Origin: Rhizophagus irregularis
Lineage: Eukaryota > Glomeromycota > Glomeromycetes > Glomerales > Glomeraceae
Direction of reading: 5' to 3'
Length of the DNA: 64,000 nt
Assembly: GCF_026210795.1 (NCBI RefSeq)
Contig: NC_089430.1
Coordinates: 2,666,001-2,730,000 of the forward strand
Part shown: positions 1 through 64,000 of the stretch, in pieces
How the letters are laid out: each line of letters begins with the position of its first letter
Numbering within the stretch: the stretch's first letter is position 1
Made by a program: the position numbers and the translations under genes
The notes under the pieces: generated by a model
Databases searched by the model: none
What the model was told of the DNA's origin: nothing
The model's input: only the letters and a program-made list of their open reading frames with translations

Positions 1-107
1 CTTACTATTTTAAGGAATTTCTCACAAGAAATCCGTCCTAATTTTTTTCTTTCTTTTTTCTTTCTTTTTTCTTTTTTTTTGTAGAAAAAAAAAAAGAATA
101 AAATAAA
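1..107 (+). promoter_or_regulatory. 5' flank of the first kinase gene, pyrimidine tract
   Basis: A T/C-rich run covers about positions 38-80 and is followed by an A-rich stretch directly before the ATG at 108. Such tracts are common just upstream of fungal start codons. The promoter block seen upstream of the sister gene at 6455 is not recognisable here, but only 107 bases are available. Confidence 0.35.
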
Positions 108-3100
108 ATGACATCCATTAGAAAAGAATTAATTGTCGCTACACTTAATAAAATTGTTTCCTTAACAGATTATAAAATTTATAATGACATAAATAAGCGA
201 TATGAATTTCAAAAGAAAACAATCCTTGATGATAAATCTCTTACGAAAGTTGAACGGATGGAGGCGATAAACTCATTGACCATATATTATGATTATCAAA
301 AAGTTCTTTATAATAAAGGAACAAAAAGATTGTGTGAAGAATGTCAACAAATTTGTTTTGCGACATTATATTGTGAACATTGTGTTCGAACCTATTTAAA
401 AAATAATTTTTCAAATTGGACGTCCGGAAATTATTATATTGATGATTTAATACAAAAATGTCAATTGGAATCTCTTCGCCCGGATCAAATAATTGAATGG
501 ATACCATATGATAATTTACAAAATATTGAATACATAAGTTCTAAAGTTTATTCGGCAGATTGGATTGATGGAAGATATTATATATGGGATCCTGAGTTGG
601 AACAATTAAAAAGGTTCGGAATGCATAAAGTGATACTTAAGAGACTAATAAATGTTAACAATGCTAATGAAAATTGGTTTGAAGAGGTATATATTTTTAA
701 ATATATTCTTTGAATTTTTCTAATAAACTTATTAACAAATATCTTTAAAAATTCTCTAGGCAAAATCAAATTTAACTATAAGTAACAAATATTCAGGAAT
801 TGTTAGATTTTATGGTCTGACTCAAGATCCATCAAATAATAAAGATTATATGCTTGTTATGTATTTAATGGATAAGAACTTAAAAAGTTATTTACAACAA
901 CATAAATGTACATGGAAAGAAAAAATAGCCGTGGTATATGATATAATTGAAGCGCTTTATAGGATTCATATTAATAATGCAGTTCATCAAAATTTACATT
1001 CTGGAAATATCTTGTACTCACAAGATAAGAATTTTTGGTATATAAGTGATTTTGGATTTTGTGGACCTGCTGATAAATCAACAAATTATATATACGGAAA
1101 TCTTCCCTATATAGCACCTGAAGCTATGATGGGAAAGGGATATACTTTTGCGTCTGATATATATAGTTTCGGTATACTTATGTGGGAAATTTTATCAGGT
1201 CAAATACCTTTTAATGATCATGAACATAATTATGATCTTGCAATGAAAATAGTTAACGGTATTAGACCAAAGATTGTTTCAAGCATTCCATTAAATTATG
1301 AAAAATTAATGAAACAATGTTGGGACGCTGATCCATTAAAAAGACCTAATACAGCAACCCTTCGTAATAAGATCAAAAAAATGTGGGGAGATTCTTATAA
1401 TGATGATAATGAGTTTAATACTTTAGAATATAATGATTCATCTCAACTTTCTCAAGTTAACTTAAATTCAAATTCAAAATTAAGTTCAAGTTCTAAAATA
1501 AGCTCATTATCAGCTAGTAAACTTTATCAATTTGAAAATTTGCCGGAACCAAGAAATGCAACTGAAGGTAAGATAATAATGTATAAAAACTTTTTATATA
1601 AATCAACTATTAACTCATACTTATTTATTAATATCAATTTAATTAAACACAACAAGAAGGTAAATAATCATTATGATAATTACTTTAATACTTTAAATAT
1701 AATAACTTTATGTACATTTTGATTTTTATAGCGTTTCATAGTAAATCTTATGTACCAGTTGATAACAGTAAGTTTATTTGAGTTAACATTATAAAAATAC
1801 ATTATACTTATCCGTTTTTCATCATTAGTGAAAGAATTTGATAATGACCCGATAGAAAATCAAGATGATTCGGAATCCAAAAGTACTATAATGTTTGAAA
1901 TTTAGATCTATTTATTTAATTTATTGGTTTCTAATAAAGACATCTTTATTAAAATAGGTATTGATAGCGTTAATGAACCGTATAATCATATATCAAAATC
2001 GAATGTTGTTGAAGGTAAATAATATTGTAAATTAATTAATTTTGTATTTATCTTATTTTGGTAAACTTTTGAAATGTATAAAATAAACCTTACTAATTTT
2101 TAGACGAGAATGAAATATACAATAATACAGATTTTCATTCGGAAGAACAAAATAATATGGAAATTCCTGAAGACAAAAAAGTTCCGGAATCAGAAAATGT
2201 GATTGAAGGTAAGTAAAGACGTTTTATTTATTAAATAATTAACGAATCATTTAATTTATAATATGTCCTTGTTATGCTTTCTTCATATTAAATAAACAGA
2301 ACAAGAAGGTAGATAATAATAATAATTACTTAATATCTCTTTAAATATAATAACTTTGGTTAATATTTTGATTTTTATAGCATTTCATAGTAAACCTCAT
2401 GTACTACCAGTTGATAACAGTAAGTTCATTATGAGCTGACATTATAAAAATATATTATATTTATTATTATCCATTTTAATAATTAGTAAAAGAATTTGAT
2501 AATGACCCGATAGAAAATCAAGATGATTCGGAATCCAAAAGTACTATAATGTTTGAAATTTAGATCTATTTATTTGGACTTTCTAATAAAGATACTATCT
2601 TTATTAAAATAGGTATTGATAACATTAATGAACCGTATAATCATATCATAAAATTGAACGTTATTGAAGGTAAATAATTTTGTAAATTAATTAATTAATT
2701 TTGTATTTATCTTCTTTTGGTAAAATTTTGAAATTGTATAAAATATCTTACTAATTTTTAGATGAGAATGAAATATACAATAATACAGATTTTCATTCAG
2801 AAGAACAAAATAATATGGAAATTTCTGAGGATAAAAAAGTACCGGAACCAAGAAATGTAACTGAAGGTAAGATAAAACCGTTTTATTTTTAAATAATTAA
2901 CGAACCATTTAATTTATAATATGTCCTCATTATGCTCATTCTTCATGTTAAATAAACAGAACAAGAAGGTAAACAACATTAATAATAATTACTTTAATAT
3001 CTCTTTAAATGTAATAACTTTTATGAATATTTTGAATTTCATAGTAATTCATAGTAAACCATATAATTTTAGTACACCGGTTGATAACAGTAAGTTCATT

Positions 3101-4376
3101 TTAAACTAACATTATAAAATACATTGTATTTGTTATTGTTTATTTTTTAAAGAATTTGATAATAGCTTAAACCATTTAAAAAATCAAGATGATTTGGAAT
3201 TTACAAGTATAATTAATATTTGAAGTTTGAAAGTCTATTTAATTGTAAAGCTTTTCTAACAAATTATCCTTTTAAATTTAGATATTAATAATGAGTTGAT
3301 ATTAAAATCAAATATTATTGAAGGTAAATAATTTTGTAAATTTAATAAATTTAATGATTAAGTTTTGTAATTATTTAATTTTATATTATTTTCTAGATGA
3401 GGATAAAAACTTTTGTTTAGAAGAGCGAAATGATATAGAACAACATAATGATTTGGAAATTTCTGAAGGTATATAGATTATTAAAAATTTATTGAAAATT
3501 TTGAAATTATATGATTGGCTTAATTTGATTAAATTTGTTAGATATTTTATTAAATTCATTAATTGTCGAAAATTTAACCAAATCCAATACAATTGAAGGT
3601 AAATAAATATTTAGTTTTATATAAATAACATGAAAAAAAGTATATATTAATTACAAAATTTTGTTTAGATAAACAAGATAATTTGGAAACTCCTAAAGGT
3701 AAACATGTTTTTGTTAAGTTTTAAAATTCTAAAGTTTACAATTAGTTTAATATTTATATTTAAAAATATATTAGTTATTGATAACTTTAACAAAAGTGAA
3801 AATTTAATGAAACCAATTATTATTAAAGGTGAATATAATATATATATATATATATATTCTTTTTAATTAAATAATAGTTAATTTTTTATTTTTATTTTTT
3901 AAAGAAATTGATAAATCAAATAATCAATTTGAAATAATCGAATATAGTAAGTTAATATTTGTTTATATAAAATGTTAATTTGATCTTTGATTTATTTAAC
4001 AATTATACAATTTATTAGATGAAAATACCAAACCAAATTTAGAAAATCAAGATTGCTTAAATATTTATAAAGGTAAAGATGCTTTAATTTAATATAATTA
4101 TTAATATTTAAAATATATATACTGTATATGTATGTATTCTAAAAATATATTGATTGATGTTTAAATTCATTTATAGATGAAGTTAAGCAAAAATCAAGAA
4201 ACTTAAAAAATCTGAAGAAAAGATTTAGTATTATAAGTAAGTTAATAATATTTTACTTATAAAGTTGTTTTGATTAATTATATTAAAATATAAAAATTTT
4301 TTTTTTTAAAATGAAACTAATAATAGAACATATTAAAAAACTACCAAAACTGTTAAAAAAGAAAGGTAAATTGTAA
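108..4376 (+). CDS. TKL-like pseudokinase with mini-exon tail (about 823 aa, 23 exons)
   Basis: Exons 108-686 and 760-1567 encode the kinase-like part. The tail exons are 1732-1767, 1829-1882, 1958-2014, 2104-2208, 2300-2308, 2381-2419, 2487-2540, 2613-2669, 2762-2866, 2960-2968, 3045-3089, 3153-3206, 3282-3323, 3397-3468, 3542-3598, 3669-3698, 3775-3828, 3905-3946, 4019-4072, 4177-4236 and 4327-4376. The first intron is phase 0 and all later ones are phase 1. Every internal tail exon is a multiple of 3, and the joined frame stays open to TAA at 4374-4376. The N-terminus has a Cys cluster (CEEC, later CEHC) and the family motif FSNWTSGN. The kinase domain has YGNLPYIAPE, DIYSFGILMWE and CWDADPLKRP. 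The glycine loop is shortened (no GG of the sister at 6455), and the catalytic loop reads HQNLHSGN, so the HRD Arg and Asp are lost (about residues 269-271); DFG is kept (about 290-292). I infer a pseudokinase. The tail is acidic and Asn-rich with no known domain. A simpler model stops at 1722 by intron retention. Confidence 0.72.
1568..2208 (+). repeat. Mini-exon cassette, copy 1
   Basis: First of three tandem copies of a unit of about 600-660 bp inside the tail of the kinase gene at 108. It holds exons of 36, 54, 57 and 105 nt. The 9-nt exon found in the other copies is present at 1651-1659, but its acceptor reads CAC instead of CAG, so it is probably skipped here. Confidence 0.75.
2209..2866 (+). 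repeat. Mini-exon cassette, copy 2
   Basis: Second tandem copy, with exons of 9, 39, 54, 57 and 105 nt. Introns as well as exons are closely similar to copy 1 (for example 1829-1957 against 2487-2612), which indicates a recent duplication of genomic DNA rather than exon-only exchange. Confidence 0.78.
2867..3468 (+). repeat. Mini-exon cassette, copy 3
   Basis: Third and more diverged copy, with exons of 9, 45, 54, 42 and 72 nt. The first intron (2867-2959) is very like the first intron of copy 2 (2209-2299). Later exons (3542-4376) look like older, further diverged units of the same type, each ending near a Glu/Lys-Gly junction. Confidence 0.7.
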
Positions 4377-6316
4377 ACTAACTCAATTAAATTAGTTTTA
4401 AAAAAAAAGTTTTGGAACCATTATCCTTCAATAATTCACTTGTAGTCATTGTAAATTTTGTTTTTTTTTGTAAAAAAAAAGTTTGTTCAAACACTAAGTA
4501 ATCTTAGTTTGTAATTTGAACAAAAATAACGATAAGTAAATAAAGTATATTAAATATTTTATTCATTTGTTATAAATAACGTATGTTACTGACTTGTGTT
4601 TGATAATATCATTGGTCTTCATGGAATTATTCAAAGTGTCTATCGTAATGGTAAATTTTTTTATCAATCCATGTATTTAGCAGGTATCTAAATTATTCCT
4701 TATATTTGACAATAAATGTTTATTAGTTTAGTGACAATGTATAATAATTTGTAACATTGAATGTTATTCAAAGTGAATTCATATTTATGATTTCGTTCTT
4801 TTGCTTTGGTTTAAGGATTATGTATATACAGTATATATTAGTTAAAAAAGATTTTTAAAAGCCTTTCCAATAAGATATGTATTGTAGATAATAGAATTGA
4901 AAAAAAGGGAAAGGGAGCTAAAGAGCGAGATTGTATATTGAATTAACGAAGAGTAAAAAAAAAAGTTGATAAGCTTAAAGAAATGATAGATTTGTTTCCT
5001 TTCAAATTTAACAATCCCAACATTATGATTAATACCTTGGTTTAGAATAAAGATTATATGTAAATACTGCTTGAATAATTGAATAAAAAACTTCTTTTTA
5101 AATAGAAACCTTTTTATGAGAAAATTATAATATGGAAAAAAAATAATTTTATTAAAATCGTCATTTTTGCGCGAGAAATTATCAAATAGGGAAAGTGACC
5201 AAGAGTTAATTATTATATCATAGTAATTGGATGGAATAAAAAATATCGGCCATTCTGAAAGGATGAATTATTATGCATGGCTGATCTCCCAGAAATCCTC
5301 CAGAATGTAAACGGAAGGGCTTTGAATATTCCTTTCTCAATGAACTCATATTGTCCTAAACCCTACGCATACGTTACTTTCTCCTCAGAACAAGCTAAAT
5401 GGAAATATTCAGCTCTTTCCCATTCAAATTCATGCCTAATATTAACGGTTTTTTATAAAAAAAGCAAATAATTAACGCGTTATTTATATACATAACCAAT
5501 ATATTAATCCCATCTTAAAATAACGGTCTTACCAAAATCGGCATGAATACCTGCAAAAGAAAATAAAAGCAAAAGTTTCTAATTAATCAAATTCACAAAA
5601 CCATAAAAAAAATTTTAGTTGTCATATTCATGCACAGTTAATTACTGTATGTTTTTTACTTACCAGTTATATAAATAGTTTAAATTAATTACTTTCATCC
5701 TTTATTTTAACTAACTTTTGGCTAATAACTTAATTTTTTCTTCTTGCATTTTTTCCAATTATATATGCAGTAAACAGTATATTCGGTATAAATATGCTTT
5801 TCGTTACTATGAGTTATGACCTATTGGAAAATATTAAAATATTAACGCTTAGATTGCGTACTTTAACTTATTATTTAAAATTGAACAAAGTTGGGTTCTA
5901 TTGATTTTTTGAAAAGGTGAAGAAAACGATGCAACCAATGCATTCGTTGTGTTTTTGTGTCACAAATGTGATTTGCCTCTTTTTTTTTTTAAACAAATAT
6001 ATTTTACGAACGTGTTTTGTATGTTAACTGAATTGACAGATTTAATAATATATGCAAGCATATTTAAATTTGAAACGATCATATTAAACAATTTTTTTCA
6101 AAAAAATAAATAAAAATATTCATAATTTTATAGATACATACATAATATTTGTGGTGCAGGCTTCTTTGGATGTAAAATTAATAATTTTAATAAGCCTTTT
6201 TTGCATGACAATTCAAAAAAATATTATTTTCTTGATCTTAAATTTAATTCGGCCAAAATTAAAAAAAAAATCTTCGCCTATAACTTGTACGACAGACATG
6301 ACAAACTGATTGGCGA
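4377..6316. other. Intergenic region between the first two kinase genes
   Basis: AT-rich DNA with homopolymer runs and stops in all frames. The only item that looks like protein is the short reading frame at 5277-5471, listed separately. No inverted-repeat element or RNA gene was recognised. Confidence 0.5.
5277..5471 (+). pseudogene. Possible transposon-derived ORF fragment (64 aa)
   Basis: A 64-residue open frame in otherwise stop-rich DNA, with base composition less AT-biased than its surroundings. The segment YAYVTFSSEQAKWKYSAL resembles the RNP1-like strand of RRM-type domains found in some retroelement ORF1 proteins. This is pattern similarity only. The ATG overlaps ATGCATGG at 5273-5280. 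I think it is a relic of a mobile-element gene, but a chance ORF is possible. Confidence 0.25.
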
Positions 6317-6364
6317 TTGGGCGTGGGAGAATCTCGGAGTTTTACAACCGTAATCATATAAAAA
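6317..6364 (+). promoter_or_regulatory. Conserved promoter block of the kinase family
   Basis: The block GGGCGTGGGAGAATCTCGGA lies about 115-135 bases before the ATG at 6455, and a TATA-like TATAAAAATTCC follows at about 6357. The same block and the following sequence occur in the same position upstream of the related kinase pseudogene on the minus strand (63500-63525). A GC-rich block kept in such AT-rich DNA suggests a regulatory role, although recent common descent would give the same picture. Confidence 0.55.
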
Positions 6365-6454
6365 TTCCGGTATTTTTCGTTATCTCATTATTTTCTCTCT
6401 TTGCAATTTCAAAGTTAACATATTTTTCTTTGGGCAAATTTATATTAATTTATT

Positions 6455-8290
6455 ATGGCTACTATTAGATATGAATTTGTTTATGCTGCAATTCAAAAAG
6501 CTGATACATTAATAGATCCTAACATTTGCAATAACTTAACGAAACGATATGAATTTATAAAACAAAAAATTCTTGAAAATGAATCTCTTACAAAAGATGA
6601 AAAATGGAAAGCAAAAAAAATAATAGAACAAGATCATGATTATATTAAAGTTATATCTAATGAAGGAAAAAAAAGATTATGTGAAAATTGTGCTTTAGAG
6701 TGTTTGGCTACACTATATTGTGAACATTGTGTTCGAACCTATTTAAAAAATAATTTTTCAAACTGGACTTCTGGAAATAGTGATATTAATTATCTAATAC
6801 AAGTATTACAGAAAGAATCATTACATCCAGATAATATAGTTGAATGGATACCATACAATAATTTACAAGATATTAAATATATAACTAAAGGTGGATGTTC
6901 TGAGATTTATTCAGCAATTTGGATCGGTGGACATTATATTGAATGGAATTCTAAGGAGCAACAATTTAAAAGATCAGGAACTTTTAAAGTAATACTTAAA
7001 AAATTGGAAAATGTTGAAAATGCTAATAGAAGTTGGTTTGATGAGGTAAATAATTTAAAAATATGATAAGTAATTTATAAATTTTTAAAATGTGTAACGA
7101 ATATTATTTTAAAAATATTTATAGGCAATATCACATTTAGCGTTAAGTAACAAATTTCCTAGCGTTGTCAATTGTTATGGTTTAACTCAAGATCCAACGA
7201 ATGGAGATTATATGCTTGTAATGCAATTATTGGATAAAGATTTAAGAAAATATTTACAGTATCAACATACATGGGAAGAAAAAATAAATATAGTTGTTAA
7301 GATTATTTCTGCACTTTATAACATTCATTTTTATGAAGCGGTACATCGAGATTTACATTCTGGAAATATTTTATATTCACGATATAATGGTTCTTGGTAT
7401 GTAAGTGATTTTGGATTTTGTGGGCCCGCTGATAAACCATTAAAAAGTATATATGGAAATCTTCCTTATATAGCCCCTGAAGTTATAATTGGAAAAGAAT
7501 ATACTTTTGCATCTGATATTTATAGTTTTGGTATACTTATGTGGGAAATTTCATCAGGACAAGCACCCTTTAATAATTATGAACATGATTATGATCTTGC
7601 GATGAAAATTGTTAATGGTATGAGACCAAAAATTAGAACAGAAATTCCATCAAAATATAAAGAACTAATGAAACAATGTTGGGATGCTGACCCATTAAGA
7701 AGACCTGATGCAAATACTCTTAATGTAGAAATTCAAAAAATGATGAAAGATATTTGCAATAATGATAATGCAAATGAATTTAATACTTTAGAATATAATA
7801 ATTCATCTCAAATCTCTAGTTCAAGTTCGAATTTAAGTTCAAGTTCTACGTTATCAACTAGTAAACTTTATCAATTTGAAAATTTACCAGAACCAAGAAA
7901 CGCAACTGAAGGTAAGATTTCAATATAAAAAAGCCTTTTTATTATTTTTAAATAAATAATTATTCAAAAATTACTATGTTTAATATTTTTATATTAATAT
8001 CAACAGAAGAACAAGAAGGTAAATAATAATTATGATTTGTACTTTTATGTCTCCTCACATAGTATGGTAGTAACTTTAAATAATTTCTTTATAGCATTTC
8101 ATAGCCAACCTTACGATTTCGAGATACCTAATAATAGTAAGTATATGTAAAATAACATTATATTATTTATATTAATAATGGATATGCTTAATAAATATTA
8201 TCTTTTATTATATTAGTCGAAGATCTTGATTCGTCTAAAGATCAAGAGGAACTTATTAAGGATCTAAATAGATTAGAATTAGATAAGTAA
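6455..8290 (+). CDS. TKL-like protein kinase with N-terminal Cys module (about 501 aa)
   Basis: Exons are 6455-7045, 7125-7911, 8007-8018, 8095-8136 and 8217-8290. The first intron is phase 0 and the rest are phase 1, and the joined frame ends at TAA 8288-8290. Residues 76-92 carry CENC...CEHC, a possible zinc site, followed by FSNWTSGN. The kinase domain follows: loop KGGCSE near 145-150, ATP-binding Lys near 182 (VILKK), catalytic loop HRDLHSGN with Asp near 273, DFG near 292, then YGNLPYIAPE, SFGILMWE and CWDADPLRRP. All catalytic residues are present, so an active Ser/Thr (TKL-type) kinase is likely. A Ser-rich linker and a short tail follow the domain. The tail exons match those at the start of the array in the gene at 108. 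Lineage-expanded kinases of this kind are known in Rhizophagus, and substrates are unknown. Confidence 0.82.
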
Positions 8291-9070
8291 ATTCTTGTAG
8301 TTTCATTTATAGCAATATTCACATAAATATGATTTTTTTGTGATGCTTCCGCCCCTAGCTAACATTATTAAGGTTATACAACGGGTGAGAAGTACTAGTG
8401 TGTTATAGATCCATTAAATATCATATTAAAACCGTTAGTTTTATTATTTTGTGTATTATTCTTTGAGAATTTTATTTGTTAAGTTCGTCAATATCGTGAC
8501 ACCATTGAGAAATAGAGATTGATGGAGAAATCTTCTACTTCTTGAATTCATACGATTTAATATTTGTGTGGTTATTTTATAGATAATTCAGCTAATTGGT
8601 TGAGATTTTAAAGCAATGTTTTATATTTTTTTTATATTTTTTTTGCGTGTAATAACTTATTTTTTTATTTTTATTTATTTAAATAAATTTATTTATATAT
8701 ACTATTATACTTAAAAAATCATTCTTTTTATAACGTGATAATACATTAACTTATTAAGCTTTTTTCATCAAAATATATTTATTGGAAAAACTGAACTTTA
8801 TAATGATTATTCAGTTAAATCCTAAATTATGAAATATGCAATCAATAGCGAATAAAAACTGCCATAACGTTATATAACCGTGCGCTATTAGTATACTATG
8901 ATCAAGGAATAGATGCAATACGTGACCAAGATTTGTTGAAATTACTAGAACTCCTAAATAAAAAAGTCCAAAATGTGATCCGATACTATTGCAAAAAATA
9001 ATGATTGAACTAGTTGTAAAAATGATTTGTTTGATAAATTTCTAAGATGAGTTTTAATACCTTTCATATA
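8291..9070. other. Gene-free AT-rich region downstream of the kinase
   Basis: No coding frame or RNA gene seen. It holds the 3' flank of the kinase gene and AT-rich sequence with many poly-T runs. Confidence 0.5.
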
Positions 9071-9072
9071 TA

Positions 9073-9269
9073 CAGTGACACCTCTATAAGTGCACCCTCT
9101 ATAAGTGCACGCACTATATAAATTCTCTTTAAGTGCACGGTGGGCCTGGTCCCAACTTATAAGAGCTCTTAATATTTTACTCTCTATAAATGCACACCCT
9201 CTCTAAGTGCACATTCTACTATTTTTTTACTATGGTCCCAAGGAGGGTGCACTTAGAGAGGTGTCACTG
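9073..9269. mobile_element. MITE with CAGTGACACCTCT ends (Tc1/mariner-pogo type)
   Basis: A 197-bp element with terminal inverted repeats of about 28 bp that start CAGTGACACCTCT at both ends, flanked by the dinucleotide TA on both sides (9071-9072 and 9270-9271). CAG ends with a TA target duplication are typical of Tc1/mariner and pogo elements. The interior repeats the motif TAAGTGCAC about five times and has no coding capacity. Confidence 0.8.
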
Positions 9270-9271
9270 TA

Positions 9272-10530
9272 TAACTGTTTGTTTTATAATGAATTGACAT
9301 CGGGTTTTCTTCAATCGGATTTTCTTTAATGTTCGGATTTTCTACTATAAAACATGATATAAAATTATGTCTTTAAATTTTGAAAGTTATCAACTTATCA
9401 TATTTTATATCACAATGAAATAAATACAGTAAAAACTATTTTATTACAATTAATTTGATTCATTTTACTACGATTCATCACATTTACGTGAATTATTTTA
9501 TAACGCGTCATGAACATAAAATTACAAAAATCAAAATTTCTGCTAATTAGTTACTATTAAAACAGCTTATCGCTTATAAACAAATGTCAATTATAAGGCA
9601 AAGCCGCAAAGGTTGTTTCATAGTTTTTATTAAATATCTGAGATTTTCTTTAAAAAATTTACTATTTACAGTTCAATCTGACGACATTAATTAAATTTGA
9701 CTTACTTCACCTGCTAAAATACATTTATTCATATAATTATTGCAAAATTTTCACTCCCGGCAATAAAATCTGATGTTATAGTTTCGATTTCTATTGATAA
9801 TTGTTTTCGAGTTTCAGTTGATGACACAAGCTGTGGAAAACTAAAATCATAGATTTCGTAATTGTTAAAATCAGCTAAAGATTTTGTAAAAATGTAAAAT
9901 TCCGTTGTAAGTCAAGAATTTGATGTAAATTATGAATAACCATTACTCAAGAAAACCACCTTATTTTAACAATATTTTAAAATTGCAAAAAAAAAAAAAT
10001 ATAGATTGACTTAACAATTCTAGCCATTAAAATAAGGAATCTCCTTTGCAGTCGATGTACAATACAATGATTATAGGACAAATAGGATTTAAAGTTGCCA
10101 ACCCATTTCTAATTCCTATACACAGGCGATCAGATTGATTTGTTATCTGATATATCAAGATATCCAATATATCAAAAAAAACTTCTTATACCGGATTTTA
10201 TATGAAAATTATGTTAGGATCCGGCGTATCAAGATATACAGAAAAATAAAGCTATTCCCAAACTTTGATTAAAATATTAAAATAAAAAAAAGAATGGTAA
10301 AATTGTATGCAATATTTATTTGTAAAGAATTTCGGTATAAAATGATTAATTTTAATTCTGGTCAAAAATCGGCTGGGAATTAAGCATTTTTTAAAAATTA
10401 CAAATTTACAATAATATAAAGGTATGCTAATAAAGGATATATTACCGCCGAATTTGAAAATTTTGATATATCAAGATTTTTTGATATAACTGACATAGAA
10501 TCATAAAATCCGGTATATCGCGATTGTTTT
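9272..10530. other. Gene-free region with a loose inverted repeat
   Basis: No gene seen. Between about 10140 and 10525 there are facing copies of a motif (ATACCGGATTTTATATG near 10190 and CATAAAATCCGGTAT near 10502), each next to runs of GATATATCAAGAT. This may be a decayed inverted-repeat transposon, but its ends are not clear. Confidence 0.4.
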
Positions 10531-10531
10531 A

Positions 10532-10592
10532 CAGCTGTTTTCATAGACCTGGAACAAACTAAATTTTTGAACCCGATCCGCCAATCCGCCGA
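10532..10592 (+). mobile_element. Solo end of the CAGCTGTTTTCAT inverted-repeat element
   Basis: About 60 bp match the left arm of the complete element at 44454-44639: CAGCTGTTTTCAT, then a diverged GACCTGG, then AAATTTTTGAACCCGATCC. No matching right arm lies nearby, so this is a truncated copy. Confidence 0.6.
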
Positions 10593-11883
10593 ATTTATAC
10601 ATGAAACCGAAATTGGTTAATTTTGACCTCCAAAATGGTCGAAATGGTCGAAATGATTTCGACTTGGGCCCCTCCAAAAGTCGAAATGGTTACATCAAAA
10701 TTTATTATAACCGATTTTGAACCAATGTACAAACGAACCGACTCAAATCGCTCAATCAGAACTTTTCCCATTCCTACTGCTTGATGCTCCGAAATGTTAT
10801 CAATTTCCTCAAACAATGATTCGGCAGAAGCAACTGGGATATTATTTTTTCCCTATATTAATGAAATTTACTATAATGTTAATTAAATTTAAATACATTA
10901 TAAAACTTTTTTTAATTCTTTTTATTATAGCAAGAAACCTAATTTGATATAATTTATTTATCATATTTTATTATTTAAAATATTTACTTACATAAAAAGA
11001 AAACTAAAACAGAATAAAATAAAGACAATCAAAAATTATAAAAAATTTTGAAAAAAATAACTCGTCAAATATGATTGACTCGGCAAAAAATGTCATTGTT
11101 ACCACTGGTTTTTGACGTACAGTCAGGTAGTAACAGAAAGAAATATAAGGATTGGTTAATAATGATAGGGTAATATGACGATATATAACAAGCGATAGAA
11201 TAAAAGTGTATATGAATAAACGATAATGAACGATAATAAACGATGTGATAAATTGAGGATATATCGGATTGTGTATGTATTAATAATAAAAGGTATACGG
11301 ATAATCAATGATGTATACCGAAAAATTAACAAGTGATAATAAAAGACAATGATAATAAACGATAATAAACGACAAGGAACAATAATAAACAGTTTGATAA
11401 AACGTGTATAAGAAATTCAGAAACAAATCGGCAGTTTCATTCGTTAATCAACAAAATACGATATTACTGCCTCTGTCGGCGCTCTGTAATATCCGTATAT
11501 CTATCTTTTAACTTAATAAAAACCACACGGACTGTACAAACTACAAAACTACAAAAACTACTCTCTTCCACCATCGGTCCTTTATATATCATTAAAAATC
11601 CGGTGCGAATCTGACTGAATAGATTTGCCACCCGGCTCCCGGCCAAATGTGTCGATTGGTCGTATTTGTCTATTAAGCCACCTTTAATTCAGCCACTTTC
11701 CCACCGCTAAGCTTCTAATCATTAAATAACTAAAAATATCTCTATATAACATAACTAAAAATAAACTAATAATAAATAAAAGATAAATAAATATATATAT
11801 ATAAAAAAAGAAAAATATATATCCCGTGACATCATCGTAAATTTCACCAAAATTTACATCACATCCAATTGTCAAACCCTGGA
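10593..11883. other. Gene-free region with short GATAATAAACGA repeats
   Basis: Open frames on both strands at 10595-10947 are short, overlap each other and show no domain. At 11155-11400 the motif GATAATAAACGA recurs in degenerate form, a simple-sequence tract. The 11460-11880 part is slightly richer in GC and could be a decayed element, without recognisable ends. Confidence 0.4.
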
Positions 11884-12616
11884 TTAATCATTATTATTCA
11901 AAGTTAATTCGTTTAAAATTCTACTTTTTGCTCGTTCAATAAAAGACATTGATCTGCTAACTTTGTTGGTGTAAAGGTATTCAAGCATGGCAGAAATTGT
12001 AATTGGGCCATATTTTGAAATTTTAATCCGATGTTTTATTTGACATGTTGAGTTATTATCCATAGAAGGCTCATTTTTAACCAGAAATGTTGAATCGGAC
12101 AAATGATCTGATAACATTTTCCTAAAATATTCGGATCTTTTGGAAAGTATTGAACTACAAACATAGAATTTAAAATTTTCACCTTGTACATCAAATTCTA
12201 CGTCAGCCGATGGAAAATTAAATAATTAATCTTTCCATGCGTCTATAAGATCCTCTGGAATATGTTCAGGACAATGTGTTTTGGAAATGTTGCTTTCATT
12301 ATATTCAATGTTATCAAAATTAGCTCCAATTATCAATTCTCCATTTCGAAGTAAACATTTTCTAATTGTATAATGAGTAATATTCATTTCTAATTTCTTT
12401 TGCGAATATATTAAAAGTTGAATGTTCTCTCCAAATAATTTCATCTGGGTTTGCAACTTGCTGTAAAAAAAATCCATAACAGCAGTCATCGGCTTCAAAA
12501 AATATTATTCGCCAAAAAATATTATTATTTGTACTAAAAATAGGGGTATGATGATTTTTTATAAACGATCTAGGTAAATTTACTTGATAGGTTAGTCTTG
12601 AAGTTTTTTGGGACAT
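11884..12616 (-). pseudogene. MATH-BTB (speckle-type POZ-like) pseudogene
   Basis: Read on the minus strand from ATG 12616, the first part has a MATH-like pattern (WRIIFFEADD, then FFLQQVANPDEIIW). The reading then has to change frame near 12390. In the second frame it continues through CPEHIPEDLIDAWKD, meets TAA at 12226-12228, and goes on in the same frame with a clear BTB segment: SADVEFDVQGENFKFYVCSS, ILSKRSEYFRKML and ISAMLEYLYTNKVS. It ends at 11884, short of a full BTB/BACK region. MATH-BTB proteins act as substrate adaptors of CUL3 ubiquitin ligases and are a large family in glomeromycete fungi. The frameshift, in-frame stop and missing C-terminus make this a pseudogene; an unusual intron is a less likely explanation. 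Confidence 0.7.
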
Positions 12617-12972
12617 TTTTTTTTTTTGGTATTTTTAGATCAATCCAAAAGAGCTCTTTTATAACATTTTGAGAATCTTCGTGGCTTGTCAATAGAAAAT
12701 GTTACTTCCCGGAATTTATAGCCTCAGAGGCTCAATTTAAAATTAATGAAGTGTTCCGAACGGGTCGGGTCAATTCGGGTGAACAGATTAATCAATCCCA
12801 CTTCAGCCCACCATCAAAACATTACATAAAATATGATCTCTTCTTTTAAAAAATGTCTCAAAATATTACACTAAATACATGGTTAAAAATTTTAAGAGAA
12901 TGGCTTTGGTTGGCTTTTAAAAGCAAATTTTCCGGTTAAAATCGCGCTTGCCTATTATAAAAAATAGAATAA
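12617..12972. other. Gene-free spacer
   Basis: No gene seen. It contains a short GC-richer patch (12755-12815, GGGTCGGGTCAATTCGGG), similar in words to 16580-16605, possibly a repeat remnant. Confidence 0.35.
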
Positions 12973-13391
12973 ATTAATTGCCCCGCCACTCAACGGTACA
13001 AAATGATCGGCAATCTATAATTAAAGAAAAGTAAAAAAAAATTATTTTTTTTTTTGTTATTTTGTTAATTTGGGAAAGAAAATATTATTTGTTTTAAAAA
13101 AAAAACTCGTAAAATTTGCAAAATTCGTGTATAAAAAATCTCAACTTAACTAAAATATAAGGTGGAATGGTGATTTCCACCAAGGTAAACTTGTTAAATT
13201 TTATATCGAATGATAAAAATTTTTTTTTTTGTGGCTTATGTGGCTTATTCACGTTTAATGTTATTGATTAGTTAGTCGTCGTTAGGGATAAAATCGGCAT
13301 CAAAATATGCCAATTAACGTAATTCATATAAAATCTGCGCCGAATCTACAAATTAATTTTGTACCGTTGAGTGACGGTTCCGGCAATTAAT
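12973..13391. mobile_element. Inverted-repeat element with ACTCAACGGTACAAAAT arms
   Basis: The left arm (from about 12973: ATTAATTGCC, then CACTCAACGGTACAAAAT) is matched in reverse complement by the right arm (13355-13391), with a few extra bases in the right copy. Size is about 420 bp, with no coding capacity. The ends merge with an ATTAAT palindrome, so the target duplication cannot be fixed. Confidence 0.6.
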
Positions 13392-15370
13392 ATATTTTGA
13401 CATTTATTTTATTGCGAGAATGAAATAATCTTTATACGTGAGATTCTTATCAGATGACCCTCCTTGAACACTTAACAACTGAAGCCAATCATTTTAATCA
13501 ACCCAGCAATCGTTTATTCGTTTGGTATTTATCCTTTCTGACTGTATACAATAGCTAAATATATAAATATCAAGACACTTTTAGTTTTCGTAATAACCTC
13601 AAGAGAATTTTGCGTTGATTATCACGTATCACATGATTTTGTGGTTACGTAATTAAATAAGTAAAAATTAATATTTAAAGACATTAAGTATTTTATTTAA
13701 AATTTTAAACCGAAAATCACCTTTAAAAAAGTTAAAATTATTTTAAAAAAGCGAATATTTCATAATTCAATTAATTTACTATCTTATCTACGGAGTAAAT
13801 CATCGTATACTTATTGTGATCTTTCAAAGTACGTGGATTTGTAATTTGTCTGTCATACTTATTAATACCAGTTAGTCAGTTACTAAATTTTTAACACCCT
13901 TGAAACTCGTCCAAACTGCATGTAAGGTTTTGCCCATCGTTTATTCCAATATTTTCTTATTCTTCCACAATTCTCAATGCTTCACGTAGCAATCTTTAAA
14001 TAATCGCACTGTTCAATCGTCGTCATGGTAACTTGTTGAATTTACAATTGTAAATTGGGTAGGATCTATCATTATTCATTAAATTAGTTATGTTATTTAA
14101 TACATTATCTAAACAAAAAAAAAAAAGAATTACGTTTGCTAAGTATGCATAATATAATAGTACTATTTACTTTGTTTGAATTAGAAAATGGCTTTTTGAA
14201 TTGATTCTTCAGCTAATAAAAATATATTTGTATATATTCCTTGTTGAACTTTGTGAAAAAAAGAAGGATTAATTGTAAATTCAGAAGCATTAATTAAATG
14301 CTTACAAAGAAAAAATTGATTTTTTAAAAGCCAAAATAAAAACATATTCACTCAGTAAATATTTATTATTAACAAGGAAAACGTCCTTGATAATCGAAGG
14401 TTTCAAGACTTTTTATCGCATCACAAATTAGAATCACAAATTAGAATCTATTTATCAAAACATAACTGCTTAAAAACACGCCATAGAATGGACCATATGA
14501 CCGTCCTACCAGTTTAAAATCATCAAAATTAGTGGACTGCCTACGCCCAGAGATTTATCCATTGTGAATAAAATTATTATTAGTAATTAATTCAGAAAAC
14601 AATATTAAGATATAATACACAATATTATTAAATTAAAAGGAAATTAATTATTCTCTAATTCTATATTACTAGTCCGTTTTAAGAAGTTACACAAATTTTA
14701 ATATTTTATTGTGCATCGTCACGTTGGGATGGCAGATTAATTGATAAGCTAAATTTTTAAATTTTGGTTCTAATTAGCATTTAAACAAATTAAAGGCTTA
14801 AAATAATATATTATAACATAAAAAAATAATGTGATATCACTTTTTTTGAAAAATACTCTTTTTTCTAAAGAGCTGTGCCCAAAAGTAATATTTTAGTAAT
14901 ATTTTATTACTTTTGTAACGAGACATTTTGTGTACTCTTTACGTAGAAATATATAGTCTTTCATTACACTTCGGACTAATAACTGTTAGGATCAACTTAA
15001 AAATGGAACAAAGTGACTTCACCCTTAATATCCGAAAACAGCCACTCGGGAAAAAGATACGATTTACGGAAGAAATGAGTAAAATTCATTTATTTGGATT
15101 TTTTTTTCATTTGGTATTTAAAATTATTAAATGACAATAATGTCAAAATAATTGTGTTGTTATATATTGTTATAAATATTCTATACGTTTACAAATGATG
15201 GCAATATTACTAAGTAAACGGAAACCGTCGCTATCTGTAATCTAAAACGGAGTAAAATCACGCGTTACAAAAACAAATAAAATTGTGTTAAAGGAAAAGC
15301 AGGGGAAGTTTAATTCAAGGGAAAGTATGAAGCGCCGTACTTAACATGAAAACAAATATTTATAATGCGT
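13392..15370. other. Gene-free AT-rich region
   Basis: No gene seen. One open frame of 68 codons (14928-15134) lacks any domain. A small hairpin (AAAGTAATATTTTAGTAATATTTTATTACTTT region, about 14882-14913) is the only local structure noted. Confidence 0.4.
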
Positions 15371-15750
15371 GATGCAGGGGCGCATTGACAAAATAATTGT
15401 CACGGTGAGTCATAAATAGTAATGCGTTAGATTGTTACATTGAGTTCAGATTTTTTTTTATTTAAAGACAAGCTTTTTCTTACACTTTTTTTTTTAATAA
15501 AAATGTTTTATGAAATAAGTAAGGGTCACAGAGTCATTAATCTTCTACTAAAATGTATTATTCCGTTAACTAACTTTTAACTTTTTATTTAAGCTGATAA
15601 ATGCTCGTATTTAGAATGTGTAATTGATGTAGAATGCTATTTTTGTAAGGCGTGCTATAGTCATTGTACTTGTGGTAAATGTAAGTAAAATTCTTTTATT
15701 CTCATAATGACTCTGCGACTCTGTGACAAAAATAAGCATAATATAAATTT
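15371..15750 (+). repeat. Direct repeat, copy 1 (380 bp)
   Basis: Begins GATGCAGGGGCGCATTGACA and matches 16631-17000 along its length except for a block near its right end. It contains the smaller inverted-repeat unit listed at 15525-15727. The palindrome TGACAAAATAATTGTCA lies near its start. Confidence 0.7.
15525..15727. mobile_element. Inverted-repeat unit with GTCACAGAGTCATTA ends, containing a Cys-rich exon-like block
   Basis: A 203-bp unit bounded by GTCACAGAGTCATTA and its reverse complement. Inside, positions 15594-15680 have an acceptor (TTATTTAAG) before and a perfect donor (GTAAGT) after. The 87-nt block is phase 1-1 and reads open in one frame with nine Cys in 29 codons (for example ECYFCKACYSHCTCGKC across the junction). 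The sister copy at 16789 has a different, non-open block there. It could be a small zinc-binding exon, or chance inside a MITE. Confidence 0.45.
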
Positions 15751-16630
15751 TTATAAGTAAGTTATATAATTTCTTTGATTATATCAAATATTATAAACAC
15801 TATAATAAACATAATAAAATTACGAGTTCAATATATGTGATGTATTATTTATTATAAACTGAAAATTTCATTCTCTGGTAAATGTAAGTTGTTTATTTCA
15901 ATTCCCTACTTTAGACATACAGTATGTATTATGTTCTCTATAACGATCCTTCGTCATAAATATCTTTGCAGAGTTATTTAGAAAAAATTAAATGAAACAT
16001 ATAAAATCTATTCTTTTAAACTGCCATTCACCATATTGGCAAACTCACCCTCTAATAATAGAAAAAAAGGTAACCTATGATTAATGAATGGGATCATAAT
16101 CATAAATCTAAAATCGGGTGGTAACGAAAAATATTAACGAGTAACGAGTAAAGTAGAAGACTAGTCTCTATAAAATAAAACCCGTATTTATCTTTCACTC
16201 CGGAAGGAGTGCTACACGTAAATACTGTAAGGTGTAAAATGATGGCGGCCAAAAGATTTGCATCAACAAATACCTCAACGTCTGGGGTAAAAAAATTGCC
16301 AAAAGGAACTTATTTTAGTGTAAATTTATTTTCTATTCACATGACGTTGAATCAAAAATTACCGATGCATTACTTTTGATCGTGACTAAAATGACCTAAA
16401 ATCATTATAGTATAACTTAAGTTATTGTTAATTTCACTGTTGAAAATTTTTTATTTGTGCAAATAAAATCAATTAATTTTCATTACTGTAATAATAATTA
16501 AAAATTGCAAATATAAAAGCGGCCAGTCGGGAGAAATTAATAAAGATCGGCATAATTTTTTGATTTACAATATGGAAATTGATACCGGGTCAACTCGGGC
16601 AAGACGGGCATCTACCTTGTGAATTAACCA

Positions 16631-17000
16631 GATGCAGGTGCACTGACAAAATAATTGTCACATTGAGTCATAAGTAGTAATTGAATTGATACGTTAAATT
16701 CCGAAGGATTGACAGATTTTTTTTTTTATTTAAGACAAACTTTTGCTTGCTTACTTTTTAATAAAAATGTCTTTATGAAATAATAAGGGTCACAGAGTTA
16801 TTAGTCTTCTACTAAAATGTATTCCGTTAACTAACTTTTTAACTTTTTATTTAAGGTGTGTCAGTGCCTATATCAGTGCGTGCCCGCCGCTCGCGTGCTC
16901 GTATTTGTGCTCACATGTTGTGGTAATGGTAAGTAAAATTTTTTTCTCATAAATAATGACTCAATAACTCTGTGACAAAAAATAAGCGTAATACAAATTA
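16631..17000 (+). repeat. Direct repeat, copy 2 (370 bp)
   Basis: Second copy of the 15371-15750 repeat in the same orientation, about 1.26 kb downstream. Its inner block (16856-16928) is unusually GC-rich (GTGCGTGCCCGCCGCTCGCG) and differs from copy 1. Confidence 0.7.
16789..16976. mobile_element. Inverted-repeat unit with GTCACAGAGTTATTA ends, copy 2
   Basis: A 188-bp counterpart of 15525-15727, bounded by GTCACAGAGTTATT and its reverse complement. It keeps the TTTATTTAAG and GGTAAGTAAAA signals around a 73-nt inner block that is not open in the frame used in copy 1. Confidence 0.5.
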
Positions 17001-17479
17001 TGTATAATACTCTTATAAATCCTATATTATATATATTTCTATCATTATAAAAACTATACCCATATATACAATAAACATAAATTTTTTTTTATTTTATATT
17101 TCATCACGTTCAAGTATTTTCAATAAATTTATAAAATTATAAAGTTCAAACCATGTAATGCATTGTTCTCTGGTAAAACGTACATTAATTTGTATACCCC
17201 TAGAATCGTACTGTCGCAAAAAAATTTTAAATTTATATTAAGCATGTCACCCCAGAACTAAAGTCTGCAAGCTGATTGAATTGTACCACACATATGAAAT
17301 TACAACCATTTCATTTAACGCAGTTCTTTTTTAAGTTCAATTTAAGACATAATGATTTTTATACAAGTATATCTTTTTTTTTCTGCGAGTTGAATTCATA
17401 ATCATTTGTATTCTTTGTTTCAGGCACTTTCAATAACATGCTATCCTTTTTACAATAAAATTTACGATTCGATTAATAT
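17001..17479. other. Gene-free spacer
   Basis: No gene seen. It ends in ATTAATAT (17472-17479), the left target duplication of the next element. Confidence 0.45.
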
Positions 17480-18025
17480 AGGACCCAGAAATATATATAT
17501 AGGGGTCAGGTGGCGAAAAATTTTTTTACTATGAGCTGTACGCAGAGACTTTTTATATGAGTAGTACGCATAATTGACACCTGATATTGAAAATCCTGCA
17601 AAAATACGCAAATAAAATTTCAGACATTTAAGTTATTAATTATTTTATCATGGCTTCTATATTATTTATAAAACCAAATACTAATGTGAAAAAAATAGAA
17701 TTTACCATTTTTTTAATAATATTTTTCTAAAATTTCACTTTTTAACCCTTAGAAATTTCTTTCAATTAATACTAAATATTACAATGCGGTTAATTAAATA
17801 AATACAGTAAATATATTATATATATAAGATTAGCCAAATTTAGGCCAAAAATACGCAAACTAATTTTTTACATATAAAAATTTTGATAAAAAATACGCAA
17901 TCTTGATGACCTAACTATAGATGAAAAATCTAAAATTGTACGCAAATCAAAACTTTACTCCGTCTAATTCCACTATGATGGCGACGCATCTGTGTACCCT
18001 ACCCCTGTATATATTTCTGGGTCCT
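17480..18025. mobile_element. Non-autonomous DNA transposon with 8-bp target duplication (hAT-like)
   Basis: A 546-bp element whose ends are inverted copies beginning AGGACCCAGAAATATATA. It is flanked on both sides by the same 8 bases, ATTAATAT (17472-17479 and 18026-18033). An 8-bp duplication is characteristic of hAT elements, though other superfamilies (P, Merlin) also make 8 bp, and the end does not start with the usual hAT CA. The interior has several copies of TACGCAAA and no coding capacity. Confidence 0.8.
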
Positions 18026-18155
18026 ATTAATATCATGATAGTTGTTATTTATAAACCGTAATTTTTGCAATCCTGTAAAAAAAATCGATATATTCCGTCT
18101 TTTTTCCGGCTCATATATCCGGAATTAATAACCTTATATCCCCGGGTCACTTGCA

Positions 18156-18329
18156 ATGTATCATGGTGATGACTACCAAGTTGTATCTAATCGTGAAGCT
18201 GGATTAGATCGTGCTACATTAGAATTTATCGAATTATTTACATTTTCCGTGAATGGATCCGTGAAAGGCTCATTTTACGGAGATTTTACAGAAATAACGG
18301 ATAAAATTTTTTATAGGGAATCAGCATGA
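18156..18329 (+). CDS. Small ORF of 57 codons, part of a dispersed repeat
   Basis: ATG at 18156 opens a frame to TGA at 18327-18329. Protein pieces visible are MYHGDDYQVVSNREAGLDRA and FTFSVNGSVKGSFYGDFTEI. Its second half resembles 51418-51500 at the DNA level (TTCCGTGAATRGATCC then GAAAGGCTCATTTT), so it belongs to a repeated sequence. Composition is richer in GC than the surroundings. I do not recognise a family. It may be an exon or fragment of a transposon gene. Confidence 0.3.
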   Translation: MYHGDDYQVVSNREAGLDRATLEFIELFTFSVNGSVKGSFYGDFTEITDKIFYRESA

Positions 18330-19995
18330 TCTTTTTCTCACAATTAATTTCTTTCCACCAGATCAATGAAATGAATAGTAATGATTTTTTGCGTTGGAAT
18401 TATAAGAGCTTTATTTCTTATGGTTAAGTATGCCTAGATAAAATTATATTTTTTATACAGACTATAAGCACACATTCATCCTCAATAAAACGTGTCATAA
18501 TATTATTAAAATGCTAATTACAATTTGTGTTCTAATTATTAATTATACAGTCCGGGGTGAAGCGTAGGACAATTTACTGTACGAATTAATTTTGTGGTAA
18601 CCCATGCCTTAACTTTTCTATGAAGCCGTACTGATCAAAGATCCCGGGTAGTTACCCTGGATTTTTCATTTTTGATCAGTATTCAATGTCAATATTAAAA
18701 AATTTTTTTTGGATCACGATATGACGATAAAATTTGGAATTATAGATAATTATAGATGTAAGAAATTTACCAATATATGAAAATATAGTAAGTTTAAAAG
18801 TTAAATAGAAAGGAGAAATGGGTTATAAAATAATTCTAACGATATTAACATACTCAGTAGTTGGTCGTTGGAGAAATAGTTATATGATCTCGTAGGAGAT
18901 TATAAATTCTCTGACATTACTAAATTTTATGCTGATAAACTTTTTTTTTTAAGTATCTATTGTTATAAAAGCCACCAACAAAAAATATACTCTTCTTTAT
19001 TTTGATATAAAATAATTACTTTTTAACCTAACTTTTTCAAAATAAAATACAAAAATTCTCTTTCTAATCTTTATTGGTAATTTTATTACAAATGAGTTAA
19101 AAGATTTTTACAATTTTAACAATATTAGATATCACAATGTGCGAGTTTATAAAGATAATTTTTGCATGCAGGATTTTTGTTATAACAAAATAGGATAATA
19201 AAATACCTTTCTTAAATAACTAAAAATTTGAGATTTTAATAATAAAATTCATTTTTTTAAAATAATAATATTTAATTATCTTAATTATCTGGCCTCCGGA
19301 ATTTATTTTTCTATAAAAACTATTCCTTAAATTTAGAAAGATTTCTTGTTATGTCAAGTTATTATTGCCTAAGGTGAAACATGAGAATCTAAAAAATAAA
19401 ATATATATTAGAAGACTCGAGTACTCTAAGTAAGCTTTGTAGAAAAGACAGATTCAAGCCCCCATGCCTACTATCAACTGACATTAACGATATATCGTGA
19501 GTGATCAAACTCGTGCAGAGGTACTGTCACATTGATAATAAGACATGAGACCCACCACCAAAGGGAAGGGCCCCACATACAGAAGTCTGCGACATAGCTT
19601 GAGATATTGTTTTTCTCATTAAAGGTAACCAGACTACTAGAAGAGGAGGATAACCGAAGCACACTAGGTGCACAAATCCCTTATACATCCCAGCTTAGTC
19701 ATTTCCACTTACCAGGATAACAAAAAAGCCCAATAAATTATTCCATTTACTTTCAAGGCTTTTGCAAGGAAGGATAACAACAAAGGTGATATATGTATTT
19801 ATTAAATAAAACATTAGCTTTCAAGAGTTATAATAAGTATTAAAGAAGAAAATATTATATTAAAATAAATAGAAAAAATAACTTTTCAAAACTAAAGAGT
19901 TTAATATGCGATTTTATAGATAATTTCTTATCATGGGAAAATCATTAAAATCAAATACTGTGAGTCATTGTGATTATTATAATGTAAGATTGTTT
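18330..19995. other. Gene-free region with a GC-richer island
   Basis: No gene supported. Positions about 19430-19770 are less AT-rich than the flanks and carry a 62-codon minus-strand frame (19474-19662) without a domain, possibly a mobile-element fragment. AGTCCGGGGTGAAGCG at about 18550 resembles the end of the small element at 30822. Confidence 0.4.
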
Positions 19996-20002
19996 ACGCG
20001 TT

Positions 20003-20447
20003 AGCACATCTGAAATGTGTGTCAGGTTGACGGCGCAGTGTGGCGCAGCGATTTTTCCAAAAAAATTAAATTGCAATTTTTTTTATTTAAAATAAAACCT
20101 TTAAATTACTGCACTAGATGTATTTTCGTCCGCTCTGCAAATTTACTTAGAGTATATACGGGCGATTTAGAAGGCCATTTTCGAGTTATTTAACAAAAAC
20201 CGTTTTTTTGACAAATCCAATTTTGGAAATGATCGGCAAAGACGATAAAATCAGTTGTTATATACTAAAGTCAAAATCTACGTCCAAAACCTCCTTCCGT
20301 TTATAAGTGAATTTTGTAAAACAGATGAAAATACATCTAATGTGTAAATTTGAAAGCATTATATTAAAAAGAAAATCTTCAACTTAGATTTTTTTGAATT
20401 ACTGCGCCACACTGCGCCGTCAACCTGACACACATTTCAGACGTGCT
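20003..20447. mobile_element. Inverted-repeat transposon, 45-bp TIRs, 7-bp target duplication
   Basis: A 445-bp element with long terminal inverted repeats (AGCACATCTGAAATGTGTGT at the left, continuing through GGTTGACGGCGCAGTGTGGC), matched at the right with about two mismatches. Both sides are flanked by ACGCGTT (19996-20002 and 20448-20454). The interior shares the motif ATGTATTTTC, then CCGCTCTGCAA, with the diverged element at 45631. No coding capacity. Confidence 0.8.
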
Positions 20448-20454
20448 ACGCGTT

Positions 20455-21184
20455 ATATCCATTACGCGTATACGGCGTATATGCGTATGTTGGTTACAAA
20501 TCGGTTGTATCACGTTTTTTAGATGAAAAAAAAAATAGATTTATTTAATAACTAGTGAATTACCAATTTAACTAACATGACTCCCATCCCTCCCATCCCT
20601 CACTTTGGCCATAACAGAGACATTTATCATGTGACGCAATTCTTAAATGTACTGTACAATACTACAATTATTACTGTTGATAAATTTTCTTTCCAACATG
20701 ATGTTAAACATACTTTCAATATAACGGAATTCTTTTTTCCTTGGAAATAAAAAATCATCTTTCTTCATCTATATTTCGTTAATAGTCTAAAGGAACTTTT
20801 TCACAGTGATGCCTTCTCATAATGTCAATTCCAGTCTGAATATCAGATTTATTGAATTAAAGTTCCCATGTACCATTAGAATAAAATTGTGATTTAGGCT
20901 TTTTTGTGTCACTTTCATTGTGTGTCATCAAATAATAAATTTTTTAATTTTGGTCAATAAATTAGCGAACGCAACAAAGAAACACTGTGCAAAATTATTT
21001 TTTTGATTAAATGTTTTTTTTTTGATTTTTTTTTATTTATTACATTTTTGTAATCTATAATGCACATGTCTAATAATTTAACATGTTACCTTATTTCATT
21101 TGTAAAATATTTATAAATTTTTATATTTAATTCATATAATATTTGTCGATGAAACGGTTGTCGATCACATATTGTTATAGCCCA
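20455..21184. other. Gene-free spacer
   Basis: No gene seen; AT-rich with poly-T runs near 21000. It contains a short tandem CTCCCATCC (20581-20598). Confidence 0.4.
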
Positions 21185-21690
21185 ATTTCCTAAATGCTGT
21201 GATGCAGTTGGTCTATTGGATGAAACATTGTAACAATAATCTAGCGAAAGCTCGCTTGTATAAGTTGTGAATCATGAGGTCTGTCACAATAAGGGTGTAC
21301 ACCAGCTGATAACATCCACATGATCATGCCGAAGCTGTATATGTCAGACTCTTTAGTTAATGTATATGAGTATATCCATAAAAGATTTCAGGAGAAACGA
21401 AGGGTATTACTCCGTAAATTTGCTTAGAACATATTTATTTATCAACAGGTCCATGTAATCCTGTGTCTGTAATTTTAGCATTTATTGAATCCATTTCGTT
21501 CTCAACCAGTATGTTCCCTCCATGTAAATTTCTGTGAACGAGACCGTGTTCCAAAAAAAGAGCTCCCATTGATTCGTCAAGATACGAATATAAATTCCCA
21601 TTTTCATAATATCTCATAACGACGTAACACGATGTCGAATCTTTAGTTATTCCAGCGTCGTATCACGCAGAAATTTCATCTATAGCGAAC
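21185..21690 (-). pseudogene. Protein kinase pseudogene (diverged TKL subfamily)
   Basis: Minus-strand reading gives a chain of kinase motifs: ITKDSTSCYVVMRYYENGNL (end of N-lobe), HRNLHGGNIL (catalytic loop with Asp replaced by Asn), ITDTGLHGPVDK (DFG replaced by DTG), then QIYGVIPFVSPEIFYG, SDIYSFGMIMW and, in another frame, RPTASQHLGNW. There is a TGA just upstream (near 21676), a frame change before SDIYSFG, and a TAG near 21245. It differs from the family at 108 and 6455 and is closer in motif style to the gene at 36219. The domain is disrupted and lacks its 5' exons, so it is not functional. Confidence 0.75.
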
Positions 21691-21992
21691 TTTTACTTCC
21701 GACTAACTTATGAAAATTTTTGTATTAAATATAATTTAATATAGCAAATTGAGATGTAATAAATTGGAAATTAAAATAATTCTACCATCCGAAAGTGCGA
21801 TCATTACGGTCACGTGCTCTTCTTGTATCATAATTTTTTATAGTATTTTTCGGTTAATTATCCGTGCCTTTTTGTTTGGATGGATCCAACCTCAAATTAA
21901 TTTCCTGAATTATAAATAAATACGATGATCACGACCCGGGATTTAATACGCATTTTTCCCCTTCCAAAATTAAAAAATTTTTAAATATTATC
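21691..21992. other. Spacer between two facing kinase pseudogenes
   Basis: Short gene-free stretch; no clear promoter block of the kinase family was found. Minus-strand words near 21783-21830 might be a relic of the beta-3 region of the pseudogene at 21185, but this is too weak to call. Confidence 0.3.
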
Positions 21993-22416
21993 ATGGCCAC
22001 GATTATTACTATCGCCGCAATTGAAAGAGCTGTTACATTATTAGATTATAGCGTTCATTATGTAACCTAACCAGTGAACATGAATTTCTAAAGCAAACGA
22101 TTCTTGATGATGAACCTCTTATGATCTTGCAATGAAAATAGCTTATGACATGAGACCAAAATTAGATCAGAAATTCCATCAGAATATAAAAATTTGATGA
22201 AACTTGGAATGCTGATCCATTAAAAAGACCTGATATAGATGATACTCTTTATGATGAAATCGAAAAAATGTGGAAAAATTCTTACGATAAAAATTATACA
22301 AATGAATCTAATATTTTAGAGTATAATCAAAATTTTCAAACAAATTCTAAACTAATACATGTAAGTTCAAGTTCTAAGCTACTGTACTGTACATTTCAAT
22401 AGAAATGCAACTGAAG
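21993..22416 (+). pseudogene. Internally deleted kinase pseudogene of the 108/6455 family
   Basis: Starts like the family (MATIITIAAIERAVTLLDY) and continues with a frame break into the segment EFLKQTILDDEPL. It then jumps directly to the C-lobe end (YDLAMKIAYDMRPK, NADPLKRPDI) and the Ser-rich linker, finishing at RNATEG with the usual donor GAAG|GTAATC at 22416. The join near 22119-22122 skips the Cys module, the N-lobe, the catalytic loop and DFG. Extra single-base losses disrupt the frame, for example near 22160. The first large intron is inside the deleted part. Confidence 0.8.
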
Positions 22417-23669
22417 GTAATCTTAATATATAAAAAAATTTTTTTTTATTTTAAACTGAATAACTATTAATTTATATTATTGTTCAGTCGATTCGATTAG
22501 GAATATGCGGGATTTATTGATCGATATTTTATGAGACCTCCAATATTGAAATCAGTATTAGTAGTATCAAATACTTATGGCATAATTTAAGCATTTTGGT
22601 CAAACGAAATTTGCTTTTATTGAATAATTAAGTTGTTCAGCAGGTATGGAAATATCCAGATATTAATTTTTATGATTATTGAGTAAATATTCATGGAATT
22701 ATTATTGTTTCAATTTTACAGAATAATTTTGGCACTTTATTAAACTATTTTAGTTTATTTGTTTATTAAAACTTTATAATAAAATATATATAAAACATTT
22801 TATTTTAATTTGAAATGCGATGTTAAAATATTAAAAATATTAAAATTTTGGTTCTTGTTATATTTGAAATTAAAATATTTTTGAAGTTCTTTCTCTTATA
22901 TTTTTTCGCGCGAAACAGCAAATTGAGCAAAGAAACCTTGTGGCTAATAATGATCGGATGTGCCACATTTTGGCCCAATCATATTTAAGAAAAAGGGGTA
23001 CAGCTAACGTTACCACAAAAAAAAAAAAGCACTGTGCGTCACAGTGCTTTTTTTTTGGTAACGCTAGGCGGCTAGGGTATTTCAAGGTATCACCACTCCA
23101 GTACAATATTCAGCCATTTCTAATTATAAACAACGATTTGATCTACCAAAATAATACAACACAATAGTCTATGTAGTTAATGCGGTTCAGAATCTTTTTT
23201 TTTATTGTGAATCTGTTTATTTACTGAAACAAATTAAACAAAATTTAAAAATTTATTATTCGATAACGTGCTGTACCAAAATAACACATCACAATATTTT
23301 ATGGTAGATTATGCTGATTAGAATCTTCTTTTGTATTGTTCGATAGCATGTCGTACGCCAGTCTTTATTAAGATTACTAGTAGGTCTTACTAATATGCAA
23401 ATTAGAACTTATTGTAATAATCTAAGGTAGGTTATTTGCACTGTTGTTTTTTTGGAAATTTAAAATACGAATCCCACCCACATATTCTGCGTCAGAAAGA
23501 TAATCACAAGTATAGAATCGCCCAGAAAATAATCATTTGTACCATTATTTTTGGAAAAATAAAATACAAAAAGATTAGCCCCATTAACTGGCGTGTCAAG
23601 AAGTAATATGATGCTCAACATATATATATTCACCTTAACTACTAATTATTACAACAACTATCCAACAAA
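22417..23669. other. Gene-free region containing a strong hairpin
   Basis: No gene supported. Facing open frames at 22870-23167 are mirror images created by the palindrome listed at 23029-23050. Several copies of a CRATARCRTGYYGTAC-like word near 23263 and 23342 hint at another degraded repeat. Confidence 0.4.
22999..23073. repeat. Near-perfect inverted repeat (hairpin)
   Basis: GCACTGTG and CACAGTGC (23029-23047) form the core of a hairpin with a 3-base loop. The arms extend through poly-A/poly-T to TAACGTTACCA on the left and TGGTAACGCTA on the right. The full structure is about 70 bp and could be a small fold-back element. Confidence 0.6.
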
Positions 23670-24512
23670 ATGCGCCATTTAAAACGTCTTCTCTTTGGAA
23701 TTATTCTCTCGTCATCCTTTGGTTCAGCTTTTTGCTGACGAATATGATCCTAGACAAGATGTGTTTGATCAAGTAATCAATGCGCTTGTTCCTATACTGA
23801 TAGTTTTTTTATTTGGCACGAAAGGATCAGAAGATAAGGAAGAACCGGAACGATCAACCGAGGCAAATTCGATAAACTCAAAAGGTTCAGACGAAGAAAA
23901 GGCAGAACTCAAGTTAACGGTCAAACAAACCTTTAAAATAGTAACATCCAAACTAACCTTTAAAGGAGTTTTCGAAGACCTTCTTTATCTTTCATCATTA
24001 TACATTCTACCAAGTATAGTATTTTATAAAAACCACGAAAAATTCGCAATTCCCCTCTGGATTCCAATCCTTTCTGTAGTTACAACTGGCGTTGTTATCA
24101 TTTTAGTTGTATTATCTCTTTATAATTTTCTTGCAGCTTCATCTTACTCAATGTTAAAAGAGTTCATATTTGATTTTCTTGTTCATATATTTGCAATCAT
24201 TAATGAAATTTGTTTCATATTTTACACCAATAATACCCCTGCGAATAATATAAATTTAGATTAAATAGAAATGATCGTTATAGGAAATTTGTTAGTTTAG
24301 TTTATAAAGTAAAAATCATAGAGGCTCCGATAGTCCAAATGTTAAACATTGCACTCCTTTCCGGCAATGACTATTATTGGACGAAATCAATATTAGCAAT
24401 AAATATAATTTTCCTCTCAAGGGTTGCAGATTGTATTAGAGAACCAAGTATTGATGAACGAAATCCCAGCTATATAAGTGTTTCGATTTACATGGCCTTT
24501 AAATATGTATAA
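23670..24512 (+). pseudogene. Frameshifted gene for a secreted/multi-pass membrane protein, unknown family
   Basis: An ATG at 23670 starts a frame with a typical signal peptide (MRHLKRLLFGIIL, then SSSFGSAF) that ends at TGA after 22 codons. The neighbouring frame continues from the T5 run near 23732 as ADEYDPRQDVF for about 175 residues to 24264. One base fewer in that run would join the two and leave an A-F-A signal-peptidase site before DEYDP. Hydrophobic segments follow: VINALVPILIVFLF, LLYLSSLYILPSIVF, PLWIPILSVVTTGVVIILVV and EFIFDFLVHIFAIINEICFI. After the stop at 24264 a third frame remains coding-like to 24512 (APIVQMLNIALLSGNDYYW, LSRVADCIREPSIDERNPS). Two frameshifts suggest a recent pseudogene, or sequence errors. 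I do not recognise the family. Confidence 0.6.
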
Positions 24513-26897
24513 TAGTTTCTCTCTTTTCAGTTTGTATATTTTAATCATCATTGTTATTTATTGTAGTTTTATGATAATACTAAATATGAGATATATTGAT
24601 ATTATTCTGGAAGTTAAGCATTTTTTTGAAGTTTTGAGAGTTAAGTAAAGTTGTTCGAAAATGTTGTAAATTACATGTATTTTTGTTTTTGATATTAATG
24701 TTTAAATAATTTTAATAATAAAAATGCAAAGTCTTAATATTTTGTAAAAAATAATGTAAAGACCTCTTTTTTAAAGTTACACTTATTTATTATATTAATA
24801 AAGCTTATTAAAATACATAAATTTAAATGCAAGTAATATAAATTTTATTAATAAATTACATTATATGTCGCCAAATTGATTTTTTGTCCCAAACAATACG
24901 ATGTTGGAATAAGATATTCCTCATTTGGATAATCACAATAACAATTTTGGTTTAGTTTATTATTAATTTGGTTAGTCGATCTTATTGGGGCGGATGTCGC
25001 GAAACGGATATCGCGGATATTTATTTTTTAGCCTTATTGTTCTTTCAACAATAGTGTATTTTCTGATAGGATACGAATTTCCGTGAAACTGCGTTGCAAA
25101 GTAATGAAGTTTATACTCGAAATTCTTAAAATTTAAATATTAGATACAAACAAATCTTGTGATAGGACGAGAAAATATATGATACCCGGAAATACTGTAC
25201 AAGTATGTATGATAGTATACACATAATTATCAACAGTTATACAAGTTATACAGAAGACAATTACACAATATATTAAATACGAAAAATATAATTATGTAAT
25301 TATTCTTTCCCTAATGTTTTTTTATCAATTCAATATTCATTTTTTAAAAAAATTTCTTTTATAAATATTTTATTACATTAATATAAATAAATTTAAAATA
25401 ATTACATCAATTAAAATATTAAATAATTAATAAAATGGAAATTAGCTCTCTCAGATGTAAAAGAAATTATCGAAGCTTTAGAATTGGCTAATTTAGTAAA
25501 GAAAAGGAATTAGGACTATAATGTAGCAAGAAATCCTATAATTTTTTTTTATAGGTAATTTAATATTTTGCAGTTTCCTTAAGTTCTGCGAGAAATTAAA
25601 AAATTTAAAAAATTTAAATTTAATAAAGAACATGAATACATTTTTGCAAAAAGCTTAAATATGATTACTGTTTATAATTTATTTATTTAAAGATAAATGC
25701 ACATAAATAATGACATGCTAGTATAAGTGTATAACAAATAAAAATATTCATTTAAATTTTTATTTTCATATTTTAAAGAAGGAGAAAAGTGTATGGCGAG
25801 GCTGTATGTATGATTTTTTTCATTACATACGTACAATTTTCTATATTTAGCAATCAAAGTAGTACGTACGATTTAAAATCTACGTACTAACAAAAAACGC
25901 AAACTACAAAATTCAAACAAATTGATTCAACAATAAAATATACTTACTATTGTGTAAATGGCAGGGGATAAACCTGACTAATTGAAATAGTAAATTTTAA
26001 ATTTTACTAAAACAATGATCGGCCTATCGGCCGATCATTTATCCGATTCTAGTAAATATGAATCGATCGATCAAATCGGAATAGTGGTATTGGCTTATCT
26101 TATTTTCGCAGAAATCTGCATTACTCAAATGACCAATTAATAATTAAGTAAAACTTTGATATCAAGACACAAGCAAGAAGGGTGACGAATATAATATTAT
26201 TAAAAATAATCCGTGAATAATTATTTATTTTTGTTATCTAATTGACTAATTTCAAAAGAAAGATAAACTAATTTAGTATAATCATTACTTTAATTGGATT
26301 TATTTGATTAATAATTACTAATTGATGAGAATTTTATCGACAATCAAATTATATTGATTATTCAATTGATCGATTACTAATTTTTCGATAGGCCAATTAA
26401 ATTCCCTAATTAAGCCCTTATGAAAAAAAAAAAATACTACTTAATTAATAATACATCCAAAGTTCACATGACTCACATGACTGCAAGATCGTCAGAATTA
26501 CTTAAAAATTCTTAAAAATTAACAATCAAGTATAATTTAAGATTTTTTTTCACGGACGTTAATATACCACGCATTATAGTCCGCAACACATACGGGCTTT
26601 ACAAAAGTATCACACCGCAATCAGTATAAACAATAAAATAAATAAATAAATAATATACATAAAATAAAATACCTTGATAAAATCTTTCATATTTAAATTG
26701 ATTTTCCTTATTAAGCATCTCAATATGAAGCGATAATATTTTTGATCCTCACTAAGGATTTCTTTTAATTAATTAGTACAACAAATAAATTATTTTCAAG
26801 GCTAAACTTTATTTTTTTTCTATAAATATAAGTTTTGATAATAAATTTCCAATTCATACATTTTTTTTTTTACTTAAAAAACAAATAAGAAAAAAAA
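24513..26897. other. Gene-free region upstream of the reductase pair
   Basis: AT-rich. A short frame at about 25434-25513 (LSDVKEIIEALELANLVKK) looks protein-like but is isolated. Palindromic GATCGGCCTATCGGCCGATC lies at about 26016-26036. The poly-T/poly-A run just before 26898 is shared with the other reductase genes. Confidence 0.4.
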
Positions 26898-28548
<1,651 letters not shown>

Positions 28549-28931
28549 TTATCATATAGTTATTATATATATTAAACTTGATATTTTTATGTAAATTTTG
28601 AAATATAAATAAAATTATTAAGACTTAGGGTCGGCGCCCACAAAACGGAGCTGCAATTATATTACATAATTATTTTATTTATTTTTTTTTTATTTTGGGA
28701 CGTCACAGTCGTCACACCTATCTGCGAAAGTATATATAACAACTACGTAAAACCACATTACATCATAATTCAACGTAAACTTCTCCGTCTAAAATTTTAG
28801 GTCGAGTGATCGACAGGAGAGTTTAACATTTTATGGGGTTTTCATAATTAGTAATCAAAAGCGGAAAATATATTCTCCGGGATTAGTATAAATACAGCTT
28901 TGATAATGAATATTTTTTTTTTTAAAAAAAA
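28549..28931 (+). promoter_or_regulatory. Intergenic region between reductases A and B
   Basis: 383 bp that hold the 3' end of A and the promoter of B. No shared GC-rich promoter block with A was recognised. The last 25 bases before the B start are a T8-T9 then A8-A9 run, like those before the A, C and D starts, which fits an AT-rich initiation context. Confidence 0.4.
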
Positions 28932-30259
<1,328 letters not shown>

Positions 30260-31061
30260 ATTTTCACCGATAAATAAGCCTGGATAAGCTTGTTAGAGTA
30301 TCACGTCCGTTAGGCTAATAAACTTTGAATTTTTTTTTAATATAAAATTTTCTCATTTTGATTATAAATCTTCGTGTAATGTTATCAAATATATTTTACT
30401 TCACGAGAAAGAAGATAATAATATAACCTCTCGCGTCAAATATACTTAATTCTTACCAACAATTAAATTTAAATAATGTATTTAAGTATAAATATGGTCA
30501 AGGAATAAAGACTTTTTAATTGAACCGAAACACAAATCATGTAATATCTATTTGTATTTTATTCAATTATGACCACAAATATTTTTGGTTTTTCCATGTC
30601 TGTAAAGGATATTATGCCCGATTTATGATTAACCATGCGCAATTGTTTTTCTTTAGCTAAATAAAATCTACTAAATAAAAAAGTTTTATATAAAAAGATT
30701 AAAATGATATAACTAATTTTGTTAAAAAACTAATAAAAAAAAATTTTCCTATGAATAAACTTAATCCATTCTGTTCGACTACCCTTTTAAAAATTAGCCG
30801 CTAATTAAATAACTGATAATTGTCCGGAGCGAAGCGAAAATGATCGATCACGTGAGTTTCTCTATCCATTCACGTGGCGTCATCCAATGAAATCGCAAAT
30901 CGGGAGTTTTATCTTTTTTTTCGCTTCGGAGTTCGGACTAACGGACTTACAACGGTGTCTGAAACTTGACCAATCGCGCCTTAAAAGTTTGGCTGATCAC
31001 GGATGAACTGTGTGACATAAAAAATGTATATATACACTTTTTTATCTGTGAAATATAACAA
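30260..31061. other. Gene-free region downstream of reductase B
   Basis: No gene seen apart from the small inverted-repeat element at 30822-30938. Confidence 0.45.
30822..30938. mobile_element. Small inverted-repeat element with GTCCGGAGCGAAGCG ends
   Basis: A 117-bp unit. The left end GTCCGGAGCGAAGCGAAAA is matched in reverse complement at the right by TTTTCGCTTCGGAGTTCGGAC with small gaps. Its ends are much richer in GC than the surroundings. Target duplication is not certain. Confidence 0.55.
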
Positions 31062-31620
31062 AATACACACTTTTCATACATCAATTCTCCTTCAGTTGAC
31101 GCGGTTGACGCGTAGGCTATGTGGAAGGTGCTATCGATAGTCTAATAGCTAGCTGAGGAGACTTTATATATAACGCGTTGTAAGTTATTTTACGCGTTGT
31201 TGGAGAGAGAAGCCCTGTATCATTACCAACTGACTCTTAAGAGAGAGCCCAAAGTAGTCCTTTCACTTCGCAATCAAAGGTGGGTGTATTACTTGTATTT
31301 AAGACGATAAATTTTATGTGTTATATGATGAAACAATATACTGAGCGTTTGAATTTTGAGATTGCGAATGTTGGGGATCGTTCCTCAACTTTTTATTCGC
31401 AACTTGAAATTGTGAGGATCTTTCTTCACTTTTTTATGAAATTTCGCCTTTCATTTTTTTTTTAAATTTTATTTTATTTTTTTATTTTAATTATATTTCA
31501 ATATTGTTTTCTGATTTTTCACTCTGACTATTAAAATTTTATAATATTATGATATATTTTATTAATACCTCTTTTTTATTCGTCAGAAAAACAGATCAGT
31601 ATTTTTTAATATAACGAAAA
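31062..31620 (+). repeat. Tandem repeat of about 0.5 kb, copy 1
   Basis: 559 bp from AATACACACTTTTCATACAT to the next copy. The first 200 bases are GC-richer and include GTTGACGCGTAGGCTATG, TGGAAGGTGCTATCGATAG, ACGCGTTGTAAGTTATTTTA and GAGAGAGAAGCCCTGTATCA. The rest is T-rich. No conserved protein frame and no known RNA motif were identified. Confidence 0.85.
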
Positions 31621-32149
31621 AATACACACTTTTCATACATCAATTCTCCTTCAGTTGACGCGGTTGACGCGTAGGCTATGTGGAAGGTGCTATCGATAGT
31701 CTAATAGCTAGCTGAGGAGACTTTATATATGACGCGTTGTAAGTTATTTTACGCGTTGTTGAGAGAGAGAAGCCCTGTATCATTACCAACTGACTCTTAA
31801 AAGAGAGCTCAAAAGTAGTCCTTTCACTTTGCAATCAAAGGTGAGTGTGTTACTTGAATTTAAGACGATAAATTTTGTGTTATATGATGAAACAATATAC
31901 TGAGCGTTTGAGTTTTGAGATTGCGAATGTTGGGGATCATTCCTCAACTATTTTTTCGCAACTTGAAATTGTGAGGATCTTTCTTCACTTTTTTATGAAA
32001 TTTCGCCTTTCATTTTTTTTTTAAATTTTATTTTATTTTTTTATTTTAATTATATTTCAATATTATTTTCTGATTTTTCACTCTGACTATTAAAATTTAT
32101 AATATTATGATATATTTTATTAATACCTCTTTTTTATTCGTCAGAAAAA
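31621..32149 (+). repeat. Tandem repeat of about 0.5 kb, copy 2
   Basis: 529 bp, nearly identical to copy 1 over most of its length, with scattered substitutions and one lost segment near the end. Same orientation, directly adjoining. Confidence 0.85.
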
Positions 32150-32597
32150 AATACAACTTTTCATACATCAATTCTCCTTCAGTTGACGTGGTTGATGCGT
32201 AGGCTATGCGGAAGGTGTTATCGATAGTCTCGATAGTCTAATAGCTGAGGAGACTTTATATATGACGCGTTGTAAGTTATGTTGGAGAGAGAACCTCCTG
32301 CATCATTACCAACTAACTCTTTAAGAGAGAGTCCAAAAGTAGTCCTTTCACTTTGCAATCAAAGGTGGGTGTGTTACTTGTATTTAAGACGATAAATTTT
32401 ATGTGTTATATTATGAACAATATACTGAGCGTTTGAATTTTTTTCGCAACTTGAAATTGTGAGGATCGTTCTTCACTTTCATGAAATTTCAATATTGTTT
32501 CTGATTTTTTCACTCTGACTATTAAAATTTTATAATATTATGATATATTTTATTAATACCTCTTTTTTAATTCGTCAGAAAAACATATCAGTATGTA
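32150..32597 (+). repeat. Tandem repeat of about 0.5 kb, copy 3 (shortened)
   Basis: About 448 bp, the most diverged copy, with internal deletions: the second ACGCGTTGT segment and the T-rich region near 32450-32490 are missing. The array ends at GTCAGAAAAACATATCAGTA. Confidence 0.8.
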
Positions 32598-35220
32598 TTA
32601 AACAAGTATCACGGCCCTGCTTATCATAATCGGTAAGTGATTTGTGATTAATGTCTTATTTACATTGTGCTTAGGCGGTTTGGTTACAATTGGAGCGTCG
32701 AAGTTTATACTGGCAAGATTTCATAAAATGTAATCCTATGAAATCTATTACATGTGAATCTATAGAAAATGATGTCCCATTCCGTTTCCAAGTATTTTCT
32801 AAATACAGAAAGAATGATCCTCTCGTCAAGTAAATATAATGAAGAAAAGGTATTATAAATATCACAAAATCCTATGAATGTGATACAGTTACATCTGGGC
32901 ATTTTCTGTATTAGAAAAATTGAAAATTTTTTTTTTATAGTTTCAAAAGCATTATTTTTTTTATTTTTTTAAGCATTCTTTTGGACATTTTTTTTTCATG
33001 GGGATGTATCAGTCACCCATTTGGCTAAGCCGTGAAAAATTAAATGGCTTGGCCGTCTATGTTGTGATATTATCCGTAATTATATAATATGGATCCTAAC
33101 ATACAGTATCGTTATATCAGATTTTGAGATGCACCGCGTGTAGATTTTTTTTTACTGTAGAAAAGAGTAAAATTTTTCTATCTTTATCAACTTTGTACTT
33201 AATTTCACGTAACAAGTAAGAAAAATCTGTGCGATTATGTTGACATCTGACATGACGTGACGATTATATTAAAAATTACAAGAAATTTCCTAATAAAATT
33301 TATGTATTTGTTTAACTTTGATTTTCCCATTATTTACATATCAAATTCTGCAAAAATGTTTCTGTATTTAGTATCAAAATTAACTATATCAAATTATTTA
33401 AACTCGTTTAAACTCGTTTTTATTCTGTTCGGATGGAATTTTTGTATACCTATATATACAAAAATTAGAAGTGCATATAATTGTTTTATAATAGATGAAT
33501 CAAAAATATCAACGCAAAAGGATAATTTCTTTAAAATTAATTATTATTGATTGTATCAACGAAATGAAAATGGATGACATCGATTCCAAATTACATAAGT
33601 TGATTGTGTAACACCCATTGATATAACGAAATTATGATTTGCGTTTTATCAACTAATGTTAAGTACGCATCTATAACTTTCAATCCATTCACTATCTATT
33701 CCATGTGCGGAAAATAACGTCTATGTTATACATCATGACATTTAGTACAACAGTGATGCCATTTGATATACTTAGGAAGAGGATATTTCTCGGATGGATT
33801 TTATTATCAACGAATAACAATTCTGTTATTTCCTGCGCTTAACACATAATGTTGAGAGGTTCCATCAGACAACGCCTTCACCGTTGGCAAAAGGCTCTAT
33901 TGGGTATATGACGTATCACTTCCACTAATCTTGGTTTCAATCAAAGAAGTGATCCATTTTTTACATTACAGGAGTAATAAGTATTTATTTATTTTGAATG
34001 TCAACTGGCTATACCTAAATGGGAAAGTGAACCAATAATAGATATTATTTCTAATTACCATGAAGGGAAAACAAAGATATTTAAATAATGTGTGAATTTT
34101 TTATAATGATCGTCTAGAAAAATGAAAACACCATTGGATATTATGTCTTTCAACTCAGAGATACACCTAGTGAAACTGGCTAAAACCACTTCATACATTT
34201 GATGTTTCACTAGCCTTGCAATACATAATGGTATATATATTTCTCCAGGAACGAAAAAATATTGTTAGACCAATTTCCGATCCCTAATTAAATAATTAAT
34301 ATATCACTTAATGTACCAAAGTTACATTAATTATTAAAAGTTTTGTTGGAGTGATAATTTGCCAATCGTCACACGATTTTAGGCTGATTTGACCCGATTT
34401 CTCATGTAGTTTATTTAGGAAAAAAAAAAACGTTGCCGAAGCAACTGATACATGAAAATTTGCGAAATAAATGATGTGAATATAAAGAAATTCTAACTAC
34501 TTGATAGGGAAGTTCCGTTGAATAGGAAAAATCCTGTCTCCTTTCGCATGGGTTCTCTGTGTGATAAATCCCCCTCAATCAAAGATCTTGGGCGTTATAG
34601 TCAACATTTTTCCAAAATCCTGAAAGTGTATCTCTAACTATATGAGAAAAAAGGGGGGATCTCAATCGCAAAAAATTATATTTTATTTTCCGCATTACAG
34701 TAACGGAAGTTAAGACTTATAATATCGTTATCGGCGCTGGAAGACATACTGCTTTTCCTAAATATAAGACCAATAATGAGAAATTACTCTCGCCCCCATG
34801 TAAGCATAACTCCTGGCAAATATAAATTTTTTGCGAGAAGAGTATTTGCGGGAAGGTTGGTTGAACTTCTACAAGTTCCTACATATATCTTGCTGAAAAG
34901 GACGTGATTAACATTGTCGTATGGTGCCAAGAAAGCTTTGAAAGTACATGAGTATGGAATCTACTTATTCACATCACAGCAAAACACAAAGTTGGACTAA
35001 CGACTGACGATCTCGAAATTGCGAAGTCCTCAACCCTTCATAACATATGGTTTTGTATTATTGTTTACTTATAGGGCAACCTCTGTACTGTAACTAAGCA
35101 TTTTTTTTACAGAAAAAATAGAACATACATAACTTTCTTTTCGATTATATGCGAAAATAATATGTTGCACAGAATTACCCGTGTTGCGCAAAAATTCGAC
35201 GTGATGTTGAAGATCATCAC
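32598..35220. other. Gene-free region with decayed coding-like fragments
   Basis: No intact gene. A frame at about 32728-32835 reads protein-like (MKSITCESIENDVPFRFQVF), and another near 33997-34098 reads QLAIPKWESEPIIDIISNY; both are isolated and flanked by stops. I do not recognise them; they may be gene relics or mobile-element pieces. Confidence 0.4.
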
Positions 35221-35673
35221 TCTAGGGCGGGCAATTGGACAATTGGACGTTTTGGACATTTGTCCAAAACCTGTCCAAAACTTGTCCAAAACCAAAACCT
35301 TTTTTTCATTGGACAGGTTTTGGACAGATCACATGACAAAAAATTTAATTTTGGCCAGAATTATGACTAATTTTGGCTAATTTTAATTTTAGTTCAATTA
35401 TCAAATTACTTCAAAAATCTTTAAATGTTAATTTTTAATATTATTTTGATTTTACATTAATTTTTATTATTTAATTATATTAAATATTTACTTTTTTAAC
35501 ATTTTAACATTATATTTTCATTTTATTTTTAGTTTCAGTTAATAAATATTAGGACTCTTGAGCAGTTTTAAACTGTCCAAAACTATGTCCAAAACTATGT
35601 CCAAAACTGGTTTTGGACAGTCCAAAATTGTCCAATTAAAAAAACCAATTGGACAAGTCCAAAACCCAACACT
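35221..35673. mobile_element. Element built of GTTTTGGACA / TGTCCAAAAC words
   Basis: Both ends of this 450-bp block are dense in the word TTTTGGACA and its reverse complement (about seven copies at 35245-35325 and eight at 35570-35665). The right end, read outward, begins CAGTGTTGGGTTTTGGAC, which is hAT-like; the left end is TCTAGGGCGGGCAATTGGAC. The interior is plain AT-rich. Inverted-repeat transposon is the likely explanation, but no target duplication could be fixed. Confidence 0.5.
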
Positions 35674-36218
35674 GTAAATAAGTCTAGACAATGGCTGATC
35701 ACCACTACAGAGTGTTGACCGGGATCGGTACAATCCTAAACGCTTTGCAAATTCTTCTGTAATAATTATGACATTTGAACTCGCATCTCTATTTGGGTTA
35801 TCTGGTTGATTGATATATTTCGTAGTTTATTTAGATAGCTGTAGGATATTATATACGAAAAATATTCAGGGTCTAAAAATTTCGATATTGAATCAATTAT
35901 ATGTACGGCTATCTGGTCATATAATTTTTATTAATAGTTACTGTATATAATCTTCGGAGAAGGCTTGTAAATCTGATATAAGGCCTGTTGTTTAGTCTTC
36001 GACCTTTGCAAGAGTAAACTTACATCCGATCTTAAAATTGTTAAATTTACAAACCGATCTTTATTACTCTATATAATCAATGTTGAACAAAAATAATTGT
36101 TACTTTAAACTCAACGACGCAATACATCATATAAGTAGGGGATAATAACACCAATGATATTTTAATAATAATAATGTTTAATGATAAAATATTATTTCAT
36201 GATCTTATCCAACTTGAA
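35674..36218. other. Gene-free region, 3' side of the N-lobe array kinase
   Basis: No gene seen. It should include the 3' UTR of the minus-strand gene ending at 36219. Confidence 0.4.
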
Positions 36219-39200
36219 TCATATTTCACAGTCTAAGCAGTCAGTTAAATAAGGATTAAGCAACCGAGATGTATAAATGGCCTGAGAAATAGTTTCATTA
36301 TCTTCCTCAAAATAATCAAGGTGTAGTTTTCTATGTTTTTCTGCTTCTCTAAACTGTTCATTGAGTTCGTGATCATTTTTATAGTATGATTCTTGAAACG
36401 AAAAAATCGTTTCTTCAATTTCCGTCATCTTTGGTCTATTTTCTGGATTTGGATCCCAGCACCTTCTTATTAAGTCAATGTAGCATTCTGGTGCTTCTGG
36501 CTCGTGTATTACTGGTCTACTTTCTTTACATATATCTATTGCCAAAAACTCATCATGTTCACGATCAGCAAAAGGTTGTCTTCCAGTGGCTACAAAATAC
36601 ATAATCATACCAAAGCTATATACGTCCGCTGCTTGAGTATAGGGTTCACCCCTTAATACTTCGGAAGCTACATAAGGCATGACGCCATAAACATTTTCAT
36701 TATCCATATTACCAATTTCCCCGCACAATCCCATATCTGAAATAAATGCATTAAGTTCGGAATCAGAATAAGTTTCACATTTGAACAATATATTTCCTGT
36801 GTGAAAGTCACAATGAACCATCCTCCTTTGATGAATTCCTTCGAGTCCTTTACAAATATCGGCTAATACTAATAATTTATCATTCCAATCAAGTCTTTTA
36901 TAATTCTTTTTCATCCAATCCTGAAGATTTCCACCCTTCGCATACGCAAGAACCATAATATAATCTTTTGTATCCGGATGTTGAGATATTCCGTATACTT
37001 CAAGAACGTGACTATCCTCATCCATCGAATACGCTTTAATCTATTAATACATAAAGGAGTTACTAAAAAAACATTTAAATGAATACTTATAAATCCAATC
37101 ACGTACCTCTTTCATGAACTTATCTGTCACGTTTTTTGAATCATGTAAACATTTTAAAGCGACCTTTGTATTTACTTCATTTAACCACATCTTTAAATAG
37201 GTGTTATAGGACAATGGACCATCTTTCCATATTGCTGAATATACTGTAGCAAAACCGCCTTGGCCTATCTTTTTAATGTTACGGAATTGGTCGTACGGTA
37301 TCCATTCAAATATCTTATCTCGAAAATAATCAACTTTTAGTTGCTTTTCTTGAATGAAAGCATCTAATTTTTCATTACCACTGGTCCAATTTGTAAAATC
37401 ATCTTTCAAGTAATTCATTAGACATGGTTTACACCATCCATCAATATATTCTTTACCGCATGCTTCACAATATCCATCTTGCAAAACCAAGGTGTAATCC
37501 TTTGTATCCGGATTTTGAGATATTCCATATATTTGAAGAACACTATCATAGCTAGATATTGAATATTTATTAATCTGTTAAAAAAAAAATATATTAAATA
37601 AGGCACATATATTATTACTAGCATTAAAGTTATTTCACAGCGCAGTTGTTAAAATCACGATATTCACGCGACGCGTGACATATCTCTTTTATCCCCTGCC
37701 CGAAAATATAAAAAAATCACAGATGACCAGTAAATATGGGTTAAATAAATTTATCTCATACCTCATCTAAAAGTTCGTTGGTAGCAAGGTTTTGTGAATC
37801 ATGTAAACATTTTAAAGCGACCTTCATACCCGGATTTCTTATCCATTCCTTTCTTTTCTCATGGTAATGTAATGGACCACCATTCCATATTGCTGAATAT
37901 ATTGTAACAAAGGCATCCCCACCTAACCTTGTAACGTTATCAAACTGATCATATGATATCCACTCAAATATATTATGATTATATTCATCAAATTTTAATT
38001 GCAGTTCTTGAATAAGACCGTCAATATTTTCATTTCCACTGGTCCAGCTTTTAAAATTTTTTTTAAAATAATTTATTTGGCACGATTTACACCATTTATC
38101 TTTAATATACTTGTATTGTTCACCACATTTTTCGCAATATCCATCCTGTAAAACCATAATATAATCCTTTGTGTCTGGATGTTGAGAAATTCCATATATT
38201 TTAGGAATGTCATCATTGGCATGTCCTTCAACTGAGTATGTTTTAACTGAGTATGTTTTAACCTAGTAAAAATATTTTAAACAGAAGTCATTATCACATT
38301 AAAGAAAGGTTACAATTAAAATTATAACAATTTATCATACCTCATTTAAAAATTCATTAGTTTTATATTGTGAATCATGTAAAAGTTTCAAAGTAACTTT
38401 TTCATCTGACTCTCTGATTAATTCCATTTTATCATTATCGTAGGAAGATAAGCCATCATTCCATATTGCAGAGTATATTGTAGTGGAATCACTTTTACTT
38501 ATTTCTTTAACACTATTGAACTTATTGTATGGTATCCATTCAAATATTAAATCAGCTTTACTATTAATGCGTAATTGCATTTCTTGGATAAAATCGTTAA
38601 TCTTTTCATTTTCACTGGTCCAGTTTGCGAAATTCTTTTTCAAATAATTTATTTGACATGACTTGCACCATTGATCAGTATCGATATATCTCTTATCACA
38701 TTTTTCACAATATTCATTCTTAAGAACTATAACATAATCTTTCGTGTCTGGATTTTGAGATATTCCGTATATATCTTTCGTGTCTGGATTTTGAGATATT
38801 TCGTATATTTCTGTTTCGTCTGTTTCGATTGCCAAGTATGCTTTAACCTATTAACAAAAAATTATTATTACATTAAAACAGTGTTTAATTTTCTAAACTA
38901 TTTATTTGTACAATCTATACCTCGTTCAAAAATTCTTCAGTATTGTTTTTTAAGTTACGTAAACATTTTAAATTAACCCTTTCATCCGATTTTCTCATCC
39001 ATCCCCTTTTCTCATCGTCATTAATTTCATAATATAATGGACCATCTTTCCATGTTGCCGAATGCATTGTAACAAGATCACCTAAATCATCGTCAGATAC
39101 TTCCTTAACGTCATTAAACCGATCGTATGGTATCCATTCAAATATTTTGTCATCATGCTTATCAATGCTAAATTGCTTTTCTTGAATGAAATCATCAATT

Positions 39201-39916
39201 TTTTTATCTTCACTGGTCCAATTTGCAAATTCTTTCATAAAATAATTTATTTGACATGGTTTACACCACCATTTGTCAGTATTCTTCTCACCGCATTCTT
39301 TACAATATTCTTCACAGTATCCACCGTCTAAAACCATGATATAATCTTTAGTATCTGGTTGCTGAGAAATTCCATATATTTTAAGGGTATCATAATTATA
39401 ATGTCCTTTAACCGAATATGTTTTAACCTATAAATATGAAAGTTATTATTACACTAAAAGATATAGATTTATTTTTTAATTAAATTTATCTTATACCTCA
39501 TTTAAAAATTCATCAGTGTTGTTTTGTGAATCATGCAAAATTTTTAGAGTAACCTCCTTTTTGTTTGAATCTCTTATCAATTCATTTTCATCATTATCAA
39601 AACATAAAGGACCGTCCTCCCATATCGCTGAATATATCGAAGCGAAATCACTTTTGCTTATGTCTTTAACGTCATTAAACTGATTATATGGAATCCATTC
39701 AAATAATACATCATAGTAGTCATCAACATTTAATTGCGTTTCTTGAATGAAATCATCAATTATTTCATTTTCACTAGTCCATTTTGTAAAATTTTCTCTT
39801 AAACAGTTTATCTGACATTGCTTACACCACTCGTATTCATTATTATATTCTTCACCACATTTTTCGCACGTCCCACTTATTACACTATTTTGTGATGATT
39901 GAGATGATTGAGACAT
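36219..39916 (-). CDS. Kinase with five zinc-ribbon/N-lobe units and one catalytic C-lobe (about 1074 aa)
   Basis: Six exons on the minus strand: 39916-39497, 39427-38921, 38847-38341, 38262-37762, 37574-37107 and 37040-36219. All introns are phase 0 and the joined frame is open throughout. Exon lengths are 420, 507, 507, 501, 468 and 822. Each of the first five units has CxxC...CxxC (for example CEKCGEEY...CKQC), the motif NWTS/SWTSGN, FEWIPYDQF, a beta-1 to beta-3 stretch (YSAIW...ALKCLHDS) and the start of helix C. The next exon supplies beta-4/5 (YGISQNPDTKDY) and then, in units 1-4, the next zinc ribbon instead of a C-lobe. Only unit 5 has a proper glycine loop (GQGGFATV). Units 1-3 have SKSD or DDDL there, and unit 4 has GGDA. 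The final exon has HCDFHTGN, DMG in place of DFG, YGVMPYVASE, SFGMIMYF and CWDPNPENRP. A multi-ligand sensor or scaffold is possible; this is inference. Confidence 0.78.
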
Positions 39917-41838
39917 GGCGAAAGTTTCTTGAAAAGTTTAAAAGTGAAAATGTTTTTGATACTCAGTTATTTATAAATGTATCATATTTGGAATATGTTA
40001 CCGTTTCACAGAGGCTTGTTTTGGAATACCCGATTTTCTATTATCCGATTTACGGATTTAGACGATAATTTCCTTTGCATTAATCTTGACCCGTGTAACG
40101 GTTGAGACCTGACCATCCATATATAGTATACATATAGGTGGGTCAAGATTGATTCATATTTTGCCCCTGAAACGAGTTTGTTTGGGGAACTATTCCTGTT
40201 TTACAATTATATAGAACCATTTACAACTCAATACTCTAGCAGTTAAAGTTATCATTAAAATTTCTTAACATAATATTTAGGTATTTCAACGATGTTTCAT
40301 TACAACTTGCGTATTCCCGATTTTTTAAGGTTATATTGTATCATTTACTGCATAAGTTTTTATTTATTTAGTACATACTGGATTTGTTTCATGCCGATGT
40401 TCTTTGATCCGTAGATTTGGCGGCACCTAAACATTATAATATACCCTCACGTTTTTGAAATAAACTTTAAATGTCCTTTATATAAAGTTGCTTATCATTT
40501 CAATGATGGTTCTAGTGCCTTCCAGCCTTATTGTGATAGGAAAATAAAACACAATGTGAATACAGTATGGCAAAAAATAACATCAATTGATGTCAAAACA
40601 AGCGTAGAATTAACTTACGGATTAACGATTTAACATAATTATCGATTGCTATTTGTTTTTACAAAGAAGCAGCATTCAACCGTTAAAAATAATAATTTCC
40701 CACTCTGCGCGACGTAAATACATGTAAACTTTATACAAAGTTTATCATTTGGAATAAACTGGTAAAAGATAATAGATAGCTAGTGAAGACAGTTATTACA
40801 AACATTTCGTAATGTACGTAAATCAATCATGTATGAATAAAAATAAATTGATAAATGTATAAATATAAATAACACAACGAATATTTATAATTAGTAAAAG
40901 TCAGAACTTTTTAAAATGACTTTAAATGTGACTTTTCAGCTTTTACAAATTACAAGCATTCTACATTTTTTTCGCAGTCCGATAATCACTTTCAGGCTGA
41001 TAAGTGATAATACAGCTTCTTTAATGTAAGGTCCCGATATTTAAGATGCTCGGTTTTAGATTTATTTCTTTTTTTCATGTATCATTATGCTATGAAATTA
41101 TAAAGATCCTGAATCGAAAGATTCTTTAGAATAAATGGTATTAACTCTAGTGTAATAAAGCTCAAGTAAATTGTAAATTTGACGTACTCATTTTATAAAG
41201 TTACTGTGGAAGAACTTTTAATCGGAAGGTTTGATTAAATAACTTATACAGCTAGCTTCGGAATAATACCACAGCAAAAAATTCGTTATTGTGCTTTATT
41301 ATAATTTAATTCCAATGCAAAAGAGATAACGCAGTAAACATTAGCTTTACTTCACATGCATTGTATCGTAACTGGTGATTGAAAAAGTCTTTGGTGTAAA
41401 CAAAATTTGTCATGGAAAGAATTAATTTGAAATTGAACTATGCATCTACATATTAAGCGGCAATCTCTTTCGAGAAGTAAAAAAATAAAAATGTCTTTAA
41501 ATCTTTATTGATGATTCTGTTTATTAGATATTTCCGTCTTTTATATTATTTTTTTTTTATTTCACCGTTTGAAACCATTTGTTTTTGTTCCCTCGTGCGA
41601 GGCTCATTGTTGTTTATATAAATTTTTTAATATTTAGATAAATCGTTAACGGTTAATGTTATTCTTTTTTAGATTTTTTTTTAATGGGAAAGGTTAATAT
41701 TCATCTAAATATTATTAAACTTTGTGAAGTCACGAAATTTAAAGATAAAGCAGTAAAAAAAAAATTTGAAATATTCGGGATTATTTCCTGTTACTTGAAA
41801 AAAAAATGTCGCAGTTGATCAATTGTATATGGAACAGA
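39917..41838. other. Gene-free region upstream of the N-lobe array kinase
   Basis: It should contain the promoter of the minus-strand gene starting at 39916. No other gene seen. No GC-rich promoter block like that at 6317 was found. Confidence 0.4.
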
Positions 41839-42025
41839 TCATTCCTACGCAAACAAGTACTTATATGTTTATATAATTTTATACGAATCAAATTTTTCTC
41901 TCGTTCTTGAATACGTAAAGGGCGGAACATTAGGAGAATATTTAAAGAAGAATCAAGAAAACTTTCGGATGGGAAAAACGCAGTCACATTCTTTACACCG
42001 TTCTTTAGTAAACGGTTTATTATAA
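41839..42025 (+). pseudogene. Kinase N-lobe relic
   Basis: An open frame of about 60 codons contains YESNFSLVLEYVKGGTLGEY followed by LKKNQENFRMG, the beta-4/beta-5, hinge and helix-D region of a kinase. It stops at TAA 42023-42025, and no other kinase motif is found on either side. The style (VLEYVKGGTLGEYLKKN) differs from both kinase families in the window. Confidence 0.6.
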
Positions 42026-44453
42026 TAAACACATTCTCCATTCTCCATGATCAGCGTTGTAAGATATTATTTCTTTAAAATATTTTCATTATGAAAGTCT
42101 TTATGAAACACTTTAATCTAATATATATATATATATATGTGCATCTTGAAGACCAATTATAAAGATTTCTTGCCATATTTAAATTATATGATAATTTTAA
42201 ATTTGATAGTTGGATAATAATCGATTATTCATTTAAAATAGTATTCGAATTTTTTATTTAAATAAAAAAAGGTATAATAGAATAAATTCTTCTTTAATGA
42301 AATTTTTTTTATGCAAAATTAACATATTTAATAATAAGATCTTGATCAAAAATTGTGAAAGGAATTTTTTTTTAAATGATTTGTGCAAAACAAATCCAAA
42401 TAATCAAATAAAAATTGTAACAATAATAATATTATTAAATTGAAATATAATACGGTTAATATTAATGAGCAAATTTAATAGTATTCACTTTTGGAATGGT
42501 GAAGGATTTTAATAAATATTCATTATAATATTATTACTATTTTAATATCAAGATGTTTCCTCGTATGGAGCTATTTAAAATTCCCTGTAGACTTCTATTC
42601 CTTGAGGTAAATTTCAAGTTTTGTGTTTTGTGTATGGTTTTATTAGCATTTTTCTTTGGTTTTATCGGATGAAACACAATATACTGTATAATGATCTAAT
42701 AAGTTTCGATTTTCATTGTTAAAAACAGAGAACCGCAACCTTTTATGGCTGGTAGGTTTTTATTGTCCTAAAAATATTCTTATTGTCAAAATAGATTAAA
42801 TGTACATGCTCTGGCAATAACTTTTTCGGATTGGATCAGCGTAGAAATTGATTCTATAGGATTCTTTTAAGTAATAATGCTATTAACTTTAAATTTTATA
42901 TAATATTAATGCTTGAAACTCTAATATGTGATCACACAAATTCCAGTAAGCATATGTATTGAATTTTTTCATTACTAGCTTACATGTTACTATATTTAAA
43001 GAATTAGCATATAAATTTTTATATCTTTATCTTTTCTAGAAAATTAGAAATCAAAAAAATACTGACATCAATTATATTTTACATTTTTTTAATTTAACCA
43101 TTTATTATTTTTTAATTATTTTTAATTAATGGAGTTATTTAAATTTTTATATCGCTAGCTTTCATATATGTGTTTTTTAGTGTTCATTTTATCACATATC
43201 AAAATAATATTATTATGTATGTTTCTGAGCAATTAAGCAAAATCAGGCGTCCGCTATTTTTGTCCAAGTAGTGCATGTTTCTCTAGTACTATGTAACAAA
43301 ATAAAAATAAATGAATTAAATAATTTGAGTAGAAGATCAACCCCTTGTCACAATGTCACATGTATATTAGGTTTCACTGAAATTTTTGATACGAGTTTAA
43401 TTCCTGGATTGATCATTGTTCTAGTCCTCTCTAGGATGCTGTTTCTGTTTCTTTTTAAGGTTTGGTTTTGAGGAATGGACTCAAAATTTTCTACACTAAT
43501 TTCTACACTTTTTAAGACAGACATCTGATGACTAACAAAAAACAAAGTATGCGGCTTATTTTCATCCCTCTCTTTAATAATCTTCCACGACCTAACCTAT
43601 GAAAGACATCTTTAACTCTAGTGAGATCATTATTCATTAAAGCAGTTTGAAACTCCACTGATATCTTTCTTATTAATTGCAGTCCTCAAGTTTCCAATGA
43701 CCAGGATACCAATGGCATAAATATCAAGCTTATACGTTCAATTTATGAAAGAAATCGTTAATTCTTCTCCAGATTACGATAAATATTTACCTGTTTAATA
43801 CTTAATTTTTTGAAAAAAGTCAAAATAATAATTGAAAATGTTAAATTATTGTTTTTTTTTTGAAAAAAATAGAATTATAAAAATATACATATCTAATGCG
43901 AAGCTTCGATGTGTATATAAAAATTAATTACTTTACGAGAGATAGGATTATAAATATCCATCCAAGGATGACGATTCTCCGTTTTGCTTTGAAAAATTGA
44001 AAAAAAACCGTGTTGATCAAGGTAAAACAATGTTAGATGAAATTTATTAAAAAAAAAAAATAAATAAAATAAATAATAAATGTTTATTTTATTTTACTTT
44101 TTTTGTTTTAATTCGTGGTAAATTCACTGATCATGTGTAACACATGTATTTGCATATTTTACCTTATATGATGATATTTCACATATTCTATTATAAAGTT
44201 ACATCCCAATTTTTTTTTTATTATATTGAAAAAAAATTTTGAAAGGAACCTCTTAATTAAAAAAGATCCTAAAGCTAGAATTTTTATTAGCAAAAAATCA
44301 AAAATTAATTAAAACAAGAGCAGTTCTGTTCAATTTATTAATCAATTTTTGAAGAGGAATTCTTGCGAATTTTTCTTCTTGATAAAGCCACGTAATAAAT
44401 TAAATCACGTGATGAGGTGAACACATCCAGTTAGTTAATCGCCATTTTATTTA
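42026..44453. other. Gene-free AT-rich region
   Basis: Includes a TA microsatellite (42121-42138) and two overlapping opposite frames at 43271-43545 without domains. No gene supported. Confidence 0.45.
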
Positions 44454-44639
44454 CAGCTGTTTTCATAAGACCTGGGACAAACTAAATTTTTGAACCCGAT
44501 CCGCCGATCCGGTTTTTTAGCTGGGCACGATCCTGATTTGATAGTTTGATTTGTAAAATAAATAACAACTGAACCGGATCGGTGGGTCGGCGGTCGGGTT
44601 CAAAAATTTATTTTGTCCCAGGTCTTATGAAAACAGCTG
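44454..44639. mobile_element. MITE with CAGCTGTTTTCATAAGACC ends
   Basis: A 186-bp element with inverted arms of about 60 bp (CAGCTGTTTTCATAAGACCT, then GGGACAAA and TTTTTGAACCCGA), flanked by TA on both sides (44452-44453 and 44640-44641). The middle has the GC-rich word GATCCGGT in both orientations. It may belong with Tc1/mariner-like MITEs because of the TA flanks and CAG start. A solo end of the same family is at 10532. Confidence 0.8.
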
Positions 44640-44757
44640 TAATATAAAAAAAATAATAACAATGGTAGTTTATACGTTATTATTTCTTATAAAAATATGT
44701 TTGGAAGAGCATTCGCTCAATTGAAAATTTTACTCCCAATGACTCCGCACAATTTAT

Positions 44758-45330
44758 TAATTAATATTTCACAACAGCTTTACCAATATTTTTACCACTC
44801 AACATATCAACAAACCCTTTTTGCAACATTTTCAATCCCTACATAAATATTCTCTTTATAAATAATTTACCGGCTCTAACCTATTCAGCAAGATCTTTTT
44901 CACAATCTCTTTCAATATCCGTTCCTTTATATTGGAGTACGGTAAATCCTTGTATACGAATAGATTGAAGTAAAATTCTTTCTACATGTTTTAACTTATA
45001 TTTTTCTTCAGGATTTGTTATATTATATTGTGCAATCACAATGCGAGCAAACATACTGTATTACAATGATCAATAACTATATCAAGAGTTTCTCCACTAC
45101 ATTTAACAAATTAAAGAAATATTACGTTAAAAATATACAATGTGGTTATATATATATATGATCATATTTATATGAATACATACCCGACATTGTCAAAGAA
45201 ATATCAATACCATTTGGACAATGTTTAGATAATTCCTAAAAAATATGTAACGTGTCTAATTATCATGAAAAAAAAATTCTTATATACTGTACTTTATCAA
45301 AGCCAACCTTACTTAACAAGTTTTTCAAAT
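44758..45330 (-). pseudogene. Reductase pseudogene (3' exons only)
   Basis: Minus-strand copy of the last parts of the reductase genes: a relic of the exon 3 end (about 45293-45330), an exon 4 copy (about 45237-45184) and an exon 5 copy (about 45100-44758). It is most like reductase C at 46189. The Trp codon in the AEWVRAGK stretch is TAG here, an extra base in the run before GFVDML shifts the frame, and the cysteine-glycine of the CGM motif is lost. Exons 1 and 2 are absent. Confidence 0.8.
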
Positions 45331-46188
45331 AAATTTACATAAAAATTTTCATAAATATGTATAATTTATTATTGTGATATATAAGTTTACCTGTAAAATA
45401 AAAAGTAATTACTATGATATGCGATAAGACGTGATCAATCAACACCTGACGCCTGAGGCACAGCATATACATTATACAATATGTTAAAAATTAGGTAAAT
45501 AGTTTAAAGAAAATAACAATACGAATTATGTGAACGCAATATCTGTAATGTGTGACAAAGACTCGCTTACGGACCGTTTCCTGACATGCTATGCCGATTA
45601 TAAATTTTTTAAATTTTAGGAAATGGGTTGGCAGATGATCAGCACATGCGCCACGACTGTTTTTACGAAAAAATTTTTACCTTGAAAAAAAAGGGTTAAT
45701 AAACTTACTTTTAACTTCCAAAAATTACGCCTAGGAATGTATTTTCACCCGCTCTGCAAGTTTACTTAGCTTAGAACGACGAAATAAGTTTTATATGACT
45801 TATAAACTATCCATAACGTAACTTAACGAAAACGGCTAAAATAGCTGCAACACAACCTCTCCTTTTGCCAAGATGACAAAATAATATGTGTTCATAATTT
45901 TTTTCATAGTATTGGTCACGTATAATGCTTTTTGCAAAACCATAATAAAAGGATAAGTTTAAATATTTTAGTATTACCATACAACTAAAAAAAAAATCAA
46001 ACCCGTGTGGCGCGATCTGCTACTTATTTATGCTTTTTATATTATACACAAATTACAAATACGATATCACACAAATACGAGGAATTTAATAATTAATATA
46101 GACTTTATTATATATTTCATGTAAGCACAAATAAAAATATTGTACTTAGTGTACTTTGAATTCCAAATGACCATCCATAATTTTTTAA
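45331..46188. other. Spacer between reductase pseudogene and reductase C
   Basis: Gene-free; most of it is the degraded transposon listed at 45631. Confidence 0.4.
45631..46020. mobile_element. Diverged relative of the 20003 transposon
   Basis: Ends GCAGAT...GCGCCAC at both sides in inverted orientation (45631-45655 and 45997-46020). The interior shares ATGTATTTTCACCCGCTCTG and GTTTACTTAG with the element at 20003. About 390 bp, clearly older; target duplication not recognisable. Confidence 0.45.
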
Positions 46189-47599
<1,411 letters not shown>

Positions 47600-48750
47600 T
47601 TTCCTTTTTTTTTAAAAAAAAAAAAATGAAGATAAAATGGATAAAATTGGTATCAATGGCCATATATTTATAGATAAAATTATCCGATGATTAATGCATT
47701 GATGATCACATTCGGTAATTATATCGTATTTATTGATTGAGAATTGATAGGTACATGAATAATATTATATGCAACCCTTTTTTGACTTAATAATAACCGG
47801 TTAAATCTTCGCCATTATATTATTAGATTTATAATACATCAAATATTCAGGAAGAATTCTTTAATGTTTTAATAAACATTGAAATTTAATTTATTTCTTT
47901 CATTAAAACATACCTGTTACTTTAGTTGGTAAGTTGGTTATTATATATATATTACATTAAATTCCTATAACGAATACAAAGTATCTAAAATAATTAATAA
48001 AATTTAAGAATCACTCAAATTCGAATTTTAAATTGATCGACTTTAGATAGGATTATTGATCGTATGAGGTAAACGGCCGGATTATCCCTTAAATTACGCC
48101 CGTGCATCATATTGAAATTGTGTAGATCGTACACATGGGGTATGCTTTAGTAAGCCATTACCTGAATCAGGTGTTGTCTCAATAGCTCAATAGCTCAATG
48201 AAGTTAGCAGACTTAATTACGTACATTGCTAGTTGCTTCGTCAAGAAAGGCCTTTAAGTTTATCCGTTTATTTTCGTATCAATCGAAGAAAAAAAATCCA
48301 ACAATTCTCTCCAGAGATTATCATCATTATATTCGGTATATTATCAAATTGAAGTACGCCATTATTGTTTAACAATTACATAAGATTTATTATTTGTGAC
48401 TATCCGGTTAAAGGATTTTTTAAAAATCCGGTCAAATATTTAATGCCGCAATTTAACCGGAACCGGCTCGAAATTTTTATCGGATTAATAATGTTAGGAA
48501 TCAAATGTATAAATGCGAAACTAGATATAATAAAGCCGTCCATCCAAATTTATTTTATCCGGATATAAAGAAAGAACAGAATATATCATACATGTGATAA
48601 ATAGGTAAATAAATTCGAACTATAAGATATATTTATAATTCAAATATTCAAATAATTATATAATTATAAAATCATAACAAAATTAAATACTGTAATAATA
48701 ATATAATAACATTAAAAAATTTTAAAAAGAAAATTCATGTAATTTTTTTT
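47600..48750. other. Intergenic region between reductases D and C
   Basis: Contains the promoter of C (T/A homopolymer run directly before the start) and the 3' flank of D. A short patch with AACCGG/CCGGTT words (48405-48490) resembles the interior of the element at 53044. CAATAGCTCAATAGCTCAAT is a short tandem at 48179-48198. No gene seen. Confidence 0.4.
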
Positions 48751-50287
<1,537 letters not shown>

Positions 50288-53043
50288 GTTTTTTTTTAAA
50301 AAAAAAATATGAAAGTTCTGTTCTTTTATATATAAGAATTTAGGAATTTGCTACAATACATATTTTAAATGAGTATCAAATCAATTTAGTAAAATATGAA
50401 AAAAAAAAAAGATTTCCAAACTGTATAAATGTGATTGGTCTTTCTTCTACTCTCTAATTAGTCCGGCATACTCCTTAAAATATTTATCGTTATCGAGTTT
50501 TCGATGGAAAATTACATGGATCCAAGGGACATTTTTGGAATGATTTACCAAACTTTAACATTACTTTATTTACTTTTGTATTACCATGCTTTTTTTTGTA
50601 AAACTTATAAATAAACAGAACAAAGTTCCCCATAGGATCCATGAAATTTTATCTATTTATTTTTTTTTAAAAAATATCCCAATATGTACTATGTATACAT
50701 AAACATTAATTAAGTGTTATTAATAATGTATCGCGTAATTTAATGGGTGATCCGGTGATAATGTTTTATTGTTGTAAAGATGATCAATAGCCATAATCGT
50801 CCAACGAAAGAATTCCGGTTAATAGTATTTATTTTGAGTTTTGTAACCTACCACCATTGTTTTGACAAATTCGTTCTTATTGTGTATGCCAAGAATTGGT
50901 TTTACTTACAAACAGTTACGCTGTTTACGAGTTACTAAATTTTATTTGCAATAATTTACTTATATAGAAAGATGTATAGACGGAAAACACCTAGCACGAA
51001 TATCACCTCACGTGACTTCACACAAATTTGTCAAGCCTGACAAGCCAATAATTTCACTATGTCGATTATTACGTTAAACGTGCGTGTACCATATGTATTA
51101 TTCCAACGACACGGTCAGAGATAATATTAAAGAAATTCTTAATGAGACATGTTTTTTGTTGTTATTTCATATACTCGGGTCAACCCCTTTAGTTATTTAA
51201 ACAAAAAAACTGATTGCAGTTCAGATGGTATTATCGAAAACAGATATGTTTTTTAATGATTAAAGATATCTAAATACAATAGAGATCTAATAGTGTATAA
51301 AAACACGTAACTCTAGAAAGTTAACAGTGCAGTAATGCGAATATTTTGTGATTCCGCATTCTCCCTGTAAAAAAAGTTGATCCGTTTTTTTGTATTCCAT
51401 CTTTTTTCCGTAAAAGGCTCATTATTTACATTTTCCGTGAATAGATCCGGGAAAGGCTCATTTTTACGAAGCTTTTACAGAAATAACAAATATAGAGTCT
51501 GTAATTCTTCACGTCAGAGAGATTTCATAAATTCTACCCTACATATTTCATTCCATTTCCATTTATTTTTCTCAACGAATTAGTCATACTCATGCGCGGA
51601 AACTTGAAAGGTCTAGAGCTTCATTTTCATGAATACGAGACAAGTATATTCGTGTGGGAGCAGAGTCAGCAGACGCAAACCATCCATACAAAATGGCTTA
51701 TTATACTAGTCCATTATAAATTTATAGATAAGTACTATCAAAATGTAAATTTTGAAATGTAAATTTTGTATATATTAAGTTTGGTCATTACATTATATAA
51801 ATATTTATCAAATGGGTAACTCCTTTTTATAATTTACAAAATTTGATACCAATAAATTAAATGTTTAAAATTATTGAGTCATGCAGTAGCTTATAAATTA
51901 AGGAATGTGAAACAATAAATTCTCCCCTTATTATTTTTGAAAATTTTCAAGGGTAATCTAAACATATGTCTAAATATGTTTTAAAGCATCTCCCTTCCTT
52001 TTTTAAAGTTGAGTGGTACTAAGATTTCCAATTTTACCGAAAATTTCCGAAATTTTCCCTCCCCCCAAAATTTTTTCAGCAGAAAAGGACGTTAAACTAA
52101 TTATTTACTAGTTTGGAACGGCTTTTACCCTTGTGTGACGAATATCTTTCAATCAGAGGCGGTGAAATTTATTTTAAAGAAACCGAAACTAGAAATAATG
52201 TAACCATGCTGAATCATAAAAAAATAAAAAATAAAAGTTTCTTGGTTGAGTTGGTTCCACAGAAACTTACACTCTTACAGTAATCAGCTGGTTAAATCGT
52301 TATTATCGTCAGTTAAGATTGAACATCCCTTTCAAAATAATAATAATAAACAATAATAAAATAATAATTATTATTATTATTTTTATTATTACCGTTATTA
52401 TTGTTGTTGTTGTTGTTATAATGTTATTATTATAGTGGAAAATAAATAACTTTTCCTGAAATTTATATAATTCCAACCATTTCCTCCCACAAAAGCGATT
52501 AACCAATATGCATGAGTACAAAGTGTCGTTACCTAAATATAAAATTTTTAAGCAGGAGACATTATTTGTTATTATTATTTTTTTTATTTTAAAAAAAATG
52601 AAGTTTTACACAATTGTGTTACAAACATAAAGTATAAATTACCCGGTCAAAACCGCAATTGTAGAACAAATATTGAATTAGCAATCTAAAAAATTTTACA
52701 TGTAAAATAATTGGCCGGTTAAAATTATTATTATTCTATGCTTATAAATAAAATTTTTTCGTTCGATGTATAATTATATAATAATTTTTGTTTTTTTAGT
52801 GCAAATAATTAAATTTTTACGTAATACATATAAATTAATTATAACAATTCGTAATTCACTTATATATTTAAATATAATAAATATAATAGCGACAGCTTTG
52901 GCATATAATTATGAGATTTGTGTACTGGGATTGAAATGGGAATGAATGTACAGTATGTTACCTTGGACATTGGGTGTGGAATAAGAACTGACACCCATGG
53001 GAACGGCAAGTATAATTAGGAATTTTGAATTTTTGTATAAAAG
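50288..53043. other. Long gene-free region
   Basis: No gene supported. 51418-51500 shares the repeat word TTCCGTGAAT plus GAAAGGCTCATTTT with the small ORF at 18156. A stretch of AAT/ATT simple sequence is listed at 52327. Confidence 0.45.
52327..52437. repeat. AAT/ATT/GTT trinucleotide microsatellite
   Basis: Imperfect run of AAT, then ATT, then GTT triplets, so that the two halves are partly complementary and could form a hairpin. Confidence 0.8.
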
Positions 53044-53395
53044 TAGAGCTTGGAACTAGTTAAGGTTAACCGGCTAAAAAATAACCGGTCGGTTAAAATA
53101 CGAGATCATGAAACAGAGAAAATAATTTCCTTATTTATAAATAATTCAAACATAATTCTGACTAGAATTAAGATTAAAATTTCGTAATGCATTAATTCCA
53201 GTCAAAATTTTTAGAATTAAGGTTTTTTTTTGGACAGGTTCATACACGAGTGAATATTTTAGGAGTCTAGTACAGTTACATGCTATTAAAATTAATGTAT
53301 TTCTATCAAATAGAAAATAAATGCATGTTTTTTTTAGAAATTATTACCGGTTGATTATTAATCACTTAAGGTTTTTGTACCGGTTCTAAGCTCTA
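53044..53395. mobile_element. Inverted-repeat element with TAGAGCTTRGAAC ends
   Basis: Left end TAGAGCTTGGAACTAGTTAA is matched by the right end in reverse complement (TAGAGCTTAGAACCGGT). Interior copies of AACCGG, CCGGTT and GGTTAA lie near both ends. About 350 bp; target duplication uncertain. No coding capacity. Confidence 0.5.
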
Positions 53396-56300
53396 GTACG
53401 AAATTGAATACCCTTTCTGGCTTGAATTCTCATAATTTTATCTTTACATCATATTGGGAAAATAGGTAATGCACGTATTTTAATTAAAAACGGCGTGTGT
53501 TAGGGTATTATTTTATTTGTTACATAAACTAAAATCATAAGGTTCTGTACAATAAAAATCGAAAGATGTACCTAAGAGTCTAAGACATTATATATATTTA
53601 AGGTGTTTTGAAAGTATTTAAATAGAGATAGCAAGAGCGTTATTTTTTAAAATCTATTTTCTTTTTTCGACGGTTATTTTCATTTTTAATGGCGAATAAA
53701 ATTTCGCTGTCTCGTAAGAGACTTAAAGAAAAAAGGCGAAAATTCGCGTGGACAAAGGTGCATTTTTTGTTATGAATGAAACAGGAACTTTAAAGGAGGA
53801 TCTAGTTTATTGTTGTGTTTTAATAGCATAAAGTGAATATTTATTTATCGTTAATATAAATTATTATGATATTGATTTACAATTTTAATAATAAATTTAA
53901 TAAAAATTATTTTTGAAGAGTAACTTATTAATAATAAAATGTATATTGATGATATTCTGAATTCTTTAGTTTATTTTTAGAATATTTTTAGAATAATAGA
54001 ATCTATAGTTATGATGATTGGTTAATTTTTTAATGCTAAAGTTCTTTTAATCCTATACACTAATCGCTAATCTTTATTTAGTAATCTTAATAACCTATCT
54101 TTAATTCTTATTCTAACTTTAATCCTGAGAATTTTTTGCAAATATTTTTTCTTGTTCTATACATTACATGAGCCCAATAAGTCTTTATTTATTATGCTCA
54201 ATAGAACCAAGTATTTTTTTTTTATTATTATTTGACTCAACAATATGAAACTAGAGAAGATAAATAATGGTAGAAAGTAATCATCTAAAGTTACACAGCC
54301 ACAACATTTTGTTATTATAAATAATATCTTAATTGTTTATTAATACTGGCTTTAAATATATGTTTATATAATTAATATCGCACTAAATCGCATCCCAGTC
54401 GTTACAGGGAGCGTGCAGAAAAGTGGATCAGTATAATTTCTAATAATGGTCCACGAAACAAGGATCAGTCTTTCTTATCAAAAATTTCATTTTGAGGAAA
54501 GTTTAGCTTATATGTTATGATTTTATATAAAAATACTATTTTTACACTAGAATGACATGCATATGACATAAATTGAATATTGATTATATCAGACTATCTT
54601 ATGATTCTTATCCTTATTTTTATATTTGTATTATCAGACTTTACCTTTAATCTTTAAGATATAAAGCAATAGTAAAGCAATAGTTTTTACTGGTAAAGAA
54701 ATTCATTTTTATATAATAAGAGTTGCTAATAAATAGTAAATATCTATATGTATTATAACTATAAAATATTATTGTTTTATTTATTTATTTAGTAATAGTT
54801 ATTCGTAGAATCAGAAATGTATAAGCTATATAAGCTGATTTTTATATATGATAGAAGTTAAAGGATTTATAATACTTTATCATTACTATTGGTTAAAATT
54901 ATATCTTGATATTCTTATTTACTATACTGTGTGAGATAGTAAAGACTAAAGAGCTACTTAGTAATGTACATTATAAAATATACAGAAGCAAGCTCTCGTG
55001 GCTATTCAATTACAATCAGATTATAAAGTTATAAAATTTTGTCCTTGTATTATGGCAAATTTAATTACTCTAGACATATAAAAGGCTATTTTTATTTACT
55101 ATATTCGTTTATGTTGATACGTATTATATAAAAGCAATTATGCCTTGCTACTGATGATTCCCTCTTTTTGTCACTATAAATAGGTGGAGGAGTAGCAATG
55201 GCTCTCCTCCCGTATACTAATGGAGGAGCTTTCATAAAGTTATTATAAAGTAGTTAAAATAACTTGTTAATAAAAGTTAATGTATAGTTTGTAGTTTTCA
55301 GTAATTTTAAAATAAGATCAGGATGTTTATGCATCAAATGACTGATTTTATACATTAAAGCTCTCATATATATATACTATACTATGAATAATTATTTAAA
55401 TTATTATTTCTGTATGTTTTTAAAAACATTTGGAATAGTGCAACAAGCAAGCTTCTGTTATTTGATTATTTTAATTATAAGTAAATTTAATATCTTTATT
55501 TGATGCTAAAGCGTCCATATTCTGGCCTAATATTAAAAAAATTATTAATTAAGTTATAACCTACATGAAATAACAAAACTAATCTACTTATAATTTGTTT
55601 TTGTAAAACTTTTAGTTAATATTTTATATATATTATTTATTATCTATAAGCTATTATGGTGCAATATATTTATTTTTGTAATAATAAATTATTTTTTAAA
55701 TTTTAAAATATAATATTAACTTTATTATAACGTTACAACATTTATATTTTATACCATATTATAGCTGCTATTGCTGCTATTTCAAAGGTTCGTTTTAATA
55801 TATTGATTTATTTTTATATTTGTAAAAGTATCTTTTTTTAAGAAAGAAGAATTGTATGAGAAAATAATTTCTTTTGCTTATTAGTGTAAATATTTTAAAT
55901 TTTTTTTTTTTTTCTACTTTCATTAATAATGTAGAATTTTATAAATTTATTAAATATATATATATGTATTTTTTCTCATTAAAATAAAAAAAAAGAACAT
56001 AAGTTATACATATAATATTTGTATCAGAATATATCTATAAATAATTTAGTGTTATTGAAGTCTAAATAAAATTATAAATATGATGTTAGAAATGTAATCA
56101 AATGAACGACTCACTTATAATATTCCTTATACAAGGTCAAAAATAGCATTTAAATCTCAGGACCCGAAATATACGCAGGAGTTTACAGCCGGTAAAACTC
56201 ATGTAAATCTTTCCTTTTTAGATAATGCCAGGTGAAAAGCAATTAACACTGACTGAAATTATCATGATTCCGGCCCACAAATGTTTATAGTTAATAGTAA

Positions 56301-56495
56301 GATTTTTTGGCTGCTTCTACCTTTTTTATACGTTCGAGGTCCTCTTGTATAATAGACCAAAATGTCCATTAGTAGTATATTATCTTTATTAAATCCTATA
56401 ATAAGTACATAAAGTTTTATCAAACCTAATGTAGAATCTTCTTTAATATCAGACTTTACTAATAATAAATAGTTATGATATACAAACATTTTTAA
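53396..56495. other. Long gene-free region
   Basis: Very AT-rich with little structure. A 28-codon frame at 53689-53775 (MANKISLSRKRLKEKRRKFA) has a basic, possibly nuclear-targeting composition but stands alone. A minus-strand frame at 56262-56489 (75 codons) is open up to the edge of the next element and has no recognised domain. Confidence 0.4.
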
Positions 56496-56787
56496 TTCGT
56501 GATCCGTGAGTCAACTGCAAAAATTCATATACGATTTCGGTGCAAATTTATGTCGATCATTAGTATTTTTTTCTGATACCCGATTCTCATTCCTTATACA
56601 ATGCTCTTTATGTGAACCCATTCAACGCCAACATATTTTAATACATTATATTTATCCCAAAGTTTCAAATAATTTGTTTTTTACAATAATTTTTTCACAT
56701 GATTTTTCACTTTTATTTGACGCCACGCCAGATTCCCATTTTCTGCAGATCGTTTACAGTTGATTCAATGATTCATGGATCACGAAT
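56496..56787. mobile_element. MITE with TTCGTGATCC ends and TTAA flanks
   Basis: A 292-bp element. The left end TTCGTGATCCGTGAGTCAAC is matched in reverse complement by the right end with one internal insertion of about 6 bases. TTAA occurs on both sides (56492-56495 and 56788-56791), which would fit a piggyBac-type duplication, although TTAA is common in this AT-rich DNA. Confidence 0.6.
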
Positions 56788-56924
56788 TTAATATTTTTCT
56801 ACGTAATTTGATATAAATACTTATTTAAGCAAGTAAACAAAAAAGAAGGTTCTTTTTTTTTTTAAATAAAACTAGTAGTAACAAACAAAAATACAGGTAA
56901 GCTAAAATCAGTAATTGTCACGTT

Positions 56925-57182
56925 TTAGACGTGTTGATATTTGATAGGTATGAACCCATTAAGTACAGAGTTTTCCTTTATTCCTCCAGTTTTGTGGGCG
57001 CGGTTTCTATTCATGCACAATACCGATCCTACTGTAAACTGTATAAATAAACTTCCCGTGATCATATAAACCGTGCCCACAATCAGGTTCCCTTTCCAAG
57101 AAAATAAACTCGTTTTAGGCTGAAAAATTAGTAATTTATTCACGAGTTCATGTTGTAATTTAGTTAAACACGAACAAGTCAT
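56925..57182 (-). CDS. Possible small membrane protein (85 aa)
   Basis: Minus-strand frame from ATG 57182 to the stop at 56925. Composition is less AT-rich than the flanks. It contains one strong hydrophobic stretch (LIVGTVYMITGSLFIQFTVG) followed by basic residues (CMNRNRAHK), which would suit a single membrane helix. It starts 138 bp from the divergent KCTD gene at 57321. I do not recognise a family. It might be an exon of a larger gene or a non-coding frame. Confidence 0.35.
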   Translation of the reverse strand: MTCSCLTKLQHELVNKLLIFQPKTSLFSWKGNLIVGTVYMITGSLFIQFTVGSVLCMNRNRAHKTGGIKENSVLNGFIPIKYQHV

Positions 57183-57320
57183 GATCAGATTCTAACCAAA
57201 AAAAAAAACAAAAAGAATAAATGGACTTCCAAATTAACGAATATTGTTTACCCTCTTTTTTTCCTCTTTTTTTTTCAGAAAAAAAATAAAATAAACCAAA
57301 AAAGTTTTACTATAAACAAA

Positions 57321-58099
57321 ATGACCGAAGAAACAATCATATTGAATGTTGGAGGCGTAAAGGTAAGTTAAAAAGTTAAGACTAATAGTTCCATGAAATG
57401 TTTTTTATATCTTACTACCGATAATATATTATTTAGTACGAAACATTTCGTTCAACACTCACGGCGTACCCGAATACCATGCTCGGAACAATGTTTAGTG
57501 AACGTAACAAAATGACTCTTAAATCGGATGATAATAAAACATATTTTATTGACCGTAATGGATATGCCTTTTATTACATTATGGAATTTTATCGTACTGG
57601 CAAAATTTTATGGCCCGGTGAAATTAAAAATCAAGAAAATATGATGAAGCTTGTTACTATTCAACAACTTGAAATAGAAATAGAGTATTTTCAAATTCCA
57701 TTTGATGATACTTTTTTATTTCTTGTTCATAAGTCGGCTGCAAATGTTATTGATAAAATTATTTTATCACTTATTCAAATGATTAAAATTCATTTAGAAA
57801 ATTTTGGTGATGTAATTTCTATGTTGATTAAGGAATCTTCTATTGAATTTTCTCAAGACCAAAATCAACCTAAGTTAGAGTTACTTATTCCTGCATCACA
57901 TTCAGCATTACTTCATAAATTTTTAAAACATAATGATAAATCGATAGGAAATTATCTTGAATCAAAATTTTCTCATATTAATTTAGTATGGTCATGCACG
58001 ACTTATACAATTTTTAAAAATTCCTTTGCTTTTTTAGTCAGAATTTCATTCGAGTTAAATTTTAATAGAATACTTGACTATTCAATCATAAGAAATTAG
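57321..58099 (+). CDS. KCTD-type BTB (T1/POZ) domain protein, 234 aa
   Basis: Exons are 57321-57362 and 57437-58099 with a phase 0 intron of 74 nt. The joined N-terminus reads IILNVGGVKYETFRSTL, the hallmark of the potassium-channel tetramerisation (BTB_2/KCTD) domain. YPNTMLGTMF and FIDRNGYAFYYIMEFYRTGK follow, which complete the T1 fold by about residue 95. The remaining 140 residues show no known domain (LILSLIQMIKIHLENFG region, probably helical). KCTD proteins without channel domains form oligomers, and several act with CUL3 ligases. The gene converges with the minus-strand gene ending at 58403, leaving 303 bp between them. Confidence 0.88.
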
Positions 58100-58402
58100 T
58101 TGATATCCCGCTTAATATAGAATTTATCCTATATGAATTTATTCACGACAAATGATTTGTTTTGAATTAAAATACTTTATCGAAAAGATTAGTTGAGGGT
58201 TTGAGATTTTAATTATAAAATATTTACGAAATTTTTAAAGTTGGAATAATTATTGGTTATTACGTAATTGGATTTTTACTTGTATTAAACTATCATTTAT
58301 TCATATTAAATTGTTAAATTGCTAAAGATCGATCAAGCTTTTATTAATGTATTAACTTATATAATAAATCAAGTATTATTGGCATTTGAGAAATTAATTT
58401 CC
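58100..58402. other. Convergent intergenic region
   Basis: Holds the 3' flanks of two convergent genes; no further feature seen. Confidence 0.5.
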
Positions 58403-59978
58403 TTAAAAGCCTAACGTGTTATCTACACTCTGAAAGAATTCATATATAGATTCAATTGTGGCCTCAGTAAAAATAGGATTCCTTGCTGCATCAGCGTAAC
58501 TCAAATTTTGTTGTGATAATTGCCGTGTATAAATATTAATTTCAGAAAGTGAAGGTGAAGTCTAAAGATTAGAAAAATTTTTATTTAGTTGTATTTAATA
58601 TAATGTAAAAGTTTGTGCATAAAAGTAAATATATCTCACTTGATCATATCGACTGTTATCAAGTAAGCTATCATCCTTACCAAATCCTTTATAAGGAGAC
58701 GGAGATGGAGATGCCAAGGGACTATCAATTTCATCTTCATTAGCTTTTTCTGAATAATTTAATTTTGGAGGTGGACATATCGGTGCAATACGTCTAGCGC
58801 GCTTTCTAACGATGAAACTTGGTTTTGGTGAATGAACTGGTGTGCTAAATGGTGAAGGTTGTGACAATCTTGCTTTTTTTATTGGTGTAGTTTGCAGACC
58901 AGATCTTTCTTGTCTATTACGAAAATTTGGAGTCATGGACCCCAATGTAGATACGTTATCTCGAGACGTATTGAAAGTATTACAGCTTGTAAACGATTTT
59001 GGTGGGTTGTCATTCTTCCACTTTATAATATGTTGTTGCTACATATTTATTTTGGAAAATTAAATTCTTTAATTATTATTTCAATAAAAATTATGATCAT
59101 TTTTATATTACCTCATTCCCAGATGGTGTATGTTCTATTCTGTCTGACGATATATCTTGCTCTAGATCTTCAATGAAATTTGTTAATTTTCTTTTGTTCG
59201 AGTTTGTACTTAACCATCTACCCATTAAACTACCAGCTGTGAGATTATTCGTATTGGATGAGTTTATGAAAAAAGGGTTTTGTTGATCATGAAACGAATT
59301 TGGAATCATTCCTGATTGATCTTCATCTCGCTGTCTTTCCTGCAAATTCTTTGAATTACGCGAAGATATTGCCTTTGGATAAGTAATTTCCTGAACCATA
59401 TGTGTCATTTTTTGCTAAATATAATATTGTTATATGATCATGTACGTTAAGTTATCATATATCATTATATTATATATTTAAATGTATAATATTATATTAC
59501 CTGCATTATTGCATATTTTTCATTGAGTTTTCTAGCGTTGCACATTTTTGATGTCTTTTCAGGTTTTTTACCCTTTGATGATGGAGAAGAATCGTTAAGT
59601 TCCATTCTACTGAAATTTACGGAAATCGATGAGGGAGATATATCTCCATAATTATTGTAATTTCGTCGCCTAGGAGTCGAGATTACTTCTAACAAAAATT
59701 ATTTTAATAAGAGACGTTTGCCGAAATTAGAAATATCTTTTCGTAAAGTTTATATAAAGTTTATTCAATTTCATTAGTATCTTTTACCTTCTCGTTCTTC
59801 CATAGATTTCATAATTGTCTTTGATATCCTATTAAATGTGATTAATATTATTTTTATTTTTTTTTAAGTAAAATTAATTATTTTTATCTTAGTTATTATT
59901 ATACCTAGAAAAGGGGATATCTTTTAATTCTTCAATAGGAGAAGGAATGTCTTCGAATTTCATCCCATAAACAGACAT
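58403..59978 (-). CDS. Ser/Pro-rich, probably nuclear protein of unknown function (387 aa, six exons)
   Basis: Minus-strand exons are 59978-59905, 59828-59788, 59688-59501, 59414-59112, 59038-58640 and 58561-58403. Every junction keeps the frame (phases 2, 1, 0, 0, 0). The N-terminus (MSVYGMKFEDIPSPIEELKD) is acidic. Later parts are rich in S/T-P sites (SPSPSPYKGFG, SPFSTPVHSPKP) next to basic clusters (RKRARRIAP, TPRRRN, NSNKRKL) that could be nuclear localisation signals. The C-terminus (TEATIESIYEFFQSVDNTLGF) may be a short helix. The many proline-directed sites suggest phosphorylation by CDK or MAPK. It is probably disordered. I do not recognise the family. A regular six-exon structure in single-copy context suggests a conserved housekeeping gene rather than one of the expanded families. 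Confidence 0.78.
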
Positions 59979-61909
59979 TTTTTTTTACTTTTTGTTTTTT
60001 CCTATAAATAATTAAACTTGAAGAAAAGATAAAGAGACGAAAAAAATTAAACTCGTGTTTAAGGAGCTGCACGTCTGATAATAGAATCTCACGATCAGCT
60101 GACCCGAAGTTTCCTGAGCATAAAAGATCTCGTAATGATGATGTAGATGTACAATTTAAACTCATCAACAAACTTTTGTATAAAACTTCCTTAAATAGCA
60201 ATTCAGGTTCGTAAATGAATTAATGTACAGTATATAAAATTATAAATACCTTTTATTGACTTAAACATATTCGTTCTTAAAAATGATTTGTTTCATTTCA
60301 TTTTATTTAATTTTTTAATTTTTATTTGTACGCGTAAAATTTTTTTAGTTTTCGTATCACCGTCTATTAGTACCCCCTTTATGAATACCAGTACCCGTTT
60401 CATATATATAAAAATATGTAATATTTAGATTTATTCGAATTCTTAAAAATCTAAAAATCAGTATATTTAACGGTTATTTTAAATCAAAATTTAAGTCATA
60501 TATTAAATTCTTCTAGATGGAAGTTGTGCCCGAATAAATTGCGAGGTAATAGAAGGTAAATCACGTGCTGAGCAAATCACATGATTCAAATGTATTTGAC
60601 GCCAAAAGGTTCATAATTATACTGTAGTATGTCTTTAAAAATTTAGTTAAGCCTCGGCTGTCCCTATCTGTATAATACTTTGACTAGAATAACCACACTT
60701 CTAAATTAAAATAAAATAAAATAAAAAATGTCTTCAAAAATTTTAAAATTTTAATACTATAATACTACCAAGGTTATTTCTAGTGATACCGACACTGTGT
60801 TCATTTGTGCTATTATAAAATAGTTTTTTATATTAATATTAAAATATATATATATCGGTCCGTTGTCATAAGAATCTTGCTAAATGTTTAGCACCTTAAA
60901 GATATTTTATATTAATAATATACCAATAGTGAAATATAAAAAAGTTATTAAAGTAATTATCATAGTCATTATTTAAATCTTGTTCTTTTAATAAGTAACA
61001 AATTAAAGTAGTTTATTTAAAATGAATAAAGAACTTTATATTTTACCTTCATCCTAGACGACGACCAATATATTAATCCAGTTGTCAATTATAAATACGA
61101 TTTATTAGGTTAATTTTTTTTCTAGAAATTAGTAGGAATCATTATTATTGCTAACCTGATTGTATGAGTCTCATTTAACTCACTTTTTTAATTATTATAA
61201 TAGAATAAAAAATTAAAGAATTACTTCTTTATGAATGTACCTTTACATTTTTGATTTAAATATGATAAAGGGTTATCTTAATTTTTGTGACGTCAACTTT
61301 TTTTTTTTTATAAAAATCGTGCGTTGTCGCGTAATCACGTCTGAACAAATCAAAATTATATATTTTACATATAAATTTTAATTAATATTAAAGGTTTTAA
61401 AAATAACCTTATAACTTTATACTAATTCAATTATTTTGTAATTTATTTGCGTTACAATAATCGCACTTTCGATTTTTTTATTTTTTGAAAGTTTCAATTT
61501 TACTTAAAATTTTCGATTTCACAAAATTTAGTTATATTTTCCGACTATAATATACTTATAACACGAGATGCTACGACAGTTTTAAAAAAAATTCCACTTT
61601 TATTACAAAAAAAAACAAAACAAAAGAATTTGTTTGTTACACAAAAATAAGTAATATAAAACATATAAGAAATCCCAAACCTAAATACAATAAACAACCT
61701 TATTTATATATAGATATTTGCTTTGAACTTAATAAATAAAAATTCCGTCTCTAAATAAACTAAATAAACATAAAGCAATAAACTAAAATTTTTTAATATA
61801 ATTTTAATGTTCGTAATCCACTATATTTGTTTTTAAAGCTTCATAATGTTAGCTAGGATAGTATCGCCAAGAAGTTTACAACAATTTTGTTATAAATGAA
61901 ATACAAGAT
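59979..61909. other. Gene-free region
   Basis: Contains the promoter of the minus-strand gene starting at 59978. A minus-strand open frame (60201-59932) overlaps the first exon in another frame and is not supported. Nothing else seen. Confidence 0.45.
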
Positions 61910-63399
61910 TTATTTATCCAATTTTAATCCTTTAAAATCCTTAATAATTTCCTCTTGGTTTTTTGACGAATTATAATCTTCAACTAATATGTCAAAACAT
62001 AATAATAATCAGTAAACATAAATATTTTTAAAATAGATAATATAATACTACTTTAATTAAACTTACTATTATTATTTATTAGGTATATCGAAATCATAAG
62101 GTTTGTATTATCATTATTATAAGCCTCATTCAACATTACACAAATTACAATAAAAATAATAATCATCTTAGGTCTTTTTAACGGATCAGCATCCCAACAT
62201 TGTTTCATTAATTGGTTATATCCTGGTGGAATTTCTGATCTAATTTTTGGTCTCATACCGTTTACTTTCATTGCAAGATCATAATCATGTTCGTAATTAT
62301 TAAAGGGGGTTTGACCTGATGAAATTTCCCACATAAGTATACCAAAACTATAAATATCAGATGCGAAAGTATATTCTTTTCCAATTATAACCTCAGGTGC
62401 TACATAAGGAAGATTTCCATATATACTTTTAATGGTTTATCAGCGGGCCCACAAAATCCAAAATCACCTATATACCAAAAATCGCTACATTGAATACAAA
62501 ATGTTTCCAGAATGTAAATCTCGATGAATTGCGTTGTTACAATGAATTCCAATAAGTGCACAAATTATACGATAAACTAAATATATTTTTTCTTTCCATG
62601 TATGTTGATGTTGTAAATATTTTCTTAAATCTTTATTCAATAATTGCAATACAAGCATATAAACTTTATTTATTGGATCTTGAGTTAAACCATAACATTT
62701 AACAAAGGTAGGAAATTTGTTACCTAATGTTAAATGTGATTTTGCCTATACATATTTTTAAATTAATAATTATTACGTATTTTAAAATATATAAAATAAA
62801 TTAAATTTAAATTATTACCTCATCAAACTAGCATTTTCAATATTTTCCAATTTTTTAAGAATGACTTCAGGTGGTTTCGATCTTTCTAATTGTCGTTTTT
62901 CGGAATTCTACTCAACATATTCTCCATCAGTCCAAAGTGCTGAATAAATCTCGGAGTATCCACCTTTAGTTATATATTTACTATTTTGTAATTTATTATA
63001 TGGTATCCATTCAATAATTTTATCTGGACGAAGTGATACTTTTTGACATTCTTGTATTAGATTATCAATATCACTATTTCCAGATGTCCAGTTAGAAAAA
63101 TTATTTATTAAATAGGTTCGAACGCAATGTTCACAATATAATGTAGCAAAACAATCTTTTTGACATTCTTTACACAATCTTTTTGTTCCTTCATTAAGAA
63201 GAACTTTTTGGTAATCATGATCTTCTATTAATATCCTTATTGCTTCCAACTTTTCATCGCTTATAAGAGATTCATCATCAAAAATTGATTTTATTTGAGA
63301 TTCATGAATTTCGGTCATGTCATTGTAAATGCTAACATCTATTAATGCATCAACTTTTCTAATTGCAGCATAAACAAGTTCTTTCCTAATAGCAGCCAT
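61910..63399 (-). pseudogene. Kinase pseudogene of the 108/6455 family
   Basis: Minus-strand copy with all parts of the 6455 gene in order: start MAAIRKELVYAAIRKVDALI, Cys module CKEC...CEHC, FSNWTSGN, KGGYSEIYSALW, the catalytic loop HRDLHSGN, YGFC-type DFG segment, the C-lobe CWDADPLKRP, and a last tail exon ending GLKLDK at TAA 61910-61912. Lesions: the Trp codon after EYVE is TAG (62908-62910). About ten bases are missing before the first donor (near 62830). The sequence after the HSGN loop is shifted near 62486. One A is lost in the LKSIYG codons (near 62427), and the Ser-rich linker is deleted. The promoter block at 63500 is still present, so decay looks recent. Confidence 0.85.
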
Positions 63400-64000
63400 A
63401 ATAAAATCTAAGATAATTTGCTCAAAAGTTGAAATTGCAAAAGAAGAAAATATTAAGATAATGAAAATTACGGAATTTTTATACTATTACGGTTTATAAA
63501 CTCTGGGATTCTCCCACGCCCAACTTATGTTCGTTGTGCATGCATTACATTCTTATAATTTCAGGTGAAGACTATAATTTTTTTTTAAATCTTTTACCAA
63601 GAAATAAAAACATATTTATTATTTATATTTACGTTTAAAAAAAAAATTTTTTTTTTTATCTGACTGACATACGGAAAAACAAATTAAGTTTGTTACAAGA
63701 AATTTGCGCCACAATTATTATTTATAAATTTATGAATATACAATTTTTTCTTTTAACCATTTTAAACCGTTAGTAAAATAAGTATCTTTGTTTAAAAAAA
63801 AAAGAGTAATGGCCTATCGCCATGGTGATGAGTTGATCGATATCATGTGATTATAGAGTATTAATAACCGCCACAGTTCAATTTGCTAGTATAACTGATC
63901 TTTTTTTTACTGACATTCCTTCATCTGTTCTTTTACTCTCCTTTCACTTTCTCGTCTTTTCACTTCCCTTCGTTCTTTTATTTGTCCATCTCCCATCCTT
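63400..64000. other. Upstream region of the kinase pseudogene
   Basis: Contains the family promoter block (listed separately). The last 100 bases are strongly pyrimidine-rich on the + strand (CTTTCACTTTCTCGTCTTTT), like leader regions of fungal genes, so a + strand gene may start beyond the window. Confidence 0.4.
63500..63526 (-). promoter_or_regulatory. Conserved promoter block of the kinase family, minus-strand copy
   Basis: On the minus strand the block reads TTGGGCGTGGGAGAATCCCA, 110-125 bases before the pseudogene ATG. A TATAAAAATTCCG run follows, as in the gene at 6455. The copy differs from the 6317 block by two bases in the core. Confidence 0.55.

Follow-up and report, generated by a model that had tools for sequence, protein, structure and literature searches.

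In the pseudokinase-kinase tandems JAK and GCN2, the repeated element is the whole two-lobed kinase domain, and to our knowledge kinase domains are duplicated whole in all known cases. In the HET-E type arrays of WD40 units, the number and surface of the units change by exchange among the repeats, and a single effector domain is present. Mycobacterial PknG carries a four-Cys metal knuckle just before its kinase N-lobe; we know of no arrays of this element in PknG. Plant tandem kinase proteins such as Yr15 form a further group (available text of PMC6170490). In Rhizophagus irregularis the kinases of the PF07714 family have undergone a huge expansion, and other arbuscular mycorrhizal fungi also have expanded families of them; expanded families at times form tandem gene arrays and high-copy genes adjoin Mutator-like elements (available text of PMC6123716 and PMC8647823).

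Here we describe a gene of R. irregularis in which five kinase N-lobes precede a single C-lobe. The gene occupies positions 36219-39916 on the minus strand of the window, the whole 64,000-nucleotide stretch of DNA that was analysed. Its exons and introns are given below, in the order of transcription.

39497..39916, minus strand: exon 1, 140 codons; start codon, then unit 1 with its zinc ribbon, WTS helix, EWIPY motif, beta-1 to beta-3 and the front of helix C
39428..39496, minus strand: intron 1, 69 nt, phase 0, after the helix-C Glu
38921..39427, minus strand: exon 2, 169 codons; back of helix C and beta-4/5 of unit 1, then unit 2 from its zinc ribbon to the front of helix C
38848..38920, minus strand: intron 2, 73 nt, phase 0
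38341..38847, minus strand: exon 3, 169 codons; beta-4/5 of unit 2, then unit 3
38263..38340, minus strand: intron 3, 78 nt, phase 0
37762..38262, minus strand: exon 4, 167 codons; beta-4/5 of unit 3, then unit 4
37575..37761, minus strand: intron 4, 187 nt, phase 0
37107..37574, minus strand: exon 5, 156 codons; beta-4/5 of unit 4, then unit 5
37041..37106, minus strand: intron 5, 66 nt, phase 0
36219..37040, minus strand: exon 6, 273 codons; beta-4/5 of unit 5, hinge, the sole C-lobe (HCDFHTGN, SDMG) and the stop codon

The initial annotation had proposed six minus-strand exons joined in phase 0 to about 1074 codons, and this holds: the exons sum to 1074 codons (140+169+169+167+156+273), and all five introns run from GT to AG and fall directly after the codon for the helix-C Glu. 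A unit profile search returns five units (unit 1 at 39497-39868) and one C-lobe, which confirms the tandem N-lobe observation, namely that N-lobe repeats without C-lobes share one reading frame and the last alone is complete. As a gene structure on DNA, this anatomy and its recurrence, described below, are near certain. Small repeats are also present in and around the gene. The beta-4 motif is duplicated in frame in exon 3 (36 nt, 38737-38812), a 15-nt duplication at the start of exon 4 (38230-38268) encodes KTYSV twice, and short TGTCCAAAAC repeats, perhaps a small mobile element, lie 3' of the gene at 35261-35293 and 35574-35608.

Each unit consists of a four-Cys ribbon, the WTS helix, EWIPY, beta-1 to beta-3 and the first part of helix C, which ends at its Glu and is followed by the phase-0 intron; the back of helix C and beta-4/5 are encoded by the next exon. 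The strand and helix names are those we presume from homology with known kinases. The beta-5 strands of units 1-4 lead into the next ribbon, and only that of unit 5 is followed by a hinge and C-lobe. All five units share, unchanged, the four Cys, WTS, FEWI-Y, the beta-3 Lys and the last Glu. The motifs first listed for the units need two small corrections: FEWIPY reads FEWISY in unit 4, and the first Cys knuckle of unit 2 is expanded (CEEYCKEC). The initial annotation was likewise right to assign beta-1 to beta-3 and beta-4/5 to each unit but overlooked the front half of helix C; because this half, with its Glu, is present in every unit, each repeat amounts to an entire N-lobe that stops at the hinge. 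Unit 5 has the only normal glycine loop (IGQGGFATVY), as had been noted; the corresponding positions in units 1-4 read, in order, ISKSDFASIY, VSDDDLGDLVTMH, ISKSDSTTIY and LGGDAFVTIY.

Database comparisons separate the last unit from the others. Together with the C-lobe, unit 5 has the hallmarks of a PF07714 (TK/TKL-like) kinase (IGQGGFATVY, VALK, FMKE, HCDFHTGN and SDMG, with Cys replacing the Arg of HRD) and matches kinases in the PDB with a best E of 7.8e-28. The C-lobe of exon 6 matches Pfam PF07714 at E=2.1e-33 and exon 5 matches weakly (E=0.0076), while a Pfam scan of exons 1-4 gave no kinase match at E<=1. The upstream units are not full protein kinases, since they have no C-lobe and the next unit starts right after beta-5. 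Units 2-5 are 47-58 percent identical to unit 1 of the same gene, and the upstream units are homologous to a kinase N-lobe on this measure. When upstream N-lobes were spliced and compared alone with PF07714, 4 of 12 matched at E<=1 (best 1.4e-6; unit 1 of the window gene was not among them), and an upstream N-lobe profile found nothing significant among solved structures (best E 0.62). An AlphaFold model of exon 2 was poor (pLDDT 49) and unfit for structure search. The ribbon has the two CxxC-type knuckles of a four-Cys zinc ribbon, with zinc binding as a prediction; it weakly resembles the ribbons of eL37 (best E=0.093) and NOB1 (0.0033), both below our cut-offs, and its match to the PknG rubredoxin domain, Pfam PF16919, is not significant (E=0.91).

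The initial annotation had presented a single odd gene, which proves to be a whole gene class. We searched the genome (146.7 Mb, 32 contigs) with exon 2 of the window gene and with a composite unit, and sampled 36 stretches picked for their matches rather than at random. Exons that fuse beta-4/5 to the next unit number at least 298 in the union of searches and sampled loci (at least 285 by a strict motif). They fall into at least 116 clusters, at least 62 of them with two or more such exons, on at least 25 of the 32 contigs; the richest are C16 (at least 23 clusters) and C14 (at least 19). All rows among the best 150 of 4611 candidates for the exon-2 query and the best 150 of 5155 for the composite unit, two lists that overlap, have their start either inside the YGISQ motif of beta-4 or ahead of it. 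Although the searches read through stops, 149 of these 150 and 150 of these 150 rows, respectively, are stop-free, as are 148 of 150 rows listed by another search. The architecture recurs with divergent units across contigs, so chance or assembly error is a very unlikely source of the 116 or more clusters. Relatives in prokaryote genomes and viral contigs were also sought; as expected, none was confirmed.

The sampled loci contain 185 fused exons, 172 of them by the strict beta-4/5 motif, and 24 arrays with both an intact 5' side and a C-lobe. The number of N-lobes in these complete arrays ranges from 4 to 13 (median 6). A Met lies no more than 30 residues before the first ribbon in 21 of the 24, and in 21 the first unit alone has a preceding Met without beta-4/5; internal units have the strict beta-4/5 motif ahead of them in the same frame in 139 of 148 cases. 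Array introns (n=108) have a median length of 72.5 nt and fall into frame classes of 40, 35 and 33, which shows no frame preference, and therefore they are not read through. A phase-0 acceptor is found by a strict pattern in 126 of 168 units tested, and 7 of 223 units are fragmented. A C-lobe is absent from two sampled arrays, L019 and the copy that lies upstream in L017. Eight C-lobe loci had been sampled as presumed single-unit genes; six are arrays of at least 2-3 units at the edge of the stretch and two are without a unit, and the single-unit comparison is accordingly made with two window genes only. Several other arrangements were seen. L030 and L036 have C-lobe exons of the array kinases with no unit found upstream within the sampled stretch. 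L005 carries two arrays head to head on opposite strands (5 units minus, 4 plus) within 7.7 kb. A decayed relative at C28:3402878-3403156 shares 81 percent identity with exon 1 of the window gene and contains three TGA stops.

Conservation within the unit depends on its position in the array. For these counts we excluded five first units at a stretch edge and one partial window gene and kept the two single-unit window genes separate. Terminal units, those next to the C-lobe, have a GxG glycine loop in 32 of 35 cases, versus 7 of 180 upstream units (Fisher p=6e-28). The beta-3 Ala is present in 34 of 35 terminal and 41 of 180 upstream units, and the helix-C Glu, often Lys upstream, in 33 of 34 versus 98 of 154 readable units (the residue is unreadable in one terminal and 26 upstream units). 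The beta-3 Lys is kept in 35 of 35 versus 160 of 178, and just one upstream unit combines GxG, Lys and Glu. All four ribbon Cys are present in 168 of 180 upstream and 27 of 35 terminal units. Per-column entropies, in bits for upstream and terminal units, are 1.49 and 1.57 in the ribbon, 1.28 and 1.48 in the WTS helix, and 0.97 and 0.84 in EWIPY, as compared to 2.26 and 0.78 in the glycine loop and 1.28 and 0.90 in beta-3/helix C; beta-2 is about equal in the two. The upstream set is without window units, and the terminal set includes one single-unit window gene, which could only raise terminal entropy.

The C-lobes are well preserved, with HxD..N present by pattern in 35 of 37 and HxD..N and DxG both kept in 34 of 37. 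The exceptions, read individually, are L006 (HHN), L002 (LRD and DMK) and L001 (SSME for DxG). The three terminal units without GxG are those of L002, L013 and L034; the C-lobe of L002 is also damaged, whereas those of L013 and L034 are undamaged despite the lost GxG.

We compared reciprocal nearest units to assess selection, using 35 upstream pairs and 7 terminal pairs and leaving one mixed pair aside. Pooled pN/pS is 0.49 for upstream pairs (bootstrap 0.43-0.57) and 0.36 for terminal pairs (0.27-0.51). Simulations of neutral evolution, run with nine settings, had means of 0.68-1.22, and their lowest single run was 0.58. The first 58 intron bases, including the splice signal, differ at 0.072 per site (29 pairs), versus a pN of 0.057 and a pS of 0.124. 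Since intron divergence is close to pN, the unit as a whole is under modest constraint, and our argument is founded on how unevenly substitutions fall along it. By region, upstream pN/pS is 0.21 between ribbon and WTS, 0.26 for EWIPY/beta-1, 0.36 for the helix and 0.58 for the ribbon, whereas the linker (1.30) and the glycine loop (1.22) exceed 1 (heterogeneity chi2=116, 9 df, rounded values). Terminal pairs give 1.15 in the linker and 0.11 in the glycine loop, and Fisher p for the glycine-loop contrast between upstream and terminal pairs is 7e-6. Such unevenness is firm evidence of selection because drift on dead sequence would be even. The simulations also expect a stop in approximately 22-28 of the 35 pairs and the pairs show none, but the units were detected as open frames, so the stop-free rows among the listed matches and the 7 of 223 fragmented units are the fairer figures.

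On these substitution patterns, the glycine loop of upstream units is free of constraint and the beta-1 and WTS region is conserved. The suggestion that upstream lobes bind nucleotide is disfavoured, because the positions released, with GxG in 7 of 180 upstream units and pN/pS above 1, are the ones that contact ATP. The assignment of the upstream units as predicted pseudo-N-lobes is well supported. Competition for the C-lobe and scaffolding, the other roles suggested in the initial annotation, may both still apply.

The window offers a possible view of the ancestral state. Two single-unit zinc-ribbon kinase genes on its plus strand, at 108-1570 and about 6590-7850, have an intron after the helix-C Glu in the same phase as the arrays. 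Because intron place and phase are shared, the arrays can be explained by one new within-exon join, from the end of beta-5 to the start of the ribbon, followed by exon duplication. The gene at 108-1570 is a pseudokinase with its glycine loop deleted (ISSKVYSADW) and HQN for HRD, and the gene at about 6590-7850 has an intact HRDLHSGN. At 62107-63174 on the minus strand, a partial zinc-ribbon unit and C-lobe matches mark a further single-unit kinase.

Arrays have changed both as wholes and unit by unit. Nearest upstream pairs that span two arrays have equal unit numbers in 23 of 23 cases, which indicates that arrays were copied whole; a further 12 pairs lie within one array. Near-identical periods that include the intron are seen in L006 (units 7/8 differ at 2 of 550 positions) and L003 (units 2/6, 7 of 533). 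Unit 4 of L016 is 88 percent identical to its terminal unit and keeps GxGG, with Lys already at the helix-C Glu position; it is apparently a terminal unit copied upstream and later released. The L016 gene may itself be damaged, since its C-lobe match is split over two frames. A single ancient split of the units into terminal and upstream types was also considered. In a quick tree of 212 units without the glycine-loop and VALK columns, terminal units need 23 state changes, versus 29-35 in 100 shuffles. The nearest unit by identity to each of 35 terminals is another terminal in 26 cases, an upstream unit of the same array in 4 and another upstream unit in 5; both results depend on too few columns for a firm view of such a split. 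The ribbon has been shed in places. It is absent from units 2 and 3 in L031, L032, L033 and L035 (unit 1 of each being truncated by the stretch edge), where beta-5 reaches the WTS helix and N-lobe within a few residues, and it is missing from some units of L018. These ribbon-less units are, by predicted fold, the closest thing to the free N-lobes of which the initial annotation spoke.

As read from sequence, these results establish the window gene as a member of a large class in which a (zinc ribbon)-helix-N-lobe module has been multiplied one exon at a time ahead of a single kinase. Our main reading, to which we give a probability of about 0.45, is that the upstream units are maintained but catalytically dead docking modules, for partners or for the kinase itself, that feed one catalytic domain. 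Maintained pseudo-N-lobes are indicated because the glycine loop is lost upstream while beta-1 and WTS are conserved and because arrays without the ribbon keep their N-lobes. The repeating exon comprises the back of helix C, beta-4/5, the zinc ribbon, beta-1 to beta-3 and the front of helix C, and since its introns are in phase 0 at an identical place, gain or loss of an exon preserves the frame. By sequence, upstream modules have been freed from nucleotide binding with much of the remaining fold kept, and their zinc-ribbon loops and N-lobe surfaces may bind partners, possibly sister lobes or the kinase. Several binding sites would in this way be tied to one active kinase, and repeat number and surface loops could change fast while catalysis stays constant. 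Rows of WD40 or ankyrin units serve fungal receptors as binding repeats in a similar manner. More tentatively, the half-domain arrays may be a distinct signalling architecture, a free-standing N-lobe repeat without an ATP site, each copy of which would serve as an exchangeable allosteric element that works in cis on either the single C-lobe or its helix C.

Pseudokinase domains regulate kinases allosterically in JAK or KSR/RAF, and the upstream pseudo-N-lobes might similarly swap with, cap or dimerise side by side with the true N-lobe via helix C and so hold the kinase off or activate it in cis. The retention of whole N-lobes with the beta-3 Lys and often the helix-C Glu is consistent with such autoregulation, and the arrays that lost the ribbon yet kept their N-lobes favour a role of the N-lobe itself. 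However, one or two decoys would suffice and arrays reach 13 units, and the upstream helix-C residue is often Lys; we consider this explanation rather unlikely. Alternative splicing could instead choose among upstream units and yield many in-frame isoforms per gene. Skipping would keep the frame, given the uniform phase and place of the window introns and the phase-0 acceptors elsewhere, but free splicing of any unit to the C-lobe predicts glycine loops upstream, and these are mostly lost. The use of cassette exons would consequently be limited to variable inclusion of upstream exons, and we regard it as improbable.

The repeats might also be a neutral by-product: unequal exchange would multiply in-phase exons, these would be tolerated, and the fold would be kept only because a misfolded module is harmful to the terminal kinase. 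The near-identical periods of L006 and L003 and the modest overall constraint against introns fit this explanation. The zinc ribbon, WTS and beta-1, however, are about equally conserved in upstream and terminal units, duplicated genes keep their arrays unit for unit, and the scale is hundreds of exons, so that we hold a neutral origin to be unlikely, though less so than exon choice by splicing. An artefact, either decayed separate genes falsely joined or a repeat error of the assembly, is most improbable. Some copies are plainly decayed, such as that at C28:3402878 with its 3 stops, but beta-5 and the next unit share one exon in most sampled cases and in the 300 rows of the two overlapping lists, 299 of which are stop-free. 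The separate decayed genes raised as an alternative in the initial annotation do not fit, as exons 2-5 lack a start codon and open behind a splice acceptor, within the rear part of helix C, and the substitutions are strongly uneven. We rejected assembly error on the divergence of the units, their recurrence on many contigs and the open frames of the listed rows.

The arrays differ from each of the systems described above. As in the tandems of JAK, GCN2 and Yr15, an active kinase is accompanied in cis by a dead module related to kinases; those proteins repeat the whole two-lobed domain, whereas the arrays have one C-lobe each, at the 3' end, and repeat the N-lobe only, with up to 13 copies that each stop at the hinge. 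HET-E type arrays likewise combine exchanging repeats with one catalytic or effector domain, but the repeat here is half a kinase and shares homology with a portion of the catalytic domain behind it. The likeness to PknG is a four-Cys knuckle ahead of an N-lobe; the PF16919 comparison was not significant, and PknG forms no arrays that we know of. The arrays resemble the PF07714 expansions of arbuscular mycorrhizal fungi in their C-lobe and very high copy number. In their available text, the papers on these expansions (PMC6123716, PMC8647823) count kinase domains and duplicated genes and do not mention rows of N-lobes in one gene, and no description of such rows was found in the open literature searched, which consisted mostly of abstracts. 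On these sources, the kinase expansion is already known and the N-lobe array architecture was not found described.

The at least 298 exons that break the whole-domain rule in one genome suggest that an N-lobe may live as a repeat without a C-lobe. Rows of 4-13 units, with and without zinc ribbons and with recent copies in transition, provide a natural series for the study of N-lobe function, and they offer a molecular way into the so far unexplained kinase explosion of arbuscular mycorrhizal fungi. If the more tentative reading as a distinct signalling architecture is true, a root symbiont would have amplified and swapped the kinase N-lobe exon by exon, across hundreds of exons and with the ribbon shed in some lineages, to tune or aim one kinase.
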